From a virus, in the IMG/VR virus record IMGVR_UViG_3300018063_000009, positions 1-36,769 of that record: 36,769 nt of DNA, one strand, 5' to 3'. The notes below the pieces were generated by a model. It was not told the DNA's origin. It did no database searches and worked only from the letters and a program-made list of their open reading frames with translations. Made by a program: the position numbers and the translations under genes. This document shows positions 1-36,769 of the stretch, one piece after another. Numbering within the stretch: the stretch's first letter is position 1; each line of letters opens with the position of its first letter.

Positions 1-123
1 AGGCGCTGCAACTGACGGTTGGTGCACTCGGCGCGTTCAGCCTGGGCACAGCGATTGAAGCGAGCGGCCTCCCTGGGTACACGAAGGTGCAGAAAACCCC
101 GGCGCAATGACGCCGACTGAATG
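1..123. repeat. Terminal redundancy, left copy
   Basis: These 123 bases are identical to 36647-36769 at the other end. The simplest reading is a circular molecule whose assembly was cut with an overlap, giving a unit of 36,646 bp. The copy contains the last codons of the holin (stop at 108-110) and the start codon of the next gene at 107. A physical terminal repeat is possible, but 123 bp is short for phage direct terminal repeats and fits an assembler overlap. Confidence 0.93.
68..87. repeat. Dispersed 20-nt hairpin, copy A (in holin 3' end)
   Basis: One of five places fitting CCYCCGYGRGTACRCGARGG or nearly so. Here the sequence matches copy B (15559) at 21 of 22 positions including flank and lies in the last codons of the holin gene, encoding GLPGYTKV. 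It can fold as an 8-position stem around a GGTA loop, with mismatches at stem positions 4 and 6. The same copy appears at 36714-36733. Confidence 0.6.
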
Positions 124-457
124 GCTGACCGCCATCGCGTCCGCCGCCGCCCTTGTCGCAGGCCTCTATGTTCAGTTGATGCGCGACCGGGTGAAACGCC
201 GCGTCAGCGAGATCGAGCGCCTGGAAAAACAACTGGCGCGCCGCGATAAGACGATTGAAGATCTGGAAGGCCGCGAGGACTATCAGCGGCGCTTATTGCT
301 GGCCTATCGGGACGAGACCTCGGCCATGCGCAGCTTGCTCTATCGGAACAACATCGAGCCTCCCCAATTGCGTCGCCATGGGGATTTGACCCGGCCGCTC
401 GATGAGATGGTCGCCGAAATTAACGGCGAAACACAAGATCAAGGGAATCGCGAGTGA
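107..457 (+). CDS. Spanin-like / lysis accessory membrane protein
   Basis: 116 residues. The N-terminus (about residues 6-24, WLTAIASAAALVAGLYVQL) is one membrane helix. It is followed by a highly charged coiled coil (about 25-75, with RVSEIERLEKQLARRDKTIE) and a polar tail. One N-terminal helix plus a periplasm- or wall-facing coiled coil is the layout of inner-membrane spanins (Rz type), which act after holin and endolysin. The start codon overlaps the holin stop (ATGA), so translation is coupled. Position between holin and glycosidase supports a lysis role. In a single-membrane host an Rz spanin would have no outer membrane to fuse, so a holin-like or antiholin role is an alternative. Confidence 0.5.
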   Translation: MTPTEWLTAIASAAALVAGLYVQLMRDRVKRRVSEIERLEKQLARRDKTIEDLEGREDYQRRLLLAYRDETSAMRSLLYRNNIEPPQLRRHGDLTRPLDEMVAEINGETQDQGNRE

Positions 458-696
458 CTAGCCTCCCCATGAGCCCGGAAATCGCGCTCGACTTGATGAT
501 TGGCATCGTGACGAAGAACCCCGATGTGCTCACCGGCCTGGCTTACGATCAACTGCGTGAGCAGGTGGAATCGCTCTCCCCTGCGGAGCGGATCGATGTG
601 ATCGCCGACACGCTCCAGAACCTGACGTTCGAGCTGATTAAGCTGCGCGGCGCGCTGGCGGCCGGGCGCGTGGCCCCGGATCAAGTGACCTCATGA
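454..696 (+). CDS. Small hypothetical protein in lysis cassette
   Basis: 80 residues from a GTG start that overlaps the preceding stop (GTGA); ATG at 469 is an alternative start four or five residues in. The sequence is mostly helical and acidic (for example PDVLTGLAYDQLREQVESL, then AERIDVIADTLQNLTFELIK), with no membrane helix and no recognised motif. It overlaps the glycosidase gene by four bases, so it belongs to the same coupled unit from holin to hydrolase. A regulator or chaperone of lysis is only a guess from position. Confidence 0.6.
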   Translation: MTSLPMSPEIALDLMIGIVTKNPDVLTGLAYDQLREQVESLSPAERIDVIADTLQNLTFELIKLRGALAAGRVAPDQVTS

Positions 697-1898
697 CCCT
701 CAAACTCTCCCCCCACCATATGGGTGGCAACAAAGACACCGAACGCTGGTGGACTGTCTCCACCTGCGCGAAGTTCGTGGGCGACCTGGGCTTATCGTCG
801 CTCGCGCCGCCTGGCGTGCTGACGATCGGTCGCGTAGTCGACGATGGGCTCTTATGGGGCCAGGGCTTTGACGCCAATCGCTACTACGCCGACGGGGCGG
901 ATCCCGCCCTGCTGGCCGCCTCCTACGTGACCCTGGTGTGGGGAGATAAGATCAAGCTCAACCCCGGCCTGCAGGTCATCGAAGGGCCGAACGAGCAGAT
1001 CATCACCGCGTCCGGCCCGATGGAATGGTATGCGAAATTCTCCCGCGAGTTTGCGCGCATCATTCAGGGCCTGGGGCGGCGCGCTGGCATCGGCTCCTGG
1101 TCCACGGGCCACCCCCTGCGCGAGTTGGGCCTCTGGCCCTTCTGGGCTCCGGCGCTCGATGCGGTCATCCCTTACAACGCCATCCTGACCCGGCATTCCT
1201 ACTCCGACCTCAACGCTTTCCATGCCCTGCGCCATCGCTACGACAACGAAATTTTTACTGCGATGGGCTATCCCGATTCGCCCGTCGTCATCACCGAATG
1301 CGGGACCGACGCCAGCGGCACGATGCTGCCCTGGCGCAAAAACTTTGTGGACGCGGCCCAATACTGGAACACGTACCTCGTCTATCTCGAAAATGAATTC
1401 CAGCTCGACCCCTACCTTGTTGGCGCGACTCTCTTCACCGTGGGCCGCAACGATGAGCGCTGGAAAGACCACGACGTGGCCGGGAGCGGGCTGGTGGATT
1501 TCGTGTTGGCCCACGCCCAGGCTCAACCCCCAGCGCTACCTCCGCCCGAGCCAGTGCCCGAGCCCACGCCTGAGCCACCGCCGGTCGAGCCGCCCAGCAC
1601 CACGGTCCACACGTTAAAGCCGCACTCGAATTTCTACGTAGCGAGTCTGTTTCAGGAGACCGTCAAGAATAATCCGGCTGTCTTTGGAAGCCACGCTCAC
1701 GCGTATTTGCAGGTGATGGAGCGCTGTACCTGGACCACCGACGACTTCCGGCCCGCATCGTTGTTGAGTATCTTGGATTGGAACGTCATCAACCGGGAAT
1801 ATGACGTGGAGGCCTACCCGACCCTCGAATCGCTTGCGACGCTCACCGATGACGAGCGGCAATTGCTGATTGCGCAATTCGAAGCCTGGCACTGGTAG
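693..1898 (+). CDS. TIM-barrel glycoside hydrolase, probable endolysin
   Basis: 401 residues. The N-terminal ~275 residues read as a clan GH-A type (beta/alpha)8 barrel. IEGPNEQ ends a strand with Asn100-Glu101 as the likely acid/base pair, RHSYSD (about 167-172) fits the strand-6 His/Tyr site, and VVITECGTD places Glu202 as the likely nucleophile. A Pro/Glu-rich linker (about 278-302) leads to a ~95-residue C-terminal domain of unknown type, possibly wall binding. The gene follows holin and spanin-like genes with ATGA overlaps, the usual endolysin slot, and no lysozyme, amidase or peptidase is seen elsewhere. I infer that it degrades host wall polysaccharide or glycan. A virion-bound depolymerase is the main alternative. 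The domain call rests on motifs only. Confidence 0.62.
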   Translation: MTLKLSPHHMGGNKDTERWWTVSTCAKFVGDLGLSSLAPPGVLTIGRVVDDGLLWGQGFDANRYYADGADPALLAASYVTLVWGDKIKLNPGLQVIEGPNEQIITASGPMEWYAKFSREFARIIQGLGRRAGIGSWSTGHPLRELGLWPFWAPALDAVIPYNAILTRHSYSDLNAFHALRHRYDNEIFTAMGYPDSPVVITECGTDASGTMLPWRKNFVDAAQYWNTYLVYLENEFQLDPYLVGATLFTVGRNDERWKDHDVAGSGLVDFVLAHAQAQPPALPPPEPVPEPTPEPPPVEPPSTTVHTLKPHSNFYVASLFQETVKNNPAVFGSHAHAYLQVMERCTWTTDDFRPASLLSILDWNVINREYDVEAYPTLESLATLTDDERQLLIAQFEAWHW

Positions 1899-1911
1899 GG
1901 AGGAGTCTGAC

Positions 1912-2391
1912 ATGCACGGCGCTCATTTGAGCCGCTCCAGGATGTCCACGGATATGCCACGCAAAGCTCAGCCCCGCAAGCCCAAGACCTCGGCGCAACG
2001 CGGGCGGCCTCGCAAGCCTGTGAATCCGGCGCAGATCGAAAAGTTAGCCGCCATTGGCTGCACCCAGGAAGAGATTGGCCTGGTGCTGGGCATTTCAGTC
2101 GACACCCTGAGCCGGAATTTTGCGGAGTCCTTTAAAAGGGGGCTGGCTACGCTTAAAGAGTCGCTCCGCCGCCGACAGGTGAAGCTGGCGAAGGAAGGCA
2201 GTACCACCATGCTCATCTGGTTGGGCAAGCAATATTTGGGCCAGAGTGATCAGACCTGGCATCAGATCAGCGGTGACCTGGCCCTGCTGACTCCGGAGCA
2301 AATGGAAGCCAAGCGCAAGGAGCGCTGGGCGCAAGTGGCGCCGGTGCTCACGCAGGCCCTGACCGGGGAGGGTGAGTCAGATGTGGCGTGA
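1912..2391 (+). CDS. Terminase small subunit
   Basis: 159 residues. A basic, proline-rich N-terminus precedes a helix-turn-helix (IEKLAAIGCTQEEIGLVLGI, then SVDTLSRNF), followed by KESLRRRQVKLAKEGSTTML and IWLGKQYLGQSDQ, which is typical of small terminase subunits that bind the packaging site. I chose ATG 1912 because GGGAGGAG lies six bases upstream; the open frame extends to 1870 inside the hydrolase gene. The stop overlaps the large-subunit GTG start, so the two are coupled. Confidence 0.8.
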   Translation: MHGAHLSRSRMSTDMPRKAQPRKPKTSAQRGRPRKPVNPAQIEKLAAIGCTQEEIGLVLGISVDTLSRNFAESFKRGLATLKESLRRRQVKLAKEGSTTMLIWLGKQYLGQSDQTWHQISGDLALLTPEQMEAKRKERWAQVAPVLTQALTGEGESDVA

Positions 2392-3824
2392 ACGACCTTT
2401 CGACTCGCGCCTGGTTCCTGGTTGAGTATCTCGATCTCCCCGAGGCGACCGGAGACCCGGACGCCCGCTGGGAGCCGTTCCAGATTGCGCACCTTAACAA
2501 CTCAGCGCTCTTAGGGATCGCCCGCAAATCACGCCAGGCGGGCTGGTCATGGCTGACCGCGGCCGAAGCGGTGGCCGAGAGTTGCCTGGTCCCGCGCTCG
2601 ACCAGCGTCTTTGTCAGCGTCAACCTGGCCGAGGCGACGGAGAAAATCCGGTACGGGCGCAGCGTGATCGAGGCCCTCGATCCGGACGTGCGGCCCCGGC
2701 TGGTGATCGACAACCGCTTGGAGGTGGAACTCTCCAACGGCAGCCGACTCATCAGTCACGCGAACCGGCCCCCGCGCGGCAAGGCCCGCGCCAACCTGTA
2801 TCTCGATGAGTTCGCCCACTATCCGCGCGACCGAGAGATTTACACCGCTGCCCTGCCGGGCGCCGCCAAGGGCGGGCGCCTGCGGATCGGGAGCAGCCCG
2901 CTGGGCGCCAGCGGGATGTTCTGGGAGATCTGCGAGCAGAAGATCAGGCCCTATCCGGGCTACCGGCGCAGCGCGGTGCCGTGGTGGTTGGTCCAGGCGC
3001 TGTGCAAGGACGTAGCCGGCGCGCGCAAGCTGGCAGCGTATATGACGCCCGAGGAGCGGGTCCGGCTCTTTGGGAACCCGCGCCTGATCGAGATCTTCGA
3101 CAACCTGATCCTCGAAGATTTCCAACAAGAATTTGAGTGCGCCTGGGTCGACGAGACGACGGCCTGGATCACCTGGGATGAGATCAAGCGCAACCAACTC
3201 CTGGCGGAGGCCGGGCAACTGTGGCACCGCCAGGCCAGAGGTGTGGAAGCGGCGCTGGCGGCGATAGAAGAGACCGCCCTGGCCATCAAAGAAGGCAAGA
3301 TCGAGCCCGCCCTGGCGGCCGGCGGCGATGTGGGCCGTAAGCATGACCTGACCGAGGCCGTTTTCCTGGGCAAGGCAACCACCGGGCAGCTGCCGTACCG
3401 GTTGGGGATCAGCTTAAGCAACGTGGAGTTCGATGATCAGCGAGCGGTGTTTAGAAAGGCGCTCGACACCCTGCCAATCACCAAGCTCCTCATCGACGAA
3501 ACGGGCATCGGCATGCAATTGGCCGAGCAGCTGAGCAAGCAATACGCGCCCCGAGTCGAGGGAGTCACCTTCACCAACCCGACCAAAGAATTGTTGGCCG
3601 TGGAGTTGAAGGTGCAGATGCAGCGCGGGCACGTGCCGATCCCGTTGGAGCGCGAGTTGTCGTACCAAATTCATAGCATCAAGAAGAAGGTCACAGCCGC
3701 GAAGAACGTGGTCTTCGATACGGCGGTGAACGAACAGCATCATGCCGACAAGTTTTGGGCGCTGGCCCTGGCGACGTGGGCGGCGCAGGCGAAATCAGCA
3801 GAAGTGAGAGTCCGATGGCTTTAG
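2388..3824 (+). CDS. terL: Terminase large subunit (Mu gp28-like)
   Basis: 478 residues from a GTG that overlaps the small-subunit stop. The ATPase half has a deviant Walker A (ARKSRQAGWS, about 45-54, as in KSRQxGWS terminases) and Walker B LYLDEFAH with Asp140-Glu141. The RNase H-like nuclease half shows GGDVGRKHDLT, KLLIDETGIG and HHADKFWALALA, each supplying an expected acidic residue. The protein drives DNA into the prohead and cuts concatemers. The family is closest to Mu gp28-type terminases, and its neighbour is a portal gene as expected. Confidence 0.92.
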   Translation: MNDLSTRAWFLVEYLDLPEATGDPDARWEPFQIAHLNNSALLGIARKSRQAGWSWLTAAEAVAESCLVPRSTSVFVSVNLAEATEKIRYGRSVIEALDPDVRPRLVIDNRLEVELSNGSRLISHANRPPRGKARANLYLDEFAHYPRDREIYTAALPGAAKGGRLRIGSSPLGASGMFWEICEQKIRPYPGYRRSAVPWWLVQALCKDVAGARKLAAYMTPEERVRLFGNPRLIEIFDNLILEDFQQEFECAWVDETTAWITWDEIKRNQLLAEAGQLWHRQARGVEAALAAIEETALAIKEGKIEPALAAGGDVGRKHDLTEAVFLGKATTGQLPYRLGISLSNVEFDDQRAVFRKALDTLPITKLLIDETGIGMQLAEQLSKQYAPRVEGVTFTNPTKELLAVELKVQMQRGHVPIPLERELSYQIHSIKKKVTAAKNVVFDTAVNEQHHADKFWALALATWAAQAKSAEVRVRWL

Positions 3825-5836
3825 GTCCGATTGATCGTGTGCGACTCTGGCTGGCGCGCGGCCTGATCAAGGCCGCCGGCCTGCCGATTATTCCGCCCTG
3901 GGTGACGGCCTCGTTCCTGGAGCCCACCTTTCGCAACCTGGTGCGGGAGGGCTACAAGGCCAACGGCGCCGTGTTCGCCTGCATTTCGGCGCTGGCCTTC
4001 TCCTACCCGGAGCCGCCGTACGTCGTGACCGACCTGGACGAGAACCCGCTGACCAATCATCCCCTGCGCAAGCTCTTGATGAAGCCCAACCCGATCATGG
4101 GCGAGGCCGAGCTCAAGCTGTACACCATCGTTTACAAGGCCATCGGGGGGAACGTGTATTGGCACAAGGTGCGCTCGGAGGCGAAGCGGGTGGTGGAGCT
4201 GTGGCCCTACCACGCCGCGCAAATTCGGCCGGTGCCCGGCGGGGAGCACTGGATTTCGCATTACGAATACAGCCCGGATGGCAGCTTCTCCCCGGCGCTG
4301 CCCGTCCCGCTGGAAGACATCGTGCATTTCAAGTGGCCGGCGCCGGATCCGGAGCAGCCCTGGATGGCGCTTCCGCCTCTGCGCTCGGTGTCACGCGAGA
4401 CGGATAGCGACAACGAGATGACGCGCTACCTGTATGCGCTCTTGAAAAACGATGCGGTGCCGCGCACGGTGCTGGTGCTCCCCAAAGAGGTCACGCTCAC
4501 TGACCCGCAGTACAAACGTCTACAGGAGCAGTGGACCGAGCTGCATGGGGGTGACAAGCGCGGGGGGATGGGGATCGTGGAGGGCGGCGCCGACATCAAG
4601 CGCATCGGGCTTGACCTTAAAGAACTCGCCTTTAATGCGCTGCACAATGTGCCGGAGCGGCGCATCGCGGCCGCCTTCCGCACGCCGATGTCGGTGGCCG
4701 GCCTGGGCGAAGACCCGATCTATGCCAATAGTGCGGAAGCCTATATGCGCTTCACCAACAACACGCTCTCGCCGATGTGGGTCATTGATGCCAGCGAAAT
4801 CCAGGCCGACCTCGCGCCGGAATTCGGCGGCGAGGTGCTGGTGGGCTTCGACACCAGCAAGGTTAAGGCGCTGCGCGAGGACATGAACGCGCTGTGGGAA
4901 CGTGTGGATCGCGCGGTCGCTGGCGGCTACCTGATGGTCAACGAGGGGCGCATCTTCCTGGGGCAGGAAGAGGTGCCTGGTCAGGACGTGTTCCTGCGCG
5001 GGTTGAACATCGACGAGGTGCAGGCCACCGGCGCCAAGAGTCGGCGGGCCATCGTGGTCAAAGGCAAGAGAGCTAACCCTCGGCGAGCGGCGGCCAAGCT
5101 CGGGGCGGCGCTGCAGCGCATCCGGCGCGACGTGGCGAAGAAGATGGGGCGCGACCTGGATGCCTACTTCGCCGACCTGAGCCAGCGCGTGGTGGATCGA
5201 GCCGCGTTGCGGAAGGGATTAGATGGCCGGGTACATGCCGGGACGAAGGACGGCAAACCGGTTCTGGAAATTAAGCTCTCCGAGCGCGATCTGCTCAAGC
5301 CGGAGGACGACAAGGAATTGGAGAAGCTCGTCAAGAAGTGGTATGTCGAAGTGCTCTCGGCGAGCTGGGAAATGTGGAACTTATCGCTGGGGGTGGACGT
5401 GGATTTTGACCTGCAGGACCCGGCGGTCACGGCCGTGCTGAAGGGGGCGGGGACGCGGATCAAAGAGATCAGCGACACCACGCGCGAGGCGGTGCGCGAG
5501 CTGCTGCAGTACGGCAGCGAGCAGGGCTGGAGCATTGATCAGATCGTGCGTGGGGACGACGAGCACCCCGGCCTGCGCGCCATTGTCGAAGAGACCTACA
5601 AGGATCGGGCGCGCACGATTGCGCGCACGGAGCTGGGCGACGCGCAGAACCAGGCGACCGTGAGCCGCTACGACGAGGCCGGTGTGAAGCAGGTGCTGGT
5701 GCTCGACAACGGCCAGGATGATCCCGACGAAGAGTGCGCCGCGCTCAACGGCACGATCCAGACTCTGGAATGGGCGGAGGCGCATCCACTTCAACACCCA
5801 AATTGTACCCGTGCCTTCGCGCCCATCGTGGAGTAA
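3815..5836 (+). CDS. Portal protein fused to MuF head-morphogenesis domain
   Basis: 673 residues from ATG 3815, which overlaps the terL end by ten bases. The first ~415 residues are an HK97-type portal, with KANGAVFACISALA near the N-terminus, the VPERRIAAAFRTP segment and SAEAYMRFTNNTLSP. The C-terminus carries the MuF/SPP1 gp7 signature: ARTIARTELGDAQNQA, then ECAALNG and LQHPNCTRAFAPI. The portal forms the dodecameric DNA gate; MuF proteins are minor capsid proteins. Usually they are separate adjacent genes, so this is a natural fusion with a charged linker in the middle. Confidence 0.9.
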   Translation: MALGPIDRVRLWLARGLIKAAGLPIIPPWVTASFLEPTFRNLVREGYKANGAVFACISALAFSYPEPPYVVTDLDENPLTNHPLRKLLMKPNPIMGEAELKLYTIVYKAIGGNVYWHKVRSEAKRVVELWPYHAAQIRPVPGGEHWISHYEYSPDGSFSPALPVPLEDIVHFKWPAPDPEQPWMALPPLRSVSRETDSDNEMTRYLYALLKNDAVPRTVLVLPKEVTLTDPQYKRLQEQWTELHGGDKRGGMGIVEGGADIKRIGLDLKELAFNALHNVPERRIAAAFRTPMSVAGLGEDPIYANSAEAYMRFTNNTLSPMWVIDASEIQADLAPEFGGEVLVGFDTSKVKALREDMNALWERVDRAVAGGYLMVNEGRIFLGQEEVPGQDVFLRGLNIDEVQATGAKSRRAIVVKGKRANPRRAAAKLGAALQRIRRDVAKKMGRDLDAYFADLSQRVVDRAALRKGLDGRVHAGTKDGKPVLEIKLSERDLLKPEDDKELEKLVKKWYVEVLSASWEMWNLSLGVDVDFDLQDPAVTAVLKGAGTRIKEISDTTREAVRELLQYGSEQGWSIDQIVRGDDEHPGLRAIVEETYKDRARTIARTELGDAQNQATVSRYDEAGVKQVLVLDNGQDDPDEECAALNGTIQTLEWAEAHPLQHPNCTRAFAPIVE

Positions 5837-5851
5837 CGAGGAGAACCTACT

Positions 5852-6589
5852 ATGCCTATTGCAAACACAGATCTCTTACTGCAAGGTGCGGCCAGCCGGC
5901 CAACCGATGACACCTCCACGACCGGAGGTGCGCGGGACAGCGCCGAGAAACCCGAGTTCACCCAGCTCACGGCCAACGCCGTGATCGCGGTGGTCTCCGA
6001 TGGCGCCGATACGCGCACAGTCACGATCACGGGCCGCCTGGCCACGGGTGTGGTGGACACTGAGGCCCTGGTGCTCAATGGCACCACCGAGGTGGTTGGG
6101 GCCAAGACCTTTGAGCGCATTCAAAGCGCGGTGCTCTCGTCGTCCAGCGGCACGCGCACGGTGACGGTCCGGCAGGGCTCGGGCGGCGCCACGCGCGCGA
6201 CTCTGGGGCCGAACATCACTAGCGCCTCGATGCTCTTTCGCAATGCGGCCTCGGAGTCCGGAGCCGTGGATCGCTACGAGAAAACGTTCTTCCTGAACAA
6301 CCACGGCAGCCTGACTCTTAACTCTGCCGCCATCAAATTGACTGGTGACCCAGCGGCGAAACTCTTCATCGGCGGTGCGCCCTCGGTGAACGACACGGCC
6401 ACGGTCACCAACCGCAAGACCGTGCCGGGCTCGGTGACGTTCGTGGACGACAACGTGAGCCAGGGCGTGCCGGGCGGCACGCTGGCGGCGGGCGCGGCTA
6501 TCGGGATCTGGGTCAAGCAATCGCTGCTCTCCAACGACTCGCCGGTGCGCAATACCTACACCATCGAGCTGTCGGGGACTTCGGTCTAA
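5852..6589 (+). CDS. Probable structural protein, beta-rich, unknown
   Basis: 245 residues with a good ribosome binding site (GAGGAG). Thr, Ser, Ala, Val and Gly are abundant and the sequence suggests repeated beta strands (for example TRTVTITGRLATGVVD and GTRTVTVRQGSGGATR). No catalytic motif is seen. Its place between portal and protease suggests a capsid-surface or minor virion protein. I do not recognise the family. Confidence 0.7.
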   Translation: MPIANTDLLLQGAASRPTDDTSTTGGARDSAEKPEFTQLTANAVIAVVSDGADTRTVTITGRLATGVVDTEALVLNGTTEVVGAKTFERIQSAVLSSSSGTRTVTVRQGSGGATRATLGPNITSASMLFRNAASESGAVDRYEKTFFLNNHGSLTLNSAAIKLTGDPAAKLFIGGAPSVNDTATVTNRKTVPGSVTFVDDNVSQGVPGGTLAAGAAIGIWVKQSLLSNDSPVRNTYTIELSGTSV

Positions 6590-6622
6590 CCATCTAAAGA
6601 TGATCTTCGACAGGAGGCTTAT

Positions 6623-6949
6623 ATGGCAAAAAAACCAGAGAAGCAGACGATCACCGCCGCCGATGTGGGCGTGCTCGATCTGAGCCAGCCCACGCCAGAA
6701 CAGGTTATTCGCTCGATCTCACGCACCTGCCGGGGGCCACTAGCCGAGGGCGCGCGCGAGCAAATCAATGCGCTGCTGGCCGATGGCAAGCCCGACGAGG
6801 CCCGCGGCCTCGACAACTCGGCCCGCACACCCTGCGGTTACGATTTCAATGAGGTTATCCTGGCCCATCCCCACGACGGCCAGACGCGCGCGACGCCCTG
6901 CCCGCAGTGTGGGGTGGTCATTCGTTGGACCGCACCGATTTTTGATTAG
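6623..6949 (+). CDS. Small protein with C-terminal CPxCG zinc-binding-like motif
   Basis: 108 residues, start at ATG 6623 behind AGGAGG. A helical N-terminal half is followed by Cys residues at RTPCGYDF and CPQCGVVIRW, plus HPHDG between them, which could bind one zinc ion. It sits in the accessory head block. Function unknown. Confidence 0.65.
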   Translation: MAKKPEKQTITAADVGVLDLSQPTPEQVIRSISRTCRGPLAEGAREQINALLADGKPDEARGLDNSARTPCGYDFNEVILAHPHDGQTRATPCPQCGVVIRWTAPIFD

Positions 6950-6960
6950 GAGGCCCCCCG

Positions 6961-7290
6961 ATGGCTCGTGCAATCATTCATCTTACAGCGGCTCAGCCAA
7001 ACTTCAATTACACCAACCCCGGCCCGAAAACCCAGCGCCCGATGTTCGCCAGTGCCAGCGCGCGAGCCTACGTCTTGGGGGTGCCCCCGGTGATGAGCGT
7101 ATTCCAAACTCCGCCGGGAAACTCCGAGCAAGAGGTGGATACGGTTGCGCTCTGGGCAGCGCATTCCTGGTGGGCCGCGACGAATCAACCCTTTTGCGAC
7201 GATGTAAGACCGGGGGGCGCGGTTCGGATTTCGCTCATCGCCAATATCGCGGCGGTTGACATCCGCGTAGACTTCACGGAGATCGACTAA
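6961..7290 (+). CDS. Hypothetical virion-block protein
   Basis: 109 residues with an AGGAGG site just upstream. The composition is aromatic and beta-like (HSWWAATNQPF, VRISLIANIAAVDIRVDF). The stop and the next start overlap as TAATG, tying it to the duplicated gene pair that follows. No family recognised. Confidence 0.65.
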   Translation: MARAIIHLTAAQPNFNYTNPGPKTQRPMFASASARAYVLGVPPVMSVFQTPPGNSEQEVDTVALWAAHSWWAATNQPFCDDVRPGGAVRISLIANIAAVDIRVDFTEID

Positions 7291-7733
7291 TGGCTATCTA
7301 TACGATCCGCACCACGACGGCGGGTGCTGCCGCTCCCAAGACTCATATCACCTCGACCGCCCCAGCCAATGCACGCGTCAAATTGCGCGGGCTGCTCCTG
7401 GGCAATACCGCTGCGACGGCGACGCAAGGTGTGGAGTGGGAAATTTTGCGTCTCAGCGTGAACGCCACCGGCTCGGCGCAAACGCCTAACCCACTCAACC
7501 CGGATGACATTGCCTCGCGCACAACCGCGACCTCGACCATCACCGCCGAAGGCACGTCCAGCACGATTCTGGTCGAGTTTGGCTTTGACGTTTTGACTAC
7601 TTATCCGCTCTGGTTCCCTGGATCGCCGGTTGACCTGGCTCCGCAGTATGTGAATAGCGGCATTCTCGCCCTGCGCAAGACGATTGGTGCAGATACCACC
7701 AACTGGGCCATCACCTGGTTCTTCGAGGAATAA
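7290..7733 (+). CDS. Duplicated structural protein, copy 1
   Basis: 147 residues, a close relative of the next gene. Both start M(A/P)IYT(I/V)R and share GAAAPKTHIT, RVKLRGLL, RLSVNATGSAQTPNP, NPDDIASRTTA, ITAEGTSS and a terminal FFEE. The likely fold is an all-beta domain of a virion protein, possibly a decoration or adhesin subunit, judged from composition and place only. The loops after ITAEGTSS differ strongly between the copies. Confidence 0.7.
   Translation: MAIYTIRTTTAGAAAPKTHITSTAPANARVKLRGLLLGNTAATATQGVEWEILRLSVNATGSAQTPNPLNPDDIASRTTATSTITAEGTSSTILVEFGFDVLTTYPLWFPGSPVDLAPQYVNSGILALRKTIGADTTNWAITWFFEE
7448..7492 (+). repeat. 45-nt identical block shared with 7894-7938
   Basis: The block is identical at 7894-7938, 446 bases downstream, and similarity extends over about 100 bases (roughly 7434-7540 against 7880-7986). 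It marks the core of the tandem duplication. The sharp drop in similarity on either side suggests either strong constraint or gene conversion limited to the core. Confidence 0.9.
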
Positions 7734-7738
7734 AATGG

Positions 7739-8170
7739 ATGCCCATTTACACCGTTCGCAACTTGACTACCGGGGCCGCCGCTCCCAAGACGCACATCAC
7801 GATCACCGCCCCAGCCAATGGGCGAGTGAAGTTGCGTGGCCTGCTGTTCAAAACGGGCACTACTAATGCCGCGAGTTATGAGTGGGAAATTCAGCGTCTC
7901 AGCGTGAACGCCACCGGCTCGGCGCAAACGCCTAACCCGACCAACCCGGATGACATTGCCTCGCGCACGACCGCACTCTCCGCGATCACGGCCGAGGGAA
8001 CTTCTAGCGCATCTTTGTGGGAGATTGGCGCAAACGTCTTGGGGAGCTTCAGCCTGTGGGTTCCATTGGATAAGCTAGCCGAATTGGTGAACAGCGGGAT
8101 ATTGGCCTTTGTGAAAACTGTGGGAACGCTCACGAGTCAAATTCACACTACCCTATTTTTTGAGGAGTAG
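7739..8170 (+). CDS. Duplicated structural protein, copy 2
   Basis: 143 residues, paralogue of the preceding gene. The first ~30 residues and the central RLSVNATGSAQTPNP to ITAEGTSS stretch are shared, while the C-terminal third (SLWEIGANVLGSFSLWVPLD) has diverged apart from VNSGILA and the final FFEE. The copies may form a hetero-oligomer or provide surface variants; neither is shown by the sequence. Confidence 0.7.
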   Translation: MPIYTVRNLTTGAAAPKTHITITAPANGRVKLRGLLFKTGTTNAASYEWEIQRLSVNATGSAQTPNPTNPDDIASRTTALSAITAEGTSSASLWEIGANVLGSFSLWVPLDKLAELVNSGILAFVKTVGTLTSQIHTTLFFEE

Positions 8171-8174
8171 ACTC

Positions 8175-8486
8175 ATGACCCTGATCACCTACGATCGTTG
8201 TTGTCGCTGCCCGGAGCCGGTAGCGGGGAGTATCGAGGTTTTTGTGATGACTCCCCCAGCCGGTTCGGACAAGAGCGGTTACGCTATTTTCCTGCGCGGG
8301 CTATGGGCTAAGCATCCGAATCGGTGGATCCGCCTTCCCTTTTGCCATTCGCATCTGCAAGAGCAGATCGAGCGGGGTGAACTGGAATTTGAAAATGAAG
8401 GGAAATGGAAGGCCGACCATCCTGACTTTTTTATTGCCGAACCGAAACTTGTGAAACTCAATGGAAAAGCAATTCAAGCGGACTAG
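8175..8486 (+). CDS. Hypothetical protein with CCRCP motif
   Basis: 103 residues from ATG 8175; GAGGAG lies upstream and spans the preceding stop. The N-terminal CCRCPEP and a later LPFCHSHL could bind metal. The rest is charged and contains GELEFENEGKWKADHPDFF. The gene overlaps the repeat-protein gene by 26 bases. No family recognised. Confidence 0.6.
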   Translation: MTLITYDRCCRCPEPVAGSIEVFVMTPPAGSDKSGYAIFLRGLWAKHPNRWIRLPFCHSHLQEQIERGELEFENEGKWKADHPDFFIAEPKLVKLNGKAIQAD

Positions 8487-9441
8487 GCTCGGCGCGTGGA
8501 AGGCCTGGGCCTCGCACGGCGTATCGCTCGGCCTGCGTCTGCGCCTGGCTTGGCATCGTGTCTATCCTATTGCGGGTGGAACGGCTGCCACCGCTGCCAA
8601 TGTGGCTACGGTCACGGGCTTGCCTTTTAGTCCTGACTTTGAATGGCTCCCGCCCGAGTTCTTAACAATTTGGGTGGATGACGTCGCGGCTTGGGCCCCG
8701 ACAGTCACCGAGACACCCGTCAGCCAGACGGCGAGTGGTGTGCACGAGGCGCTGCTGGGCCTGCTGTTGGGTAGTGCGGGCCTACATGAAGCGCTGATCG
8801 GTCTCGTGCAGGGCCGGGCCGGTGCGCACGAATCTCTCCTGGGCCTGTCCAGCACCGCCCAGGGGGTCATCGAATCATTGCTGGGCCTGGCCCAGGGTCG
8901 GGCCGGGATACATGAAGCGCTGGCGCTCGTGCTGCGCGCCAGTTCGGGAGACCACGAAGCGGCCGGGACGCTGATCGCCGGTCGCGTGGGCGCGCACGAG
9001 AGTCTGCTGAGCCTACTGCTGGGCAGTGCGGGCGCACATGAAGCGCTGCAAGGTCTGACCCAGGGGCGCACGGGTGTGCACGAAGCGCTGCTCGGGTTGG
9101 CCGTTAGCGCCCAGGGCCAGCACGAGGCGGGCGGCACCCTCATCATCGGACGCGGCGGCGCACACGAATCGCTGCTTGGGTTGACGCTGGCCGCGACCGG
9201 AGCGCACGAAGCGCTCGCTCTCCTGGTGCTGGCCGCGACCGGACAGCACGAGTGGCTAATCGGTCTCATAGTGCAGCGCATGGGCGCGCATGAAGCGCTG
9301 CAAGGATCCGTGGCGGAAGTGGTGATCATCGGCCCGACGCGCGCGACCCTGGGCGCCAGCCGAACGCGCGTGAGCGTGGACAGCGGCCTCGCGCAGTCGT
9401 CGCTGACAGGCCGGGGAAAAACGAAGGTGAAGATGCCGTGA
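8461..9441 (+). CDS. Protein of fourteen 14-residue HE-repeats
   Basis: 326 residues. A basic, aromatic N-terminal region (about 1-92) precedes fourteen in-register repeats of exactly 14 residues (93-288) with consensus G-x-H-E-[AS]-L-x-x-L-x-x-x-x-x, for example GAHESLLGLSSTAQ. His is present in 13 of 14 and Glu in all. A basic C-terminal tail (about 289-326) follows. Even repeat length and conserved His-Glu pairs suggest a fibrous or solenoid structure, perhaps metal stabilised. Its place among virion genes suggests a head fibre or structural rod. I do not know a named family with this repeat. The start has no strong ribosome site and overlaps the previous gene. Confidence 0.72.
   Translation: MEKQFKRTRLGAWKAWASHGVSLGLRLRLAWHRVYPIAGGTAATAANVATVTGLPFSPDFEWLPPEFLTIWVDDVAAWAPTVTETPVSQTASGVHEALLGLLLGSAGLHEALIGLVQGRAGAHESLLGLSSTAQGVIESLLGLAQGRAGIHEALALVLRASSGDHEAAGTLIAGRVGAHESLLSLLLGSAGAHEALQGLTQGRTGVHEALLGLAVSAQGQHEAGGTLIIGRGGAHESLLGLTLAATGAHEALALLVLAATGQHEWLIGLIVQRMGAHEALQGSVAEVVIIGPTRATLGASRTRVSVDSGLAQSSLTGRGKTKVKMP
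8737..9324 (+). repeat. Fourteen tandem 42-nt coding repeats
   Basis: Each unit is 42 bases and encodes one 14-residue repeat starting at Gly-x-His-Glu. Period is exact throughout with no indels. Units vary at synonymous and hydrophobic positions, so the array is old or under selection at the protein level. The last unit has lost the leucine pattern. Confidence 0.9.
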
Positions 9442-9785
9442 GCACTAGCACTTACGATTTCGTCATCAAACGGGGCAACCTGCTGCCGGTGATTACCGCC
9501 ACGCTCCAGGATGCAAACAGCAATGCGATGGACCTGACCGGGGCGACGGCCAAATTCATCATGCGCCAGGTAGGGGCCACGTTGCCGAAGGTCAACGCGA
9601 CAGCGGTGATTGACCCCGACCAGGTGAACAACAAGGGCAAAATTTCGTACACTTGGCAGACGGCGGATACGGACACGCCAGGCATCTACGAGGCCGAGTG
9701 GGAAGTGACCTTCACGGGCAGCAAACCGCAGTCGTTCCCCAATGATGATTACTTGGTGCTGAGGGTGCTGGATGATCTGGATTAA
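9438..9785 (+). CDS. BppU N-terminal-like structural protein
   Basis: 115 residues from a GTG overlapping the previous stop. The pattern FVIKRGNLLPVITATLQDAN, then MDLTGATAKFIMR, ISYTWQTADTDTPGIYEAEW and FPNDDYLVLRVLDDL matches the small Ig-like proteins related to the N-terminal domain of phage baseplate upper protein BppU. Such domains are virion attachment modules. It is the last gene before the internal late promoter. Confidence 0.7.
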   Translation: MSTSTYDFVIKRGNLLPVITATLQDANSNAMDLTGATAKFIMRQVGATLPKVNATAVIDPDQVNNKGKISYTWQTADTDTPGIYEAEWEVTFTGSKPQSFPNDDYLVLRVLDDLD

Positions 9786-9794
9786 CGCCGCCCT

Positions 9795-9831
9795 GCCGGT
9801 TGCGCGCCCCAACTAATTGGGGTAGAGTCTA
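9795..9831 (+). promoter_or_regulatory. Candidate late promoter, copy 1
   Basis: 34 of 37 bases match 36353-36389. The shared block holds TTGCGC (9800-9805) and TAGAGT (9823-9828) 17 bases apart, the spacing of a sigma70-type promoter; box matches are only moderate (about 3/6 and 4/6). Conservation of both boxes and spacing between copies that each precede a rightward operon is the main support. Confidence 0.55.
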
Positions 9832-9868
9832 GTCGTCTGACCCCCGCGAGTACGCGAGGGCAGGCGAC
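9832..9868. repeat. Long hairpin containing dispersed-hairpin copy D
   Basis: GTCGTCTG pairs with CAGGCGAC (one T-G wobble), enclosing the 20-nt element at 9841-9860. That core pairs CCC/GGG and CGCG/CGCG around an AGTA loop with one C-A mismatch. The corresponding part of the second promoter copy (36390-36397) lacks this hairpin, so it looks like an insertion between promoter and leader. Confidence 0.65.
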
Positions 9869-9890
9869 GATCTTCGACAACTGAAACGCC

Positions 9891-9967
9891 GCCCCAGCTG
9901 TTGAGCCGGGGCTGTCGAGAGATGGCGCTCGACGTGATTCTCTGTGGAGAGTCGCGTCGAGCGCTTT
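9891..9967 (+). promoter_or_regulatory. Structured leader / attenuator, copy 1
   Basis: Hairpin 1 (9891-9912) pairs GCCCC-GCT with AGC-GGGGC. Hairpin 2 (9925-9964) is an uninterrupted 18-bp stem with two T-G wobbles and a TGTG loop, followed by TTT, so it resembles an intrinsic terminator. GTCGAG at 9914-9919 can instead pair with CTCGAC at 9928-9933, the 5' arm of hairpin 2, which gives an antiterminator alternative. Bases 9908-9967 are identical to 36422-36481. An in-frame leader peptide from ATG 9922 (MALDVILCGESRRAL) is also possible. The element lies between the promoter and the protease/capsid operon. Confidence 0.65.
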
Positions 9968-9988
9968 CTGTTTATTCGCAGGTGGATT

Positions 9989-10711
9989 ATGGAATACAAG
10001 ACTGCGCTGACCGAATTCAAAGCCGAAGGCGACCAGGGGGAGTACGAAGGTCACTTCTCCGTCTTCAACAACGTCGACGATGGCAATGACGTGGCCCATC
10101 CCGGCATGTTCCTGAAGACCATCGCCGAGCGAGGCAAGCGGGTCAAGGTCTTTTACGCCCACGATTGGAATAAGCTCATCGGCCCACCTCCCAGCGTGCT
10201 CGAGGAAGACGCCGTGGGCTTGCACGCCAAAGGTCGCCTGACCCTCGAAGCCTTTTGGGGCAAGGAGGCTTGGGCCCTGATGAAGGATGGCGCCCTGAGC
10301 GAAGGCTCGTTCGGCTACGAGACGGTCAAGGCTGATTTCGACAACAGCGGCGTGCGCCACCTGCGCGAGGTGCGGCTCTTCGAGATCTCGCCTGTCCCGC
10401 TGGGCATGAATTCCCTCACCGATCTGCAAGCGATCAAGAGCCTGCTGACCGCCGACACCACCAACACCGAGCAGCAACTGGAAATCCTGGAAGCCGCCGC
10501 CCGCACCATCCGGCCGATGACCAAAGCCGGGCGGGTGCTGAGCGCGGCCAACGTTACTCGCGCCAAGACCGCGCTGGCCTCTCTGCAGGAGGCCATTGAT
10601 GCGCTGACTGAATTGCTGGCAGCCGCCGAGCCGGAGCCCGAGAAGCTCCACTCCGCACTGCGGGCCCGGGCCCGGGCCGCGCAAGCGGCGCTGGCATTGT
10701 ATCCGCACTAA
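9989..10711 (+). CDS. HK97-type prohead protease
   Basis: 240 residues from ATG 9989 with AGGTGG just upstream; the frame opens earlier at 9944 inside the leader. The family pattern is clear: GHFSVFNNVDDGNDVAHPGM near the N-terminus, catalytic His58 in VFYAHDWNKLIG and catalytic Ser107 in GALSEGSFGY, then LREVRLFEISPVPLGMN. This serine protease cleaves the capsid delta domain and scaffold during maturation. The C-terminal ~80 residues are helical and charged, as expected for a built-in scaffold segment. Confidence 0.9.
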   Translation: MEYKTALTEFKAEGDQGEYEGHFSVFNNVDDGNDVAHPGMFLKTIAERGKRVKVFYAHDWNKLIGPPPSVLEEDAVGLHAKGRLTLEAFWGKEAWALMKDGALSEGSFGYETVKADFDNSGVRHLREVRLFEISPVPLGMNSLTDLQAIKSLLTADTTNTEQQLEILEAAARTIRPMTKAGRVLSAANVTRAKTALASLQEAIDALTELLAAAEPEPEKLHSALRARARAAQAALALYPH

Positions 10712-10722
10712 GGAGCAGGAAC

Positions 10723-11958
10723 ATGGAAGCATTGATCAAGAGACTACGCGAGGAGGCCGCCGCCCTGCACGTGCAGGCGCGTGGCATCCTCGACGAGCAT
10801 CAAGACAAGGCGCTGCCTGAGGAGAAGTCCAAGCAAGTGGACAGGCTCTACGACGACTTCGACGCCAAGATCGCCGAGGCCGACCGGCTGGAGCGGTCAT
10901 TGAAGGCCGACAAGTTTTTGAACGACCCCAAGACTCGGCTGCCCGGGCCGGTCGCGCCGGGTGGCACGAACCCGGACGATAAAGGCGCGCCCACGCCGGA
11001 GCTTAAGGCCTTTCGCAAGTTTCTGAAAGGCGGCGTGCGCGTGCTCGATGCGGAGGAGAGCAAGGCCCTCAGCGCCAGCGACGACGCGGCTGGCGGCTTT
11101 GCGATCGCACCCCAACAATTCTCGCTGGAGTTGCTGAAGTTTGTGGACGACCTGGTCGTCGTCCGGCAACTGGGGCGCGTCGAGCAGATCGGCCAGGCCG
11201 AAAGCCTGGGCGTGCTCTCGCTCGACGCCGACCTGGCTGACTGGGATTGGACGACCGAACTGCAGACCGGCGCGGAAGACACCGTGAAGCCGTTCGGCAA
11301 GCGCGCCCTGACCCCGCACCCGGTGGCCAAGCGGATCAAGATCAGCAACACCCTGATCCGCCGATCGGTTCGCCCGATCGAGACCATTGCCAGCGAGCGC
11401 ATCGCTTACAAGCTGGGTGTGACCCAAGAGAAGGCTTACATGACCGGCGACGGCAGCCAGAAGCCGCTCGGGATGTTCGTGGCCGATGCCAACGGCATCC
11501 CCACCAGTCGCGATGTGACCTATACCGATACCAACGACACCACCCGCTCGGACAGCCTGGTGGACGCCAAGTTTTTTTTGAAGGCACAATATCAGGCCTC
11601 GCCTACGACTCGCTGGCTCCTGCACCGCGATTTCTTGAAGCGCATCCGCAAGTACCGCGACGCCAACGGCCTGTTCCTATGGAATGCGGGCCTGGGGCTG
11701 GTTAACGGCAACCCGGCGACAATTCTGGACATCCCCTATGTGCAGAGCGAGTTCGCGCCCAATACCTTCACCAGTGGCCTCTATATCGCCATCCTGGGCG
11801 ACATCAAGTTCTACTGGATGGTGGACAGCTTGCAGATGACCCTCCAAGTCTTGAATGAGCTGTACGCCGAGACCAATCAGCGCGGCTATATCGCGCGCTA
11901 CGAGGGCGACGGCCAGCCCATGCTGGCGGAAGCCTTTGCCCGCGTGAAGGTGGCGTAG
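10723..11958 (+). CDS. Major capsid protein, HK97 fold
   Basis: 411 residues with AAGGAG upstream. Residues 1-100 form a charged coiled-coil delta domain, probably removed by the upstream protease. The mature part shows the HK97 hallmarks: LVVVRQLGRVEQI, RIKISNTLIRRSVRPIETIA, AYMTGDGSQKPLGMF (about 239-252) and a C-terminal RGYIARYEGDGQPMLAEAFA. It builds the icosahedral shell. The gene follows the protease directly. Confidence 0.92.
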   Translation: MEALIKRLREEAAALHVQARGILDEHQDKALPEEKSKQVDRLYDDFDAKIAEADRLERSLKADKFLNDPKTRLPGPVAPGGTNPDDKGAPTPELKAFRKFLKGGVRVLDAEESKALSASDDAAGGFAIAPQQFSLELLKFVDDLVVVRQLGRVEQIGQAESLGVLSLDADLADWDWTTELQTGAEDTVKPFGKRALTPHPVAKRIKISNTLIRRSVRPIETIASERIAYKLGVTQEKAYMTGDGSQKPLGMFVADANGIPTSRDVTYTDTNDTTRSDSLVDAKFFLKAQYQASPTTRWLLHRDFLKRIRKYRDANGLFLWNAGLGLVNGNPATILDIPYVQSEFAPNTFTSGLYIAILGDIKFYWMVDSLQMTLQVLNELYAETNQRGYIARYEGDGQPMLAEAFARVKVA

Positions 11959-11984
11959 CGCCTAAAGATGGTTAGGAGGTCGAG

Positions 11985-12425
11985 ATGGAATTCCTGAGCA
12001 ACAAAGTCAAGACGATCCGCGTGTCGAACGCGGTGGCGGTCGGCACAACCACGATCACCGTCACCACAGTCGACATGGCGAACTACGACGGCGTGCGCTT
12101 CTTGGTGCTCTTCGGGGCGATCACCGATGGCACGCCCAACTTGCAAGGTCGGCAGGGCCAGCAATCCAACATGAGCGATGCCGCCACCCTGCTGGGGACC
12201 GACGTGGCCATGGCCGACACCGACGACAACAAGATCGGCATCCTGGAGGTTGTGCGGCCGCAGGAGCGCTACGTGGATTGCCAGATCGTGCGCGGTGGCG
12301 CGACCGGGTGTGTGATCGATGGCGTGATCGCGGAGCTGTTTAATCCACGCGTCCAGCCGATCACCCAAGATGCCACCGTGGGCCAGATCGAGAAGCACGC
12401 CAGCCCGGCGGAAGGCACGCCGTAA
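11985..12425 (+). CDS. Capsid-associated protein (predicted)
   Basis: 146 residues with AGGAGG upstream. The pattern VSNAVAVGTTTITVTTVDM, then YDGVRFLVLFGAIT, VAMADTDDNKIGILEVVRP and a C-terminal HASPAEGTP resembles small proteins encoded next to capsid genes in many siphoviruses. They are probably virion proteins, perhaps decoration or cement; the exact role is not established here. Confidence 0.65.
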   Translation: MEFLSNKVKTIRVSNAVAVGTTTITVTTVDMANYDGVRFLVLFGAITDGTPNLQGRQGQQSNMSDAATLLGTDVAMADTDDNKIGILEVVRPQERYVDCQIVRGGATGCVIDGVIAELFNPRVQPITQDATVGQIEKHASPAEGTP

Positions 12426-12461
12426 CGGAAGAAGGGGCGCGGTAATCACGCCCGTACTCCG

Positions 12462-12986
12462 ATGGCGAGTCTGCTCACGATCCCCGAAGTGCAAGCGGTG
12501 CTGCCCAGCGCGCTCGACGACCGGCATCTACAGGAGGTCGTAGAACGTGAAGAGGCCGAGATCATCAAGCACTATGGCGCGCACTACGTGGACGGGAGCA
12601 CGCCCCTCATCGAAGTGCACCCCGGCGGGGGCAAGAGCCTCTTCCTCCGCCGGGGGATCACGTCGGTGAGCGAGGTGCAGGAGCGGCTGAACGTCTCCGA
12701 CTCGCCCGCGATCCGGGCCAGCACGGATTACTTCGTGTGGCTGGAGGAGGGGCGGCTGGAGCGGCTGCCGGTGGGCGCGAAGTGGGGGCTGTGGGTGCAG
12801 GTGAGCTACGTGCCGCTCGATGACCGGACCCAGCGCAAGCAGGTGCTCCTCGACCTGATCCGCCTGGCCCTGGAACGGCAGGCGCTGCAGTCGGAGAGCG
12901 TGGCCGGGGAATACAGCTACAGCGCGCCGGACTGGGAAGAGGCGCGCGCCAAGCTCATCCGCAAGCTCGGCTTTTGGAAAGCATGA
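12462..12986 (+). CDS. Head-tail connector protein (HK97 gp6-like)
   Basis: 174 residues. Acidic helical start (PEVQAVLPSALDDRHLQEVV), central beta region and helical C-terminus (LLDLIRLALERQALQSESVA) fit the adaptor that docks under the portal. Gene order after the capsid gene supports it. The ribosome site is weak. Confidence 0.7.
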   Translation: MASLLTIPEVQAVLPSALDDRHLQEVVEREEAEIIKHYGAHYVDGSTPLIEVHPGGGKSLFLRRGITSVSEVQERLNVSDSPAIRASTDYFVWLEEGRLERLPVGAKWGLWVQVSYVPLDDRTQRKQVLLDLIRLALERQALQSESVAGEYSYSAPDWEEARAKLIRKLGFWKA

Positions 12987-12995
12987 GGTGACACG

Positions 12996-13325
12996 ATGGC
13001 AGTCCTGACAGTGCAAGAGGTGAGCCGGGCCGGGATCACGCCCAGCTACGTGGCCGTGGCCGGCGGCGGGGACTCGTTCCCCAACGACGGCCGCACGATC
13101 GTGCAATTCAAAAACACCAACGCCGCCGCGCGGAATGTGACCACCGTCACCCAACTGACGGTGGATGGCAAGGCGGTGGCCGACGACGTGATCAACGTCC
13201 CGGCCACGACGGGCGACAAGATCATCGGGCCGTTCCCGCCGTCGATCTACAACGACGTCAACGGCCGGGTGCAGCTGACCTACGACGCCAGCACCAACCT
13301 GACGGTGGGCGTCTTCCGGGTCTAG
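12996..13325 (+). CDS. Small conserved-type virion protein
   Basis: 109 residues. VQEVSRAGITPSYVAVAGGG, then DSFPNDGRTIVQFKN, TVDGKAVADD and GPFPPSIYND match a widespread but unassigned small phage protein usually found near head-tail genes. Likely structural with a beta-sandwich; role unknown. Confidence 0.68.
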   Translation: MAVLTVQEVSRAGITPSYVAVAGGGDSFPNDGRTIVQFKNTNAAARNVTTVTQLTVDGKAVADDVINVPATTGDKIIGPFPPSIYNDVNGRVQLTYDASTNLTVGVFRV

Positions 13326-13389
13326 CATTTCCACGGACATCCGTGTTTCACTTTTATGCAATTTCCAGCACAAAAGTGCGAGTGCGGAC
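13326..13389. other. Intergenic segment with two short inverted repeats
   Basis: CACGG-ACAT-CCGTG is followed by TTTCACTTTT. CACTTTT and AAAAGTG flank a further 16-17 bases just before the next ATG. Either could be a weak terminator or a translational control hairpin. The segment is less GC-rich than its surroundings. There is no other signal in it. Confidence 0.4.
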
Positions 13390-13743
13390 ATGAGCCTACA
13401 CGCGCACCTGATCCACCGCTGCACGATCCAGCGCGGGGCAAAGGCGATCACCGCGTACCGCAATGACGCGCGCACCTGGTCGGATCATCTGCTCGACGTG
13501 CCCTGCCGGTTGGTGGAAAAAGCGCAGCGCGTGTTCAGTCATGAGCGGGCGCAGCTGGTGGTGGTCACGACCTACACCCTGCTGCTGCCGCGCGAGACCG
13601 ATGTGATTCCAGACGACCGGATCACCCAGATCACCGAGGGCAAAACGACCGTGGACGCTGGGCCCTTCACGATCAAGGCCGTGCTGACCCGGCGAACGCG
13701 CAGCCCGCACCACCTTAGCCTGGCGCTAGAAAGGGCAAGCTGA
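13390..13743 (+). CDS. Head closure / head-tail adaptor protein
   Basis: 117 residues. LIHRCTIQRGAKAITAYRND, then DVPCRLVEKAQRVFS, TTYTLLLPRETDVIPDDRIT and GPFTIKAVLTRRTR have the pattern of SPP1 gp16-like or HK97 stopper proteins that plug the portal channel after packaging. Order between connector and gp10-like protein agrees. Confidence 0.75.
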   Translation: MSLHAHLIHRCTIQRGAKAITAYRNDARTWSDHLLDVPCRLVEKAQRVFSHERAQLVVVTTYTLLLPRETDVIPDDRITQITEGKTTVDAGPFTIKAVLTRRTRSPHHLSLALERAS

Positions 13744-14009
13744 TGATGTTGACGATCCCGCAACTGCAATTGACCGAAGAAGAGTTCGAGCGGCTGAACA
13801 ACGAGGCCGCGCAGGCCGGTATAGGCCTGTATGACTACATTGCGGTCCGCCTGGTGGGCCGGACCCCACCGGGCCGCAAGCCGCCGGAAACCCAGGCCGT
13901 GACCCCGGCCGATCCGGGCTTCGAGACCAAGACCGAGTTCAAGGCGCGCCGCAAGGCGGCGAAGGCCGAGGCCGACCCCGTCGGAGCGGGGCGAGACGGT
14001 GCCGCTTAA
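13743..14009 (+). CDS. Small hypothetical protein
   Basis: 88 residues, starting at the base where the previous gene ends (TGATGATG). The N-terminal half (LTEEEFERLNNEAAQAGIGL) is helical. The C-terminal half is rich in Lys, Arg, Ala and Pro, so likely disordered. Overlaps the next gene by eleven bases. No family recognised. Confidence 0.6.
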   Translation: MMLTIPQLQLTEEEFERLNNEAAQAGIGLYDYIAVRLVGRTPPGRKPPETQAVTPADPGFETKTEFKARRKAAKAEADPVGAGRDGAA

Positions 14010-14397
14010 CTGGAAAGGCCCGCAGGCCCAAGCCGACGTGGAGCGCGTGCTGATGGGCGCGCTGCCCGACATCGGCCTGGACATCGAGGGCGAGGCCAAG
14101 CAGCAGCTCTACCCGGGCCACGGCGTGCTGACCGGCACCCTGCGCCGCTCGATCCACGCGGCCAGCCCGTCGCACAACTTTGCGGCGGATTCGGCTGGGA
14201 GCGATCTGGGTGGGCAGGCCCCGGCGCCGGAGAAGGTCGGCGACGTGCTCGTGATCGCCATCGGCAGTGGACTCATATACGCGCTGGCGGTGCACCAGGG
14301 CCATCACGCCTTCGAAGGCTATCACTACCTGACCCTCGGGGTGGAGAAGGTGCAGCCCAGAGTCGACCAGCACCTGGCCCGGCACAAGAATGACTAA
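13999..14397 (+). CDS. Tail completion protein, HK97 gp10-like
   Basis: 132 residues from GTG 13999; ATG 14053 is an alternative. DVERVLMGALPDIGLDIEGE, GVLTGTLRRSIHA (the typical TGxLxxSI motif) and YALAVHQGHHAFEG (a variant of the usual YAxxxExG site) match HK97 gp10-type neck proteins joining head and tail. Confidence 0.75.
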   Translation: MPLNWKGPQAQADVERVLMGALPDIGLDIEGEAKQQLYPGHGVLTGTLRRSIHAASPSHNFAADSAGSDLGGQAPAPEKVGDVLVIAIGSGLIYALAVHQGHHAFEGYHYLTLGVEKVQPRVDQHLARHKND

Positions 14398-14548
14398 GGC
14401 ATGGAGACTCTTCGTGCAATTCCTGGCGTGGCTTTTTAGCCCGCCTCCTAATGCGGGAGTTGGCCGTGCGCGTTCGGTGAGCCTGCCGCCAGTGGTGCAT
14501 GTTATCAACGACGATCCCTATCGGGATCTGATGAGCACTAAGAAATGA
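14390..14548 (+). CDS. 52-residue overlapping small gene
   Basis: The frame runs from ATG 14390 to TGA 14548 and encodes a protein beginning MTKAWRLFVQFLAWLFSPPP and ending DPYRDLMSTKK. It overlaps the upstream gene by eight bases and its stop overlaps the next start as ATGA, exactly filling an otherwise empty 147-base gap. That fit argues for a real, coupled gene. The N-terminus is hydrophobic and amphipathic. Function unknown. Confidence 0.6.
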   Translation: MTKAWRLFVQFLAWLFSPPPNAGVGRARSVSLPPVVHVINDDPYRDLMSTKK

Positions 14549-14964
14549 TTGACGCCCTCGAGGCCGTGATCGTCCACCTGCTGACCGACGCCGACCTGAA
14601 CGTGCTCACGAATGCGCGGGTGGCGGCCAAGCACAAGTTCGGCGACGGCTGGACCATCCCCTCCAAGGCGGTGCAGATCCGCTACGACGGCGGCCTGCCC
14701 GATCTGGATGTGCAGTGGCAGCAGCCGCGCCTCGAAGCGCGCTGCTATGGAGAGAACCAGGTCGAGGCCGGGCGGGTCTACCGGGAGCTGGTGCGGATCA
14801 CGCGCAACACGCAGCGGGCGCGGGCCGAGACCGGTGACGGCTACGGCCTGATCTACTGGCTGCTGCCGACGAGTGGGCCGAGCCTGATCGTGGACCCGGA
14901 CACGAACACGGACGCAGTGCTGTTTTTTTTGAAGGCGGCGGTGTCGGAAGTGGACATCCCCTAA
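14545..14964 (+). CDS. Tail terminator / tail completion protein
   Basis: 139 residues. Starts MIDALEAVIVHLLTDADLNV, with PSKAVQIRYDGG, PRLEARCYGENQ and a C-terminal FFLKAAVSEVDIP. Length, alpha/beta pattern and its place directly before the tail tube fit the gpU-like terminator that caps the tail and binds the head. Assignment is by position and pattern. Confidence 0.65.
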   Translation: MIDALEAVIVHLLTDADLNVLTNARVAAKHKFGDGWTIPSKAVQIRYDGGLPDLDVQWQQPRLEARCYGENQVEAGRVYRELVRITRNTQRARAETGDGYGLIYWLLPTSGPSLIVDPDTNTDAVLFFLKAAVSEVDIP

Positions 14965-14982
14965 CAAAGGAGCAACGACAAC

Positions 14983-15555
14983 ATGGCATCCAGTCTACCT
15001 TTCGAGCAGCTCGTCGGGCCGGCGCAGATCTACGTCGCGCCGGTGGGCGAGTCGCTTCCCAATGTCAACGCGACCCCGGCCGGCAACTGGTATTTGCTGG
15101 GCCCGACCGACGGCGAGCAGAAGGCCAAGCACGGCGGCGCGCTCAAATATTTTTACGACAACGATCACCAAGGGCCCGTCAAGGCCGTGCGACCGCAGGA
15201 AGACATCGTCTTCACTTTCATGGTCGTGGGGTTGTCGTTGGAGGACTACTCGCGCGTGATTAGCACTCAGGCGAACCTGGCCGACGCGACGATCGGCGTG
15301 AATGTGCGCACCCTGCCTTTTAAGCGCGGCGCGACGCCGACCGAGTTTGCGCTGCTCTTTCGCGGCACCGCGCTCTCCCCTTACGGCGCGTTCCCCGGCT
15401 ACTACTACGTGTCGCGCGGGGTGTTCGATGGCGAACCGGAAGCGGCCTACGCCCGTGACGGGCGCGCCGGCTTGCAAGTCGAGTTCCGCCCATTGGAAGA
15501 CGACACCCAGACCGAAACGAACAAGCTGGGGTTCCTGCGGGTTCAGATCAGCTAA
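14983..15555 (+). CDS. Major tail tube protein
   Basis: 190 residues with AAGGAG upstream. It opens LVGPAQIYVAPVGESLPNVN with GNWYLLGPTDGEQKAKHGG, and has beta-rich repeats and a FRPLEDDTQTETNKLGF end, as in siphovirus tube proteins. It lies just before the frameshifted tail chaperones and tape measure, the standard order. Confidence 0.78.
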   Translation: MASSLPFEQLVGPAQIYVAPVGESLPNVNATPAGNWYLLGPTDGEQKAKHGGALKYFYDNDHQGPVKAVRPQEDIVFTFMVVGLSLEDYSRVISTQANLADATIGVNVRTLPFKRGATPTEFALLFRGTALSPYGAFPGYYYVSRGVFDGEPEAAYARDGRAGLQVEFRPLEDDTQTETNKLGFLRVQIS

Positions 15556-15558
15556 GAG

Positions 15559-15610
15559 CCTCCGTGGGTACACGAAGGTGTATCAGAAGCCAGAAGGCAG
15601 AAGGCAGGAG
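15559..15610. repeat. Dispersed hairpin copy B plus heptamer repeats
   Basis: 15559-15578 is the best copy of the 20-nt hairpin: stem CCT-C-CGTG against CACG-A-AGG with loop GGTA. With its flank it matches 21913-21938 at 24 of 26 bases. It is followed by about four imperfect copies of AGAAGGC (about 15589-15609) that supply the purine-rich ribosome site of the next gene. The stretch separates the tail tube gene from the chaperone gene. Confidence 0.6.
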
Positions 15611-15615
15611 TCAAC

Positions 15616-15996
15616 ATGGTGGTGCACAACTTGGATTTTTCAACGCTGGTTCCCAAGCGCGATACCTTCACCGACACCGACGGGAAGGTGCACGAGTTCC
15701 GGGCGGTGGGGGACTTCGGGGCGCTAGATTTGGCGACGATGAAGCGCCTGCAGCGCGATATGCCCAAGTCGCTGAACGACTTGAGCAACAACCTGGACGA
15801 CGAGGAGCCCGCGCGGCGGTTCGAGCGCCTGACCAACGAGTCGCTCAAGCTGATCTTGCCCAGCCTGGCGGATGAGCGCATTGCGGCCATCAGCATGGGG
15901 CAGAAGGCGCAGATCACCAAGTGGTGGCAGGAGCGCAACACGCCGCAGAACGGGGCCTTGCCCGTGGGGGAAGTGGTGGCGGGCTTGACGGGTTAG
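15616..15996 (+). CDS. Tail assembly chaperone, gpG-like
   Basis: 126 residues. VHNLDFSTLVPKRDTFTDTD, then EFRAVGDFGALDLATMKRLQ and a helical C-terminus (KAQITKWWQERN) fit the short form of the two tail chaperones that coat the tape measure during tail assembly. The frame ends shortly after a run of five G bases (15966-15970), where a fraction of ribosomes probably shift. Confidence 0.72.
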   Translation: MVVHNLDFSTLVPKRDTFTDTDGKVHEFRAVGDFGALDLATMKRLQRDMPKSLNDLSNNLDDEEPARRFERLTNESLKLILPSLADERIAAISMGQKAQITKWWQERNTPQNGALPVGEVVAGLTG

Positions 15997-16313
15997 CTTT
16001 CGCCCGGCTGGTCCGCACCTATCACCTCGACCCCGAACGAGTGCCCAACCTGCCCGAGTGGGTGCTCGCCCCTCTCCTGACTCATCTGCCGCGCCTGGAG
16101 GCTGAAGAGACTGAGCGCCTGGCGCTGGCGGCCATGATCCCCCACATGACGCCCTATGACCGGCAGTACACCCTCGGGCGCCTGCAGCGGCTCTCCCGCT
16201 TTGAGCCACGGGCCCCCGCCATTGAAATCATCGAGCACAACCCCGACAAAGCGCGCGAGTGGTTTCGGCAGTTCGCGCAACTCGGCGTGGAAGTGATTCA
16301 CTCCCCACAATGA
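15616..16313 (+). CDS. Tail assembly chaperone GT, -1 frameshift product
   Basis: The next frame (about 15970-16313) is open, lies in the -1 register and lacks a good start of its own. A shift at GTG-GGG-GAA lets the P-site Gly tRNA move from 15967-15969 to 15966-15968 with perfect re-pairing. The peptide then reads through a glycine-rich joint into LAFARLVRTYHLDPERVPNL and a helical domain ending GVEVIHSPQ. This G/GT arrangement is standard before tape measure genes. The heptamer is not canonical (lambda uses GGGAAAG), so the exact site is inferred. Confidence 0.6.
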
Positions 16314-16332
16314 GCGACGCGGAGCGCATGTA

Positions 16333-18156
16333 ATGGCGAACTTCTCTCTCGGCGAAGCCATCCTGGGAACCGGCATTGACCTGAAGGGCTTGAAAGAAGG
16401 CTTCGGCCAGGCCGAGTCCGAGAGCCAGAGCGGGGTGAGCCGCATCGGCGACATCTTCAGCACCGGGCTGAAGGTCGCGGCCGGCGCGGTGGTGGCCGCG
16501 GGCCTGGTGATCGCCACGGGCTTCGGCTATGCCTTCGGGCAGGCGCTGGAAGGCGAACAAAACCTCGTCCGACTCGAGCAGGTCATCCAATCCACGGGGG
16601 GCGCGGCGGGCGTGACCTCCGCCGAAGCTCAAGAGTTAGCCCAGCAATTTAAGAACCTGGCGGGCGGCTCCGACGATGTGATCTTGGGCATCGAGGAGAT
16701 CGCGCTGCGCGCCGGCTCCATCTCCGAGCAGCAGATGCCGGACTTCATCCAGCGCACCCTCGACCTGGGCGCGGTGATGGGCGACACGAGCGCGGCTGCG
16801 ACGCTGCTGGCGCGGGCCCAGGAGGACCCGCTCGCCGCGCTGACCAAGCTGACGCGGGCCGGGATTCTGTTCATCGCCGAGCAGGAAGAGCAGGTCAAGG
16901 CACTGGTGGAAGGGGGCGACAGTGCCGGGGCGACGGCGCTCATCATGGAGCGTCTAGCCGAGGCGACCGGCGGTGCAGCGGCGGCCAATGCCGGCACCCT
17001 GGCGGGCCAGTGGGAGATTTTTAAGGGCACGCTCTCGGAAACCGCCGAGACGGTTGGGGCGGCCTTCCTGCCGCTGGCGCACGAACTGTTCGACAACGTG
17101 ATCACGCCGGCGATCCCGATTGTGGAGGCGCTGGCGAAGCAACTGGCGGAGGGCGTCGGCCCGGCGTTTGAAGCCACGCGGGGTAAGATCGAAGAATACC
17201 TGCCGGTCATCCAACCGGTGATTGACGGGGCGCTCAACATCGCCAGCGCCTTCGGCGAGTCCATGCCGATGGTGCAGCAGACCGTCGGGGAGATGGCGGC
17301 CTTCGTCACCGACCAGTTCAACACGCTCTCCCCCACCCTGATCGCCAACGTCAGCAGCACCCTGGAGAGCATCGCCACCTTCTGGCGCGAGCACGGCGAC
17401 ACGATCATGGCGGTGGTGAAATTCGCCTTCGAGTTCATTACCGTGACCATCGGCGGGGCGCTGACTCTGGCGAGCGGCCTGGTGAGCGCGGCCCTGCAGC
17501 TCATCAATGGTGATTTCTCCGGGGCCGGGGAAACGCTCAAGAGCACCGTCACGTCGTTCATGAATGCCGTGCTGTCCATCGTGGGCACCGATTTGGATTC
17601 GTTCACCGAGACCTGGCGCGGCAACTGGGAGTTGGCGAAAACGATCTTGAGCACCGCCTGCGATGCGATGGTGCTGGCGGTGAGTGGCTTCATCGAGAAC
17701 ATCAAGGGCGACATTCAGGCCGGCATTGACTTTATCACTGGCGCCTTTGAATTGGACTGGGGGGCAATTGGGTCAGGCATCATCTCGGGGATCGCCTCCG
17801 GGATTGCGGGCGCCATGGGCGGACTGGCACAGCAAGCTGCCAATGCCGCACTGGCAGCCCTGGAAGCCGCGGCGGAGGCCCTGGGCATCTCGTCGCCGAG
17901 CACCGTGGCCGCCGAGATGGTGGGGCTGCCGATCGGGCAAGGCATGGCCATGGGGATGCTCGAGGCGATCCCCGACATCCGCGCGGCCTCGGCGACGGCG
18001 GCGCTGAGTTCGGTCTTCGCGCCAGTCGACACGTTCAACATTGACGCGCGCGGGAGCCGGGCCTCGAGGACGGAGATCCGCGCCATCGTGGAGCAGGTCC
18101 TACGCGAGGCCGGGCGGCGCGGCGATAACCTCGGACGATTGGGAGCCTTCGTATGA
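16333..18156 (+). CDS. Tail tape measure protein
   Basis: 607 residues. Starts ANFSLGEAILGTGIDLKGLK with long Ala/Gly/Glu-rich helices, hydrophobic segments (VAAGAVVAAGLVIATGFGY; GALTLASGLVSAALQLI; IISGIASGIAGAMGG) and a polar C-terminus. This is the usual pattern of proteins that set tail length and may enter the host membrane. At about 0.15 nm per residue the tail would be near 90 nm. It follows the chaperones as expected. Confidence 0.88.
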   Translation: MANFSLGEAILGTGIDLKGLKEGFGQAESESQSGVSRIGDIFSTGLKVAAGAVVAAGLVIATGFGYAFGQALEGEQNLVRLEQVIQSTGGAAGVTSAEAQELAQQFKNLAGGSDDVILGIEEIALRAGSISEQQMPDFIQRTLDLGAVMGDTSAAATLLARAQEDPLAALTKLTRAGILFIAEQEEQVKALVEGGDSAGATALIMERLAEATGGAAAANAGTLAGQWEIFKGTLSETAETVGAAFLPLAHELFDNVITPAIPIVEALAKQLAEGVGPAFEATRGKIEEYLPVIQPVIDGALNIASAFGESMPMVQQTVGEMAAFVTDQFNTLSPTLIANVSSTLESIATFWREHGDTIMAVVKFAFEFITVTIGGALTLASGLVSAALQLINGDFSGAGETLKSTVTSFMNAVLSIVGTDLDSFTETWRGNWELAKTILSTACDAMVLAVSGFIENIKGDIQAGIDFITGAFELDWGAIGSGIISGIASGIAGAMGGLAQQAANAALAALEAAAEALGISSPSTVAAEMVGLPIGQGMAMGMLEAIPDIRAASATAALSSVFAPVDTFNIDARGSRASRTEIRAIVEQVLREAGRRGDNLGRLGAFV

Positions 18157-19574
18157 CTACCAAGGGGCTGTATTTCGTCATTAGCGATGGGACGGCCGGC
18201 GGGACCATCACCCTGGCCGACGGGGGAGGCACGCGGGGGAAATACTGGCTGGAGCGCGGTGGCTGGGCGCCGGTGATTACCGCCCTGCGCGACGACGAAC
18301 AGGGAGAGGTTGAGTCCTATATCGAGGTCGTGGAAGAACCGGAGATCAATATCTCCGGTGATACAGCCAGCGAGGCCTATGCCAACTTGGATAAACTGGC
18401 CCGCCTGCTGGACCAGGCTGAGCGTTGGTCTAACAACCAAAACGTCGCGCCCGTCCTGGCGAAGTTTTCACCCAAGGGCGCCAGCGTGAGCAGCATCGCC
18501 AATCCATTGCAAGCCGCGATCCTGGGTCGCGCGGACGGGGACCAGACCTCCGGGGCTGGCCTATCCGCCGAATTCGTTCAGGCCGGCAATCACTACGTGA
18601 TCAAAGGCGTGCGCCTGCGCTTCAAACGGCAGGGCTTGTGGAAGCTGGCGAGCGAAACGGCCGCCAGCAGTGCCGCCGCCAACCCGTCTATCCTAACGGC
18701 GACGCTCCCTTCCACTCTGGACATCATGAGTCCGCTCGATGTGTGGTTGTCTGACCTGGGAGCGCACAACGCTGGGACGGTGCTCAAAGAGGCCTTCCTC
18801 CTGATTGCGCAATCCGCCACAGATTTGCTGATCCAGGAAGCGGAGGGAATGACGGCCACGGGCTATACCAGCGTGGCCGACGCTGGCAATAACGCGCGCG
18901 GTGGGAATGTCCTGCGCTACACGCCGACCGGCACAGCCGTGGCGGCCTCGGGGACGGTTGATGTTTCGGCTCTGGCGAACGCCAGGGTTTTTGCGATCTT
19001 CGCCGCCGTTCGCAACAATAGCACGACCCAGACCTTCAACATCAATGCCTTGATTACCGCCGTAGGCGCTGTTCGCACCGTGCCCAAGCACATCGACATT
19101 AGCATTCAGACCCCACGCCTCATCCCCCTGGGCCTGGTGGTTCTGCCGCCCGGATCAATACTGAATACGCTCCGATTTGAGATCTCGGTCTCAGGGACCT
19201 CGGGTTCGCCAACGCTGGATATTGACTACTTGGCGCTCGTTGATCTGGACGACGAGACCGGGCGGGTCATCCACATTCCCTCCGTGGCGCTGAACAACAT
19301 CGTCAACATTGTGAGCATGAGTCTGGCCGTCGACAGCCAGGTGTTGACCGTGCCCGCGCCCCGTGTGGCGGCCAAGGAGGGCGTCCTCACTCCCATCAAT
19401 CTGCCTTATCGGGGTGATCCCTTCCTGATGAGCAAAGGCAACACCGTGTCGGCTATTCTGCTGATGGTCGGGAGTGCGACCGCGGCCACATCGTGGCGCT
19501 ATCTCGTCAGCGGCTCGGTCGGCAGCCTTCCCTTGAACGTGATTCGTTATCCGGCCTACCTCTCGCCACGCTGA
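18153..19574 (+). CDS. Distal tail protein (Dit-like position)
   Basis: 473 residues, ATGA overlap with the tape measure. The N-terminal ~190 residues (MTTKGLYFVISDGTAGGTIT, with a helix TASEAYANLDKLARLLDQAE) fit a tail-tip ring domain. The rest is beta-rich (VDVSALANARVFAIFAAVRN; FEISVSGTSGSPTLDIDYL) and may be a carbohydrate-binding or jelly-roll insertion. The role in host attachment is inferred from place and composition. Confidence 0.6.
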   Translation: MTTKGLYFVISDGTAGGTITLADGGGTRGKYWLERGGWAPVITALRDDEQGEVESYIEVVEEPEINISGDTASEAYANLDKLARLLDQAERWSNNQNVAPVLAKFSPKGASVSSIANPLQAAILGRADGDQTSGAGLSAEFVQAGNHYVIKGVRLRFKRQGLWKLASETAASSAAANPSILTATLPSTLDIMSPLDVWLSDLGAHNAGTVLKEAFLLIAQSATDLLIQEAEGMTATGYTSVADAGNNARGGNVLRYTPTGTAVAASGTVDVSALANARVFAIFAAVRNNSTTQTFNINALITAVGAVRTVPKHIDISIQTPRLIPLGLVVLPPGSILNTLRFEISVSGTSGSPTLDIDYLALVDLDDETGRVIHIPSVALNNIVNIVSMSLAVDSQVLTVPAPRVAAKEGVLTPINLPYRGDPFLMSKGNTVSAILLMVGSATAATSWRYLVSGSVGSLPLNVIRYPAYLSPR

Positions 19575-21160
19575 TGGGCTTTTCACTCGGCTTATTCGCT
19601 TCTCCAACCGATAACACCCCGGTCGCTCAGCTGGGCGGGCGCGTGCAGGGTTTGGAGTTCGGCACGAACGCGCACGGCTTTGCGGATCTGCACGGCTTTG
19701 CGCCGATGCCGCGCGCCGAGGCCTTTCGACTCTATGATGAGCCCGGCACGCCACACGTGGTGCTGGGTTGGAATGGGCTGGTGGTTTATGAGGGGCGTCT
19801 GGAGGATAGGCGGATCAGGCGCGGCGGGATCGAGTTGGGCGCGCTGGGTTGCTGGAGCGCGCTCTATGATGCGCCTTACACGGCGCTGTGGAGCAGCACC
19901 AGCGTGGCGGATTTCTTCAGTCCGGACGGGGGGCGCCACTCGGCCTACACCGAAATGGAGCGGTTTTACGCTGACCAAAACAATCGCTTATTTGTGGGTT
20001 TGATCAAGGGCAATGCTTATACCCTGAACAAAGCGTGTGGGTGGGTTTTGGGTGCGCCGGACGGCGGGCAGAAACAGATCGTTACCTTTTCTCTTGACTA
20101 CGAATTCAAAGCCTCGGCCAATTGCACATTCCGGGTAGTGTCTTTCGACTGGAGCACGGGCACCTTCGTCAATGGCGCAGTGGAGAATAGCATCGTCGGC
20201 AACGCGGCGGTGCAGAGCGGATCACTCAGTATCACTCTCGCGGGGGCGCAGGACCTAGCCGGCATTGACCTGATCGCCTCGACCGCGCATACCTACGCCG
20301 GTGAGACCTCGGCGGAATATCTGAGGGTGACGAACGTGCGGATCAAGACGACGACCGCCACCACGGTGCGTGGCGGTTCAATTATTTCAGAAATGGCTAT
20401 TTTCTTGAATAGTCTTAATCCCTCGCAAATACAAACCGCTGATGCTTTCATTCTAAATACCCAACTCGACTTGACCGACGAACTCTATCAGGACGAATGG
20501 CCGGGTGACATTGCCGCGCGCCTGGCCGGTTTAGGTGACAACCAGACGCCGCCGCGAACCTGGGAAGTCGGGGTTTGGGAAGATCGGCGGATACACTTCC
20601 AGCCGAGGGGCTTCACTGGCCGGACGTGGTCTGTGGACGTGCCCAGTCCCGATGTGGAGCGCACGCTGGCCCTGCTGAGAAATAGCGCTTACGGGATCTA
20701 TCAGGAAGCGGGGGGCCGGACGCTCCGCACGGCCGTGAGTGCCGACAGCGACAGCGTTGCGCGCTGGGCGCTGACGCGCCGGGGGGCCGTGGGCGCACAA
20801 ACGACCAGCCTGACCCAGGCGCAGATCCATCGCGACGCTTTCCTGGAAGACAACAAAGACCCGAAGCCGCGCGCAGGGATTGTGGTCGACAAGCTCTATG
20901 ACGCGGCCGGAGCGCGCTATCCCAACTGGATGGCGCGCGCGAGTGACACCGTGACGATCCGCAACCTGCCGCCGACGCTCTCGACGGATATTGATCGGAT
21001 TCGGACGTTTCTGGTGAGCGCCACACGGTATAAGGCCAAACGGATGGAGCTCGTCCCCGAGGCGCCCACCCCCAGCCTGGAAACCCTCATTGCCCGCCAG
21101 GCGGCAGGGTTGAAGCGGCAGTCGTTGCCCCAAGGGGGAAACGGTCGGCGGGGCTTCTAG
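19574..21160 (+). CDS. Tail tip / baseplate hub protein (Tal-like position)
   Basis: 528 residues from ATG 19574, overlapping the previous stop by one base (TGATG); the frame is open upstream to 19493. The N-terminus (LGLFASPTDNTPVAQLGGRV, VVLGWNGLVVYEGRLEDRRI) resembles hub domains of siphovirus tail tips. A beta-rich middle and a C-terminal half with DELYQDEWPGDIAARLA follow. It is the last late gene. Its TAG stop lies in a CTAG that is also the stop of the opposite-strand gene. Confidence 0.6.
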   Translation: MGFSLGLFASPTDNTPVAQLGGRVQGLEFGTNAHGFADLHGFAPMPRAEAFRLYDEPGTPHVVLGWNGLVVYEGRLEDRRIRRGGIELGALGCWSALYDAPYTALWSSTSVADFFSPDGGRHSAYTEMERFYADQNNRLFVGLIKGNAYTLNKACGWVLGAPDGGQKQIVTFSLDYEFKASANCTFRVVSFDWSTGTFVNGAVENSIVGNAAVQSGSLSITLAGAQDLAGIDLIASTAHTYAGETSAEYLRVTNVRIKTTTATTVRGGSIISEMAIFLNSLNPSQIQTADAFILNTQLDLTDELYQDEWPGDIAARLAGLGDNQTPPRTWEVGVWEDRRIHFQPRGFTGRTWSVDVPSPDVERTLALLRNSAYGIYQEAGGRTLRTAVSADSDSVARWALTRRGAVGAQTTSLTQAQIHRDAFLEDNKDPKPRAGIVVDKLYDAAGARYPNWMARASDTVTIRNLPPTLSTDIDRIRTFLVSATRYKAKRMELVPEAPTPSLETLIARQAAGLKRQSLPQGGNGRRGF

Positions 21161-21423
21161 TTTAAACGGGGGGCTTGAGCCAGGAGCGGAAGAAACATAT
21201 TGAATGTGGGTGGGGTGGGCGTTGGGGTCGGCGTGGGCGTTGGGGTGGGAGTGAAATTCGCAGAGACTTCCAGCGTCAGGTAGTGGTGAGGGGTCGGGGT
21301 AGCCGTCGGGCGGGAACTGGGCACCGCCGCGGCCGTGGCCGAAGGGACGCCCAGGCTCAGCCCAACTAGAGCCACGCACAACAAAAGGATGACCGCCAGT
21401 GTGATCGGCCCGTGTCGCGTCAT
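21157..21423 (-). CDS. Secreted Pro-Thr-rich surface protein
   Basis: 88 residues. A signal peptide or anchor (ITLAVILLLCVALVGLSLGV) is followed by a short stalk of Pro-Thr dipeptides and a C-terminal FNMFLPLLAQAPRLN. A PT-rich stalk ending in an F/Y-LPL tail is typical of exported Chloroflexota proteins, which is the best host clue here. The gene is last in the leftward block and may change the lysogen surface. It shares its stop CTAG with the convergent tail gene. Confidence 0.65.
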   Translation of the reverse strand: MTRHGPITLAVILLLCVALVGLSLGVPSATAAAVPSSRPTATPTPHHYLTLEVSANFTPTPTPTPTPTPTPPTFNMFLPLLAQAPRLN

Positions 21424-21647
21424 AGCTCCCTCCGCAAGTCACGCATCAATTCGTCTATCTGTTCGTCGGTGAATTCGGCCCATCGGATCGCCTTCTCCAG
21501 CGCCTCTCGCAGGTGATTATGCTCGTTGCAAATCTGGCGCGCCGTGCGTTCGTCCGGTACGCGAAGCGCAACCACTTTCCCCGATTGCGCGACGATGCTC
21601 CAAAACCCCTGTTCCATCGACGGGCCGGGGTTCCACTTGTCAGTCAT
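21420..21647 (-). CDS. Small hypothetical protein
   Basis: 75 residues. Begins MTDKWNPGPSMEQGFWSIVA with a beta start (SIVAQSGKVVALRVPDERTA) and a helical end (EQIDELMRDLRREL). Its stop overlaps the start of the secreted protein gene (ATGA), so they are co-translated. Similar-sized proteins of this look are frequent in phage and plasmid blocks; function unknown. Confidence 0.65.
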   Translation of the reverse strand: MTDKWNPGPSMEQGFWSIVAQSGKVVALRVPDERTARQICNEHNHLREALEKAIRWAEFTDEQIDELMRDLRREL

Positions 21648-21659
21648 GGTTCCTCGCCT

Positions 21660-21947
21660 TCACCCGCGCAGCTCACGGAAACGGATCAGCACGGCCGCTT
21701 TTTGCTCGTCGGTGACGCCCGTGGTTTCATCGAGCCAGCGCCACAACAGCGCGTCGGACTCCGCTGCTTCAGCGCATTCCAGGATGTGCAGGGCATGGGC
21801 GCGGGCCTCGGCGGGCGTGAGCTGCGCCTTCATCTCACCCCAGGTCAGATGGACGAACGGTTGGCCTCGGCGCTCGAGCGCGCCGGCGATGCCGGACTCG
21901 ATGTGGATCATTCCTCCGTGGGTACCCGAAGGTATATCTGTGGACAT
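21660..21947 (-). CDS. Small helical hypothetical protein
   Basis: 95 residues. The region LTPAEARAHALHILECAEAA, ESDALLWRWL and EQKAAVLIRFRELR is a compact helical domain of a type common in phage genomes. The start at 21947 has GAGAGGTG upstream; an internal ATG at residue 13 is also possible. Copy C of the dispersed hairpin lies in its first codons. Confidence 0.65.
   Translation of the reverse strand: MSTDIPSGTHGGMIHIESGIAGALERRGQPFVHLTWGEMKAQLTPAEARAHALHILECAEAAESDALLWRWLDETTGVTDEQKAAVLIRFRELRG
21913..21932. repeat. Dispersed hairpin copy C
   Basis: Copy with core GGGTACCC; the extended match to copy B is 24 of 26 bases. It lies within the first codons of a leftward gene. Read on the minus strand the C-A mismatch of the other reading becomes a T-G wobble, so leftward RNA would pair better; one T-C mismatch remains on the plus reading. 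Confidence 0.6.
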
Positions 21948-21950
21948 AGG

Positions 21951-23645
21951 TCACCTCTCAAGAAACAACACGGCCCGCGCCGCGATTCGTCCGGGCGCGG
22001 GGTACTCGACGAGGCCCAGACTCCGGAGCGCCCCGAGGTTGTTGGTGTAGGCGGACGACGTGGGGCTGGCCCCGGAGCGCTCAGCTAGGTCGTCTTTGCT
22101 GACGCTCTCCGGGTACAGGTCGATCAGCACGCGCAGGATCGCGGCGCGCTTGCCGCGCAGCCGATTCAAAATCTCGCGTTGCAGGTCTTCGGTCGTTGGC
22201 GGTCGCTCAGGGGCCTGGGCCTGCGCGCGGCCGGCCGCAGTCAGCGCGGCGAGCGCCGGACCGGGGTAGTCGATCAGGCCCTGTCTCCGGAGCGCGCCCA
22301 GGTTGTTGGTGTACGCCGAGCTGCTCGGGCTGGCCTCGCTCAGCAGGGCGAGCTGGGTCTTGTTCGCCGGTGCGAGACCGACCGACTCCAGCCAGGCCAG
22401 CGCGTCGAGGATCTGCTGTGGCTTATGAGAGAGCGTACCGACGTGCTCCGCCGCGGCTGCTGGGCGCATGGGCAGGGGACGAGGCACAGGAGTGGAGGGT
22501 GCCAGCACCTGCGGTCGCACCGGTGCAGGCCGAGCGGCCGCGGCGCGCAGGGCACCCGTGATCTCCTGGGCGGCGGTGGCGAGCTGAGCCCCAACATCCG
22601 CCAGGGCCGACACGGCCGACTCGAGTCGTGTGACTTCACCATCCTTGAAGATCGGCACCTCGACGCGCTCCAGGCGAACCTCGGGCATGGCCACCGTGGG
22701 ACGCGCGGCGAGTTGGCGTTTGAGGTCGCCGACCTCGTGCCGCAGCTCGGCCTCCGTCTTGGCTTTGGCCTCGGCGAGCTGGGGCAGATCCGCCAGCTTG
22801 GGCAGGAGCCGCTTGAGTTCGTCGCGCGGTGGGGGCGGCTCAGCGGCGTGCTTGGCCGAGCCCGGCTCCGGGTGCGTGGTGAGGACCGATCCGACGCGGA
22901 CCAGCACGCGCTCGGTGACGATGGCGCGCCCCAACGCCCAGAAGTAGCCCGGCACCATGATCTTCATTTCGTCAAAGAATTTTCGCTCGTCGGCGCGCGG
23001 GATGCCCAGGGCCTCGGCCGCGCGCTTGCGGTCAATGTCGATGAACGTCTGGCCGATCAGGACGTTGGTCAGCTCAGCGGCCGCGTCCTTGCGCAGTTTG
23101 CCCAGGCGCTGCGTGGCGAAGACGGCGCCGAAGCCGCGCTTGCGGCCGCGAGTGGCCAGGCCGATCATGGCCTCAGACGCTTCCGACTCGCCCGCGCCTT
23201 TCTCCGGCGCAAAGGTGTGGGCCTCGTCCACGATCACCAGCACCGGGTGCCACAGACTCTTGGGGGCATCGATCATCGCCTCGAGGAAGAGCTTGACCCA
23301 CCGGTGCCGGTCGGAGGCTTTCATCTCGTATAGGTCGCACACGGCGGAAGCGCGCAGCTCCAGAAGTTTGTGAGCGACGAGGGCCGCGCTCCGCACGTCC
23401 GCCGGCGTCTCACCGCCTTTGCCAACCAACACGACGTCGTGCCGCTCGCGCAGAGTCGCAAACTCCCCTTCGGGATCAATCAGGATGACCTGCACGCGCC
23501 CGAAGGCCTGTTCGGCCAGGCGGCGCAAGAGCCACGATTTTCCGCCGCCGCTGTTGGCCTGGATCAACAAGCGCGTGCGCAGTAGGATGTCGAGATCGAT
23601 GTGGACGGCAGTCCGATCGGCGTGGCCCAGTAAGAGCTTGGTCAT
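21951..23645 (-). CDS. HerA-like ATPase with two winged-helix repeats
   Basis: 564 residues from ATG 23645, ATGA-coupled to the gene before. Walker A IQANSGGGKSWLL (Lys36), Walker B VLVIVDEAHTFAPE (Asp140-Glu141) and GFGAVFATQR are typical of HerA/FtsK-type (DUF87) translocases. A charged, Pro/Ala-rich linker leads to two similar C-terminal domains, each holding SSAYTNNLGALR with GL and YP after it, which look like tandem winged helices. No partner nuclease (NurA) is seen. A role in DNA translocation, replication or exclusion is inferred. Confidence 0.75.
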   Translation of the reverse strand: MTKLLLGHADRTAVHIDLDILLRTRLLIQANSGGGKSWLLRRLAEQAFGRVQVILIDPEGEFATLRERHDVVLVGKGGETPADVRSAALVAHKLLELRASAVCDLYEMKASDRHRWVKLFLEAMIDAPKSLWHPVLVIVDEAHTFAPEKGAGESEASEAMIGLATRGRKRGFGAVFATQRLGKLRKDAAAELTNVLIGQTFIDIDRKRAAEALGIPRADERKFFDEMKIMVPGYFWALGRAIVTERVLVRVGSVLTTHPEPGSAKHAAEPPPPRDELKRLLPKLADLPQLAEAKAKTEAELRHEVGDLKRQLAARPTVAMPEVRLERVEVPIFKDGEVTRLESAVSALADVGAQLATAAQEITGALRAAAARPAPVRPQVLAPSTPVPRPLPMRPAAAAEHVGTLSHKPQQILDALAWLESVGLAPANKTQLALLSEASPSSSAYTNNLGALRRQGLIDYPGPALAALTAAGRAQAQAPERPPTTEDLQREILNRLRGKRAAILRVLIDLYPESVSKDDLAERSGASPTSSAYTNNLGALRSLGLVEYPAPGRIAARAVLFLER

Positions 23646-23878
23646 CGTGGGCCATTCGGCCTTCGGCGCAGACTCATGATTTTGGTGAAGATGGCGAGAT
23701 AGGCCGCTTTGAACGCCTCGGCCTCGGCGGTGTCGGGCGGGAACTCGGCTGGGCAAGCATAGTAGCGCACGCCGTCCACCTCGAGCAATCGCCATTGGGA
23801 TTCGATCTTCGGATCGCTGCCCTGCTGTTTGCCGCACATGATGCAGGTCATTAGCTCGCCATGAAAGGGAAGGGTCAT
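23642..23878 (-). CDS. Small zinc-ribbon-like protein
   Basis: 78 residues. CIMCGKQQGSDP and a later YYACPAEFPPD provide three Cys residues plus possible partners, and a helical end (FKAAYLAIFTKIMSLRRR) follows. ATGA overlaps on both sides place it in a translation-coupled chain of four genes from the methyltransferase to the ATPase. Function unknown. Confidence 0.65.
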   Translation of the reverse strand: MTLPFHGELMTCIMCGKQQGSDPKIESQWRLLEVDGVRYYACPAEFPPDTAEAEAFKAAYLAIFTKIMSLRRRPNGPR

Positions 23879-24108
23879 GGATGCACCTCCTCGACCACAG
23901 CCGCAAAGGCGATGTGGTTGCGCGCTAGGCCCAACTCCTCCAGGCGCGCCAGGGCCGCGGAGAGCGCGTTCGGGCTGGCGGCCTGCTCCTCCCAGCCGCC
24001 ATGCAGCAACCGGCGCCGGATGGCATTGACGGCCAGCGGCTCAGTGTGGCCGCGCAAGACGCCGAGAACGTCGCGCTCCAGTTCGGTCAGTGGGTTCAGG
24101 GCGGTCAT
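23875..24108 (-). CDS. Small winged-helix-like protein
   Basis: 77 residues from ATG 24108, whose ATGA overlaps the methyltransferase stop. LTELERDVLGVLRGHTEPLA, VNAIRRRLL and NALSAALARLEELGLARN read as a winged-helix DNA-binding fold. It could regulate this operon. An upstream start at 24144 is less likely. Confidence 0.65.
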   Translation of the reverse strand: MTALNPLTELERDVLGVLRGHTEPLAVNAIRRRLLHGGWEEQAASPNALSAALARLEELGLARNHIAFAAVVEEVHP

Positions 24109-25121
24109 CGGGCTTGGCTCGCGTGATAATGTTTGATGATGCACGTTCCTATGAGCTCAATGGCTTGCGGCACGACAGCGTTGCCTAATCCCTTAAGTCT
24201 GTCCACCCGTCTGGGAATCCCATAAGCCATTCGACCCACCGCGGGTTCAGTTGACCACCAGGTGACTCCTTTCGCGCGACTTCCAGCAAGGTCGGCCCAG
24301 ACGAATAGAGAGTCTTCGCCTTCTGGCTGGTGATCCGCCCCCGACCATCGCCCGCCGTTGGGGTCGGAAGGAACCTGGCCGCGTCTCTGAGTCGGACTGT
24401 GTGCCCGCCCGACTTCCGTTTCTGCGGGTCTTGTGGGCCGCCGCTTCCCTCGCTGGCCTGCGGGGTGGGCCATAGAGCTGCATAACCCGTCAGTGTCAGC
24501 GCTATTTTCCCCAACCTGTTCCGTTGATACTTGCCCGATTCGTGTGCTCTGGGTGTAGGCCAGAACACAATCCTGTCCCGCTTCGTCATCAAGTACTTGC
24601 GGTTGTAAGTGTTGCTCCCCCATTCCTCCGCTGTCGGCGTGGGCAATAACGAAAACTCTTTCGCGGAGGTGCGGCGCACCAAACGCCGCTGCGGAAAGCA
24701 CTTGCCATTCCGCAGCGTAGCCGAGCGCGGCCAGATCGCCGAGTACGTCTCCCATTCCCCGAACAAGGAGACCCGGCACGTTTTCCATTGCGACGTAGCG
24801 GGGTCGTAATGCGCGAATGGCACCGGCAAACTCGGGCCAGAGCCAGCGGGGGTCGTCTTGCGCGAGCCCCTTACCTGCGAGGCTGACCGGCTGGCAGGGG
24901 AACCCGCCGCAGAGCACGTCAACTTTTTCGATTTCGTCAAAGTTCACCTCCCGAATGTCTCTATACCTCAAGATGTCCGGCCAATGTTTTGCGAGCACTC
25001 TACGGCAGTAGTCGTCAATCTCGACCTGCCATTTGCAGATCATCCCCGCGCGTTCTAGCCCCAAATCGAAGCCGCCAATGCCGGTAAACAGGCTGCCGAA
25101 TGAAAGAGGCTTGGTACTCAT
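24105..25121 (-). CDS. DNA cytosine-5 methyltransferase
   Basis: 338 residues from ATG 25121 with GGAAGG upstream; a farther start at 25148 is possible. Motifs in order: I SFGSLFTGIGGFDLGLERAG, IV GGFPCQPVSLAGKG with catalytic Cys76, VI ENVPGLL, VIII RERVFVIAHA, X KGLGNAVVPQ. The enzyme methylates C5 of cytosine, probably to evade restriction. No restriction gene accompanies it. The region between VIII and X is unusual: it is made of degenerate units such as HADSGGMGEQ and lacks a clear motif IX, and a second long frame overlaps it. Confidence 0.88.
   Translation of the reverse strand: MSTKPLSFGSLFTGIGGFDLGLERAGMICKWQVEIDDYCRRVLAKHWPDILRYRDIREVNFDEIEKVDVLCGGFPCQPVSLAGKGLAQDDPRWLWPEFAGAIRALRPRYVAMENVPGLLVRGMGDVLGDLAALGYAAEWQVLSAAAFGAPHLRERVFVIAHADSGGMGEQHLQPQVLDDEAGQDCVLAYTQSTRIGQVSTEQVGENSADTDGLCSSMAHPAGQRGKRRPTRPAETEVGRAHSPTQRRGQVPSDPNGGRWSGADHQPEGEDSLFVWADLAGSRAKGVTWWSTEPAVGRMAYGIPRRVDRLKGLGNAVVPQAIELIGTCIIKHYHASQAR
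24185..24940 (-). CDS. Overlapping alternative-frame ORF inside the methyltransferase gene
   Basis: 251 residues from TTG 24940, entirely within the methyltransferase gene in another frame on the same strand. GGAGGTGA (reverse strand of 24944-24951) puts the GGAGG core six bases before the TTG. The product holds repeated PTPTA-like units (LPTPTAEEWGSN, WPTPRAHESG, WPTPQASEGSGG, LPTPTAGDGRGR) and ends LNPRWVEWLMGFPDGWTDL. From memory this end resembles many phage database proteins and methyltransferase motif IX (LTPRExxRLQGFPD). It may be a real dual-coding product or a shadow frame that databases repeatedly annotate. Confidence 0.45.
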   Translation of the reverse strand: MTKSKKLTCSAAGSPASRSASQVRGSRKTTPAGSGPSLPVPFAHYDPATSQWKTCRVSLFGEWETYSAIWPRSATLRNGKCFPQRRLVRRTSAKEFSLLPTPTAEEWGSNTYNRKYLMTKRDRIVFWPTPRAHESGKYQRNRLGKIALTLTGYAALWPTPQASEGSGGPQDPQKRKSGGHTVRLRDAARFLPTPTAGDGRGRITSQKAKTLYSSGPTLLEVARKESPGGQLNPRWVEWLMGFPDGWTDLRD

Positions 25122-25151
25122 GGCGATTCCTTCCATGTCTATGGACATAAG

Positions 25152-26279
25152 TCAGTCTTGCGCCTGCGCGGGCAAACGCGGAACTGCGGAACTGCGGCGA
25201 ATTGCGGCGATTGCGGAACCGCGGAGCGGGACCCGCACGTGGGGGGGAGGCCCCTGGATCAACTCAGAGGGTAGGGGGCGAGTGTCAAACACGCGCTCCC
25301 AGCTCTCGGCATCCATCCCTTCTCCAAACACGGTGTCCCGCCCAGCCGTCTCCCAGATCTTCATCGAGCGCACGATGTGGTTGATGCGCCGATAGCCAGC
25401 ACTATTCGGGGTGCCGTCGCTATTAACGATCCACCGGTTGCGCTCGTCGTCCCCGGCCAGGTCGCGCTCGCCGAACTGTGGTTTCCCCTCACCGCCCATT
25501 TGGATTCCGGCATACACGCAGCGCTTGATGGCGGCGCGCCAGTCCTGTTGGTGCTGATTGGCCGCGTTGCGTTTGCGCTCCTCGTCCGGGTCGTCGGGGG
25601 GAGCCAAGGCGGGCGGGTCAACGATGACCACGCCACCCCAGAAGTCCGGCTCCACCCGTTGACCGGGGGCCAGGACGCGCAACACGACGCTCACCATTGA
25701 GTTGATCTGGTGTATCCGCAGGGCGATGAACCCCCACCCCGCAGAGACTAGACAAACCACAATCGCCAGCGCCAGGGTCGCGAAGTAGGCCACTTCGCGC
25801 AAAGAGTCCCAGAACGCTCCCCACGCGAGTGCGTCATTCTGATCACGCGCGACGCGCTCGGCGATGGCGGCCGCCTGGGTTTCGCGCAGGTTGGCCTCGT
25901 CGGTCGCCTTGCCTAAGGTGATGGCGGCCGCCTGGGTCTCGCGCAGGTTGGCCATGTCGGCGGCTTGGGTCTTGATGCTCGCCGCATCGGTGGCCGCGAC
26001 GCTCTGCGATGTTTCGATGGCGCTCAGGGCCAGTTCGGTGACGCGCACGGTCAGGGCGTCGCGCGTGGACAGATAAGCTGCGGTGGCGCTGGCGCGGGCA
26101 ACCGACTCGGTAGCCGTCGCGCGAGCAGACTCCGTCGCCTCCGCTCCTGCGGTCGCGGTCCAGCGAGCCGAAAGATAAGCGACATATTCAGGCGGCACAT
26201 CCTGCGGTGCAGACGGCAGAGCCGGGGCGCAGCCAGCGAGAAAGAGAGTGAAGAGCAACATCAAGCGTGTGGCGTTCAT
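25152..26279 (-). CDS. Lipoprotein with internal membrane helix and intracellular domain
   Basis: 375 residues from ATG 26279. A lipoprotein signal (LMLLFTLFLAGC, Cys17) is followed by a long Ala/Thr/Glu helix, two 19-residue repeats with ANLRETQAAAI (110-120 and 129-139), a membrane helix (about 164-187) and a soluble domain of ~185 residues with IVNSDGTPNSAGYRRINHIV, possibly winged-helix-like. The predicted order is outside, membrane, inside, which resembles a signalling or exclusion protein. The composition fits Chloroflexota surface proteins. The frame continues upstream to 26387 through a structured intergenic region, but the lipobox spacing favours this start. Confidence 0.65.
   Translation of the reverse strand: MNATRLMLLFTLFLAGCAPALPSAPQDVPPEYVAYLSARWTATAGAEATESARATATESVARASATAAYLSTRDALTVRVTELALSAIETSQSVAATDAASIKTQAADMANLRETQAAAITLGKATDEANLRETQAAAIAERVARDQNDALAWGAFWDSLREVAYFATLALAIVVCLVSAGWGFIALRIHQINSMVSVVLRVLAPGQRVEPDFWGGVVIVDPPALAPPDDPDEERKRNAANQHQQDWRAAIKRCVYAGIQMGGEGKPQFGERDLAGDDERNRWIVNSDGTPNSAGYRRINHIVRSMKIWETAGRDTVFGEGMDAESWERVFDTRPLPSELIQGPPPHVRVPLRGSAIAAIRRSSAVPRLPAQAQD
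25864..25953 (-). repeat. 33-nt direct repeat in lipoprotein gene
   Basis: 25864-25896 and 25921-25953 match at 32 of 33 bases with a 57-base period, encoding the 19-residue helical repeat. The near identity suggests recent duplication and possible copy-number change of the coiled stalk. Confidence 0.85.
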
Positions 26280-26283
26280 GGGT

Positions 26284-26408
26284 TGGTCGGAGTCCTGACT
26301 AGGGGCGATTAACGAATCGCCCGTACTAGGTGTATAGTCGGCCCGCTGGCGCTCCTGGTCGGAGTCCAGCGGGCGCGCGCTGCGCAAACAGCGCGCGCCT
26401 CACCTAGT
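26284..26408. other. Intergenic cluster of strong hairpins
   Basis: Four stems are exact: GGGCGATT/AATCGCCC (26303-26322, loop AACG); GCCCGCTGG/CCAGCGGGC (26341-26374, with inner CTCC/GGAG); GCGCGCTG/CAGCGCGC (26375-26396); and ACTAGGTG/CACCTAGT (26325-26332 with 26401-26408), which encloses the middle two as a three-way junction. TGGTCGGAGTCC occurs twice (26284-26295, 26356-26367). There is no T-tract, so it is not a simple terminator. It could be a processed leader of the leftward lipoprotein gene, an RNA element or a replication structure. Confidence 0.6.
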
Positions 26409-26751
26409 CGTCATCCCCATCTTCCTCGTCGTACATCTGCTCGCTAGGATCGGGGTCGCCTTGCGACACGGCGTTTGATCGCGGCGACGGTAGCAAGTAG
26501 ACGCTGACGGGCCGAGGCCGCAAGTTCTCCACCGCCGCGCGGGCCACGTCTTCTGTGGTGGGCGTGATGTCGTAGATGGCGCTTGGCCCATAGAACTTGG
26601 TGAAGGCCTCCTGGCCGCCGGAGGTCGCCGGCACGTCCAGGCGCACGAAGGCAAAGTCGGCAATGGTCTGCTCGCTCACCTCACCGGCCAGTGTGACGTG
26701 GCCGAAAAGTTGGATCACGGCCCACGTCCGAAACTCAGGTGTTGTAGTCAT
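26404..26751 (-). CDS. Conserved-type small phage protein
   Basis: 115 residues from ATG 26751. EFRTWAVIQLFGHVTLAGEV, SEQTIADFAFVRLDVP, KFYGPSAIYDITPTTEDVAR and an acidic tail fit a small family seen in many phages, often near replication genes; its function is not known to me. The start overlaps the preceding TAA by one base. Confidence 0.72.
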   Translation of the reverse strand: MTTTPEFRTWAVIQLFGHVTLAGEVSEQTIADFAFVRLDVPATSGGQEAFTKFYGPSAIYDITPTTEDVARAAVENLRPRPVSVYLLPSPRSNAVSQGDPDPSEQMYDEEDGDDD

Positions 26752-26993
26752 TAAGATTGACCCTCCAGTTCCACCCCCACCCAAAAATGATCGCGCAGGA
26801 CGGTGCGCGATGGATGCAAGCGGACGCTTCCCGCCAACAGTTCTTGGCCCGCCAGCACGTCCGGGTTCACGAAGCACGTCGTCGGCGCGGCGCCGTACTT
26901 AGCCGTGTAGTAGGCGACCGCGCGCTCGACCTTCTCGGCTAGGCCGCGCTCGGGGTCGCCGTCGTACCAGAGCATGTATGTCGTGTCGTCCAT
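26751..26993 (-). CDS. Small hypothetical protein of mobile-element type
   Basis: 80 residues. GLAEKVERAVAYYTAKYG and APTTCFVNPDVL form a helix plus strand unit, followed by a beta segment (SVRLHPSRTVLRDHFWVGV). Similar short proteins occur in plasmid and phage replication regions. It lies just after the ParB-like gene and is co-transcribed with it. Confidence 0.65.
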   Translation of the reverse strand: MDDTTYMLWYDGDPERGLAEKVERAVAYYTAKYGAAPTTCFVNPDVLAGQELLAGSVRLHPSRTVLRDHFWVGVELEGQS

Positions 26994-26995
26994 GG

Positions 26996-28906
26996 CTACC
27001 TCACCTTTTTCTTCGCGGCCTTCTTCGCGACGCGGGCCTTGCCGTTGGCATTTCTGCGGACACGAGTCGGCTTGCCCGCACCCATGCGAGCACGGGTGGC
27101 CGTTTTCTTAACGGCCTGCTGCTTGGCCAGCTTTGCTGACTTGATGACCACTTGCGCCTTCGCCACATCTTTCGGCGCGTGGTCGGGGCAGTGCACCACG
27201 CCGGTCTTGAGCACGCCCCATCCCTCGGCCGTGTCGCGCTGGGTGATCTTCGGGCCGGGGGTGAAGCGGCCACAGGTCCAGCAGTTGAACGCGGTGTGAT
27301 GAATGGGCGGCTTGTTCCAACCGTCGGGCAGGCTCACGCCAAAGACCTCACCCTCGGCAACTTCCTCGACCAGCCCCTGCGCCCGGGACCAGTCGTAGGC
27401 CTCCTCGGACTTTCGGTAGCCGAGCACGTCCTCGCCGAGCACGTCGAGCACGATGTGCTGCCGCAGGGCGTCCTCGCTGCCTGCCTCGCCCGCCTTCTGG
27501 ATTCGGTCTTCGATGGCGCCGAACTCCGGCCACTGCGTATGCGCGACCGAATGGCGGCGATCCGTTTCCTCGGCGACCCACTTCAGCACGCCGCCGCTGA
27601 TCCTGATGCGCTGCGCCACTACCCCGGCCGTGTTCTCCAGCAGCCACAGCACGTCATACTTGGCCTGGAGGGCCTGGGCGCGCTCGGCGCGGCGCTGACG
27701 ATCGTCCTCGGCCTCGCGCGCGATTCGTTTGGCCTTCTGCGCCGCGGTCTCATTGGCGGGCTTGGCCGTCGGGGCCTTGACCGACTTGCCTTCATTGTCG
27801 GCCAGCCAGCGCTCGACGACGGCCTTGCTGGTGGCGGCCAACGCCAGGTGGGTCGTGCCAAACACGTCGCTCAGGTAGTACGAGGCCGTCTCTCGTTTCG
27901 GGTTCGGCACCAGGCGCAGCTCGGGGAGCTTGGCGCGGATCAGCTTATCGGCGCGCTGCTTGTCGCTGTGGCTGTCGCTGGAGCCGTCGTAGACGATGGT
28001 GGTCGACTCGCCCTTGGCCGCCAGGGGGAGGCCGAGCTTCTTGACCGCCTTCTCGATCTCGTCCTGCACCGCGACCTTGGCCTTAAGGTTGTAGCAGGCG
28101 GGGCGGATGCAGTAGTGGCTGCTGTTGCGCTCCAGGTTGAACGGGCAGCCGTGGCACACCGGCAGCTCGGTCAGGCCGGCCTTAGCGGCCTCGACGGTGA
28201 AGCCGTCGAGGGCGTACTGCTGCCTGGGATCGAACGGGGGGTGCCACAGGCCCTGGCCGTGTTTTTGAAGCACGTCGCGCAGTGCGTCTTCGAACACGCC
28301 GTCCTTCTCGTCGGAGTCGGCCTTGACCACGCGCTGAGCGATGGCCAGCGCCTGATCAGGCAGCGAGCGCGCGAGCGCCACCAGGCCGCGCGCATGGCGC
28401 TCGGGCAGCCCGCCCTTCTGGCCGACGAAGGGCCGGATCGGCGCTGAGAGCCCGCGCAGCTTGATCAGGTTGGAGACCGCGCCTTGGGTCTTCAGGTTGA
28501 ACAGCTTGCCGGCCTCCGTCTGGGAGACCTTGAAGCGCTCCATGTAATCGGCCAGCAGATCCGCCTTCTCCAGCGGCGAAAGGTCTTCGCGCTGCGCGTT
28601 TTCGATCACGCAGGCGTCGTACAATGCACGGTCGCTGAGCGGGCGCACGTCGATCTCGATCTGGCCGTACGTCTTCGGGTCTGCCTCAGCCAACACCACA
28701 AACGCCAGGTGGCGGCGGTGGCCGCTGGCCAGCTCGATCCAGCCAGGCCGGTCGGGGTGCTCGCGACCCACCGGCTTGCTCTGCAGGCCATGCTCGAGGA
28801 TGCTCTCGATCAGATCGGCGACGCTCTCGCGGGTGACATCGCGCTTCTGGTAGCGGTTAGGGGCGATGCGATTGATGGGGATGGATTGTGCGGTCTGTGC
28901 AGTCAT
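26996..28906 (-). CDS. Large ParB-like protein with zinc motifs and basic tail
   Basis: 636 residues. The N-terminus has the ParB nuclease-like fold: IPINRIAPNRYQKR, ELASGHRRHLAFV (variant of GERRxxA, about 59-70) and VIENAQREDLSPLEKA, then a helix-turn-helix (SQTEAGKLFNLKTQGAVSNL). Next come a Cys cluster CHGCPFNL plus YCIRPACYN (Cys251, 254, 266, 271), a long helical region, a second Cys pair CWTCGRF with HCPDHAP, and a ~45-residue Lys/Arg/Ala tail like histone H1 (KKAAKKKVR). The family binds DNA and often CTP. Roles in partition or replication control are inferred. No ParA is present. Confidence 0.75.
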   Translation of the reverse strand: MTAQTAQSIPINRIAPNRYQKRDVTRESVADLIESILEHGLQSKPVGREHPDRPGWIELASGHRRHLAFVVLAEADPKTYGQIEIDVRPLSDRALYDACVIENAQREDLSPLEKADLLADYMERFKVSQTEAGKLFNLKTQGAVSNLIKLRGLSAPIRPFVGQKGGLPERHARGLVALARSLPDQALAIAQRVVKADSDEKDGVFEDALRDVLQKHGQGLWHPPFDPRQQYALDGFTVEAAKAGLTELPVCHGCPFNLERNSSHYCIRPACYNLKAKVAVQDEIEKAVKKLGLPLAAKGESTTIVYDGSSDSHSDKQRADKLIRAKLPELRLVPNPKRETASYYLSDVFGTTHLALAATSKAVVERWLADNEGKSVKAPTAKPANETAAQKAKRIAREAEDDRQRRAERAQALQAKYDVLWLLENTAGVVAQRIRISGGVLKWVAEETDRRHSVAHTQWPEFGAIEDRIQKAGEAGSEDALRQHIVLDVLGEDVLGYRKSEEAYDWSRAQGLVEEVAEGEVFGVSLPDGWNKPPIHHTAFNCWTCGRFTPGPKITQRDTAEGWGVLKTGVVHCPDHAPKDVAKAQVVIKSAKLAKQQAVKKTATRARMGAGKPTRVRRNANGKARVAKKAAKKKVR

Positions 28907-29799
28907 GGGTCACTCCTTTGGGAAACGGTTTCTTCGACGACAAAGCGCACCTCGGCCGCCTGGCCGGTGAGTCTGACCAGCGTGCGCCTGAGCTGGTCGG
29001 TGAATTTCACGGTGAGCCAGTCGCGACGCTGCTGGTCCGCGACTGCCACGACGTACACGCCCGCGTTGGCCTCAGATAGTCGCGAGGCTTGCAGGTAGGT
29101 TTGGAAGATGCCGGCAGGGGTCTCCTGCGCCAGGACTTCCAGCGCCCGGGCCCAGAACTCGGCGATTTCATCACTAATAAGAGTATTAGTATTATCCTTT
29201 TTAACTTTTAACTTTAATGAGTCTATCTGCAAGAGCCCAATCGCTCTTGCAGATAGACCGCCAGCGGTCTTGGGGCTAGACCGGTCATCAGATTCGGGCG
29301 GTCTATCTGCTAGACCACCTGACCCGCCAGATATGGCCGATGCGTCTGTAACGTTTGAATTTTGTGACAGACCTTTGCCCATACGTTTGGCGGCCCGGGC
29401 CGCCCGCGCCTTCTGTGCGTTGGGGTTCTGGATACGTTTTTCGCGCAAGCTCTCCAGGTATCCCCAATCGTAACCACCGTGCTCACCCAGGTTGAGTTCA
29501 TACATCTGACCGTCACCGTTTGGCACTCCCACTGGGAGAAGGATATTGGCCGTTTCCAGGCGCCGAATGGAATCCAAGACCGACTGGCGACTCAGCTTCG
29601 ACAGATCAATAAAGCGCGTCAGGCTCAACCGGGCGCGCCGCGTGGCGCGCCCGTCATCGCTCGACAGGATCGCGCGGCAGGCGACCCACAAGAGCTTCAC
29701 GTCGTTGCCCCCGAGCAGCCCAACGAGTCCATCGTCCACGAATCCTTTCGGGACTTGAAAACTGTTCGGGATGTAGACATGGACCTTGGGGTCCCTCAT
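28903..29799 (-). CDS. Replication initiator: winged helix plus DnaA N-like domain
   Basis: 298 residues. The N-terminal ~115 residues read as a RepA/O-type winged helix (DVKLLWVACRAILSSDDG; SRQSVLDSIRRLETANILLP). A polar linker (about 120-210) follows. The C-terminus (EIAEFWARALEVLAQ, IFQTYLQASRLSEANAG, DWLTVKFTDQLRRTLVRLTG) resembles DnaA domain I, which recruits the replicative helicase. The linker codons contain iteron-like inverted repeats and an AT-rich tract, so the origin is probably inside the gene as in lambda O. It overlaps the ParB-like gene by four bases. Confidence 0.78.
   Translation of the reverse strand: MRDPKVHVYIPNSFQVPKGFVDDGLVGLLGGNDVKLLWVACRAILSSDDGRATRRARLSLTRFIDLSKLSRQSVLDSIRRLETANILLPVGVPNGDGQMYELNLGEHGGYDWGYLESLREKRIQNPNAQKARAARAAKRMGKGLSQNSNVTDASAISGGSGGLADRPPESDDRSSPKTAGGLSARAIGLLQIDSLKLKVKKDNTNTLISDEIAEFWARALEVLAQETPAGIFQTYLQASRLSEANAGVYVVAVADQQRRDWLTVKFTDQLRRTLVRLTGQAAEVRFVVEETVSQRSDP
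29169..29316. other. Predicted replication origin inside the initiator gene
   Basis: GTCTATCTGC occurs directly at 29221-29230 and 29301-29310 and inverted at 29249-29258. The first and third make a perfect 16-bp inverted repeat (29221-29236 with 29243-29258, six-base spacer). AGACCGC/GCGGTCT (29255-29270) and GGTCTA/TAGACC (29300-29316) add two more dyads. Beside them 29169-29220 is very AT-rich in an otherwise GC-rich genome, with ACTAATA/TATTAGT and two TTTTAAC copies, fitting a DNA unwinding element. Confidence 0.72.
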
Positions 29800-30179
29800 G
29801 CCGCCTGCTCCTCGGGCCCGTCTTCGCGGGGCGGGACGGCCTCTGGCGCGGCCTCACCCGGTCGCGGCAGGCGCCAGACGGCGGCCAGGCCGAGGTTAGG
29901 GCCGCGGCTGAATTCCTTGGGCTCCGGGATCGGGCTGGGCACGAGCACGTCGGCGGGGAAATGCCGCAACGTAGTGAACCACTCAGCCGTACTGGGTCTA
30001 ACCTTGTGCCGCCAGATCGAGAAATGGAGCACGCGCGCCGGGGTGACGTAGAGCCAGATATGCAGGCCGTGTTCCAGCCGGTGTGGCTGGATCACGTCGC
30101 GCACGAGCAGCGCTTTGCGGAGAAGATCGTGCAGCGTCTGGGTGAGCGGTGAAACACGGATGCGTTTGGCGGTGGCCAT
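29796..30179 (-). CDS. Hypothetical protein of the replication block
   Basis: 127 residues from ATG 30179 with AGGTG upstream; GTG 30188 is an alternative. TLHDLLRKALLVRDV, LEHGLHIWLYVTPARVLHFS and STAEWFTTLRHFPADV form a compact alpha/beta domain, and the C-terminus is Pro/Glu-rich. Its stop is coupled to the initiator start by ATGA. Probably linked to replication; no family named. Confidence 0.65.
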   Translation of the reverse strand: MATAKRIRVSPLTQTLHDLLRKALLVRDVIQPHRLEHGLHIWLYVTPARVLHFSIWRHKVRPSTAEWFTTLRHFPADVLVPSPIPEPKEFSRGPNLGLAAVWRLPRPGEAAPEAVPPREDGPEEQAA

Positions 30180-30188
30180 GGCGTTCAC

Positions 30189-30323
30189 CTAATCCCACCG
30201 CGTGGGCCCAACGGGTGCCCGGGCGATGCAATACAGCAGCACGAGAATGCCAATGACATCTAACACGAGCCAGGCGTGCACACAGGACCAGAGGAATTCA
30301 AGGGGCAGGACGAACTCAGTCAT
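30189..30323 (-). CDS. 44-residue membrane protein
   Basis: Frame from ATG 30323 to TAG 30189. It begins MTEFVLPLEFLWSCVHAW and has a membrane helix (LVLDVIGILVLLYCIA), then a short basic end. GAGGTGAT lies five bases before the start. It fills the gap between two leftward genes and nothing overlaps it. Function unknown. Confidence 0.6.
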   Translation of the reverse strand: MTEFVLPLEFLWSCVHAWLVLDVIGILVLLYCIARAPVGPTRWD

Positions 30324-30326
30324 GGA

Positions 30327-30533
30327 TCACCTCAGGAGCAAGGCTGACAGTTGCTGGATAAGCACACCGACCAGCATTCCGGCTGCTCCGAACGACACAA
30401 CCATAAAGACGAGCAGGCCCCAGTTGGGCCTGGCCCGACGACGGGACGGGCGCGCCCCGTCTGCGCGGGGTCCGGGTTTGACGGGTCCGTACCTCCCGAA
30501 GGGGAAGTTGGCACGTTTCTTGCTGTGATTCAT
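30327..30533 (-). CDS. Small basic membrane protein, first gene of leftward operon
   Basis: 68 residues from ATG 30533 with AAAGGAG upstream. A strongly basic N-terminus (HSKKRANFPFGRYG; SRRRARPNW) is followed by one membrane helix (GLLVFMVVSFGAAGMLVGVL). Next to the 44-residue membrane protein it may act in exclusion or attach replication to the membrane; this is speculation. Confidence 0.65.
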   Translation of the reverse strand: MNHSKKRANFPFGRYGPVKPGPRADGARPSRRRARPNWGLLVFMVVSFGAAGMLVGVLIQQLSALLLR

Positions 30534-30741
30534 GGTGGTCTCCTTTCTGTGAGGCCTGGGGTGGAGTTGCAATAGGGGCGCAAGTCAATTAGGATGGGCC
30601 GGGAGTGTGGCAACAGTCCCGGCCCGAGCCCACGCCCGGGTTGAGCTGAGCGCGGCGCGGACTCTCGTTTGATCTTGACCCTGTCCAGATCAGACGACAG
30701 TTCGTGGCCGCGTTTTTTTGTTTCAGATCGTGAGGGGTGAA
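30534..30741. promoter_or_regulatory. Divergent control region between leftward operon and integrase
   Basis: 208 bases with no gene. A 9-bp perfect stem GGGCCGGGA/TCCCGGCCC spans 30596-30625. Near the integrase, TTGACC (30676-30681) lies among short dyads (GATCT/AGATC; CTGTC/GACAG) that could be operators. On the minus strand TTGACT (reverse of 30584-30589) could be a -35 box, but no clear -10 follows. Promoters for both directions are expected here but I cannot fix them. Confidence 0.4.
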
Positions 30742-31647
30742 ATGAAACTGTCCGAGGCGATTTCCAAGTACGCCAATTACTGTGAGGGCCAGGGCCTCAC
30801 CCCATCGACGCTCAACGCCTATGCCTATGGCTTAAAGCGATTGGGTGATCACCTGCCCGATATCGAATTGGAGGCGGTCGTCGCCGAGGACTTGGATGGG
30901 TGGCTGACTCAGCTGCGCCGCGCGCGCAAACGAGGGGGTGAGAAGCTCTCACAATCCACCATTCAGCAGTGCTATCGCTCCGCGCACTCGTTCTTCCAGT
31001 GGTGCCTGAAGCGCAAGCACCTGGCCCACAGCCCGATGGAGGCGGTGAATAGGCCGAAGATTGATAGCGTCTTGCGGCGCTACCTCAAGCTCGAGGAGAT
31101 CCCGAAGCTTCTCGATGCGGCTGCCACGGGCCGGTATGCCGCGCGCGATCTGGTGATCCTGATGCTGATGGTCGACTGCGGGCCACGGTTGGCGGAGGTG
31201 GCCAACCTGAGCGTGGAAGACGTGGACCTGACCGAGCGAACGGTGAGCATAAAGCGGGGGAAGGGCGGCACGGGTCGGGTGGTGCCCATCGTCTCGGCCA
31301 CGGTTTATGCATTGCGCTGCTGGCTGGCAGTGCGCCCCACCACCTGGCGCAAACGGTCGCCCGTAGATGGGCGCTCGTTGTTTGGTCTATCGCGTGTGGG
31401 GGTGCGGATGATGGTTCAACGCGCTGCTCACCGCGCTGGGTTGGACATCACGGCGCATGGACTGAGGCATTCGTTTGCCACGCATTACGAGGGACAGTTG
31501 GATGACCTGCAGCAGATCCTCGGCCACGCGAACATAACGACCACCCTGATGATCTATCGCCACCGCTCGACCGAGCATGCCCGGCGCTATCACGAAGAGA
31601 GGAGCCCGCTGGCGATCCTGAGCCGAGTGCCCCATAACCCCGAATGA
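30742..31647 (+). CDS. int: Tyrosine integrase
   Basis: 301 residues from ATG 30742 behind GAGGGG. An N-terminal SAM-like core-binding domain (EAISKYANYCEGQGLTPSTL) is followed by the catalytic domain: CGPRLAEVANL (Arg149), a basic beta hairpin KRGKGGTGR, HGLRHSFATH (His239, Arg242), ILGHANITTTLMIYRH (His262, nucleophile Tyr272). It recombines attP with the host attB. The tRNA-Gly fragment directly downstream is the expected crossover site. Confidence 0.93.
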   Translation: MKLSEAISKYANYCEGQGLTPSTLNAYAYGLKRLGDHLPDIELEAVVAEDLDGWLTQLRRARKRGGEKLSQSTIQQCYRSAHSFFQWCLKRKHLAHSPMEAVNRPKIDSVLRRYLKLEEIPKLLDAAATGRYAARDLVILMLMVDCGPRLAEVANLSVEDVDLTERTVSIKRGKGGTGRVVPIVSATVYALRCWLAVRPTTWRKRSPVDGRSLFGLSRVGVRMMVQRAAHRAGLDITAHGLRHSFATHYEGQLDDLQQILGHANITTTLMIYRHRSTEHARRYHEERSPLAILSRVPHNPE

Positions 31648-31652
31648 ATCAC

Positions 31653-31697
31653 TGCTTCCCAAGCAAGATATTGTGGGTTCGAATCCCATCACCCGCT
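31653..31697 (+). other. attP core: 3' part of tRNA-Gly(CCC)
   Basis: The anticodon loop TTCCCAA (31656-31662, CCC anticodon), T arm GTGGG-TTCGAAT-CCCAT (31673-31689) and acceptor 3' strand CACCCGC with discriminator T (31690-31697) are intact, but the D arm and 5' acceptor strand are absent. U73 agrees with tRNA-Gly. The fragment begins just after the integrase stop. Integration would restore the host tRNA 3' end. Confidence 0.82.
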
Positions 31698-31750
31698 CTG
31701 AGGCTGAAAGTTGGAATGGGGTTACAGCCGCGAGGAGTTTGCGGTAAACT

Positions 31751-31894
31751 GGAGTCGGGTGCCAGATTCGGGCAGGGGGAGCTGGGGTGCAAGTCCCCAA
31801 CGACTTCTTAGGCTATGTGGTTGTAAAAGTGCGCTTCTCGTTCCTGGCTTCTGACGGCGAAGGAACGCGAGGCTGCGAGAGCAGCCATGTAGCC
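31751..31894 (+). ncRNA. Candidate structured RNA beside attP
   Basis: Domain 1 (31751-31807): GGAGTCG pairs with CGACTTC as a 7-bp closing stem. Inside are TGCC-AGATTCG-GGCA and TGGGG-TGCAAGT-CCCCA, both with 7-base loops, like a tRNA lacking one arm. Domain 2 (31811-31894): GGCTATGT pairs with ATGTAGCC around a GCTTC-T-CGTTCCT / AGGAACG-C-GAGGC stem that competes with GGCTGC-GAGA-GCAGCC. Several pairs are G-T wobbles only on the plus strand, so rightward RNA is favoured. No coding frame is present. Confidence 0.5.
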
Positions 31895-31902
31895 AAGCGC
31901 GG

Positions 31903-32109
31903 CTAGGAGGCTTTGGCCGCCTGGCCGCGCTGTTTTAGGTAGGCCTCGAAACTCTTTTGGGGGATGCGCCAGGGAGAGGTGCGGCCATCGCCGAGCTTGA
32001 ACGCGCCGGGGAAGACGCCCTCCTCACAGTACTTATGGATGGTTTGCGGGGATACGCCTAGCTTCTCGGCGACAAAAGAGGAGGTGAGAAAAAGGTCTTT
32101 GACTGGCAT
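31903..32109 (-). CDS. Excisionase-like HTH protein
   Basis: 68 residues from ATG 32109 (AAGG upstream). LTSSFVAEKLGVSPQTIHKY, CEEGVFPGAFKLGDG and WRIPQKSFEAYLKQR match the MerR-like helix-turn-helix of excisionases and small phage regulators. Placed convergent to the integrase across attP, it is most likely Xis and possibly also a repressor. The open frame upstream to 32427 is not needed. Confidence 0.72.
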   Translation of the reverse strand: MPVKDLFLTSSFVAEKLGVSPQTIHKYCEEGVFPGAFKLGDGRTSPWRIPQKSFEAYLKQRGQAAKAS

Positions 32110-32133
32110 GGCAACCTTACAGAATTTGAAACG

Positions 32134-32161
32134 AGTATACAGCCACTTGTAAGTTTTGCAA
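32134..32161 (-). promoter_or_regulatory. Promoter for the excisionase-like gene with operator dyad
   Basis: On the minus strand TTGCAA (reverse of 32156-32161) and TATACT (reverse of 32134-32139) are 16 bases apart. AAGTT-TTGC-AACTT (32151-32164) overlaps the -35 box and could be an operator. TTGCAA is self-complementary, so it could also serve as -35 for the rightward surface-protein gene. The segment is AT-rich. Confidence 0.6.
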
Positions 32162-32228
32162 CTTAAAATTTCCTCGCGTGGTATGTCCGCAGAAATAGGC
32201 GGAGTTTCGTCAATAGAAAGGGGTTCCC

Positions 32229-32927
32229 GTGTCCAAACAACCGAACAAACCAATGGCTCAGCCTGCTCCAAAGAAGCGCAGTTGGCTCTTCTCGCGCTGG
32301 GGGATCGGCCTGGGCGTGCTTCTGCTCGGCGTCTGTTGTGTGGCGACGGTCGCCCTCCCGCGACCGGCTGCGACGCCGACGCCCGCACCCCAAGCGACGG
32401 CTCAGGAGCGCACCGCCGTGCCAACATGGACGCTTCCAGCCGCTGTCGGCGTAACCGAAGAGGTGGTGACGTTGACGCCTAAGCCGCAGGCCAGCCCAAC
32501 GGTCAAGATCGTGGCCACGGCTTCGCCGACTCTTGCTATCCCCACCGTCACCGTCGCCAGTCAACCCACGGCCACCGCGCCGAGTGTTCAAGCGACCGCC
32601 ACTGTACCAACCCTTCCTACCGATACGCAGGTCCCTCAACCAACCCAGCCTCCGGCTATCACGCTCGTCTCGCTCACCTCGCCGATCTCGGCCGGCAGCG
32701 ATGCGCGCTTGGTGATCCAAACGGCGCCGGGCGCAGCGTGTTTCTTGAGCTACGTTACTCCCTCGGGCACCGATAGCACGGCGGATGGCCTCGGCGCGAT
32801 GACCGCCGACGGCTCCGGCATTTGCACCTGGGTCTGGCGCATTAGCGGGAGCACCAACCCCGGAACGGGACGGCTCACGGTAACCACTAATGGGGCGACA
32901 CAGTTTTTCGAGATCGTGATCCAATGA
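32229..32927 (+). CDS. Membrane-anchored surface protein with Thr/Pro stalk
   Basis: 232 residues from GTG 32229. A cytoplasmic basic tail (PAPKKRSWLFSRW), a membrane helix (GIGLGVLLLGVCCVATVAL), a ~95-residue Thr/Pro/Ala stalk (for example SQPTATAPSVQATATVPTLP) and a C-terminal Ig-like domain of ~90 residues (TAPGAACFLSYVTPSGT; GICTWVWRI; GRLTVTTNGATQFFEIV). Placed next to int and attP it is a typical lysogenic-conversion gene; it may alter host surface or block superinfection. Its own terminator follows. Confidence 0.7.
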   Translation: MSKQPNKPMAQPAPKKRSWLFSRWGIGLGVLLLGVCCVATVALPRPAATPTPAPQATAQERTAVPTWTLPAAVGVTEEVVTLTPKPQASPTVKIVATASPTLAIPTVTVASQPTATAPSVQATATVPTLPTDTQVPQPTQPPAITLVSLTSPISAGSDARLVIQTAPGAACFLSYVTPSGTDSTADGLGAMTADGSGICTWVWRISGSTNPGTGRLTVTTNGATQFFEIVIQ

Positions 32928-32993
32928 CCGTGAGCTTTTGACGCGCCGACTCCCCTGTGGGATAATTCAATCGCGCCGTACGGAATCCATAGC

Positions 32994-33035
32994 CCCAACC
33001 GCCCCGCAGTAGCTACCAGGGCGGTTGGGCTTTTT
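32994..33035 (+). terminator. Intrinsic terminator
   Basis: CCCAACCGCCC (32994-33004) pairs perfectly with GGGCGGTTGGG (33019-33029) around a 14-base loop, followed by C and TTTTT. It ends the surface-protein transcript and insulates it from the early promoter 14 bases downstream. Confidence 0.92.
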
Positions 33036-33048
33036 CGCGTATTGGCGC

Positions 33049-33076
33049 TTGACTCTTGTGGGGGACGTGGTATACT
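33049..33076 (+). promoter_or_regulatory. Early rightward promoter
   Basis: TTGACT (33049-33054) and TATACT (33071-33076) with a 16-base spacer, each 5 of 6 to consensus. It lies right after the terminator and upstream of the 33215-35937 gene set. The transcript would have a leader of about 130 bases. Confidence 0.85.
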
Positions 33077-33181
33077 GTTTCAAGTTCGATAAGCAAGACG
33101 CCCCGGCCAGGTGCTTGAACACCCAGCCAGGGCTGACCCACCCACAGCAGCGACCTGTGGAGAGGCTCCCCAAATTATACA

Positions 33182-33213
33182 CGGGCTCCTTTCCACCCAA
33201 CGGAAGGAGCCCG
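33182..33213 (+). promoter_or_regulatory. Hairpin covering the ribosome binding site
   Basis: CGGGCTCCTT (33182-33191) pairs perfectly with AAGGAGCCCG (33204-33213); CC/GG continues the stem past one bulged T. The 3' arm contains AAGGAG, the ribosome site of the gene starting at 33215. GGCTCC also occurs upstream at about 33164-33169, giving a competing arm. This suggests a translational switch in the early leader. Confidence 0.75.
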
Positions 33214-33214
33214 A

Positions 33215-33640
33215 ATGTTTTCTCCCACCCGCCAAGCGAGTGCAAGCAAGCCCCACAAAACCCACCGCAGCGGCCCGTGCCCTGGCCGTGGCTGCCCCGT
33301 CTGCAAGTCCCAACGCCAGGCCCGCAACACCCGTGCTCGTCGCACGAGTGCGGGTAAGAGTCGGCGCGCTTACTCTACCGGCGGCATGCCCTTCGCGGCC
33401 AGCCACGTGCTGAGCGCCGCGACCGCAGCCCCCATCGCCTCCCAAGCCTATTACGATGACCAGGCCACCCGCGAGTACACGAGTGCGAGCGAGCGAGCTG
33501 CCCTCGACGCCTTACACATCGCCGAGGAAGATGGCTCTCTGGATATGATGCCCAGCACGCTCTTCCTCGAGGACGACGTGCTCGAGGCCCTGGACGGCTC
33601 GGGTTGGCTGATGGTCATGCCTGCGGCGGTGCTGCGATGA
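33215..33640 (+). CDS. First early gene: basic Cys-rich N-terminus, acidic C-terminus
   Basis: 141 residues. The N-terminal ~45 residues are basic with CPGRGCPVCKSQRQARN, a possible metal or nucleic-acid binding segment. The C-terminal half is acidic and helical (ASERAALDALHIAEEDG; STLFLEDDVLEALDG). The start is behind AAGGAG hidden in a hairpin. An early regulator is plausible but no family is recognised. Confidence 0.6.
   Translation: MFSPTRQASASKPHKTHRSGPCPGRGCPVCKSQRQARNTRARRTSAGKSRRAYSTGGMPFAASHVLSAATAAPIASQAYYDDQATREYTSASERAALDALHIAEEDGSLDMMPSTLFLEDDVLEALDGSGWLMVMPAAVLR
33468..33487. repeat. Weak dispersed hairpin copy E
   Basis: Fits the 20-base pattern with changes that keep pairing at stem position 2 (A-T in place of C-G), the usual C-A at position 4, and one extra mismatch. 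It lies within the 33215 gene and may be chance. Confidence 0.3.
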
Positions 33641-33831
33641 CCCAGCCCAAGGTGGTTCCCGCAACGTTCGCCATCGTGGCCCAGGCCGACGTCGAGAAAC
33701 GCGACGCGGCGGACGCGCTGGCAGCCCACTACGCGGCGCAAGGCTACTCATTCACCCGCGCCGAAATGCTGCACGCGGTGGACGCGATCCGCGCGATGCT
33801 GCGGCGGCAGGCGATGACCCCGAAAGGATAA
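33637..33831 (+). CDS. Small hypothetical early protein
   Basis: 64 residues from ATG 33637, ATGA-coupled to the gene before; the frame is open from 33604. A strand-like start (KVVPATFAIVAQADV) and two helices (KRDAADALAAHYAAQG; RAEMLHAVDAIRAMLRRQ). No family recognised. Confidence 0.6.
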   Translation: MTQPKVVPATFAIVAQADVEKRDAADALAAHYAAQGYSFTRAEMLHAVDAIRAMLRRQAMTPKG

Positions 33832-33836
33832 CCCCG

Positions 33837-34046
33837 ATGACATACACACTCGAACTCAAATGGGCAGACGCGCCACAGGAAGACGAAACCATAAACGGCC
33901 TAACGTTCGAAGAACTCACGAAGCGGATGCCTCACACATGCACAGCCCAGGGCGACATGATCCAACACCCGGACTTTGAATCGCTGTCGTATGTGTTTGG
34001 TCTCTTGTCCGCAAAGATAATGCGCGAGCAGGAGGCACAGCGATGA
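33837..34046 (+). CDS. Small hypothetical early protein
   Basis: 69 residues, start ATG 33837 with AAAGGA upstream. Acidic with TYTLELKWADAPQEDETING and a helical end (SYVFGLLSAKIMREQEA). Codon use is less GC-rich at the start than in neighbours. Function unknown. Confidence 0.6.
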   Translation: MTYTLELKWADAPQEDETINGLTFEELTKRMPHTCTAQGDMIQHPDFESLSYVFGLLSAKIMREQEAQR

Positions 34047-34273
34047 GCTACCCCGGCATTCAATCCCAGCGCAAGCGTGACGAAGCGGCCCGCACACTGC
34101 GACGCTACCGGCGAATGCGCGACGAAGCGCGGACCCAACAGATCGCAAATGCTGTCATCACCATGCCGGGCCACCGAGAGATTGCGCGCCAGTTAGCCAT
34201 CTTCGACGCCATGATGTGTCAGGCGCGCGCCGAGGGCTTCCGCGAAGCGCTCGATCTCTGGGGCGGGGAGTAG
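34043..34273 (+). CDS. Small basic helical protein
   Basis: 76 residues, ATGA-coupled to the previous gene. Many Arg and Lys residues (QRKRDEAARTLRRYRRMRDE) suggest nucleic-acid binding or a coiled coil, followed by a helix (GHREIARQLAIFDAMMCQAR). No family recognised. Confidence 0.6.
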   Translation: MSYPGIQSQRKRDEAARTLRRYRRMRDEARTQQIANAVITMPGHREIARQLAIFDAMMCQARAEGFREALDLWGGE

Positions 34274-34276
34274 GCC

Positions 34277-34813
34277 ATGATCACCGAAGCCCACCGCGAA
34301 CACCTGCGCGAGATCGGCCAGCGGGGCGGCCTGGCCCGGGCCAAGCAGTTCACCACAGCCAGCCAGCAGGCCGCGCGGGCCTGCGTGAGTACGGAGTCAA
34401 ACGCCGCCAACGGGCGCAAAGGTTTCGCGGCCTGGGTCGAGCGCTCCGGGCCGCACGCCCCCGCGCGACGCCTGGCGGCCTGGCGCGCCACGCGCCCCAC
34501 GGCCCTGATCCGCATCGTGGCGGGCTGGCTGGACGAGATGTGGATCACCTGCTCGACCGAGGTGGAGCTGCTGCCCGGCAAAATCTACGCCGACATCATC
34601 CCGCACGTTTGGCCGCGACGGATCGTCATCGAGTGCGACGGGCAGCATTGGCATGAGCCAAACGACCACGTCGGCGAGGATCGCGTCGCCCGGGACCGCG
34701 AGCGCGACGCACAGATCATCGCCCTGGGCTACGAGCTGCTGCACCTGGCCGAGGCCGACATCGAGTCGGGCGCGGCGCGGGAGCAGCTCGTTTTGTTTTT
34801 AGCAACCGAGTAA
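34277..34813 (+). CDS. Predicted PD-(D/E)xK nuclease, DUF559/Vsr-like
   Basis: 178 residues. The N-terminal ~55 residues (HLREIGQRGGLARAKQFTTA; SNAANGRKGF) look like a small DNA-binding module with paired Gly-Lys units. The C-terminal domain has YADIIPHVWPRRIVIECDGQ then HWH, with Asp106, Glu119 and Asp121 at the expected metal sites, and RDRERDAQIIALGYELLHL as in DUF559/Vsr-type enzymes. It may nick phage or host DNA, or be a free-standing homing-type endonuclease. Confidence 0.68.
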   Translation: MITEAHREHLREIGQRGGLARAKQFTTASQQAARACVSTESNAANGRKGFAAWVERSGPHAPARRLAAWRATRPTALIRIVAGWLDEMWITCSTEVELLPGKIYADIIPHVWPRRIVIECDGQHWHEPNDHVGEDRVARDRERDAQIIALGYELLHLAEADIESGAAREQLVLFLATE

Positions 34814-34857
34814 ACTACGTTACTCGCTCCCTTGCGGGTATCAAAGGAAGGTGTGAC

Positions 34858-35658
34858 ATGACTGCATTTCCTGCCACTAATGGCCGCCAACTCGACGAAC
34901 AGCATTGGGTCGCGCGCGTGCGCGAACTGATCTCCCGAAAAGGCGACCTTCGCCCAGCGCTGATGACGCCGGTCGAGGCCGGGACGATCCGCAAGAAGTA
35001 TCAGACGGTCCAGGGCGCGCTGAAGGAACTCGATGAGCTGGCCGCGGTGCGTCTGGCCTACCTGGACGAACTGGACGGGTTCGGGGCGAAGATGCCCCTC
35101 ACCGCAGAGCAGCGGGCGGCCGCGAAGGCGCACTTCGATGCCCAGCACCCCGCCCAGACGCCTCCACAGGCTAAGATACCCATCGAGCCGTCCACAACCG
35201 CCCCGAGCGCGCCCAAGCCCGCCCCGAGCGCGCCAGGACAGGCGCCTAAGCCATCCGCATCAGCGCCGGTGGACGTTCCGGCCCTGCTGGCCGGCCAGCT
35301 CGCCGCCCAAAACAAAATCCTGACCCGGATCGCCGAGGCCCTGGAACAGATGGCGCGCGCCTCGGCCCCGAAAGAGCCGAATTACAAGCGGCCGCTGTCG
35401 AACTTCGCCAAGTTCGATTGGAGTTCGATTGACGCGACGGTAACGGCCCGCGACCGGGACGGAGTCTCTGCCGTCGAGTGGAGTGGCTATCCCTTCACCC
35501 GCCGAGCCGGGCAAGGGAAGTTCGGCCAGGCGATTTGGTTCTCGCGGCCGGTGGGCAAGGACGCCGACGGCAACAACACCTACGCCCGGCTGATCACGTT
35601 CAAGGATTTGACTGAAGCGGAACCTCTGCCCGAGAAAATCACGCCGAAGGGGAAGTGA
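34858..35658 (+). CDS. Early protein with Pro/Ala linker and C-terminal beta domain
   Basis: 266 residues. A helical N-terminus (QHWVARVRELISRKGDL; YQTVQGALKELDELAAVRLA), a Pro/Ala/Ser linker (about 95-140), a helix (AAQNKILTRIAEALEQMARA) and a C-terminal domain with FAKFDWSSIDATVTARDRDG, VEWSGYPFTRRA, FGQAIWFSRPVGKDADGN and YARLITF. The C-terminal pattern appears, from memory, in other bacterial mobile-element proteins; DNA binding is likely but unproven. An imperfect hairpin TCC-C-TTG/CAA-A-GGA (34828-34848) touches its ribosome site. Confidence 0.6.
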   Translation: MTAFPATNGRQLDEQHWVARVRELISRKGDLRPALMTPVEAGTIRKKYQTVQGALKELDELAAVRLAYLDELDGFGAKMPLTAEQRAAAKAHFDAQHPAQTPPQAKIPIEPSTTAPSAPKPAPSAPGQAPKPSASAPVDVPALLAGQLAAQNKILTRIAEALEQMARASAPKEPNYKRPLSNFAKFDWSSIDATVTARDRDGVSAVEWSGYPFTRRAGQGKFGQAIWFSRPVGKDADGNNTYARLITFKDLTEAEPLPEKITPKGK

Positions 35659-35661
35659 TCC

Positions 35662-35937
35662 ATGACGACACGGACGAAAAAGGCCGAAGGTCACTCGAAG
35701 GCCGAGGCCGACTTCCAGCAGCTGGCCGAGATGCTGCCGCGCCTGATTAAGCTGATCGGGGACTACGAGCACCTGGCGCGGAAGAACCAGGGCCTGGCGG
35801 AGGCCGCCGACGCCTCTCGGAATGACAGCGAGCGCATGATGCACGCGGTTTATTCGTCCAAGGCTTTCGTGTATTCGCAGGTGGCCCGCGGCCTGCGCCA
35901 GATCGTTGGGGTCGGCGGGAATCAGGAGGCCAGTTGA
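35662..35937 (+). CDS. Helical hypothetical protein ending the early block
   Basis: 91 residues. Long helices (ADFQQLAEMLPRLIKLIGDY; HAVYSSKAFVYSQVARGLRQ) and no motifs. It starts three bases after the previous stop. The operator-promoter segment follows at once. Confidence 0.6.
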   Translation: MTTRTKKAEGHSKAEADFQQLAEMLPRLIKLIGDYEHLARKNQGLAEAADASRNDSERMMHAVYSSKAFVYSQVARGLRQIVGVGGNQEAS

Positions 35938-35941
35938 TGGC

Positions 35942-35996
35942 GATTCCCAACGTTGGGAGTCGGTGAGTTGACTTCACTTCCGCTTTTTGCTACAGT
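35942..35996 (+). promoter_or_regulatory. Palindromic operator plus promoter
   Basis: A 20-base near-perfect palindrome (35942-35961, centre CCCAACGTTGGG) lies seven bases before TTGACT (35968-35973). After a 17-base spacer comes TACAGT (35991-35996). This is a classic operator-promoter layout for a dimeric regulator, at the border between early genes and the late switch. Confidence 0.72.
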
Positions 35997-36007
35997 CTCC
36001 CATAGAA

Positions 36008-36052
36008 GCCCCGAGCTGTTGGCGCCACCCCTCGCCAACAACCGGGGCATTC
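36008..36052 (+). terminator. Terminator-like hairpin right after the promoter
   Basis: GCCCCG (36008-36013) pairs with CGGGGC (36043-36048), and GTTGGCG (36018-36024) with CGCCAAC (36033-36039), followed by ATTCTTTATT. It begins only about ten bases past the expected transcript start, so it would terminate a very short RNA unless overridden. GCCCC-GAGCTGTTG resembles hairpin 1 of the late leaders. Confidence 0.68.
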
Positions 36053-36122
36053 TTTATTCCTACCCCGCTCGCTAACGCTTCCTGAACTTGTTTTCGCATC
36101 CCGTTTTTGAGACAATTTGAAA

Positions 36123-36374
36123 ATGGATCAGGGCGATCCGTCTAAAGACGATCTCGGAGAGCCGACCCCGGATGCCGTAGGCCTGCTGCACTGCCGGAGA
36201 TGCGGTATCCCGCTGGCGCGGCTCTCAATGCACGAGGGCCGGCTGTGTCTGGTAGAGGGGCAGCGTCGAATTTACGCCCTGGAGATTGATTGCCTGGGCT
36301 GCGGTGCGACGCGACACTGGCCCAGCAAGGCCGCGCGGCCACGCCTCAATGAGCCGGTTGCGCGCCCGAACTAA
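36123..36374 (+). CDS. C4 zinc-finger protein (Com-like)
   Basis: 83 residues from ATG 36123 (a TTG two codons upstream is possible). LLHCRRCGIPLAR and IDCLGCGATRHWP form a four-Cys zinc site. The layout recalls Mu Com, a small zinc protein that controls translation by binding mRNA. It lies between the palindromic promoter and the late leader and its 3' end contains the late promoter copy, so a late regulator is a reasonable guess. The ribosome site is weak. Confidence 0.58.
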   Translation: MDQGDPSKDDLGEPTPDAVGLLHCRRCGIPLARLSMHEGRLCLVEGQRRIYALEIDCLGCGATRHWPSKAARPRLNEPVARPN

Positions 36375-36389
36375 CTGAGGTAGAGTCTA
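36353..36389 (+). promoter_or_regulatory. Candidate late promoter, copy 2
   Basis: TTGCGC (36358-36363) and TAGAGT (36381-36386), 17 bases apart, match copy 1 at 9795. It overlaps the end of the zinc-finger gene and starts the lysis, terminase and portal operon. Confidence 0.55.
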
Positions 36390-36404
36390 AATAACCGAAA
36401 CGCC

Positions 36405-36487
36405 GCCCCCGCTATTGAGTTGGGGCTGTCGAGAGATGGCGCTCGACGTGATTCTCTGTGGAGAGTCGCGTCGAGCGCTTTTATTTG
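36405..36487 (+). promoter_or_regulatory. Structured leader / attenuator, copy 2
   Basis: Hairpin 1 (36405-36426) pairs GCCCC-GCT with AGT-GGGGC, keeping the fold of copy 1 through a G-T wobble. Hairpin 2 (36439-36478) is the same 18-bp stem, followed by TTTTATTT. GTCGAG (36428-36433) can pair with CTCGAC (36442-36447) as antiterminator. The small frame from ATG 36436 (MALDVILCGESRRAL) is here in frame with the holin gene. Confidence 0.68.
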
Positions 36488-36507
36488 CCCCCCCTAAAGG
36501 AGTCGTC

Positions 36508-36756
36508 ATGGATAAGATTAAGGTTTACATCACCGACCTGTTCACGAAAGTCGCGGGCCTGGGCAAGTCACGCAAGTTCTGGGCGCTGGCTGCGAGTCTC
36601 ATCTCGGTGTACCAGGCGTATGCTACGGGCGGCATTGACGTGTTCCAGGCGCTGCAACTGACGGTTGGTGCACTCGGCGCGTTCAGCCTGGGCACAGCGA
36701 TTGAAGCGAGCGGCCTCCCTGGGTACACGAAGGTGCAGAAAACCCCGGCGCAATGA
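36508..36756 (+). CDS. Holin-like membrane protein
   Basis: 82 residues from ATG 36508 with AAAGGAG upstream. A short charged start (MDKIKVYITDLFTKV), then hydrophobic segments (KFWALAASLISVYQAYATGG; VFQALQLTVGALGAFSLGTA), fits small phage holins with one or two helices. It opens the lysis cassette and its stop overlaps the next start. The frame extends upstream into the leader, but this start has the only good ribosome site. Confidence 0.7.
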   Translation: MDKIKVYITDLFTKVAGLGKSRKFWALAASLISVYQAYATGGIDVFQALQLTVGALGAFSLGTAIEASGLPGYTKVQKTPAQ

Positions 36757-36769
36757 CGCCGACTGAATG
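36647..36769. repeat. Terminal redundancy, right copy
   Basis: Identical to 1-123. It contains the holin 3' end and the start of the spanin-like gene and shows that the sequence closes on itself. Confidence 0.93.

Follow-up and report, generated by a model that had tools for sequence, protein, structure and literature searches.

Detailed knowledge of how phages control their late genes comes mainly from lambda-like phages and a few other cultivated ones. In lambda, the late promoter pR' is followed by the terminator tR' and then by the lysis and packaging genes. The put element of phage HK022 is a double hairpin of ~70 nt that acts without protein on distant terminators, and small RNAs of the 6C type have C-rich loops. 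Loading of Q in lambda requires a pause beside the promoter (PMC7171158), the two hairpins of put act on terminators at a distance (PMC9378689), and the hairpin loops of ANTAR leaders are marked by A1 and G4 (PMC3369936). The phage described here carries a promoter and a structured leader before each of two late operons, and our comparison with related phages suggests that these leaders act as a terminator/antiterminator switch.

Two leaders in one phage genome

The window, by which we mean the whole 36,769-nucleotide stretch of IMG/VR record IMGVR_UViG_3300018063_000009, shares a 123-nt terminal repeat between its ends in a self-comparison, and the record is therefore most likely circular, with a complete circle of 36,646 bp. 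Counted around this circle, the lysis-side leader lies ~10.1 kb before the protease-side leader. The main features are as follows.

9800..9828, + strand: protease-side promoter TTGCGC-17-TAGAGT, by direct reading, with a counterpart at the equivalent place in the nearest homologue (L071)
9832..9868, + strand: extra 5' hairpin of the protease-side leader only, by RNA fold; absent from 36390-36484
9891..9912, + strand: hairpin 1 (GCCCC...GGGGC) of the protease-side leader, by folding; aligns with the class II GNCC-UGG...GGNC hairpin (A4, A6)
9913..9934, + strand: putative antiterminator hairpin UGUCGAG-AGAUGGCG-CUCGACG, protease-side, overlapping the terminator 5' arm
9924..9972, + strand: T2-type terminator stem with U-rich tail, protease-side, from the terminator scan; pairs kept in L071
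9989..10711, + strand: prohead protease (Peptidase_S78), first gene 3' of the protease-side leader
10723..11958, + strand: major capsid protein
36358..36386, + strand: lysis-side promoter P2, TTGCGC-17-TAGAGT, by direct reading
36405..36426, + strand: hairpin 1 of the lysis-side leader, by RNA fold
36427..36448, + strand: putative antiterminator hairpin of the lysis-side leader, from the swap test, A4 pair counts and truncated-transcript folds
36438..36486, + strand: T2 terminator stem with U tract, lysis-side, from the terminator scan and RNA fold
36508..36756, + strand: small membrane protein encoded at the head of the lysis/terminase operon, with a holin-like position and composition

The small membrane protein had no family match in the scans of window proteins and none in a membrane-protein (holin) scan; its position and composition suggest a lysis-type, holin-like protein. 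Downstream of its gene, past the junction of the circle, come an Rz-like spanin (107), TerS (1870), TerL (2388) and then the portal. The phage also encodes an integrase. The window further contains coding repeats with a 42-nt period (8737-9299; several copies, 61–73% identity), adjoining duplicated genes (7290-7733 and 7739-8170; DNA identity 74–81% in parts), and a near-identical dispersed stretch of ~26 nt (CCTCCGTGGGTAC-CGAAGGT) at 15559-15584, at 21913-21938 and at the 3' end of the 36508-36756 gene, where the third copy encodes the end of the membrane protein.

The original prediction described a repeated promoter-like block and an identical leader block, and both were recovered: 9795-9831 and 36353-36389 agree at 34 of 37 positions, and 9908-9967 equals 36422-36481 (60/60). 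The latter block sits in a longer repeat (9879-9967 versus 36393-36481) with 94% identity over 89 nt. The 18-bp terminator-like stem with a U-tract is likewise present in both copies, before protease/capsid and before lysis/terminase. Including an outer pair, each stem has 19 pairs, a TGTG loop and a T-rich tail; no other terminator-like site in the window is as strong. RNA folding gave z-scores of -6.8 (lysis-side) and -7.8 (protease-side), and none of 200 shuffles folded as well. In line with what had been claimed, two U-G pairs fold as RNA on the plus strand, and hairpin 1 keeps its fold (5 + 3 pairs in both copies) although its sequence varies.

A competing pairing of GTCGAG (9914-9919) with CTCGAC (9928-9933) had been proposed as an antiterminator. 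This pairing can form, with p ~0.01–0.02 against shuffled upstream sequence. Judged from the window alone, the predicted antiterminator is only suggestive; the relatives, which provide most of the support, make the case strong. In the protease-side leader only, UUCGACA (~9872-9878) can also pair with the antiterminator strand UGUCGAG (within 9872-9919), and it could possibly sequester that strand in a third state.

Structure and layout outlast sequence

Relatives were gathered through TerL, protease and capsid homology. The nearest homologue, L071, has a protease that is 67% and a capsid that is 65% identical. Its elements follow the order of the window: a promoter (TTGACG-17-TAGAGT), then hairpins, a stem of 20 bp with its U tract, a ribosome-binding site and the protease. 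Compared with the window, all 18 of 18 terminator pairs are kept, nine of them changed on both sides, and five of six antiterminator pairs are kept, two of them changed on both sides. Yet blastn of the leader against the relatives, including L071, found nothing real; since it is blind at the L071 leader, structure and layout evidently outlast sequence. An exact scan of IMG/VR for the 41-nt stem found nothing, blastn against named phages gave no relative, and Rfam gave no family at the gathering score, with weak sub-threshold matches only.

The same architecture occurs more widely. A promoter, leader and terminator precede lysis-type genes in L072, L107 and L109, a terminator is also present in L118, and strong terminators lie directly 5' of the protease in L110, L111, L115, L116 and L122. 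In L072, a 15-bp stem without U tract (9925-9965) lies directly 5' of the protease, at the terminator position of the relatives. Scans of IMG/VR yielded ~25 further uncultivated phage contigs with P2, leader and T2 before lysis or terminase/portal genes. P2 of these relatives mostly scores 9–12 of 12 as a promoter, and the gap from terminator to start codon is usually only 20–60 nt, which leaves little room for a further promoter. A pattern on the 5' motif alone gave mostly chance matches and one true new leader, L179. The original prediction hinged on homologues with compensatory changes; these exist in ~25 phages and in L071, so the reading was not refuted.

The segment immediately 5' of T2 pairs with the 5' arm of T2, beginning 2–4 nt into the arm, in all 25 of 25 leaders. 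The loops of this predicted antiterminator are 4–11 nt long and begin with AG in most leaders. In the lysis-side leader of the window (W2) the stem has 7 bp, and its offsets equal those of 24 relatives. When partners were swapped between phages, none of 20,000 swaps reached the real pairing total, and the pairing scores above that at 22 other terminators of those contigs (p 0.0002). In A4, the class II alignment that includes the window, the antiterminator cells are 100% paired with double changes, compared to 22–57% when slid, and 0 of 500 shuffles did as well. Class I leaders have another upstream stem that covaries (score 0.758 versus at most 0.283 slid). These tests ignore tree structure and their counts overstate independence, although the stems nonetheless take many different sequences. 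The evidence is collective, as the pairing is not significant alone in most single leaders, and the antiterminator is weak in L128 (3 bp) and in L179 (~3 bp; found without the small-RNA pattern).

The window leaders are divergent within the family. Models built without them (R1 and the sequence-only R3) gave no match in the window up to E = 10, and R2 includes window rows, so that its matches in the window do not count. Membership of the window rests on layout (promoter, leader, terminator with U tract, then a late gene), hairpin 1, antiterminator geometry and L071.

Second leaders, detected by R1 and R2, occur in at least five other phage contigs (L144, L147, L150, L152 and the L129 contig), and when read out they have a promoter 5' and a gene 3'. 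The two copies of L150 differ by a compensatory G-C to A-U change in the antiterminator. Because two leaders recur in other phage contigs, the duplication in the window appears to be a recurring design rather than a chance duplication. The L152 record (G414, 67,683 bases) holds four leaders, grouped as two pairs with ~36 kb between them, as would be expected of two related phage units in tandem.

A small promoter-terminator unit upstream

A further unit closely precedes the late leader in L072, L107 and L109: a near-perfect promoter, P1, leads straight into T1, a hairpin that has the loop GCCCCCCUC and a U tail. A comparable unit is present in the window.

35968..35996, + strand: promoter P1, TTGACT-17-TACAGT
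36004..36053, + strand: T1-like hairpin directly after P1, its loop C-rich and its tail of U, predicted to give an RNA of ~55 nt; z -6.2, positioned as the T1 units of relatives

The T1 loop is CCACCCCU in the window, versus the six-C GCCCCCCUC in relatives. A scan of IMG/VR with the P1-T1 pattern gave 33 stretches, against ~1 expected by chance on a rough estimate, and most of these have P2, leader and T2 downstream; none was found in 400 Chloroflexota genomes. The loop identity of the scanned units was imposed by the search pattern and is not evidence of conservation, but the five loci known before the scan already had an identical loop. The units of the window (35968-36053), L072, L107, L109 and L123-L154 predict an RNA of ~50–60 nt beside the late leader. 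A role of the T1 loop as antisense RNA was rejected, as complementary 8-mers were not enriched in phages. In L072, L107 and L109, the gene 5' of P1 contains an intracoding hairpin with a T run behind it (CTGGAGCT...AGCTCCAG, then TTTTGTTTTTC or a close variant).

A proposed coordinated late switch and its alternatives

The sequences thus show elements in conserved order and covariation in the pairings of both antiterminator and terminator, and several phages have two leaders on one contig. From these observations we infer termination, read-through, timing, and the existence and nature of a factor. Both late operons would start with a promoter, a leader of ~95–140 nt and an intrinsic terminator just 5' of the ribosome-binding site. 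In the default state, the long stem of the terminator would form and transcription would stop, leaving a short RNA. While the polymerase is still within the terminator loop, the upstream leader segment could pair with the terminator 5' arm as an antiterminator, mostly of 4–9 bp. When growing transcripts were folded with ViennaRNA, the antiterminator appeared in 23 of 26 leaders as long as the 3' arm was still missing, and in 0 of 26 at full length. Because the terminator is by far the stronger of the two, the antiterminator should be displaced without a factor. A late trans-acting factor might hold it, probably together with hairpin 1, which would block the terminator base near the U tract and allow transcription of the late genes. 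With two leader copies, one factor could switch both operons on together. The covariation, the folds of truncated transcripts and the recurrence of two copies support the coordinated attenuation or antitermination originally proposed, and we consider coordinated control of the two late operons through such switch leaders the best reading and a reasonably probable one.

No Q/N-type family was found among ~30 window proteins scanned, and the Q families PF03589, PF06530 and PF06323 had no match in 20 window proteins scanned with Pfam, some small ORFs having been scanned with PHROGs only. Nor did an ANTAR protein appear among the window proteins scanned with Pfam, although the host might supply one. 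The zinc protein (36117), put forward earlier as a candidate factor, was not seen at the equivalent place in relatives, and hence nothing ties it to the leader. A search for a shared regulator gene gave as its most widespread cluster (17 contigs) a family without known domain, a ~205-aa protein (L127:5711-6325 and relatives) that travels with the cassette, up- or downstream. Reading AUGAGCGC as a leader peptide was rejected, because its start codon is not conserved.

The lack of a Q family match is one of the points against a lambda Q-like explanation, in which a phage protein loads on the polymerase at a promoter-proximal pause and makes the polymerase ignore the leader and later terminators, the antiterminator being secondary, for instance a pause hairpin. 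The layout equals that of lambda pR'-tR' (promoter, terminator, lysis genes, terminase), and the transcript start is conserved, with TNAAT of ACAACTNAATA ~12 nt after the -10 in 18 of 25 leaders versus 1.7 in shuffles, as would fit a promoter-proximal signal. However, this motif has a different register in the window, and the covariation of the antiterminator at fixed geometry is left unexplained, which makes this explanation unlikely.

The leader RNA alone might instead modify RNA polymerase without a phage protein, as put does. The hairpins come after a promoter, and no shared antiterminator gene was seen. Phages with at least three TerL types (phrog_2/22646, phrog_38 and phrog_9) carry the cassette, a distribution suggestive of a host factor or of a mobile module. 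Yet put acts at a distance without sharing a terminator pairing (PMC9378689), whereas in these leaders the second hairpin belongs to the terminator, and there is no visible sequence relation. We give this explanation little credence. Equally little can be given to constitutive partial terminators that tune late gene dosage or insulate operons, with the alternative pairing unused. The protease-side terminators of L110, L115, L116 and L122 indeed come without an equivalent antiterminator geometry, but in nearly every lysis-side case a promoter lies directly 5' of the terminator, and a plain terminator does not need a covarying pairing. A 5' UTR stem serving mRNA stability or RNase III processing would suit long near-perfect stems directly 5' of the ribosome-binding site and the protease-side stem of L072, but is very improbable given the U tract in 24 of 26 leaders and the conserved switch pairing.

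A single protease relative sits on a contig of an Anaerolineales MAG, which points weakly to Anaerolineales as hosts. Rather speculatively, the phages may carry a regulon of an undescribed kind, with one small C-loop RNA and one or two switch leaders per genome. It would be recognised either by a host factor or directly by RNA polymerase, and would serve phages of different packaging lineages as the shared late-gene switch of a single host group, which might be the Anaerolineales.

Comparison with known systems

Our results make a comparative case for a late switch of overlapping antiterminator and terminator hairpins in ~25 uncultivated phages with no recognisable antiterminator gene. It is a candidate undescribed RNA switch that would turn on lysis and particle-building genes. 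The DNA pieces are short (~150 bp) and suit reporter or in vitro tests, offering a handle on a new RNA-binding or polymerase-modifying factor.

The T1 RNA of the relatives resembles 6C-type small RNAs in its six-C loop, but it is a single hairpin, phage-borne and with no target found, and the Rfam scan was negative. The comparison with HK022 put made in the original prediction holds for the layout, a transcribed RNA element present twice, each time after a phage promoter (PMC9378689), but this is not specific: put serves early operons with hairpins separate from the terminators, whereas here a hairpin overlaps its own terminator, and no relation in sequence was seen. As in lambda pR'-tR' with Q (PMC7171158), a late promoter is followed by a terminator and then by lysis and packaging genes; the phage leaders differ in their covarying antiterminator RNA, in having two copies per phage and in that no Q homologue was found.

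Like the RAT of BglG/LicT (PMC3369936), the predicted antiterminator excludes the terminator. RAT, which is held by a protein, has a stem with two asymmetric internal loops and a sugar-uptake context, and the phage leaders have neither. ANTAR leaders (AmiR, NasR, EutV; PMC3369936) likewise have a hairpin P1 followed by a hairpin P2 that overlaps the 5' part of an intrinsic terminator, an overlap also found in the phage leaders, and a single factor governs several leaders of a gene cluster. In contrast, the phage leaders precede phage late genes, their hairpin 1 differs, and their loops have no constant G4; the A1 and G4 rule does not hold for both loops, the window loop being AGAUGGCG and the hairpin 1 loop AUUG/GUUG. 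By analogy, then, the leader would represent a new RNA family that uses a known type of switch, with a logic closest to that of ANTAR/LicT leaders and a placement like that of lambda pR'-tR'.
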